A stretch of 28,185 nucleotides of DNA from IMG/VR virus record IMGVR_UViG_3300032282_005895, positions 1 to 28,185 of that record; one strand, given 5' to 3'. Of the stretch, positions 1 through 28,185 are shown piece after piece. Under the pieces are notes generated by a model. It did no database searches. It saw only the letters and a program-made list of their open reading frames with translations, and was not told where the DNA came from. This DNA is from a virus. The position numbers and the translations under genes were made by a program. Within the stretch, counting starts at the first letter, position 1; each line of letters starts with the position of its first letter.

Positions 1-848
1 CCACCAACAATTAAATCGCCATTGATTTTGACATTTCCTGTGGTATCATACGTTGTAATAGCAAGGGTGTCATTGTTGGTGTAAATGGCATTTCCGTCAA
101 TCTTGAGTTTACCATATAGTCTGACATCGCCACTACTGGAGTAGTTTAATGAGATGCAATTGTCACCAGTATATGATTTGATAGTATTGGTTCTGATAGC
201 ATTCGCAAACTGTACAATGCCAGTTGAATCGATAAGGGTCATCGCAGTCGTACCATCCGATGTCTTGATGGTATTACCACCAATCGTCACATTTCCAGGA
301 AGTGTTGGATTTGTTGGAATGGAGAATGTAACGGTGTTATCTGTTACTGCTGTGGTGATTTGATTCGCAGTACCCGCAAAGGTGAGAGTTCCACCCGTGC
401 TGAAACTGTCCGTGTTGGTACCATCAGAAATCGTGAAGGAGCTCGTAATGGAACCCCAACTAAGGGTGCCACTGCCGTCTGTTGTTAAATAACCACCTGA
501 GGTGATACTAGATGGAAGCGTATAGGTGTTATCTGCGGCAAGACTTGCAGGTGCCTTAATGGTGATTTTGTTCGTTCCATTGTCCGTACCTTCTTTGAGG
601 ACAAGCTTACCACCTACGGCAGCGGCTTCCGGAACGAGAAAGCTATCAACGGTTGAGGTGTAGTACTTACCACCAATCCTGTCAATAACTTCAGTTGTGC
701 CGTCCGATGCGAACGATGAGACGTATAATACGGCACCAGAGCCTTCGTGGCTTCTATCTTCGCTATAGGCTAACTCGCCTTCTGCGAGGTCTCCCGTTGT
801 TGGTGCTGCTACACCAGTAGAGCGTTTAATCTGAATAATTGTTGCCAT
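1..848 (-). CDS. Tail fibre protein, N-terminal part (runs off the left edge)
   Basis: The minus-strand frame opens with ATG at 848 and stays open for 282 codons to the window edge, so the C-terminus is missing. The translation starts MATIIQIKRSTGVAAPTTGD and then LAEGELAYSEDRS, the opening typical of tail fibre and structural proteins of environmental T4-like phages. Further on it has low-complexity beta-rich fibre repeats, for example FAGTANQITTAVTDNTVTF (about residues 175-195) and LPGNVTIGGN, followed by KINGDLIVGG at the edge. Such repeats usually form a trimeric shaft. An AGGGG ribosome-binding site lies 6 bases upstream, and the gene follows the 82-residue protein after 17 bases. It probably acts at the distal baseplate as a receptor-binding or shaft protein. 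The receptor tip lies outside the window. Family type is confident; the exact fibre (long, short or side) is not. Confidence 0.85.
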   Translation of the reverse strand, partial: MATIIQIKRSTGVAAPTTGDLAEGELAYSEDRSHEGSGAVLYVSSFASDGTTEVIDRIGGKYYTSTVDSFLVPEAAAVGGKLVLKEGTDNGTNKITIKAPASLAADNTYTLPSSITSGGYLTTDGSGTLSWGSITSSFTISDGTNTDSFSTGGTLTFAGTANQITTAVTDNTVTFSIPTNPTLPGNVTIGGNTIKTSDGTTAMTLIDSTGIVQFANAIRTNTIKSYTGDNCISLNYSSSGDVRLYGKLKIDGNAIYTNNDTLAITTYDTTGNVKINGDLIVG

Positions 849-854
849 TGTTTT

Positions 855-859
855 CCCCT
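855..859 (-). promoter_or_regulatory. Ribosome-binding site of the fibre gene
   Basis: The minus strand reads AGGGG followed by AAAACA and the ATG at 848, a 6-base spacing. It is one of the strongest Shine-Dalgarno matches in the window and supports the chosen fibre start. Confidence 0.7.
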
Positions 860-865
860 AAGAAA

Positions 866-1114
866 TTAGTAAGTGCCGCCGTCTATGTTGCCAACGATGT
901 TATTGAATGTCTGAGTCACCCATGTTTGGGTATTTGAATCATATATCAACGTATAGCCATTCTCTAAACCGTTAGTCGCGGTATCCACGTTCTTCAACTT
1001 CTCAAGGTTCACTAAAGAAACTTCTACCTTCTTTAATTCGGTATTAATCGGATTATCTTTGTGGATAGATGCTTGAACTCCACTGGGTGTGCCTACTTGG
1101 ACACGGATTGCCAT
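866..1114 (-). CDS. Small virion structural protein (82 aa)
   Basis: An 82-residue protein starting MAIRVQVGTPSGVQASIHKD. It has a central segment ELKKVEVSLVNLEKLKNVDT and then NGLENGYTLIYDSNTQTWV, ending in NIDGGTY. The pattern 'D-V-D ... L-x-x-G-Y-T-L-I-Y-D-x-x-T-x-x-W' and the terminal DGGTY are familiar from short structural or fibre-associated proteins of environmental T4-like phages. The start codon shares one base with the stop of the preceding gene (TAATG), which implies translational coupling. It lies between the Ig-like 111-residue protein and the tail fibre, so a role in fibre attachment or baseplate periphery is likely. No enzymatic motif is visible, and the exact role is unknown. 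Confidence 0.7.
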   Translation of the reverse strand: MAIRVQVGTPSGVQASIHKDNPINTELKKVEVSLVNLEKLKNVDTATNGLENGYTLIYDSNTQTWVTQTFNNIVGNIDGGTY

Positions 1115-1449
1115 TATCGAGTAACCTCTGGTGTGATAGTAACTATGCCCTCCAGTACGCGCGTAACCTTCTCATCCATATCCACAATCTCGATATCATA
1201 GACATAGCGACCTGCGCGAAGGGCACTCGTCTGGTCAGGGTCTAGGGATATCGTAATTTCACCATCGGTGGAAGGAAGATTGATTACCGTTGTAAATGGA
1301 ACATAGCTAATCGCCCCATAGCTTTTCCGCATTTGCCCAGATACCGTATACCCATCAAGATTTAACGTATTTCCATTCGCATCGGAAACCGTAATCGTAA
1401 TAGAATAAGAGGTACCTTGGTCAATAACCAAATTTCTAACAGTTGCCAT
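1114..1449 (-). CDS. Small beta-sandwich (Ig-like) virion protein (111 aa)
   Basis: The protein starts MATVRNLVIDQGTSYSITIT and continues with NLDGYTVSGQMRKSYGA, a LDPDQTSALRAGRYVYDIEI segment and TRVLEGIVTITPEVTR. Alternating hydrophobic strands with 'LxGYTVxxQxRKxY' and 'AGRYVYDIEI' match a family of short, all-beta proteins found next to fibre genes in marine T4-like phages, reminiscent of the N-terminal domain of BppU-type baseplate proteins. It is the first gene after an exact TATAAATA motif and has its own AAGGAT ribosome-binding site, so it probably heads a fibre sub-operon with the next two genes. It is likely a structural adaptor at the baseplate or fibre junction. That function is inferred from context. 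Confidence 0.75.
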   Translation of the reverse strand: MATVRNLVIDQGTSYSITITVSDANGNTLNLDGYTVSGQMRKSYGAISYVPFTTVINLPSTDGEITISLDPDQTSALRAGRYVYDIEIVDMDEKVTRVLEGIVTITPEVTR

Positions 1450-1477
1450 GAAGATAATCCTTTTGATTGCGTGGAAC

Positions 1478-1485
1478 TATTTATA
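1478..1485 (-). promoter_or_regulatory. T4-type late promoter for the fibre sub-operon
   Basis: The + strand TATTTATA reads TATAAATA on the minus strand, the exact consensus -10 box of T4 late promoters (recognised by gp55 with the gp45 clamp and gp33). It lies in the 47-base gap downstream of the zinc-ribbon gene. The predicted start is about 22 bases before the ATG at 1449, leaving room for the AAGGAT ribosome-binding site. Confidence 0.8.
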
Positions 1486-1496
1486 AAGATGTAAAA

Positions 1497-2156
1497 TCAG
1501 ACGATAGCTGACCACTTTCCGATGGGACAGGAGGCTGAGGCTAACTGGGTTTTGGTCTTCATAAAGCAGCCACATTCCTTGCAGCGACTTGAGGCGGCAT
1601 CAAATTTATCGCACCCCTCACACGTATTCATACGGGAAAATCCTTCCTCAGCCGAGACGAGTACCGGAAGTCCCTTGGCGGCATTTTTACCCATTTTCCA
1701 CATATCCTTGGCAGCATTTCGCGCCATTTGAAAGGTAGACGGAAACTGACTGACATCCTCATGTTTGATATAGTCTTCCGTCTTGAGAATCTGTTCCTGC
1801 ATTTTGACATCAAATTTTGCCTCCAAATATGTCAACCCATCCATCATTTTGAAAGCGGCGTCAATATCCCCCATAAGGTCTAGGGTGGCATTATGGGCAA
1901 TGCGATAGAAAAGAGGGGTTTGATTCTTGGGGGCAAAGTAATACAAGACATCCGTGGCAATACGGGGGAAGGGCATTTGCTCCTCACTATAGCACATATT
2001 AAATAAAGCAATATCCTTGCCCATAGATGCTAGTTGAGTCTGGATATTATCATGGAAGGCGTTAGGCTCACCGCAATCGGTCGTGACCGCAACCATGATA
2101 AGGGATGAGGTATTATTGATATAGTTGGCGATATCAGGATTTACGTTGGGTTGCAT
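1497..2156 (-). CDS. Protein with C-terminal zinc-ribbon-like cysteine cluster (219 aa), function unknown
   Basis: This 219-residue protein has two parts. The N-terminal about 165 residues (starting MQPNVNPDIANYINNTSSLI) contain a hydrophobic strand LIMVAVTTDCG and a stretch MPFPRIATDVLYYFAPKNQT that I do not recognise. The C-terminus has C179xxC182, C192xxC195xC197 and C210, in the context RCKECGCFMKTKTQLASASC followed by PIGKW. This arrangement is a small zinc-binding domain found at the C-terminus of several phage proteins from glycosyltransferase or fibre neighbourhoods. The start codon overlaps the stop of the HtrL-type gene by one base (TAATG), so it is the last gene of the glycosyltransferase cassette. 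It might be a partner or scaffold for that cassette, but no catalytic motif is visible. Confidence 0.75.
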   Translation of the reverse strand: MQPNVNPDIANYINNTSSLIMVAVTTDCGEPNAFHDNIQTQLASMGKDIALFNMCYSEEQMPFPRIATDVLYYFAPKNQTPLFYRIAHNATLDLMGDIDAAFKMMDGLTYLEAKFDVKMQEQILKTEDYIKHEDVSQFPSTFQMARNAAKDMWKMGKNAAKGLPVLVSAEEGFSRMNTCEGCDKFDAASSRCKECGCFMKTKTQLASASCPIGKWSAIV

Positions 2157-3838
2157 TAGTTTTCTCTCCGCTCTTCAGATGGGTAAAAAATATTGCGCTC
2201 ATGATTAATTGGCGAAGCAAGCAATATAGCTGGACGTATATATTTATCTCTAGTTTTTTGGAAGACATAGGACATCCATGTTTGCTCAAATGGATGCGAC
2301 CACGTGGTTTCTAAAAAGACCTTTCGATTTCCTTCTCGACCCATAATCATGGGCCAATTGCTATAGTAAATTTCCCCCGTAATATATGGAACATTTTGAA
2401 GGATGTTAATCGTAGAAAATTCAGTACGAGGTGAATTGGGGTCTGTTCCCTGAACAGGCAACTTGTCATAGGTCGGCCATACGTCGGTTCGTACATTTTG
2501 TGGCACGTTATACCAACTCCACTGCTGACTATTATCCCCATAAAATTCAGAGAAGGATAACTTGAGAAAATCAAAATTTTCCTTCAGCATAATCTTATGG
2601 ACAATCTCATATAGATTTGGGATATACTTCATAAACCCCGATTTACAAAACGGCGGTTGTGTCTTAGGAAGATTTAAATTCATATCATCTTCAAAAAAGA
2701 AATAATAATCAGCATCAGAACTATCAAAATGTTCCGCTGCAAAATACCGCCCTCCACAGACTCCTAAATTATTTTGATGAATTTCTTCAAACCCATACTG
2801 CCCACAGAGCCTATCATATTCATCAAAGGTGTCGGCATTGGTTGAATTGTTAATCAAAATTTTTCTTGTTTTCTTTGCAAAATCTGTATTGGCAAAAGTG
2901 TCGCAAAGTGATTGAAATTGTTCTGGAGCATTGAAACCCAAGACATATAGATTTGTTTTTACTTGAGAATACATCTTTTGTGTCTGTGGTCGTGATGCTT
3001 TTAGTTCTATGGGTTTCTGCATCGCTTCAAAGAATGGCCATACTAGTCCATTTCCTTCCACAGTAAACCGTTCAATGATATTCGGATAGGTATACGCCGC
3101 AATTGTAAAGAGACATTCATCTGCTCCGGTATATCCTTGCTTAATCGTCGAGGACAAGATTTGATAATATAAATCATTGTATTGATGAATCAGTTCTTTG
3201 GGTCCTCCCCAGAATCCTCCACGAGAAATTTGAATTTGTGTGGTGTTTTCTGGAAGTCCACAAAACCGATACATGGCTGATTTTTCAAATCCATGAATTT
3301 CCGTGTTGGCCTCGTAGGGATAGGTAATATGGACAATCTTATTGAATACCGATGGAACATCCTCAAAGATTTTTCCTGATGAAAAATACCCTTTATTAAC
3401 CGTTCCTGTCAACCCCCCATCGACCCAATAAAAATAGTCGCTTTGGAATGGGTTGAATAACGCCGAATCGTTCACCATGAACATCTTTGACATCATCATG
3501 GGATTGTATAGTGGCAACCCTCCTTGGGGAGAATCAGGAAGCCATCCCGCCTGTTGCTTCCATTCCGCAGAGGTACGAATTTCCTCATGTTCCGTATAGA
3601 ATGGAAACCAAGTGGTAAATTCTTTTAGTTCTTTATAATAAACTCTGGTATTGTGGGTCGAGCGTATTTTCCATACCTCATCTTCAAGTTCACGGGGTAT
3701 CCAAATACACATGGGAATATCGGATTCTAGAAAATCAAAAAATCTCTTTTTGTATTCCTCAAAATCACGTTGTGCCCATCCCTTTAATTCTCCTCGACCT
3801 AAATCCCACAGGCCCGTCACAATAGTCACTGAACTCAT
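2156..3838 (-). CDS. Two-domain glycosyltransferase: HtrL/YibB-like plus GT-A-like
   Basis: The protein has 560 residues. The N-terminal half (1 to about 270) matches the HtrL/YibB family: VTGLWDLGRG at the start, YNPMMMSKMF (111-120), FYWVDGG (136-142), SRGGFWGGPKELI (205-217) and GADECLFTIAAY (238-249). The Asp of WVDGG and the Asp-Glu at 240-241 are candidate metal or substrate ligands. The C-terminal half (about 293-545) looks like a separate GT-A (GT2-like) domain: NLYVLGFNAPEQF, KTRKILINNSTN, NNLGVCGGRYFAAEHF, then FFFEDDMN (380-387) as a DxD-type motif. HtrL/YibB genes are known from LPS-core gene clusters, and the substrate here is unknown. It overlaps the previous gene by 4 bases (ATGA) and the next by 1 (TAATG), so it is tightly coupled within the cassette. 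Confidence is high for HtrL similarity and moderate for the second GT domain. Confidence 0.8.
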   Translation of the reverse strand: MSSVTIVTGLWDLGRGELKGWAQRDFEEYKKRFFDFLESDIPMCIWIPRELEDEVWKIRSTHNTRVYYKELKEFTTWFPFYTEHEEIRTSAEWKQQAGWLPDSPQGGLPLYNPMMMSKMFMVNDSALFNPFQSDYFYWVDGGLTGTVNKGYFSSGKIFEDVPSVFNKIVHITYPYEANTEIHGFEKSAMYRFCGLPENTTQIQISRGGFWGGPKELIHQYNDLYYQILSSTIKQGYTGADECLFTIAAYTYPNIIERFTVEGNGLVWPFFEAMQKPIELKASRPQTQKMYSQVKTNLYVLGFNAPEQFQSLCDTFANTDFAKKTRKILINNSTNADTFDEYDRLCGQYGFEEIHQNNLGVCGGRYFAAEHFDSSDADYYFFFEDDMNLNLPKTQPPFCKSGFMKYIPNLYEIVHKIMLKENFDFLKLSFSEFYGDNSQQWSWYNVPQNVRTDVWPTYDKLPVQGTDPNSPRTEFSTINILQNVPYITGEIYYSNWPMIMGREGNRKVFLETTWSHPFEQTWMSYVFQKTRDKYIRPAILLASPINHERNIFYPSEERREN

Positions 3839-4827
3839 ATAATTCCTCTTATATTAATAAAATGTCCATCGGATGCACTTACTACATATTCATTTTCAGG
3901 GTCAATATTTGTTGAGAAAAAAATACGAAGACTATTAGGAATATCTGGTTTAGGTTTTTCTATTTGAAGCACATAATGATTGCATTTTACTTTGATATTT
4001 GTTGTATCTTGTCCTATATATTTTTTTATAACATCCGTAATATCAATGATATTAGGTTCCGTGAATGATAATTGTTGTCCTTCATCGCGTTGTTCAGCAA
4101 AATAGCCATACTCAGCTTTATGAATCGTAAATTCTACGTGGGGCTGTGACCCGTCATAAAGGTACTGTGGAATAACAGTATAGTATCCGTCATGACTAAA
4201 GTGAAAAAACTCATAAAACTTGATATTTTGTATATCGCTATTTGCTTCGTGAAGCCATGCCTCACAAAACCAGCGGTCTTGTGGAGAGAAAGGAACATTC
4301 TTTTGGATATGCTCAGAAGTAGTCCACCAAAAATTTCCCCACCACCATCTGTGAACATTCGTAACGCCAACCGTATCGAACCCCTCTTCCAATTTACTCA
4401 CACAGTTTTTCCAATTTCGAAGCAAGAAATAAGTTAGCATTTCTGTCCAACAACGGATTCCCTGTATCTTCAGGGGATGGTATTCTTTGGTCTCGAAGTT
4501 TTTATATTTGTTAAATACACCCTTGACATGAAAGTAAAAGAGATAATACTTCTCTTCAGTATTTTTACCTAGGCGGTCAATTTTTGCAATGGCAGGAGAT
4601 TCAAAATCATTTTTGGTTTGATATTCCAATTTCCATTTTGGATAGGTTACTAGCACTTCCTCAACCACATGACGCTGATTATTTAAATCTGTAACCATCA
4701 GATATAATTCATCTGCCGCCTCATATAATCCCGACGAAGAGGTTTCTTGAAGGAAATATTCTAATCGTGTTTTCCACTCATTGACGGCGAAACAATGGCA
4801 TACGACTGCAATTTTACGCGCGGTCAT
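3835..4827 (-). CDS. Glycosyltransferase-like protein with C-terminal beta domain
   Basis: The protein has 330 residues. The N-terminal about 215 residues begin ARKIAVVCHCFAVNEW and contain YYLFYFHVKGV (about 94-104), a W..ML.YFLLRNW segment (127-139), GFDTVGV (149-155), a WWWGNFWWTTSEHI block (161-174) and DRWFCEAWL (184-192). The 'Y-x-H-x-K-G-V ... G-N-F-W-W' combination is characteristic of a poorly described glycosyltransferase-like family found in phages, giant viruses and bacterial surface-glycan loci. The C-terminal about 100 residues are all-beta, with IHKAEYGYF, NIIDITDVIKKYI, NIKVKCNHYVL and NSLRIFFS. This fits a DnaJC11/DUF3395-like module that often trails phage glycosyltransferases, though I am less sure of that. 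It overlaps both neighbours by 4 bases (ATGA), so it is translationally coupled in the cassette. Donor and acceptor are unknown. Confidence 0.65.
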   Translation of the reverse strand: MTARKIAVVCHCFAVNEWKTRLEYFLQETSSSGLYEAADELYLMVTDLNNQRHVVEEVLVTYPKWKLEYQTKNDFESPAIAKIDRLGKNTEEKYYLFYFHVKGVFNKYKNFETKEYHPLKIQGIRCWTEMLTYFLLRNWKNCVSKLEEGFDTVGVTNVHRWWWGNFWWTTSEHIQKNVPFSPQDRWFCEAWLHEANSDIQNIKFYEFFHFSHDGYYTVIPQYLYDGSQPHVEFTIHKAEYGYFAEQRDEGQQLSFTEPNIIDITDVIKKYIGQDTTNIKVKCNHYVLQIEKPKPDIPNSLRIFFSTNIDPENEYVVSASDGHFINIRGII

Positions 4828-5546
4828 CGTCTAATAAAGCTAAAGATATCATCATTGCCATTGAAAATTTTATCATGAACCTTATCGAGCAACCGATATT
4901 CATTCAAACCATAGGCAAAACCATGATATACGAAATTTCCATCAAAAGGTTGCATCCAATTCAATGAATGGAAATCAATGAGTTTGATTTTTTCCTTTAC
5001 TTCTTTGTGTTGTTCATATAACAAGGACAAGCAGGTTTGGTCATGCCATAGACCATTTTTATAATATCCAACCAATTTTTTATTCTCGTCTGCAATGGAT
5101 AAATGGATACAATCTTCCCCTTTAAACTGATTAGCACTTTTCCACCACTGCTGTAAAAATGCCTTCACCCATGGCGTGTTCTTAAGGAGAAATACTCCAG
5201 CATTCATGCGGCTATGAACACTATAATCATGAGTAAACACCATATCATATACGTCATCTATGAACTGTTCAATCGGAATTGAAAAGTCTACTACAGCGGC
5301 ATCAATATCTAAAAACAGAATATACTCAGGATTTGATTGCTCCAAAATTTCTAAAATAAACTTTGGCTTATACCACGTGAAGGCTCTTCCTTCTACGCCA
5401 GATATAATCTTTTCGGTATTCTTTTCCACAACATAGGTATACCCAGATTCTTCGCAATATTTGCGATTTATCTCTTCAGTATATTTTCCATACTTGACGT
5501 TTTCGGTGTAAAATTGTGCGAGAACAATTTTTGATTTGTCAATCAT
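4824..5546 (-). CDS. GT34-like (GMA12/MNN10-type) glycosyltransferase
   Basis: The protein has 240 residues. After KIVLAQFYTENVKYG it shows KYCEESGYTYVV, a WYKPKFILEIL segment (58-68) and the metal-binding D80-I-D82 in YILFLDIDAAV. RMNAGVFLLKN (113-123) supplies the usual N-A-G motif, HDQ occurs at 168-170, and a late histidine lies in FVYHGFAYG (about 205-213). This order is that of retaining GT-A enzymes of the galactosyltransferase GMA12/MNN10 (GT34) and related nucleotide-diphospho-sugar transferase families. It is a soluble protein with no membrane segment, so it probably works in the host cytoplasm on a sugar already attached to a protein or glycan. It is coupled to both neighbours by 4-base ATGA overlaps. 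Sugar and acceptor cannot be read from sequence. Confidence 0.8.
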   Translation of the reverse strand: MIDKSKIVLAQFYTENVKYGKYTEEINRKYCEESGYTYVVEKNTEKIISGVEGRAFTWYKPKFILEILEQSNPEYILFLDIDAAVVDFSIPIEQFIDDVYDMVFTHDYSVHSRMNAGVFLLKNTPWVKAFLQQWWKSANQFKGEDCIHLSIADENKKLVGYYKNGLWHDQTCLSLLYEQHKEVKEKIKLIDFHSLNWMQPFDGNFVYHGFAYGLNEYRLLDKVHDKIFNGNDDIFSFIRR

Positions 5547-6790
5547 AGTGCACCCTCTAATTTAGTCATCCATCCCTTACTTCGTGAGAATGGCCATACC
5601 ACCCACTTTGTTGGCTTTTCTGAAATATTGAATTGTCTCCAAATTTTATAGTAGCCATCTGGGTCTCTTCCCATCATCGTAATTTCATTGATATCCGCAT
5701 CCTTTCTGAAGATGGTGTTTCCATTCTTATCTTCAAATGCAACAACCCAGAATTCATAATCAGTTTCTGGAACAGATTGCTTATAAACATCAACACAATG
5801 TTTAAAAATGGATAAGAACGAGTTCTCATAATCTTCAATGGAAAGCACGGGATTTGGAGCATTATGATTATCCACCGTGTATTGTTGCACCGCGCGTTTC
5901 TTAAATGAAATTCCTGCATATTGTTCGTATTCATTTAAAGAACGTATCTTACCAAAATCATATCGACCAAAAGGAATATCTTTCGTTTCTCCGTCCATCT
6001 CAAACAACTTTCTATTGCGAGCATGGCAGGATACATTCTTTTTAATCCATTCTTTATCGTCATCCCACTGCTTTGTCCTGCCCTTTCTGGTGTATTCGTG
6101 CCACGCAATCACTTGATGGGGATGAAACAAATCATATCCATGGGTAAAGGCACGGACTGCAATGGAGATTTCTTCCCCGTGGAAATAATACTCAGGGTCA
6201 TGGGGAACTTCCTTTACAAACTGTCCTAGGGTAAAGCAAAAATGTGCCGAATAAAATCGTGCAGGAATTGGGGCAGTTAATTCTTTAAAATTATCAATCG
6301 ATGCTGGCAAGAAAAATATTGCCCCCTCTGGAATGAATCGGTCAAAATTCATTTTCCATGGAATCTGCACACGGCTCTCTGGGTCTTTGTCGGGGTCAAA
6401 GGACGGCAGATATGAGGTGAGTAATGGCTTAGAGTGTCCTTTAGCCTGAAGGTCCGCAATCATCGCAATACACTTCGTGTCCCACTCAGGCACAAACCGA
6501 TGGTGGGAATCTAATTGGAGTGTATAAGTTTCGTTATTGTAAAGACGTTGGATAGAATTTCTTGCCCAACACGCCCCCTTCGATTCTTCATAGGGGATAT
6601 CAATAATCTTAAATCGCGGGTCTGCCCGAAATTCATCGAGCGTATCCCATGCGTCACTGGCACTATGTTGCCATGCAATACCAAACACCAGATTTTCTGG
6701 ATGAGCCGCTTGTGCCAAGCAGTCTTTAATCGTTGGCACAAGCTGAGGGTCACGATAGGCAGCAATTTGAATAAAAATGGTGTTGCTCAT
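5543..6790 (-). CDS. GT60-type glycosyltransferase (polypeptide GlcNAc-transferase family)
   Basis: The protein has 415 residues from the ATG at 6790. This start is preferred over an upstream GTG at 6796 because AAGGTGAG lies just before it and covers that GTG. Family motifs are IFIQIAAYRDPQLVPTI near the N-terminus, GACWARN (about 72-78), LQLDSHHRFVPEWD (about 92-105, with the D-S-H metal site), FCFTLGQFVKEVP, YYFHGEEISIAVRAFTHGYD and a later WHEYTRKGR. These match the GlcNAc (GT60) family, whose characterised members add GlcNAc to hydroxyproline of Skp1 or to Thr of mucin-type proteins. The C-terminal about 95 residues (from about 320) hold a separate domain with YEFWVVAFEDKNGNTIFRKD, which I have seen in other phage members. 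It heads the cassette, about 70 bases downstream of a TATAAATA motif. A virion-protein acceptor is the attractive inference. Confidence 0.85.
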   Translation of the reverse strand: MSNTIFIQIAAYRDPQLVPTIKDCLAQAAHPENLVFGIAWQHSASDAWDTLDEFRADPRFKIIDIPYEESKGACWARNSIQRLYNNETYTLQLDSHHRFVPEWDTKCIAMIADLQAKGHSKPLLTSYLPSFDPDKDPESRVQIPWKMNFDRFIPEGAIFFLPASIDNFKELTAPIPARFYSAHFCFTLGQFVKEVPHDPEYYFHGEEISIAVRAFTHGYDLFHPHQVIAWHEYTRKGRTKQWDDDKEWIKKNVSCHARNRKLFEMDGETKDIPFGRYDFGKIRSLNEYEQYAGISFKKRAVQQYTVDNHNAPNPVLSIEDYENSFLSIFKHCVDVYKQSVPETDYEFWVVAFEDKNGNTIFRKDADINEITMMGRDPDGYYKIWRQFNISEKPTKWVVWPFSRSKGWMTKLEGAL

Positions 6791-6791
6791 A

Positions 6792-6799
6792 CTCACCTT
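6792..6799 (-). promoter_or_regulatory. Ribosome-binding site deciding the GT60 start
   Basis: The minus strand reads AAGGTGAG immediately followed by TATG. The site overlaps the in-frame GTG at 6796, so translation is expected from the ATG at 6790, two codons later. Confidence 0.65.
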
Positions 6800-6808
6800 G
6801 AAAAAAAA

Positions 6809-7000
6809 TTAAGAGTTCAAAATATCCCGCATCATTTGTTTGAGTTCCTGTAATTCTTTACGCAAATTATTTATATCGTCTTCAAGCACATCAATTTTTT
6901 CCATTTTATGTTTTCGCAATCTATATGCGTCTAATTCTGATTTATTTACATTCAATAATGCATTCGTTTGTTTATCACGAATCAACGAATCCGTATTCAT
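6809..7000 (-). CDS. Small coiled-coil protein (63 aa)
   Basis: A 63-residue protein beginning MNTDSLIRDKQTNALLNVNK. It is followed by a charged heptad-like helix from about residue 30 (KMEKIDVLEDDINNLRKELQ and onward), which predicts a coiled coil. Similar tiny proteins sit behind large baseplate or fibre genes in T4-like cyanophages. Its start is 1 base after the stop of the 713-residue gene, and it has little Shine-Dalgarno sequence, so it probably relies on translational coupling. A role as an assembly helper or oligomerisation factor for the large structural proteins upstream is plausible but not shown. An exact late promoter motif lies inside its coding sequence. Confidence 0.7.
   Translation of the reverse strand: MNTDSLIRDKQTNALLNVNKSELDAYRLRKHKMEKIDVLEDDINNLRKELQELKQMMRDILNS
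6868..6875 (-). promoter_or_regulatory. T4-type late promoter inside the small coiled-coil gene
   Basis: TATTTATA on the + strand is TATAAATA on the minus strand, an exact late-promoter box. It is followed after about 70 bases by the GT60 start. It lies inside a coding sequence (encoding the D-I-N-N part of the helix), so chance is possible. Its orientation and position fit a dedicated promoter for the glycosyltransferase cassette. Confidence 0.5.
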
Positions 7001-7001
7001 A

Positions 7002-9143
7002 CTATGCCAAGATTGCTAAAACGCCCATACTGAATACGGAAGGAACAATGGCGGGATTTGAAGTGGTCATGACAATTTTGATAGCAAAAGTTTTGAAAGT
7101 ATCATATGAAGAAGTTCCGTCAAGAGAAGTGTAGCTAAATACTCCACTACTCGACAAACCACCAACCGCCGTTTGTTCATCAATGGTATTCTTTTTCAGT
7201 ACATATTGATATTTTGCAATGCCCAAAGCGGAACTTGCAAGTTGTCTTTCCAATAACGCCCAAGTGCGATTATTCATTCCAGATGAATCCGCAGAACTTA
7301 AGAGTTTTGCATAAACCAACACATCAGTACCAGAAGGAATCGCGGCATTTACGTAGACAATAATATCATCGGCGTCTTGGTCATTTGCCAATACAACATT
7401 CTTTGTGATATATTGTCCCACTCGAACAGTCGTTTCTGATGAGGCGGGATTATCAATATATATTTGTTCATTGCTAATACTATTTCCGACATATGGGGCA
7501 TGTAATGTTAAAGCGGTGTTACTATCTATGGATTTAACAACACCAATTACTTGACCATTAAGATTACGTAAAACTGCACCAATAACCACATAATCTGATG
7601 AGGCAGGGTCTAAAAATGTTGTACTTGACCCAGTTACTGTAGTTAAATTATTAGCCACCGTAACGGTTTCTGCCGTTACAGTATTCACAATATCTACGTG
7701 ATTTTCCAACGCAATAAAATGTGATTTTTGGATATCAACTAGAGGAGAAATATTGGTTTTATCAGAAACAAGTGTTCCTTTCACCATTAAAGAACCCGTT
7801 GTCGATGAGAGACTTAGCCCTTGGTTTTCAACGGAATATGAATATACTTGTTTTTCCCCCTCTGTCAATGAAGAGATTTGTGGCATTGTCATATATGAAC
7901 CTACTACACCCGTTGAACTATACATCTTATATTGCCACGATGTAGCCGTATTGGAAAAATTTAAATATGAAAGAACAGGAGATATAGAATGGGTGATATT
8001 TCCATTCAATAATGTAATTGAAAAAGGTGTCCCGCCATTTGATGTGGTATTTGCTCCATCAACAAAATATCCAGAAGTATTTAAGACTTCGGCACTATTT
8101 GTTGACTGATTAACATAAAGTACAGTTCCAGTTCCTGTAGATTGGACCAATAAATCTCCAGCATATAGTGTGACGGAAGACGGTACCGTAATGTAATCAT
8201 TTTTTTTATTTTTTAATTCAAGAGTTCCTGTTACATTATTAAACTGGGCTTGATACAAAGTAAATTTAATATCGCGGTCATCATAAACGGTCCACTGTGC
8301 ACTATTATTTGCTACGACAAGACGCCCAACATTTGGTTGAGAATCAATAATATTATATGACCCAATCGCCGTAGCCCCTATTTTTCCTATCCACACCTCA
8401 TAATTCATATTATCCCCTGCTGGTAATAATACAAAACAATATTCAGTATTATTTTTTACATAAACAGGAGAAGGAAACACAAATTGTGTAGGGGCCGATG
8501 CATCGTCAGAGGGATTAACATCTTTTGGATATAATGTTACTGTAGAATATGGTAAAATATTATCCGTTGGAAATCCATCTTTAGTCTCTCGAATTTCTAA
8601 TGTAATCGGGGTGTTTGTTGTTGGACGAGTCTTAAAGTATACATCTATTTTTGTTAAGACTGCCCCTTGCGGATTATTTTGAATAAAGAATGTTTGTGCA
8701 ATCGGGTCTTTATATGAAATACCGAATGTTTGTCTTGCGGTTACTGGATTTTGAACTGTGTTCGCTCGATTTGTTGTGATATTTGGAACTTGGGTGCTCA
8801 AAATTGAATTTAATTCAAAAGTTCTCGCTTCATTGACGGAAAATGTGGCAATAGCTACACAATCCGCAGTTGTAGTATTGCCTGTCGCATCATTTGTTAA
8901 TGTAAATATTTTTGTTCCGGTTAAAAATGTTCCTTCCGGAACACGAAATTGTCCAGAAAAATATCCCTTAGAATCTGTAATTAGAGCAGGAGCAGTATAT
9001 GCAGAATCTGTACTATTTTTACAATGAGCACTAACATCCTGTCCATCGAAGAAAGGATATACTTGTGTAAGGGGTTTTAATCCTTCTGCGGTGATGTTAA
9101 CAACACTTCCTCTGACATATGGTAATACAGTAGTATTTGGCAT
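7002..9143 (-). CDS. Large baseplate/virion structural protein (713 aa), cyanophage-style
   Basis: The protein has 713 residues. Near the N-terminus is LTQVYPFFDGQDVSAHC (25-41), followed by a strand-rich domain (ITDSKGYFSGQFRVPEGTFL). A domain with DPIAQTFFIQN, LTKIDVYFKTRP and ITLEIRETKDGFPTDNI then leads to SPVYVKNNTEYCFVLLPAGD. This combination recurs in structural proteins of marine T4-like phages, encoded next to a DUF4815 protein and occupying the place of T4 gp10/gp8-type peripheral baseplate genes. A later segment (TVTGSSTTFLDPASSDYVVI and on to TALTLHAPYV) is a small beta module also seen in the gp53-like protein here. A TAGGAG ribosome-binding site precedes the ATG, and 34 bases separate it from the DUF4815 gene. 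It most likely builds the baseplate periphery or fibre-holding region. The exact T4 equivalent is uncertain. Confidence 0.75.
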   Translation of the reverse strand: MPNTTVLPYVRGSVVNITAEGLKPLTQVYPFFDGQDVSAHCKNSTDSAYTAPALITDSKGYFSGQFRVPEGTFLTGTKIFTLTNDATGNTTTADCVAIATFSVNEARTFELNSILSTQVPNITTNRANTVQNPVTARQTFGISYKDPIAQTFFIQNNPQGAVLTKIDVYFKTRPTTNTPITLEIRETKDGFPTDNILPYSTVTLYPKDVNPSDDASAPTQFVFPSPVYVKNNTEYCFVLLPAGDNMNYEVWIGKIGATAIGSYNIIDSQPNVGRLVVANNSAQWTVYDDRDIKFTLYQAQFNNVTGTLELKNKKNDYITVPSSVTLYAGDLLVQSTGTGTVLYVNQSTNSAEVLNTSGYFVDGANTTSNGGTPFSITLLNGNITHSISPVLSYLNFSNTATSWQYKMYSSTGVVGSYMTMPQISSLTEGEKQVYSYSVENQGLSLSSTTGSLMVKGTLVSDKTNISPLVDIQKSHFIALENHVDIVNTVTAETVTVANNLTTVTGSSTTFLDPASSDYVVIGAVLRNLNGQVIGVVKSIDSNTALTLHAPYVGNSISNEQIYIDNPASSETTVRVGQYITKNVVLANDQDADDIIVYVNAAIPSGTDVLVYAKLLSSADSSGMNNRTWALLERQLASSALGIAKYQYVLKKNTIDEQTAVGGLSSSGVFSYTSLDGTSSYDTFKTFAIKIVMTTSNPAIVPSVFSMGVLAILA

Positions 9144-9177
9144 TAATTAAAAGCTCCTAGGTATTGAATCAACTTTG

Positions 9178-12100
9178 TTAAATTTGCGTATCATATGGTC
9201 CTGTTAACCCCCCGTCCAACTCTTTAGTTCCGGTCGTTCCACCGTTAATACCTCCTCCGAGAGACTGAGTAACACCACCATATGATGGTGTAGAAGTTTC
9301 AGTACCACTACCACTACTTCCTGTTGTAGTTGGTGTTGATGCGGTGGTTCCTGCAATTGCAGGAGGTACGATAGAAGAAAACCACGAAGTGTCACCTGAT
9401 GTTGGTAGAGTAAAATTATTTCCTTCCGGTTGACTAGATTCATCAAACCATACATCACAATACGGAGAAAGAGTGACATGTCCTTCGTATTTAAATAATA
9501 AATCATTGACGGCATTTATAGCTTCTGATGCATTTTGATTATGAATGCAATCTACGTGCGTATATGGAAGTGATGCAATATTTCCTGCCGTTGGGACAAC
9601 TACCGCATCAGGACGCAATATTAATGGAAGCGTGTTATATGAAATGTGAGTACTTAATGTTGTATTAGGAATTGTTCCAACCGAGGGATGAGACCCCGTG
9701 ACCGTATCTCCAATTGCAAATGTTCCTGTTCCTGTAACATTTTCCAAATATAATCGAAGCCAACTATACCCAGACTCTGAACATATACTTACTACGTATT
9801 TAATAGTTCCGGTAAGCGTAGTTGTAGTAATCGTTTCATTTACACTAAATTGATGGTATGACGGGTCTGACGTTATTTGTTCAACAACAATAATAGCATC
9901 AGATGATGCTCGAACAACATTGGTAAGAGAGGCAACATCAAATTGCACATCTGTAGGAGTCAAACTAGGCTGTAAAATGCCAGAAAAAATTGTACAGTTA
10001 TAACTTGGGTCAGTAATATTACCATTACTGTGGTCTATAAAATCTTCCACCAACACTCCAGTTTTTGGTCTTTCTTGTCCCGCATTATTTGGTAAACTGG
10101 TATTTAATAATTTTTGTTCAAGAAAAGATATTTCTGTAAATTTTTTCAAGTCATCTAATTTTTTATCAAGACTACCGATATCTCGCATGGTATAACGACG
10201 GTTGTCTACTGATGTAGTAGTCGCACTCATTTCTGGTCGAACAATCGACCGTGCTACCTTTGGTGAAATTGATGGAAACGGTGGAATTGTTGCAAATGCC
10301 AAAGTCATGGCATTCCCTGGTTCTAGGGGTGCGGTTGGCGTAATATCTGGAATGCCTTCAATATCTTTAAAATCTCCTTCTGAATCAATCACAATACGGT
10401 CGATACGTCCTATATTGTACACTACATTTGTTGTAAATTCTTCTTGTGCATTTGGAATGTATATTCCACTTAAGAATGTCTTTGAAATTGTAGTATATGC
10501 TAAAGGATTTACCGTAGCAGATGTGATGATGGTGGTATCAACTGCAACAGACGTAACGGTTGGTCGGAAATCCAATACGTCTCGAAGATTGACTTTATTT
10601 CCATTTGGAGATGTGTATTGGGGCAACTCATACCATTCGATTTGAGGAATTGACGCATTTGCCGCAACTCCTTGAACAGGAAGAGGATATGAATCAATAG
10701 AAAAATATCCGGTATTCGGTGTACTATGTTCAAAATAATCAACATCAACAATTAGCCGTTTATTGGCAAAGGAAAATGTCTCTTTTGCCTTTTTAGAAAT
10801 ACTTGCAATATCATATGCCGTATCTGTTTGTCCGGTATTAAGAACAAACGCATTGGTCGAATTTGTTGCAAGACTGCCCCATGCGGTTGATGAACTTCCG
10901 GTCGTGATTGAATTGATTTTAATAACATCATACAATCCTAATGATAGTGGAGCATTTAACACACAGGAAGTAACATTAAAATTTGGATGAGCAATAACTA
11001 CGGTTCCCCCTGAAGATACACTAGCTTGTGCCGTGGATATTCCTATAGTGGATGTTCCCACGGTAACGGAAGACACCGTTCCAATTTTAGTAGTATCTGT
11101 TTTATATACGATATCACCAACCGCAACATCTCCATCAACAAGTGATGTTATCGTAAATGATACCGAAGATGAAGAGGTAATAGTTGATGATGTTGTAAAA
11201 CTTTTTGAAGTTTGAAGACGAATTTTTCTATTCTTTTTTAAATTCTTTTTACGAGGTGATGTATTAGTTACTCGAACGGAAACGATAACAGTAACCCCAT
11301 ATGTAATATCTAATGTATCAGTTGTTATGTCAAAATTTAATGTTTGTGAATCTGCTATTGTAACGGCTCCATTTGTTGCGCCTACGGTTGCTCCTAATGG
11401 AATAATCTGTCCTGCTTTATATTTTGGTGAAGAACTTACTTGCATTTCTGCATTCGCAATAACCAAAATATCATTATTCCGTGTTACCGAAGATAATGAA
11501 CTAAATGCCCACGTTTCAGCACCGGATAACGATAAGGTAAATGTACCACCCGTGGATACGGTTGCCGTCATAGTTTTACGATATACAAAACTATTATCAT
11601 ATCCTGTTCCGATATCTAATGTTTTAATATATCGTTTCGGTAATGAGAATAACAATGAGGTGTAGGAAGTATCTTGTAATATTGCAGTAGTGCCAAAAAT
11701 GTCCGCATGAAAATCCGTGGTTCCATCATAATAGATACCCTTGACATCACTAAAAGCTTTTCCTGTAGTTGTCATTTGAATATCATACAAATACAGTCTA
11801 TATGTGCATGCGTGGGTACCCACGGTACCAGAATCATATTCAATGGATTGTATTCTTGCCTTTCCAATTTCACTTCCTTGAGGTGCACGTGCAGAATAAG
11901 TACCTGCGGTAATCGCTCCTGCTGCAATACTTCTCAATGAAACCACTGTACCTGCATTAAGAGATAAAGGTCCGCAAACTTCTTTCACAAGAACATAATT
12001 GCCTAAAACTGTACTTACGACATTACTTTTTAGTTGTCGTGATGATAATTCTTTATCTATGTCAAGATATATGGTAGAATATGTCTCGTATTCATATCCC

Positions 12101-13113
12101 TTGACATATGCCTTTCCAGGGGAAATGCCCAACGAAAGTTTTCCTGCATTTCCTGTTACAGACAATCCACCATTACCTAAACCATTATCAAAATTTTCGC
12201 GAATATTAAAATCAAAATCTTTAGTTGTATAATCTCCAGATTCATCATATGTTCTATTAGCAAGGGTTTTATTCAATTCTCCATAGGGATTTAAATCATA
12301 TCGCCGCGATACATTTCCATTGATAACATCAAATAAAGTATTAAACTCTTCTGAAAGTGCATCAGATGTATTAAATGCTACCAATTGCGTATATAGTTTA
12401 AGACGGTCAGCGCCTGGCGCAGCAAAATTATATGAACCATTTGCAGGGTCTAGTAAAGTAACATCATCAACAGAAGAAATTATTTTTTCAATAATATTAA
12501 CACCAATACTTTTTGTTGGAGATGAACTAAATGCATCTAAAACAATGGTTTGTTCATGGTGAAGAACAAAAGTTCCTTTTCCATAAATAATTCCATTTTT
12601 TAACGAAAATAATGACCCTGTTCCAATAGGAGATGTTGCAGACCCCGCAACAGTAAATTTGGTATTTACATTTGATTGAAGATGTAATACTTCCCCTGCA
12701 ATAAATGTTTTTGCTGTGCCTGAACTACCTTGGTCGTTATATTGTATGTGAAATGTTTTATGAATGGAACTTTCTGTTCCCGTAGTTGCTTTTTTAATTA
12801 AAGCAGTGACACCAGTATTTTCGCCTACTAGCGTTTGTCCTTCATATCCTGCCATTGATGCATTATTAACTCCCACATCTAAAATTTTCACATAAGGTAC
12901 GTGAAGATTTAATGCATAATCGCATCCTGCAATTACGGCTCCCTGTTTGAAAATATTATCACCAAATCGCTTAACTTGCTCTTGGAGAAGAGTTTGTAGT
13001 TGAGTGAGTTCTCGTGCCTGAACTGCATATCCAGGTTTGAATAAAATTCGGTGAAAATTCTTTTCTTCATTAAAATCGTCGTAATACGGATTGGTATTTA
13101 AATCGAGAGCCAT
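9178..13113 (-). CDS. DUF4815-type large virion protein (1311 aa)
   Basis: The N-terminus MALDLNTNPYYDDFNEEKNF and the following HRILFKPGYAVQARELTQLQ, then LLQEQVKRFGDNIFKQGAVI, are the hallmark of DUF4815 proteins, which are long baseplate-associated structural proteins of T4-like environmental phages. The DUF extends over roughly the first third, including the segment RLKLYTQLVAFNTSD. Near residue 975 comes RRYTMRDIGSLDKKLDDLKK, the conserved C-terminal linker and helix of the same group. The C-terminus (about 1240-1311) is Gly/Ser/Thr-rich and probably flexible. The middle is a chain of Thr/Ser-rich beta segments. Its own late promoter lies in the preceding gap. It probably forms part of the wedge periphery together with the 713-residue protein. 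The ATG lacks an obvious Shine-Dalgarno sequence. Confidence 0.85.
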   Translation of the reverse strand: MALDLNTNPYYDDFNEEKNFHRILFKPGYAVQARELTQLQTLLQEQVKRFGDNIFKQGAVIAGCDYALNLHVPYVKILDVGVNNASMAGYEGQTLVGENTGVTALIKKATTGTESSIHKTFHIQYNDQGSSGTAKTFIAGEVLHLQSNVNTKFTVAGSATSPIGTGSLFSLKNGIIYGKGTFVLHHEQTIVLDAFSSSPTKSIGVNIIEKIISSVDDVTLLDPANGSYNFAAPGADRLKLYTQLVAFNTSDALSEEFNTLFDVINGNVSRRYDLNPYGELNKTLANRTYDESGDYTTKDFDFNIRENFDNGLGNGGLSVTGNAGKLSLGISPGKAYVKGYEYETYSTIYLDIDKELSSRQLKSNVVSTVLGNYVLVKEVCGPLSLNAGTVVSLRSIAAGAITAGTYSARAPQGSEIGKARIQSIEYDSGTVGTHACTYRLYLYDIQMTTTGKAFSDVKGIYYDGTTDFHADIFGTTAILQDTSYTSLLFSLPKRYIKTLDIGTGYDNSFVYRKTMTATVSTGGTFTLSLSGAETWAFSSLSSVTRNNDILVIANAEMQVSSSPKYKAGQIIPLGATVGATNGAVTIADSQTLNFDITTDTLDITYGVTVIVSVRVTNTSPRKKNLKKNRKIRLQTSKSFTTSSTITSSSSVSFTITSLVDGDVAVGDIVYKTDTTKIGTVSSVTVGTSTIGISTAQASVSSGGTVVIAHPNFNVTSCVLNAPLSLGLYDVIKINSITTGSSSTAWGSLATNSTNAFVLNTGQTDTAYDIASISKKAKETFSFANKRLIVDVDYFEHSTPNTGYFSIDSYPLPVQGVAANASIPQIEWYELPQYTSPNGNKVNLRDVLDFRPTVTSVAVDTTIITSATVNPLAYTTISKTFLSGIYIPNAQEEFTTNVVYNIGRIDRIVIDSEGDFKDIEGIPDITPTAPLEPGNAMTLAFATIPPFPSISPKVARSIVRPEMSATTTSVDNRRYTMRDIGSLDKKLDDLKKFTEISFLEQKLLNTSLPNNAGQERPKTGVLVEDFIDHSNGNITDPSYNCTIFSGILQPSLTPTDVQFDVASLTNVVRASSDAIIVVEQITSDPSYHQFSVNETITTTTLTGTIKYVVSICSESGYSWLRLYLENVTGTGTFAIGDTVTGSHPSVGTIPNTTLSTHISYNTLPLILRPDAVVVPTAGNIASLPYTHVDCIHNQNASEAINAVNDLLFKYEGHVTLSPYCDVWFDESSQPEGNNFTLPTSGDTSWFSSIVPPAIAGTTASTPTTTGSSGSGTETSTPSYGGVTQSLGGGINGGTTGTKELDGGLTGPYDTQI

Positions 13114-13158
13114 TGGGATTTATCGTAGTAAAGAGTTAATATCGAAAATTACCATGAA

Positions 13159-13166
13159 TATTTATA
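13159..13166 (-). promoter_or_regulatory. T4-type late promoter for the DUF4815 gene
   Basis: An exact TATAAATA on the minus strand sits within the 68-base gap between the 1483-residue gene and the DUF4815 gene. The predicted start site is near 13153, giving a leader of about 40 bases to the ATG at 13113. This gap is one of the largest in the minus operon. Confidence 0.8.
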
Positions 13167-13181
13167 CAGCATTTTTATCGC

Positions 13182-16100
13182 TTAAGCGCAATATCCACTA
13201 CCACCGCATCCAACATAATCTGCACAAACTTCAACATAATAGTATCCACAGGAACCATCAGCATATTTATCGTATAACGTTGTTAGTACTCCACCTTCAC
13301 CACAGACTTGTCCAATATAGGTTCCGTAAGGGTCACAGGGCACGGATGATGCCGTTAGAGTTGGAGTCATCGTTTGGGTTTGTGTTGGAGTAGGCGTCAA
13401 TACAGTACAATCTGCAATTGCAATTTCAGTACCGCTACTGAATTGTACCCAGTTATCGTTACCACTTACATTATAGAATCCATCAGCATATGTTGAACAG
13501 TTATTGTTGATAAAGAAGTATCCTGTCATTTGATAGATAGCAACATCTCCAGTTTCATAGGCACCACAGGCGGCTTCATAGCTTCCGTAAGGTCCCGTGA
13601 CATAATATTGCAAAATACACACTGGTGTAGGCGTTGGGGTCAACGTTGGTGTTGAAGTAGCCGTCAAGGTTGGTGTTGCCGTCAACGTTGGTGTATTGGT
13701 TGCGGTTAATGTAGGAGTTGCCGTTAATGTAGGGGTACTGGTAGCCGTCAAGGTTGGTGTTGCCGTCAACGTTGGTGTATTGGTTGCGGTTAATGTCTGA
13801 GTCGCCGTTAATGTTGGGGTATTGGTAGCCGTCAAGGTTGGTGTTGCCGTCAATGTTGCCGTTGCAGTAGCCGTTAAGGTTGGCGTCAGTGTTGGGGTAG
13901 CCGTCAACGTTGGGGTATTGGTTGCGGTTAATGTCTGAGTCGCCGTATGAGTTGGTGTTGGAGTTGCGGTTGGAGCCGCATAGGTACAGCAACTTGTTGG
14001 ACTTAAGCTTGTACTGATTCCTGAACATGTACCAGAGCCACATTGTGCAATGTAATTACCGGTAATTGCGGTTGTAGTTACAACAGTCGATGCCAAGGCA
14101 CACACATAGAATGTACCTGTCCCATAGGTAGATACCACGTTAGTAATGCTATTATAACCACTATTGATATCATACCATGTTATAACACCATCCTCCGGAT
14201 AATCTGAGTAAATGGTGACCTGATAGCAATCACCTGGAGTAGCGGTATGAGTCGCCGTCAAGGTTGGTGTAGCCGTCAAGGTCGGCGTATTGGTTGCCGT
14301 TAACGTTGGTGTTAATGTAGGGGTACTGGTAGCCGTCAAGGTTGGTGTAGCTGTCAATGTTGCCGTTGCAGTAGCCGTCAAGGTTGGTGTAGCCGTCAAG
14401 GTCGGCGTATTGGTTGCCGTTAACGTTGGTGTTAATGTAGGGGTACTGGTAGCTGTCAAGGTTGGTGTTGCCGTCAATGTTGCCGTTGCAGTAGCCGTTA
14501 AGGTTGGCGTCAGTGTTGGGGTAGCCGTAGGTACTGGAGAACTAGTGGTTGGTGTTGGCGGTGTTGATGTCGGTGTTGGCGGTGTTGATGTTGGTGTTGG
14601 TGTTAAAACTGGAATGCACGAAGCGGCTGAAGTGCAATTAGCACTGCAATCTATACATTCAAAGATATCAACATCAGCAGCAGGAGTTTCAATTGGTGCC
14701 ACAACTGCACAAACCTGTATAGTTTCACCAGTAGCTAAATAAGTACTTTGTGCTCCAGTATTTGGGTCTGTCCAAGTTATCAACCCTGAAGTACCTCCAC
14801 CTGTATTATGTAATGTATAGCACGTTCCAGTATTTAATACACTAGTGGTAGCGGTTGGGGTTGGAGTTGGTGATAGTATATCAGTACAATCTCCTCCATC
14901 GGCAAGGCTACCTGATGTAAATTCTATCCAGTATGTAGTACTATTTACCTTGTAAAATCCTTCTGCATATGTTGAACAGTTATCCGTGGTAAAGTAATAA
15001 TCGTTCATTGCATAGATAGCAACATCTCCAGTTTCAAATCCATTACATGCTTCTACTGCTGAAGGATAAGACCCTGATGTATTGAAGGCAAACAGACAGA
15101 CAGGTGTTGATGTTGGTGTTGGTGCTGGTGTAGTTGATGTTGGTGTTGGTGCTGGTGTAGTTGATGTTGGTGTTGGCGGTGTTGATGTTGGTGTTGGAAC
15201 TGGTGTACAGCCAGCGGCTGATGTACAATTAACACTGCAATCCACACATTCAGATATATCAACATCTGCTGCTGGATACTCGATAGGCAACGCAACGGCG
15301 CAGACCTGAATTGTTTCATCAGTACTCAGTGTGGTTGATTGTGCTCCAGTATTTGGGTCTGTCCAAGTTATCAACCCTGAAGTACCTCCACCTGTATTAT
15401 GTAATGTATAGCACGTTCCGGTGTTACTCATGGGATTAGTAGCGGTCGGTGTTGCAGTTGGTGTGGGACTATTACAATCGCCAGTAGCTACTTGTGTTCC
15501 ACTACTAAATTCTACCCAATTACTATTTCCAACCACATTATAGAATCCATTCGCATATGTTGAACAGTTATCCGTGGTAAAGTAATAATCGTTCATTGCA
15601 TAGATAGCAACATCTCCAGTTTCAAATGCATTACATGCATCAAGAGAAGATTCATATGGACCTGTTACATTATATTGGTAAATGCAGACAGGTGTTGATG
15701 TTGGTGTTGGTGCTGGTGTAGTTGATGTCGGTGTTGGCGGTGTTGATGTCGGTGTTGGCGGTGTTAATGTCGGTGTTTGTGTTGGCGTATGAGTTGCTGT
15801 TAACGTTGGCGTCAACGTTGGCGTATGAGTTGCTGTTAACGTTGGCGTCAACGTTGGCGTATGAGTTGCTGTTAATGTCGGTGTTAATGTTGGCGTATGA
15901 GTTGCGGTTAATGTCGGTGTTAATGTTGGCGTATTAGTAGGTGTTACCGTTGGTGTTGGGGTTGGAGAAGGTATAACATACTCACTAAACACTTGCATTC
16001 CCACTGGATGTGCACTATTACGATATGCGTCATTTTCTAATAATCTATATCCCAATTCATCAGCCCAATTTTTCACAGTTAATGTGTGATTATTACCTGT

Positions 16101-17633
16101 GCCTCCTACCGTCAAATCAATGATAGATATTCCTGCTAATGCATGGTCAGAAGTATCCGCTAATCTAATAGTTGTTGAAGAAAATCCAGAACTACTAATA
16201 AAATATGTTTTATTGTTATCTAGTCCCCCAATACTCACGCCACCTCCGTTATTATAAACAACAGGAGTAGCTCTAGTACAAGTAATTAATATGGATGCAG
16301 TATTTTGTAATTTTATTTGTAAGTCAGCAAACCATCCATATCCAGGACAAAGAATATTGTCAGGACATAAAGGAGAAGCGGTTGATATGGTTACTCCATC
16401 TTCTTCATAGTGTGGATACGCTCCATCAATGAAAGGCCACACTACTATTTGGGTTGCTGTTGCAGGAGCAACAAAATCATAACTAAGATAATTCCAACCT
16501 GAAGGGAGATATGGAGTAACAATTCTCGTTGAGTTTCCAATCCATCCCATTCCTGCGGTAAGACCTTGTACTATAAATCCTTGAGGATAACTAGGATTAT
16601 ATACATTATTAATATGGACCCATCCACTAATTCGATATGTGTTTCCAGCAACAACAGGAATAGTTACTAGTGAATTGTTTAATCGAATTTGTGAAGTTCG
16701 TGTTGCAATTTTTGCTGCAACAACAGGGAGTGTTTTTGGAAAAGGAGCAGTAACATCAGTGCCTATTATTAAATCACTTGTAAGTTTTGTTTGTTTTAAA
16801 TATTGCCATCCTGTTCCATCTTGTGTATTTCCTCCTGTCCAATTTGGGTCAGGATTTAAATTTGGAGTAAATACAATATATGTACCTATCCCTCCTTTTC
16901 CAGTTCCATATCCAGAAATATATGTTCCATTAGGAATTCCTGTTCCTGTAATTTTTTGTCCTATATATAATGTTCCAGAACTAACATTGGTAACGGTAAG
17001 AGTATTTCCATTAATAAATCCAGTTACACTGGCAGTAATTGATGCGGCAAATGTGTTTACGGTATTAATCGTATTTGTAGTAGTATTTACATCACTGGCT
17101 TTAAATGTAGAAATTTTTCCAGTAGAAAATTGTTCAATAGAATAGGAAAATGGTTGAAAAATAAAATTATCTTGTAATTTATTTTTATCGGACAAGAATC
17201 CCACCGTATCTTTCCATTCTTGAGCAGCAATATCCCATGAACTAGCAGATGCTTTCAAAGTATAATTATAGGGATAACGAAGTGTAATATCCGTGTCATA
17301 CATCATACGGAAAAATAATTCTGCTGCTTTCTCCGACCCCTTCGTTTCATAATATTCACTGATAAATTTGATTAATCGACGTTCTTGTACTAATACGGAG
17401 GATGGAATATCATGAGCATATTCTTTTCTCCGCTGTTCAACGAATAAATCCAGTGTCAAATCAATATCAGACCACGTATCCGCATTTAAGAGGATATTAT
17501 TGGCTTCATGATTTTCATCTAAGAAAGTGTAATACGCTTTCAGAAATTCTACGAATGTCGGAAATGACGAACGTATATAATCCGGAAGTTGTCCTGCAAT
17601 CAGATGTTGGAGTTTATTCTTGAGGTCAATCAT
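13182..17633 (-). CDS. Giant baseplate-associated fibre-like protein with mucin-like Thr-Pro blocks and Cys-rich modules
   Basis: The protein has 1483 residues. The N-terminal domain (1 to about 140), with [20 protein letters not shown] and [16 protein letters not shown] (98-113), is conserved in structural proteins next to gp6 in marine T4-like phages and should anchor it to the baseplate. A phage beta module with [17 protein letters not shown] (about 225-245) follows. A jelly-roll-like region (about 315-440; [21 protein letters not shown]) resembles CBM4/9 carbohydrate-binding folds. From about 554 on, Thr-Pro blocks alternate with Cys modules. Three A modules have 4 Cys each (about 650-720, 846-917, 1339-1410). 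Three B modules have 6 Cys each (about 735-812, 931-1010, 1132-1220). A 6-Cys end module contains [10 protein letters not shown] (1431-1483). The start shares one base with the gp6 stop. It is probably an extended, surface-exposed adhesin. Confidence 0.8.
13618..13976. repeat. Thr-Pro repeat block 4 (C-terminal)
   Basis: This codes for about residues 1220-1339 of the giant protein. The units are [14 protein letters not shown]-like, with Thr near every second position. At DNA level a unit of 84 bases (28 codons) recurs: the stretch starting agccgtcaag at 13659 reappears at 13743 with few changes. Confidence 0.9.
14236..14610. repeat. Thr-Pro repeat block 3 with 120-base tandem unit
   Basis: This codes for about residues 1009-1133. 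Positions 14281-14400 and 14401-14520 form a tandem pair with an exact 120-base period (both begin gtcggcgtat). Their first 60 bases differ at one position and the copies drift toward the end, so the duplication looks recent. Confidence 0.9.
14610..15690. repeat. Duplicated A-B cysteine-module unit, period about 590 bases
   Basis: Two copies of a unit coding for one A module and one B module lie in tandem. The stretch from 14971 (gttgaacagt) is repeated without visible change over about 70 bases at 15559. The stretch from 14751 (tgctccagta) is repeated over nearly 80 bases at 15342. Spacing is 588 and 591 bases; the 3-base difference shows that an in-frame codon was gained or lost in between. 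Confidence 0.9.
15095..15210. repeat. Thr-Pro repeat block 2 (short)
   Basis: This codes for about residues 812-846, built from [19 protein letters not shown]-type units. It links B module 1 to A module 2 and is richer in Pro and Ser than the longer blocks. Confidence 0.85.
15690..15975. repeat. Thr-Pro repeat block 1 with 36-base tandem unit
   Basis: This codes for about residues 554-649. The decamer gttggcgtat recurs at 15781, 15817, 15853, 15889 and 15925, an exact 36-base period encoding the 12-residue unit [12 protein letters not shown]. Adjacent copies are almost identical, including at synonymous positions. Confidence 0.95.
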
Positions 17634-19513
17634 TAGTTTGCAACAGTATTAACCGTGATTGTCAAACCGACTTGCGTATTTGTAGTACTATTGAAAGCAC
17701 TATCATCTAGAGCAATGATGATATTTTGTGACGGATACGGATATACGGCACTTGTCGATATTGCCGTAGACCGGATAATTTTTGGTGTTAGATTCTTACC
17801 AAGGTCTTGAGGAATCGCACTAAAGCGAATGTCCGATGCTCCACCAATTAGTTCCGTAACAAAAAGTCGCGTAAGGGTGAACATTCCCGAATCTCCATAG
17901 GCAATCGTGCCATAGTTTGCGTCGAGAATTTTTCCGTCCGTTGAATTGATTAATTGCAAAATTCCTGTACCAGTACGTGATGGCGGCGTGTCATCTGGCA
18001 AATCCCGAATATAGACACTATTGTAATTCAGCCCATTTACCGTTGTTTTGAAGTTTGTACTTCGGAAACTATTCGGTTCAATCGGCGTAGTGAAATAGAT
18101 ATTCAGATTTTCTGTTATATTCACAAATGGCACAATTCGGCGTTGAAGACGCATATCAATCAACGTACCTAAAATAGACCCATCCGTATTTTGAATTCTA
18201 TTTTCTAATTGCGAAAAGTAGAATTGTTTTCCAAGCGTGGATAATTCTTCAGTAAAATATTTCTGAATTTGAGTATTAACTAATGTTTGGAGTTGTGTTG
18301 CGGTGAGGAGGGTTTTCTTGGGGTCATATGTAACCACTACGTCCAACCCTACATACAAATAAATCGGGTCTACAAATTCATGGGTAAGCGACATTACACT
18401 GCGTGGACGAATAATATCCGTTAAAATCATTTCTTTATCTTCTGACGTAATGATATAACTCGCCTTTGGGTCAATGGAAATAAAGATTTTACCATAGATA
18501 GGGGGCACATTATTTTCGCCGCCCCATACTTCTACCGACTGCGCCTTATCAAAATTTGCCATGATGGTCGCTTTATAATCTTCGGCGGTTACAACTCGAT
18601 TTCGTGTCGCATTGATTTTTGGTGCATTAAATCGAATACTATCAGCCGTTTCTCGGTTAGCCCCACCGGAGGATGCTGATACTAAGGTTGTAATTACGGC
18701 AGCATTATCGGTCGTAAATGTGGAAGAGCACGAGAACGTTTGTGCACCATTCGCGCTTGCTCCCTTTGACGCCACATAACTGATGCTCACCACATTTCCT
18801 GCTGACAAGACACTTCCAATAATACCATCACCAAAAATCAATCGATAATATCCATCTTGTCCTTCCTCAACCCAATAGACATTACTCGTGTCATTGATAT
18901 CAATTACTGTAGTGGTGCGATTGAATGGAGTAGTTCCTAAATCGGAAACACTATTTTGAACTTGCACATTCAGGGTCGAAAGGTCGATATTATTATTTTT
19001 GATAGTGAATGGACCAGAGACGGTATCAGCCGTTACGACATTTGACTGCGTAATTAATGACCCTTCCACCAATTCAATATTTGGAAAGGTAAAACTCGAC
19101 CCACTTTTAGTTGCTGTTGCACTATTCGCCGTCAAGAACGTGTAGGTCGTATCATTGACTTTTGCAGTAAACTTGGTATATTTCGGAATCGTGATGGGGC
19201 CAGCATCGGTGCTTGTAAACATCGCACCAATATGGGCATGGGCCGATACGACAGAGCGGGGCGTGTACCCTAATGTCTTTGCAATCGATACAATCGAAGA
19301 CCGCTTGAGCGCGGTATCAATAAACATCTCATTAGTCTGTAAATGGGCAAGAATCGCATTATAATGGGTATTGTATGCCAACACATCCAATAGGACATTT
19401 AAGGCAGAACCAGAAAAATTGTAATCCTTGAACGTATCTTGACTTTGCAAATAGTTGATAAAGTTCTGCTTAATTTGGTCAAAATCAAGTTCTGTTATTC
19501 TAAGGTCAGCCAT
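17633..19513 (-). CDS. 6: Baseplate wedge protein gp6
   Basis: The protein has 626 residues, close to the 660 of T4 gp6. The N-terminus has [20 protein letters not shown] and then [20 protein letters not shown], followed by a [20 protein letters not shown] helix and [10 protein letters not shown], all typical of gp6/J-like baseplate wedge proteins. Further on, [20 protein letters not shown] and [25 protein letters not shown] in two adjoining pieces give the conserved core strand-helix region. Gp6 forms dimers that link wedges into the inner ring of the baseplate, with gp25 and gp53. The start overlaps the gp25 stop by one base (TAATG) and the stop overlaps the next start the same way, so expression should be stoichiometrically coupled. 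Confidence 0.93.
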
Positions 19514-19902
19514 TATCGGACTCTCTGAAGCGTGAGGTTAAATACAACTGGGATATAAATTCCAATTACATAAAAGTATAAACTGATATCGTAGCTATTC
19601 TCATCATAATTTGGACTAATGGCAACTTCTTGAAGCTTGACACGGGGCTCAAAGTTTTCAATACACTGGGTAATCACACTTTTCAACATTTCTGTTGTGA
19701 CATAGTCCATCGGTTCAAACAAAATCGCATACAATCCTGCACCAATTTCAGGGTGAAACAAACGTTCCCCTTGTCTGGTAAGTAAGAGAGACTTTAACGA
19801 TTGCTTGACCGCATTAACGTCAATACGCCGCGCCACATCGTTAGAGGTGGTTTTTGCGAACGTTAAATCGAGGTCTTTGTAGAGTTGGTTAGGTGTATTC
19901 AT
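19513..19902 (-). CDS. 25: Baseplate wedge protein gp25
   Basis: The protein has 129 residues (T4 gp25 has 132). It has LYKDLDLTFAKT near the start, VKQSLKSLLLTRQGERLFHP and then GAGLYAILFEPMD, and the signature ENFEPRVKL near residue 90. The E-P-R motif and the order of elements define the gp25/W/lysozyme-like wedge family. In T4 the protein sits at the junction of the sheath and the inner baseplate and nucleates sheath polymerisation. No Shine-Dalgarno sequence is visible. The ATG lies at the centre of a 14-base palindrome and a TATAAATA box ends only 6 bases upstream, so transcripts from that promoter would be essentially leaderless. The alignment with T4 gp25 does not favour a later start. 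Confidence 0.93.
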   Translation of the reverse strand: MNTPNQLYKDLDLTFAKTTSNDVARRIDVNAVKQSLKSLLLTRQGERLFHPEIGAGLYAILFEPMDYVTTEMLKSVITQCIENFEPRVKLQEVAISPNYDENSYDISLYFYVIGIYIPVVFNLTLQRVR

Positions 19903-19908
19903 GAATAC
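19895..19908. repeat. Perfect 14-base palindrome across the gp25 start codon
   Basis: GTATTCATGAATAC is its own reverse complement and has the gp25 ATG in the middle. It directly follows the late promoter box. It may be chance, a protein-binding site, or a weak hairpin hiding the start codon in longer read-through transcripts. Confidence 0.6.
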
Positions 19909-19916
19909 TATTTATA
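19909..19916 (-). promoter_or_regulatory. T4-type late promoter for gp25-gp6
   Basis: An exact TATAAATA on the minus strand lies in the 21-base gap between the spike gene stop and the gp25 ATG. With the usual spacing the transcript would begin at 19903 or 19902, that is at or one base before the ATG. Confidence 0.75.
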
Positions 19917-19923
19917 TCGTCGT

Positions 19924-22770
19924 TTAGTAAGTGAGATTTGAATTTGGAAGGAGATTTACAAGGGACGCTGAGTAGTTGACATCATTTTTGAAGGTATAGT
20001 ATTCCAACCGTGGTTTTCCACCACTTCCCGTCGCAAGGTTCAATCCCTGTTGTTGCCATTGCATGTGAATCCATGGCTTATAGCTATTGACCCCCTTGAT
20101 ATTACCGACACGATATTCAAGAAGAAGTTTGTCAAACTGGACATTCTTCTTCAGGGATACCGCAATATCATAATACTCAGTAAAGGTCTTATTGAAGCAG
20201 AAATCCACCGCCAACCCCTGTTCATGGAAGGAAATACCGGATGCCGATTTAAATGCCCCCGTCATCTGGCCAGGTGTTCTAAACGTCGAGGAAATAATCA
20301 CATTATTCTTGCCCAGTAAATCAAAAACAGGCTCAATCACATTGACCGCTAACTGGGTCAGATTACATACGATATCTTGAATACTGAGGCCATGTTGGGC
20401 CTGTAGATTTTCTGTTCCCTTAAGATTACCAAGAGTGATATTCTTGCTGAGACGGTAGGCAGGAGAGAAATTGCTTTGGCCGTAAATAACAGAACACGAT
20501 GCTACCTTGGCTGGCAACGCAGTCGGTTTTTTGCTCGTGTCGGTCTGTCCTTCCGTGAGCGGCTTCTCCAAGTCTTCTTGGGTAACCAAGCCCTCTGCAA
20601 GACCCTTCGCTTTGAGCATTTTGATTTCATCCTTATTCGCATCGGCATTTTCTGAGAGGGTTGATAATGCACTCGCCCAATTATCGACTCGTTGCTCAAG
20701 AGTTAACGGAACTAGTTTTGGTTCTGTTGGGGTATACTTATTAACAGGAGTTCCTGCGGTTCCCTGTAATGCCTCAAAGGGTTGTGCATAGAGTGTTGCC
20801 GTTGAACCACCGCTAGGCATTAATTCCAATATGACACCATTGATAACCACTGAACCACCGCCCGATAATAATGAGGCACTGCTTTCCATTGAGGTCAATG
20901 AGGCGGCAGTTCTTCCGGAAAGAGTCATAGTGCTGTCCGAATGCACATCTACCATATGTCCTTCCGCATACAAATGTTGGGCGCTCTTGAGATTGATATT
21001 TCCTCCACTAGTCACGTTAAAGTGACCTGCGACATTAAAGTCTACGTCATTGTGGATATCTGCTCTTAGTGAGCCGTGAACTTCTAAATTCACATTATTT
21101 TTTACCAGAATATTGCAGTTTCCTTCAATCGTGATGTTTGCCTTCCCGCCAATGTAGATATATCCATCGCGGTCCCAGATTTCATAGCCATCACCGACAA
21201 TTTTTCGTACATGGGTGCCATTCGCATCTACTTCAGTAAAAGTTCCGCTGCGATGATACCAATGCATACGCTCATTTTGTGGAGTATCATCATATTCCAC
21301 GACATGCCCTGATTCCGTCTCTTGAACGTGATTGTAGGGATATTTGCCGTTATATGGGGATTTGGGCTGGCTCCATGTATTGGGGGCCGCATTTCGCGCA
21401 ATAGGCACATCAGTGACCCGTTTGGAATCCTTCTTTCCAACGATAGTATCTTGAATCTTTTCTCCCGTCGCTAATGGATTGGTACTGGGTCTTCCCATAT
21501 TATTTTCACGGGGATAGATATTCTTCGGGTCATTAAATCCCACACTACTTGGAACTTTTCGTAAAGAATTTTCTTTTTGGTCACGAATATCAGTTTTGGG
21601 AGAAGTACGAATAGGATTTGTTGGTGCTGGAATTTTTGTGGCGGCGGCATCAATCGCACTCGCACTAATCCCAGATGTTCCATTTGGAAGTTCTTCTTTA
21701 AGAGGAACCTTAATACCACTTTCAATACCTTTCACCACCCGTGCATGAATATCTCGTGCACTTCTGCCGATAATCGTAGAAAATTCTGCGCCAATCCCAA
21801 ATAACTGGGACAAATTCTTTCCAAAAATACGTTGGGCAATTAAATGTCCCGCAATCTCAGCCTTACTATCAATCAAATTATTGATAAAGTATTGATAGGC
21901 GGTTTTCCACTGGGACAATAATGCGCGATAGGCATACAGTCGCTGTATTTTTTGCAACGTAAGAAAATTCTTTGGACCGAGTTGTTTTTCGAGCCAATGT
22001 TCCGCATGCGAGAGGACATACCAGTGCAACGCCGAGCGGAGGGTAGTTGGGATTTTATCATAGACTTCAATACTAATAAGTCCCTGTTTAACCGCCTCTA
22101 AGGCATAGTCCGCAAAATCACCCTCTGCAATCGCTGACCACGTATCAAGCGCCGATTGACTGACGGCACCAATACTAATAAGGTCTTTAACGGTCGTACC
22201 ATACACACCCATTTTTCCATCATCGGAGACCGTATTAAGGGCATGGTCAATTCCAAGGGAGGTACGTTCTTTCTGAAGTTCGTCTTCCAGTAAGGTAAGT
22301 GATAACTCAATATCATTCGGAGTCAAATCCCCGATATATCCATCTTGACTTTTCGGAGGCGCAATATTTCGAGTATTTGGAATGGGCGCTAGGGCATAAT
22401 TCCCCTGAGCATCCACATAAACAGACCCGCGCGAATTGGTGAGAAGGGTATGTTCATATAATACGATATCTTCATAATTTTGATTGGAAGCGGCGACTTG
22501 CGCTTCCGTAGGACTAATAAAATGCTTGTCTTTCTGTAAATTGGCAATGGTTTCTGCAAGGTCTGGAATAACTTGCTTTTTTTGTTGACATATCGTAATC
22601 TCATTTACAATCGTAGTGAGAATATCTGGGGTGAGATTGAAGGTCGTTAAATTTTGTGAAATCAAAGACGAAAGCGTTGCCGAACAATTTAACAAGTCCG
22701 CATTGGTATATGCGGATGTATTGCTCAGACGCTTGCGTACTTCATCCAATAATAAACGAGACGTTGCCAT
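19924..22770 (-). CDS. Spike/needle protein: gp5 beta-helix part with C-terminal M15-type peptidase
   Basis: The protein has 948 residues. The first about 400 residues are mostly helical and unfamiliar (for example ALHWYVLSHAEHWLEKQLGP). Near residue 475 the gp5 C-terminal signature appears: GKYPYNHVQETESGHVVEYD and DTPQNERMHWYHRSGTFTEV, very close to T4 gp5. Regular short beta repeats (about 510-655: NITIEGNCNILVKNNVNLEV and so on) form the triple-stranded needle. The C-terminus is a zinc D,D-peptidase-like domain: IISSTFRTPGQ (about 825), SFHEQGLAVDF (about 846-856, the SxHxxGxAxD site) and KPWIHMQW (about 898-905). This peptidase should cut peptidoglycan cross-links or stems as the needle enters the cell, replacing the T4 gp5 lysozyme domain, which is absent. 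AAGGATAACT before the ATG includes the end of the gp5 OB gene 2 bases away. Confidence 0.85.
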   Translation of the reverse strand: MATSRLLLDEVRKRLSNTSAYTNADLLNCSATLSSLISQNLTTFNLTPDILTTIVNEITICQQKKQVIPDLAETIANLQKDKHFISPTEAQVAASNQNYEDIVLYEHTLLTNSRGSVYVDAQGNYALAPIPNTRNIAPPKSQDGYIGDLTPNDIELSLTLLEDELQKERTSLGIDHALNTVSDDGKMGVYGTTVKDLISIGAVSQSALDTWSAIAEGDFADYALEAVKQGLISIEVYDKIPTTLRSALHWYVLSHAEHWLEKQLGPKNFLTLQKIQRLYAYRALLSQWKTAYQYFINNLIDSKAEIAGHLIAQRIFGKNLSQLFGIGAEFSTIIGRSARDIHARVVKGIESGIKVPLKEELPNGTSGISASAIDAAATKIPAPTNPIRTSPKTDIRDQKENSLRKVPSSVGFNDPKNIYPRENNMGRPSTNPLATGEKIQDTIVGKKDSKRVTDVPIARNAAPNTWSQPKSPYNGKYPYNHVQETESGHVVEYDDTPQNERMHWYHRSGTFTEVDANGTHVRKIVGDGYEIWDRDGYIYIGGKANITIEGNCNILVKNNVNLEVHGSLRADIHNDVDFNVAGHFNVTSGGNINLKSAQHLYAEGHMVDVHSDSTMTLSGRTAASLTSMESSASLLSGGGSVVINGVILELMPSGGSTATLYAQPFEALQGTAGTPVNKYTPTEPKLVPLTLEQRVDNWASALSTLSENADANKDEIKMLKAKGLAEGLVTQEDLEKPLTEGQTDTSKKPTALPAKVASCSVIYGQSNFSPAYRLSKNITLGNLKGTENLQAQHGLSIQDIVCNLTQLAVNVIEPVFDLLGKNNVIISSTFRTPGQMTGAFKSASGISFHEQGLAVDFCFNKTFTEYYDIAVSLKKNVQFDKLLLEYRVGNIKGVNSYKPWIHMQWQQQGLNLATGSGGKPRLEYYTFKNDVNYSASLVNLLPNSNLTY

Positions 22771-22772
22771 AG

Positions 22773-23255
22773 TTATCCTTGGGTCGTGACAGAATTTTCT
22801 AATTCTTGATTTTGTTGCTCAGTGACGGTATTGATATAATTTGTCGTAGGAATTGCGTTAGCAGACAATCCAAAATCTTTTAAGATTAATGGTTTGAGGA
22901 ATTGTGTGGCGAGCATCGTTGCAAAATCCCCTATAAGATTTACTGGTTCTTCCATGCCAGGGAACGTACCTAGCATCACAGGAATTTGACATTCTTCTCC
23001 ATCAAGAAAAAATCCAAGTACCCACGTACCTTCAACGGCTCCAACCGGAGCATTACCAATTCCAGAGACAGAAGCGGATGTCATCGGCATCAACGGCATC
23101 GCCCACGGTAAATCTTCTGTTGGAAGCACGGTTTTATCAGATATGTGATATCCTGCCACCCGAACCCGACATCTTCCTAGTGCTTGAGGGTCTTGACGGT
23201 CTTCAACAACACCTAACCACCAATGAAATCCACCATTGTCGTATAAATTTCTCAT
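22773..23255 (-). CDS. 5: Stand-alone gp5 OB-fold hub protein
   Basis: The protein has 160 residues. It shows WWLGVVEDRQDPQALGRCRV and then RVAGYH (12-36), LPTEDLPWAMPLMPMTSASV with SGIG (44-67) and VGAVEGTWVLGFFLDGEECQ with IPVMLGTFPG (71-100). This aligns closely with the N-terminal OB domain of T4 gp5, which sits on the gp27 trimer in the baseplate hub. T4 gp5 continues into lysozyme and needle; here the protein stops after a Gln/Asn/Glu-rich tail. The needle is encoded by the next gene, 2 bases away. An AGGA ribosome-binding site overlaps the gp27 stop. The gene split resembles the proteolytic split of T4 gp5 but at gene level. The two reading frames show no sign of a simple frameshift. 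Confidence 0.92.
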   Translation of the reverse strand: MRNLYDNGGFHWWLGVVEDRQDPQALGRCRVRVAGYHISDKTVLPTEDLPWAMPLMPMTSASVSGIGNAPVGAVEGTWVLGFFLDGEECQIPVMLGTFPGMEEPVNLIGDFATMLATQFLKPLILKDFGLSANAIPTTNYINTVTEQQNQELENSVTTQG

Positions 23256-23258
23256 AAA

Positions 23259-24650
23259 TTATCCTAGTGATGTGGCAAAAGATTCTTTGATTAATTCCAT
23301 TCGCATGTAGTACTTATTATCTAAAATAAGATGGCGAATCGCTGTAACAAGATATGGCCCTGAGAGATGTGGGTCAATAAGCTGTGTTATATCTTTCACA
23401 TTATTTTTTTCTGCGATATTCGGAAAATATAATTGTACCACTTCTCCTGCTTCTGTCCCACAAAATCCAGGAACTGTAATTTCTACCCGAATGTTATTTA
23501 AATCATACATGATACTATTTCGTTGTAAAACCCAATCTTCATACTTGTTTTCTTCCGTTATATCAAATAACCCCTTATGCTTCGGTTTGAATACCGGATA
23601 AGAATAGACATTTCGAATTTGATTCGTACTAAAAGTAGGTCTTTCTCCATCTAAATGCTTAAAGCTTGAGTAATTGCTTGCATAGTCAAAAATATAGAAA
23701 TCATAATTTCTTGTTGCAATATCCATAACGTGCATATTGGATGAGTAATGACCCATATCTTGAGCATTTAATACATCTGTATTTTTTGTAATTTTGAGTT
23801 CTTCTACCTTTTTAAATTGCTCTCCTAGCGTGTTTTTACCTTTTTCAATTTCTTTAATCGCCGCATTATCTAATCCATAAAAGTACATCTTTCGTTCTTT
23901 TACATTGCTTTGCGCCGTAAAGATAGACTCAATGCTTCCAAAATAAAAAGATTGTGTAGATTCCCAAAAAAGTACCGAAGGAGAATTGTTGGATGCATCA
24001 ATAGAACGATTTGCTAACCAATTTAACACTTTAAATGGGTTCCATAAAGGAACAACACATGTAACTTTTGTTTTGAATGGAGTAAGCGAGGCGGGTCCTG
24101 TATTCAATACGCTCAAATTTTTTCGAGGTATATCAGTTCTCCAGCTAGGTGTCGTGAGACCATCGTTGCTGCTAATTCCTTTCGGAAATGGATATTTCTT
24201 ATTCCATATTCTTGGCATCTGTAAATAATCATTAAAAATACTTTTAGCAATCGCATCGGTGGTGCCTGAATATTTCTTGGAAATAAAGGTAATGTTGTCA
24301 ATCATACCTTCTAAAGAAATAAATTTCAACGTATAGATTTGTTGTCGGTCAGTTGAACTTGGTGCACGGTCTTGAATGGCATAAATGTAAAATGACCGAT
24401 GAATAATTGAATTTGGAAATCCAGGATTATTGACCCGAATCGTGATGATTTCTCTTCCAATAATCGGTATTTGTGCCACCAAATTACTTCCATCGACGAA
24501 TATTGCACTTCCCGATAGACAGTTGGAAAACATGTCTTCGTAAATAGAAAGTTCTGTAATATACGTCTTGAGGTCAAACGTTTGCCCTGATTCCGTGATT
24601 AATGTAAATTCTTCTACATTAATCGCACCCGCTTTAATGATTTCTGCCAT
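23259..24650 (-). CDS. 27: Baseplate hub protein gp27-like
   Basis: The protein has 463 residues (T4 gp27 has 391). The N-terminal half shows VEEFTLITESGQTFDLKTYI with TELSIYEDMFSNCLSGSAIF and VDGSNLVAQIPIIGREIITI, then FYIYAIQDRAP and IYTLKFISLEGM. This pattern belongs to the gp27/gpD hub family, whose trimer forms a pseudo-hexameric ring that continues the tail tube and holds gp5. The C-terminal part contains FCGTEAGEVVQLYFPNI and LSGPYLVTAIRHLI, the last beta domain of hub proteins. It lies between gp53 and the gp5 OB gene with 1- and 3-base gaps, as expected for proteins needed in a 1:1 hub complex. Confidence 0.88.
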   Translation of the reverse strand: MAEIIKAGAINVEEFTLITESGQTFDLKTYITELSIYEDMFSNCLSGSAIFVDGSNLVAQIPIIGREIITIRVNNPGFPNSIIHRSFYIYAIQDRAPSSTDRQQIYTLKFISLEGMIDNITFISKKYSGTTDAIAKSIFNDYLQMPRIWNKKYPFPKGISSNDGLTTPSWRTDIPRKNLSVLNTGPASLTPFKTKVTCVVPLWNPFKVLNWLANRSIDASNNSPSVLFWESTQSFYFGSIESIFTAQSNVKERKMYFYGLDNAAIKEIEKGKNTLGEQFKKVEELKITKNTDVLNAQDMGHYSSNMHVMDIATRNYDFYIFDYASNYSSFKHLDGERPTFSTNQIRNVYSYPVFKPKHKGLFDITEENKYEDWVLQRNSIMYDLNNIRVEITVPGFCGTEAGEVVQLYFPNIAEKNNVKDITQLIDPHLSGPYLVTAIRHLILDNKYYMRMELIKESFATSLG

Positions 24651-24651
24651 G

Positions 24652-25416
24652 TTATACCGTGGTGTTTAATTCAGCAAAAAATTCCGTAACAAAATCTCGA
24701 ATGAAAGCAGGGTCTATGATTTTAACAGACCGTTTGGATTCATTGAGTTCCGATTCATATTCATAAATTGTCACCGGATAATAGTTTTCCGGAACAGGGT
24801 CAATCGTATCCACCACATATCCCGTATCAATATCACGGTATTCGTAGATGTCATCTTTAGAATTATCAGGATATTTCAAGCTAATTTTTTCTAAAAGTTG
24901 AATTTCACTTACTGGCCATTCTTCTCGTGGATTAATGATATTATTCGCGAGTAAAATCGTCCAATGATAATAGGGAGTGTTATAAAATTTCATAGAGACG
25001 ATTTCTGGTGTTTCACCTTCTGTGACCGTATAGGGCATCAAAATAGAAATACTATTCGTGTAGCGTTCAATCACTTTCACACGACGAATAAAATCCGTAA
25101 TGATATGGATATTATCATATTGTGTCGGTCGAAATGTTCTGGCAGTTGCGGATTGTTCAGTTATGGTATGTTGACATGGACTATCGATACGAAGAATCGT
25201 ATTACTCATAATCTTTGCGACATGACCAATCTTAGTAAATACGCCATCGATGGTCACATACAACTCATCGCCCACTACAATATCCAATAAAAATTGGGTG
25301 CTGGTTCCATACACATATGAAGTTCCACTCGTAGAACTAATTGTTCCGGATATAGTGGTATCAGCATGTGTATATACGGTAATCGGTGCCGCTAATTTGG
25401 GAAATTGATTAAACAT
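24652..25416 (-). CDS. 53: Baseplate wedge protein gp53-like with an extra N-terminal beta module
   Basis: The protein has 254 residues against 196 in T4. From about residue 95 it matches gp53: ERYTNSISILMPYTVTEGET, then VSMKFYNTPYYHWTILLANN and INPREEWPVSEIQLLEKI. The motif 'YNxPxYxWxxLLxNNIxxPxxxWP' is the family hallmark. Near the C-terminus are SVKIIDPAFIRDFVTEFFAE. The first about 90 residues form an all-beta add-on (TTISGTISSTSGTSYVYGTS, FLLDIVVGDELYV, NTILRIDSP) not present in T4 gp53 but common in phage tail proteins. Gp53 completes the wedge and lets wedges join around the hub. The start shares one base with the gp48-like stop. Confidence 0.88.
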   Translation of the reverse strand: MFNQFPKLAAPITVYTHADTTISGTISSTSGTSYVYGTSTQFLLDIVVGDELYVTIDGVFTKIGHVAKIMSNTILRIDSPCQHTITEQSATARTFRPTQYDNIHIITDFIRRVKVIERYTNSISILMPYTVTEGETPEIVSMKFYNTPYYHWTILLANNIINPREEWPVSEIQLLEKISLKYPDNSKDDIYEYRDIDTGYVVDTIDPVPENYYPVTIYEYESELNESKRSVKIIDPAFIRDFVTEFFAELNTTV

Positions 25417-26591
25417 TAGTAGTTATTTTTTTTAATTTGGTCGGCAGTTAAGGTAACAATTTCCTTAAATGTTAAAGTCATAACAATTTCCGAAGGCATA
25501 CCTTGAGTTCCTCTAAATGTAGTAAAATCGCCTTCTCCATATGTCACGTTCATGTTGGTGAGCACACAGTCTAAAATTTTATGGACATTTTGATTCTGTG
25601 AATTTTCATACATATATGATAATGAAAATTCAGAGGGATAAATCAGATAATATGCTTCAGGGTCAAATGTTGGTAACATATGTTGTTTCAATGTATTAAT
25701 AATAGCCATCACAGTTTGTGCTTCCTGAATACTTTCTGGAAGAAACTTATAGGTGAATGCAAATTCACGAAATTCTACTTGTTTGAATATCTGTTCTCGA
25801 TATGGATTGCGAATTTTTCCTAATGCTTTTCTGGTGGCATCGCCAATGTTACCAATACCTGCTGCATCAGCCGCTGCTCCTTTTATGCCTGAAGCAGAAT
25901 TTCGTAATGTTTCTTGGGCAATATCTGTTAGATTATTTTTTATTCCTCCAGAGACTACCGTTAGACCAAAATCCATGGCTTCCCATACTGTTGAGTATGT
26001 CGCACTGGGAGGTGCTTGAATTCCCAATCCAATAATCGTAGAAAGTGATACATATCCATTAGAGGGCTGTGTATACTTTGATACGGCACCATTTAGTGCT
26101 CCGAGTCCAATACCCGCTGCTCCACCTAGAAGTCCCCCTATTACTGAAAATTCGGGACCTGCAATTTTTGCTCCTAAATTTGCTCCTGCGGATGTTATTC
26201 CAATTTGACCCGTTAAGGCTGTTAATTCACCACTTTGTTTTGTACTTATTCTTCTATTTTTTGTATTTTCATCTTCATACGGCTTTGATACATTATTACC
26301 GAGTCCTAGAGGTGCTACCGCTTGACTACGTACTCGTATTTCTATTTTTAACCAATGAGGTTGTTCCGAAGATGAGATTTTTAAAGGATAACTTAGACGG
26401 CTAATGTTATAGGAAGGAGTTTTTGTAGAGGTAACATCTCTCCCGCCTGAATTTGCGATGGCTCGTCTATCTATAGCAGATAATTTAGACGTATTTAAGC
26501 CAGGGATTTGTTCAGGTGGCGCAAGTGGTTGACTTGCCGCTGCTTCTTCAGGAGTAGCAGGTCTTGCAAATAGACCTTGTGGTATAGTCAT
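25416..26591 (-). CDS. 48: Baseplate tail-tube cap protein, gp48-like
   Basis: The protein has 391 residues (T4 gp48 has 364). The C-terminal 120 residues contain VEFREFAFTYKFLPESIQEA, TLKQHMLPTFDPEAYYLIYP with SEFSLSYMYEN, CVLTNMNVTYGEGDF and PSEIVMTLTFKEIVTLTADQ. This is the tube-type beta fold used by gp48, gp54 and gp19. The N-terminus is Pro/Ala-rich. Residues about 126-170 are a Gly/Ala-rich apolar stretch (IGGLLGGAAGIGLGALNG) like a glycine zipper. The protein should cap the hub and start the tail tube. It is the first gene of the minus operon, 35 bases after an exact late promoter, with CAAGGAC as ribosome-binding site. A gp54-like identity is possible, but the gp48 length and the position beside gp53 fit better. 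Confidence 0.75.
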   Translation of the reverse strand: MTIPQGLFARPATPEEAAASQPLAPPEQIPGLNTSKLSAIDRRAIANSGGRDVTSTKTPSYNISRLSYPLKISSSEQPHWLKIEIRVRSQAVAPLGLGNNVSKPYEDENTKNRRISTKQSGELTALTGQIGITSAGANLGAKIAGPEFSVIGGLLGGAAGIGLGALNGAVSKYTQPSNGYVSLSTIIGLGIQAPPSATYSTVWEAMDFGLTVVSGGIKNNLTDIAQETLRNSASGIKGAAADAAGIGNIGDATRKALGKIRNPYREQIFKQVEFREFAFTYKFLPESIQEAQTVMAIINTLKQHMLPTFDPEAYYLIYPSEFSLSYMYENSQNQNVHKILDCVLTNMNVTYGEGDFTTFRGTQGMPSEIVMTLTFKEIVTLTADQIKKNNY

Positions 26592-26598
26592 CTAAATA
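26591..26598 (+). promoter_or_regulatory. Possible late promoter for gp4 (one mismatch)
   Basis: TCTAAATA differs from TATAAATA at one position. It lies 34 bases upstream of the gp4 ATG, mirroring the exact minus-strand box at the other end of the same 41-base gap. Confidence 0.4.
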
Positions 26599-26625
26599 GT
26601 CCTTGATAAGTTGTTGACTTTCAAT

Positions 26626-26633
26626 TATTTATA
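26626..26633 (-). promoter_or_regulatory. T4-type late promoter for the gp48-gp53-hub operon
   Basis: An exact TATAAATA on the minus strand, with the predicted transcript start about 28 bases before the ATG at 26591 and an AAGGA ribosome-binding site in the leader. The box overlaps the first base of the divergent gp4 start codon. Confidence 0.8.
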
Positions 26634-27100
26634 TGACCTATACTAAAGATACCTACCGAGGTTTTTTCCAGCCTCAAAATCCCCACAAATACCTCGGCAA
26701 CCTATCACAAATTGTGTATCGGTCCAGCTACGAGGTACGTTTTATGAAGTGGTGTGATTTAAACGAAAATGTCTTACAGTGGGGGAGCGAAGAGGTAATC
26801 ATCCCCTATATTAGCCCTGCTGACAATAAAACCCATCGCTATTTTGTCGATTTTTTCATCAAAATCAAGACAAAGGATGGGTCTATTAAAAAGTATTTAG
26901 TAGAGGTGAAACCCTATCGGTTTACCCAAGAGCCTGTCACGCCCAAGCGCAAAACAAAAAACTTTATTAATGAGGTGGTGCAGTGGGCGGTGAATAACGC
27001 TAAGTGGAACTCTGCACGGAAGGTAGCATCCACTATGGGATGGGAATTCATGCTTATCACAGAGAAGGATTTGGGTCTCTTACAGACACAGCATAAATAG
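26633..27100 (+). CDS. 4: Head completion protein gp4 (TnsA-like nuclease fold)
   Basis: The protein has 155 residues (T4 gp4 has about 150). It shows TYRGFFQPQNPHKYLGNLSQ, IVYRSSYEVRFMKWCDLNEN, LQWGSEEVIIPY, HRYFVDFFIK and KKYLVEVKP. Candidate catalytic residues of a PD-(D/E)XK nuclease are E34, D73 and E91-V-K93. The family is known both as gp4 head completion protein and as a TnsA-N-like endonuclease. In T4 it acts after DNA packaging, before tail joining. It is divergently transcribed from the gp48 operon. No ribosome-binding site is visible before the ATG, yet the family alignment begins right at this methionine. Confidence 0.92.
   Translation: MTYTKDTYRGFFQPQNPHKYLGNLSQIVYRSSYEVRFMKWCDLNENVLQWGSEEVIIPYISPADNKTHRYFVDFFIKIKTKDGSIKKYLVEVKPYRFTQEPVTPKRKTKNFINEVVQWAVNNAKWNSARKVASTMGWEFMLITEKDLGLLQTQHK
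27092..27099 (+). promoter_or_regulatory. Possible late promoter in front of the gp2-like gene (one mismatch)
   Basis: CATAAATA overlaps the gp4 stop codon and differs from the late consensus only at the first base. It precedes an 82-base gap in which I see no other signal. Confidence 0.4.
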
Positions 27101-27182
27101 TATATGTGGTTTTCTATTTAACCCCACATAGTGAAGTTAACACCCTGTCAAGTGCTTGTCAAGCCCTATTTTCATCAAAATC

Positions 27183-27773
27183 ATGAAATCTGCCAATCCG
27201 TTTCATCAAATCCAGATAGATACCAAAAATGGAAAGGAGCTGAAATCCTACCAGTGGTATGTCGCGCAGATACGAAAACTGGGCATGTCGCAGATGACCG
27301 GAACAAAAATGCTCAAGTCTGAGATGGGCGAAATTGTTCCCAAAATCAATGTTGGGGAGATGTATCTGTATTACTATCAGCCCAAGTTGAAGAACGTCCT
27401 GCCCTATTATGATACCTATCCCTTGGTGTTCCCGTTTCGGAGACTTCCAGATGGATTCATGGGTATCAATCTGCATTATTTGCCACCCATGCTTCGAATG
27501 AAGCTTCTGGGACGGCTTATGCAATACACGACAGATGATACGTTAACGGAAACGACTCGCTTAAGGCTATCATGGAACGTCATCAAAAACACAGCCAAGC
27601 TGCCCGAAGCCGCCCCGTGTATAAAACGCTATTTGTCCTCTCACATTCGGTCTCGTTTCCTTCGAATTTATCCTACCGATTGGAAGGCTGCGATTTTCCT
27701 TCCTCTTGAAAACTTCCAAAAATCTTCACTCCGTGTCATCTACAACGATTCGAAGGATATCATAAATGCCTAG
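27183..27773 (+). CDS. Conserved T4-like phage protein, possibly DNA end protector gp2-like (196 aa)
   Basis: I start it at the ATG at 27183; an upstream TTG at 27156 is in frame but has no better context. Segments are LKSYQWYVAQIRKLGM (about 20-35), LYYYQPKLKNVLPYYDTYPL (about 62-81) with VFPFRRLPDGFMGINLHYLP (82-101), and CIKRYLSSHIRSRFLRIYPT in the last third. I recognise the 'YYDTYPLVFP ... GFxGINLHYLPP' pattern from environmental T4-like phages, where the protein lies beside gp4. There it is often labelled DNA end protector (gp2), but I cannot verify that link from the sequence. It lies between gp4 and a tube-type protein, so a role in head or tail completion is likely. Its stop overlaps the next start by 8 bases. 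Confidence 0.75.
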   Translation: MKSANPFHQIQIDTKNGKELKSYQWYVAQIRKLGMSQMTGTKMLKSEMGEIVPKINVGEMYLYYYQPKLKNVLPYYDTYPLVFPFRRLPDGFMGINLHYLPPMLRMKLLGRLMQYTTDDTLTETTRLRLSWNVIKNTAKLPEAAPCIKRYLSSHIRSRFLRIYPTDWKAAIFLPLENFQKSSLRVIYNDSKDIINA

Positions 27774-28185
27774 TATAACAGATTTCCTTTCTCTAGTGCG
27801 GCAAAAAGGGTTGGCGAGAACTGAAAAATTCTCTGTACAAATAACAGGTCCAGCATCATTTGGCAATACAAATGACATTTCCTTACTATGTGAATCGGTT
27901 GCTATTCCCAAGTATGACATTGGAACTAAAGTAGCTCGCATCAACAATTTGAATATTCAACGACCCTCAACAGTTGAATTTGGTGGTGGTGCTGCGGGTG
28001 AAGGGGCAACTCTTGTGTTTTTTATGGATAGTGAATGGAAAACCAAGCGGTATTTTGATGACTGGATGAATAAACTTGTGGATAGAAATCGGTTAGTAGG
28101 AGAATATATAAATTCTACCGGAACCATAGATATCAATGCTATTCATGAAGGACCATTGACGGCAAAAAAGACTTCAACGTATGAA
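27766..28185 (+). CDS. Tail-tube-type protein, gp54/gp19-like (runs off the right edge)
   Basis: The frame is open from the ATG at 27766 to the window end (140 codons). It contains LARTEKFSVQITGPASFG, ISLLCESVAIPKYDIGTKVA (38-57), ATLVFFMDSEWKTKRYFDDW (81-100) and MNKLVDRNRLVGEYINSTGT. The order 'F-x-V-x-I ... C-E-S-x-x-I-P ... F-x-M-D-S-x-x-x-x-R-x-F-D-D-W' is that of T4-like tail-tube proteins (gp19) and the baseplate tube initiator gp54. As it is encoded with gp4 rather than with a sheath gene, gp54 is my first choice, but the missing C-terminus and neighbours leave gp19 open. The start overlaps the previous gene by 8 bases. Confidence 0.75.
   Translation, partial: MPSITDFLSLVRQKGLARTEKFSVQITGPASFGNTNDISLLCESVAIPKYDIGTKVARINNLNIQRPSTVEFGGGAAGEGATLVFFMDSEWKTKRYFDDWMNKLVDRNRLVGEYINSTGTIDINAIHEGPLTAKKTSTYE

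Follow-up and report, generated by a model that had tools for sequence, protein, structure and literature searches.

Two adjacent genes in the window, the whole 28,185-base IMG/VR virus record analysed here, probably together make up the gp5 of a T4-like myophage, with hub and needle on separate chains, peptidases carried at the needle tip and a diverged lysozyme module in the N-terminal part of the needle chain. The genes lie within a T4-like run of baseplate genes on the minus strand, in the order gp54-like tube cap, gp53, a protein in the gp27 position, OB protein, needle protein, gp25 and gp6, after which come more wedge and fibre-type proteins. A first-pass annotation made from the sequence had described the OB domain as its own gene of 160 residues and the needle as a gene of 948 residues. 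Both open reading frames were confirmed and gp5 is genuinely split (Table 1).

Table 1. Features of the split gp5 locus and its gp27-position neighbour, in window coordinates
Feature	Position	Strand	Evidence
Protein of 463 aa in gp27 (hub) position	23259..24650	-	PHROG 350 'tail protein', E 1.1e-71; adjoins OB gene
Stand-alone gp5 OB-domain protein, 160 aa	22773..23255	-	Gp5_OB, E 4.9e-20; PHROG 430, E 2.5e-41
Gene junction: AAGGA 22776-22780, TAA stop 22773-22775, 2-nt gap 22771-22772, ATG 22768-22770	22771..22780	-	Sequence, six-frame reading
Needle protein, 948 aa	19924..22770	-	Full-length relatives L009, L095, L101, L176, L178
Residues 1-134, helix-rich N-terminal extension	22369..22770	-	Weak AF2 model with helices
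Residues about 135-327, probable diverged tail-lysozyme (PHROG 27932, transglycosylase-like) module	21790..22368	-	hhalign
Residues 411-421, GFNDPKNIYPR motif just before needle, candidate docking peptide	21508..21540	-	Conservation
Residues 464-656, gp5 needle platform and triple-stranded beta-helix	20803..21381	-	PHROG 430, PDB, VxGxxxxx-like repeats
Residues 657-765, low-similarity linker from needle to peptidase	20476..20802	-	Gap in relatives
Residues 767-930, M15-type zinc peptidase domain	19981..20472	-	Ligands, AF2, fold match

An alignment query of viral contigs (L numbers) brought out relatives of the whole long protein, where a single-sequence scan had given none. They comprise L009 (the same contig as L089), which is 51% identical in its best segment, the near-identical L090-L094, L095, L101/L176/L177 and L178. 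The short protein has the N-terminal OB domain of a T4-type gp5, though on a separate gene; the domain spans residues 1-105 (22941-23255) and is followed by a 55-residue tail, and with the tail included the protein is 67% identical to the OB protein of L009. PHROG 430, the family that it matches, is labelled 'baseplate hub subunit and tail lysozyme'. A PDB sequence search with the gp27-position protein returned no match. The long protein contains the triple-stranded beta-helix needle of a T4-type gp5: residues 453-624 match PHROG 430 at E 3.4e-49, and in the PDB T4 gp5 is matched over both OB and needle, at about 1e-55 to 1e-59, by a profile of this protein and four relatives. Between needle core and peptidase, relatives have a gap of 110-337 residues. 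The needle chains of L178 (5995-9615) and L095 (482-4108) extend about 180 residues past the peptidase, and this part of L178 has no Pfam match.

The zinc peptidase motif set that the first-pass annotation had placed after the needle is present as S847-x-H849-x-x-G852-x-A854-x-D856 and W900-I-H902, with H849, D856 and H902 forming the M15 ligand pattern (His-x6-Asp plus a distal His). In a 60-sequence alignment of relatives, H849, G852, D856, W900 and H902 are invariant, and S847, L884, E885, Y886 and an FR arginine are nearly so. Residues 773-909 match PHROG 894, 'endolysin', and 43 of the 60 relatives match PF08291 (Peptidase_M15_3) at E <= 0.01. The AF2 model of the domain (mean pLDDT 89.4) has an M15 fold, and among solved structures it best matches the Streptomyces albus Zn DD-peptidase 1lbu, with Z 10.4 and rmsd 3.2 Å over 127 residues, well ahead of Hedgehog (Z 6.5) and phage L-Ala-D-Glu peptidases (Z about 5). 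Foldseek against the PDB alone found no significant match to this model; VIA-align and BFVD gave matches. The M15A carboxypeptidase 1lbu shares fold and zinc ligand pattern with the window domain but is a free secreted enzyme, and the two are 16% identical. Because the LLLEY segment lies over the YYES segment in a profile alignment with Sonic hedgehog, E885 is a candidate general base.

Motif conservation and the predicted fold suggest that the C-terminal zinc peptidase is probably a cell-wall cutter. A domain of this kind might instead be a binding or structural M15/Hedgehog-like fold that keeps its zinc and may recognise peptidoglycan peptides without cutting them, as its Hedgehog likeness (Z about 6, with a weak sequence match at E 0.004) and the failure of the window sequence itself to reach any Pfam M15 model might suggest. 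Hedgehog itself is not known to use its zinc site as a peptidase in vivo. We nevertheless regard a non-cutting domain as unlikely, given that 60 diverse sequences all keep the three zinc ligands, with E885 and an arginine nearly invariant among them, that the top fold match is a true Zn DD-peptidase and that an unrelated peptidase-type enzyme (CHAP) occupies the same place in L112.

Where this peptidase sits was examined among 80 viral loci chosen by their similarity to needle-M15 proteins, a selection that biases the frequencies found among them. Of these loci, 69 have M15 after the needle with the OB gene also seen, on a single chain in 53 and on split chains in 16. In L112 (6001-7941) the needle is followed by CHAP in place of M15, which makes the tip enzyme exchangeable. 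Two cultured phages, Pseudomonas phage Milchi and Vibrio phage 207E48.1, have the same M15 family at the spike tip, to which the window domain aligns directly (E 1e-17 and 8e-15); they differ in that the needle chain ends without M15 and the peptidase follows PAAR on another protein, the needle's cap. In T4 the gp5 needle is capped by a PAAR protein, gp5.4 (PMC4576200). Since the same peptidase is fused either to the needle end or to the needle's PAAR cap, the best reading of these domain orders is that it lies near the needle tip, in keeping with the earlier proposal of an enzyme at or near the piercing tip. 'Near the tip' is the safe wording because the linker of about 110 residues leaves freedom, and the peptidase could fold back along the needle.

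Each of eight large contigs has one copy of the M15 family, always in the needle gene, and about half of them also have a free PAAR gene; as Cr30 also shows, a peptidase on the needle does not preclude a PAAR cap. The two closest large contigs, both possibly fragments, yielded no PAAR gene. That the domain is always joined to needle or PAAR, with no free gene in the eight large contigs, makes it improbable that the peptidase is freed from the needle by processing and acts as a late lysis endolysin or a maturation protease instead of at entry. What speaks for such release is the name 'endolysin' given to the domain by PHROG 894 and several records, a linker long enough to be cut and the precedent of T4 gp5, which is itself processed. 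A peptidase that stays on the needle, near its tip, is the reading that we prefer.

The lysozyme had been thought missing from this gp5, and about 400 N-terminal residues of the needle protein had been called unfamiliar. No lysozyme model from Pfam or PHROGs matched between OB and needle, and for a T4-type lysozyme the first of these statements stands. The N-terminal 400 residues on their own had no match in Pfam, PHROGs or phage tblastn; with residues 1-357, tblastn reached a best E of 0.7 in phages and found no match in genome contigs, and an AF2 model of residues 1-409 from six sequences (pLDDT 45, pTM 0.28) was too weak for a fold search. A profile of the N-terminal regions of six relatives, by contrast, aligned to the PHROG 27932 module in hhalign with a probability of 95%, E 1.7e-8 and a score of 62.2, against 20.7 for the best of 100 column shuffles, 15.2 for the reversed profile and 16-18 for two unrelated profiles. 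The match begins at a GxIGxLT segment and ends near residue 327. About half of the supposedly unfamiliar region is thus taken up by a diverged module from another tail-lysozyme family.

Although profile similarity to the PHROG 27932-type module is clear, its catalytic residues appear not to be retained. The glutamate of the ES motif, invariant in 11 module sequences, aligns with T170, where the alignment is gapped and the assignment of the glutamate less certain, and in place of the GKYQ glutamine, which 11 family members share without exception, all six N-terminal sequences have G191. By this comparison residues of about 135-327 are probably an inactive copy of the tail-lysozyme module. There is little reason to expect an active lysozyme or transglycosylase here, which would leave a hub with two working enzymes and nothing lost: homology to the module and an invariant E168, two positions from the expected catalytic glutamate, would favour activity, but the aligned residue in the window is a threonine and the glutamine has become glycine throughout. 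We also considered as a rule that this N terminus replaces the lysozyme slot, and rejected it: L178 has both the N terminus and a VanY enzyme on its OB chain.

The OB and needle genes are in different reading frames, and the needle gene has an AAGGA upstream of its ATG. Split gp5 is also found in three related contig groups, with overlapping or adjacent starts: L009/L094 (OB/needle coordinates in L009, 4519-5004/5001-7961), L101/L176/L177 (in L101, 2160-2651/2635-5781) and L178 (4843-5991/5995-9615). The OB protein is separate wherever the upstream gene is complete, with 161 aa in L009/L094, 163 aa in L101/L176/L177 and 382 aa in L178, where a VanY-type peptidase has been added; L095 is cut upstream, and the end of the same VanY gene is visible. 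The single translated chain of a T4-type gp5 is therefore replaced by two reading frames in the window and likewise in relatives. Two nearly touching genes in different frames could reflect an assembly frameshift, and an error at 22770-22773 had been named at the outset as what would undo the split, but such an error is excluded by several independent contigs with the same split, whose long proteins are 40-50% identical and have their own start sites.

The earlier view that a needle lacking its covalent OB anchor is unusual does not hold. T4 gp5 is likewise cut, between Ser351 and Ala352 at the border of lysozyme and needle, and keeps its needle (PMC3004832); the lack of a covalent link between needle and OB is thus the normal state. 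Among OB-less needle chains, 22 of 29 carry a GFxDPxxxYP motif about 50 residues ahead of the needle. It is absent from all 18 OB chains with a needle-chain partner and present in the one other OB-only protein, that of L102. T4 has a similar segment after its OB domain, by a weak alignment. On this pattern of conservation the GFxDPxxxYPR segment is a candidate non-covalent dock. The N terminus of the needle chain may, as first proposed, replace the anchor.

The arrangement is not the one-off that it had seemed, since needle-M15 fusions are common and the split occurs in relatives with at least two break points. Published phages with the fusion are pf16, Cr30 and Melnitz. We found no description of a needle with a C-terminal M15 domain or of a split gp5 in the open-access literature, and the Melnitz paper is silent on both. 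The presence of this layout in many uncharacterised phages argues for a variant of a known machine and not a new one. Between OB and needle, relatives carry a T4-type lysozyme (L012), GH19 (BUCT-ZZ01, L065, L076), a VgrG3-like muramidase (L036), Phage_lysozyme2 (Cr30), VanY (Melnitz, L178) or a PHROG 27932 transglycosylase-like module (L037, L048, L078 and others), and the slot is empty in pf16, L011 and L014. Given so varied or empty a slot, loss of the T4 lysozyme is common. Simple replacement of the lysozyme by the peptidase was rejected as an account, with BUCT-ZZ01, Cr30 and many contigs carrying both. OB chains with a related post-OB region occur in L036, L041, L046, L051, L053, L054 and L059; in L036 this region is a C-terminal muramidase like that of T6SS VgrG3 (PF21277, E 4.3e-54), which links phage hubs and T6SS spikes. 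Evolved VgrG proteins with a C-terminal effector, such as VgrG3, also carry a peptidoglycan enzyme on a spike protein, in a secretion system that kills competitors and does not serve phage entry.

Generalising from domain order, we read the family as a two-slot device, with an exchangeable enzyme, in most cases one that cuts glycans, behind OB and a peptidase past the needle; in the window the first slot would be lost, or nearly lost, and the second kept. More tentatively, and with the odds rather against it, the base enzyme of this two-slot carrier may have become a non-catalytic clamp by which the separate needle is kept on the OB/gp27 hub. Because the N-terminal 400 residues include the diverged module copy, the gene most likely broke between OB and module, and the simplest history would be fission at this point in an ancestor with the order OB, module, needle and M15. 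In Melnitz and L036-type phages the break comes after the enzyme, close to the site of T4 gp5 proteolysis, whereas in the window type it comes right after OB; fission would thus have occurred at least twice, at different points.

The window shares with T4 gp5 the OB domain, the needle platform and beta-helix, the place in the tail gene order and two mature chains. It differs in having two genes, with the break right after OB and not after lysozyme, in being without a T4-type lysozyme and in the M15 peptidase appended to the needle. A split gp5 whose second chain bears needle and the same M15 also occurs in Methylophilales phage Melnitz (MZ577098, genes 154/155), but there the first chain combines OB with a VanY-type peptidase, and in the second the needle starts after only about 77 residues. 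The same M15 domain comes after the needle in gp208 of Pseudomonas phage pf16 and gp5 of Caulobacter phage Cr30, with OB on the same chain as the needle; pf16 has no enzyme between the two, and Cr30 has Phage_lysozyme2 there and an adjoining PAAR gene. A gp5-like tail lysozyme was reported in the pf16 paper, and the RefSeq product name of gp208 (L001:4683-6215) is tail-associated lysozyme; the domains of this protein are OB, needle and M15, with no lysozyme among them. By its domain content the name is probably misleading and inherited.

Elsewhere in the window, three glycosyltransferase-like genes (HtrL_YibB, Glyco_transf_34 and a PF11397 GlcNAc transferase, E 1.5e-74) lie downstream of tail genes (2156-6796 and 13182-17633, minus strand). 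One of those tail genes encodes a protein of 1483 aa with long, mucin-like Thr/Pro repeat tracts, and it is possible from its composition that this protein is O-glycosylated. A head-closure protein (PHROG 218) at 26633-27100 on the plus strand also matches a TnsA-like endonuclease N-terminal model (E 5.8e-20).

We propose that the OB protein, as in T4, would form a trimeric collar under the hub. The long protein, a member of the gp5 needle family, would trimerise through its beta-helix to form the needle, and each chain ends in a zinc peptidase predicted to be tethered about 110 residues past it. Hub and needle would be joined without a covalent bond, like mature T4 gp5* and gp5C, probably through the needle platform and the GFxDPxxxYPR segment conserved on the needle chain of split hubs. 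Within the N-terminal 400 residues of the needle chain would lie the diverged and probably inactive copy of the lysozyme module found between OB and needle in relatives. On sheath contraction the needle would pass through the outer membrane and bring the three peptidases into the periplasm ahead of any other enzyme, and there they may cut peptide bonds of peptidoglycan and let the tube pass.

Many phage proteins that bear the annotation 'baseplate hub subunit and tail lysozyme' may hide a tip peptidase, with no lysozyme or an unrelated one, and pf16 is a clear case. The split pair offers a natural, pre-separated system for how a needle stays on its hub when no covalent link joins the two. If there is indeed a peptidase at the tip, contractile phages could attack peptidoglycan from both the point and the base of the needle, with two chemistries applied in order.
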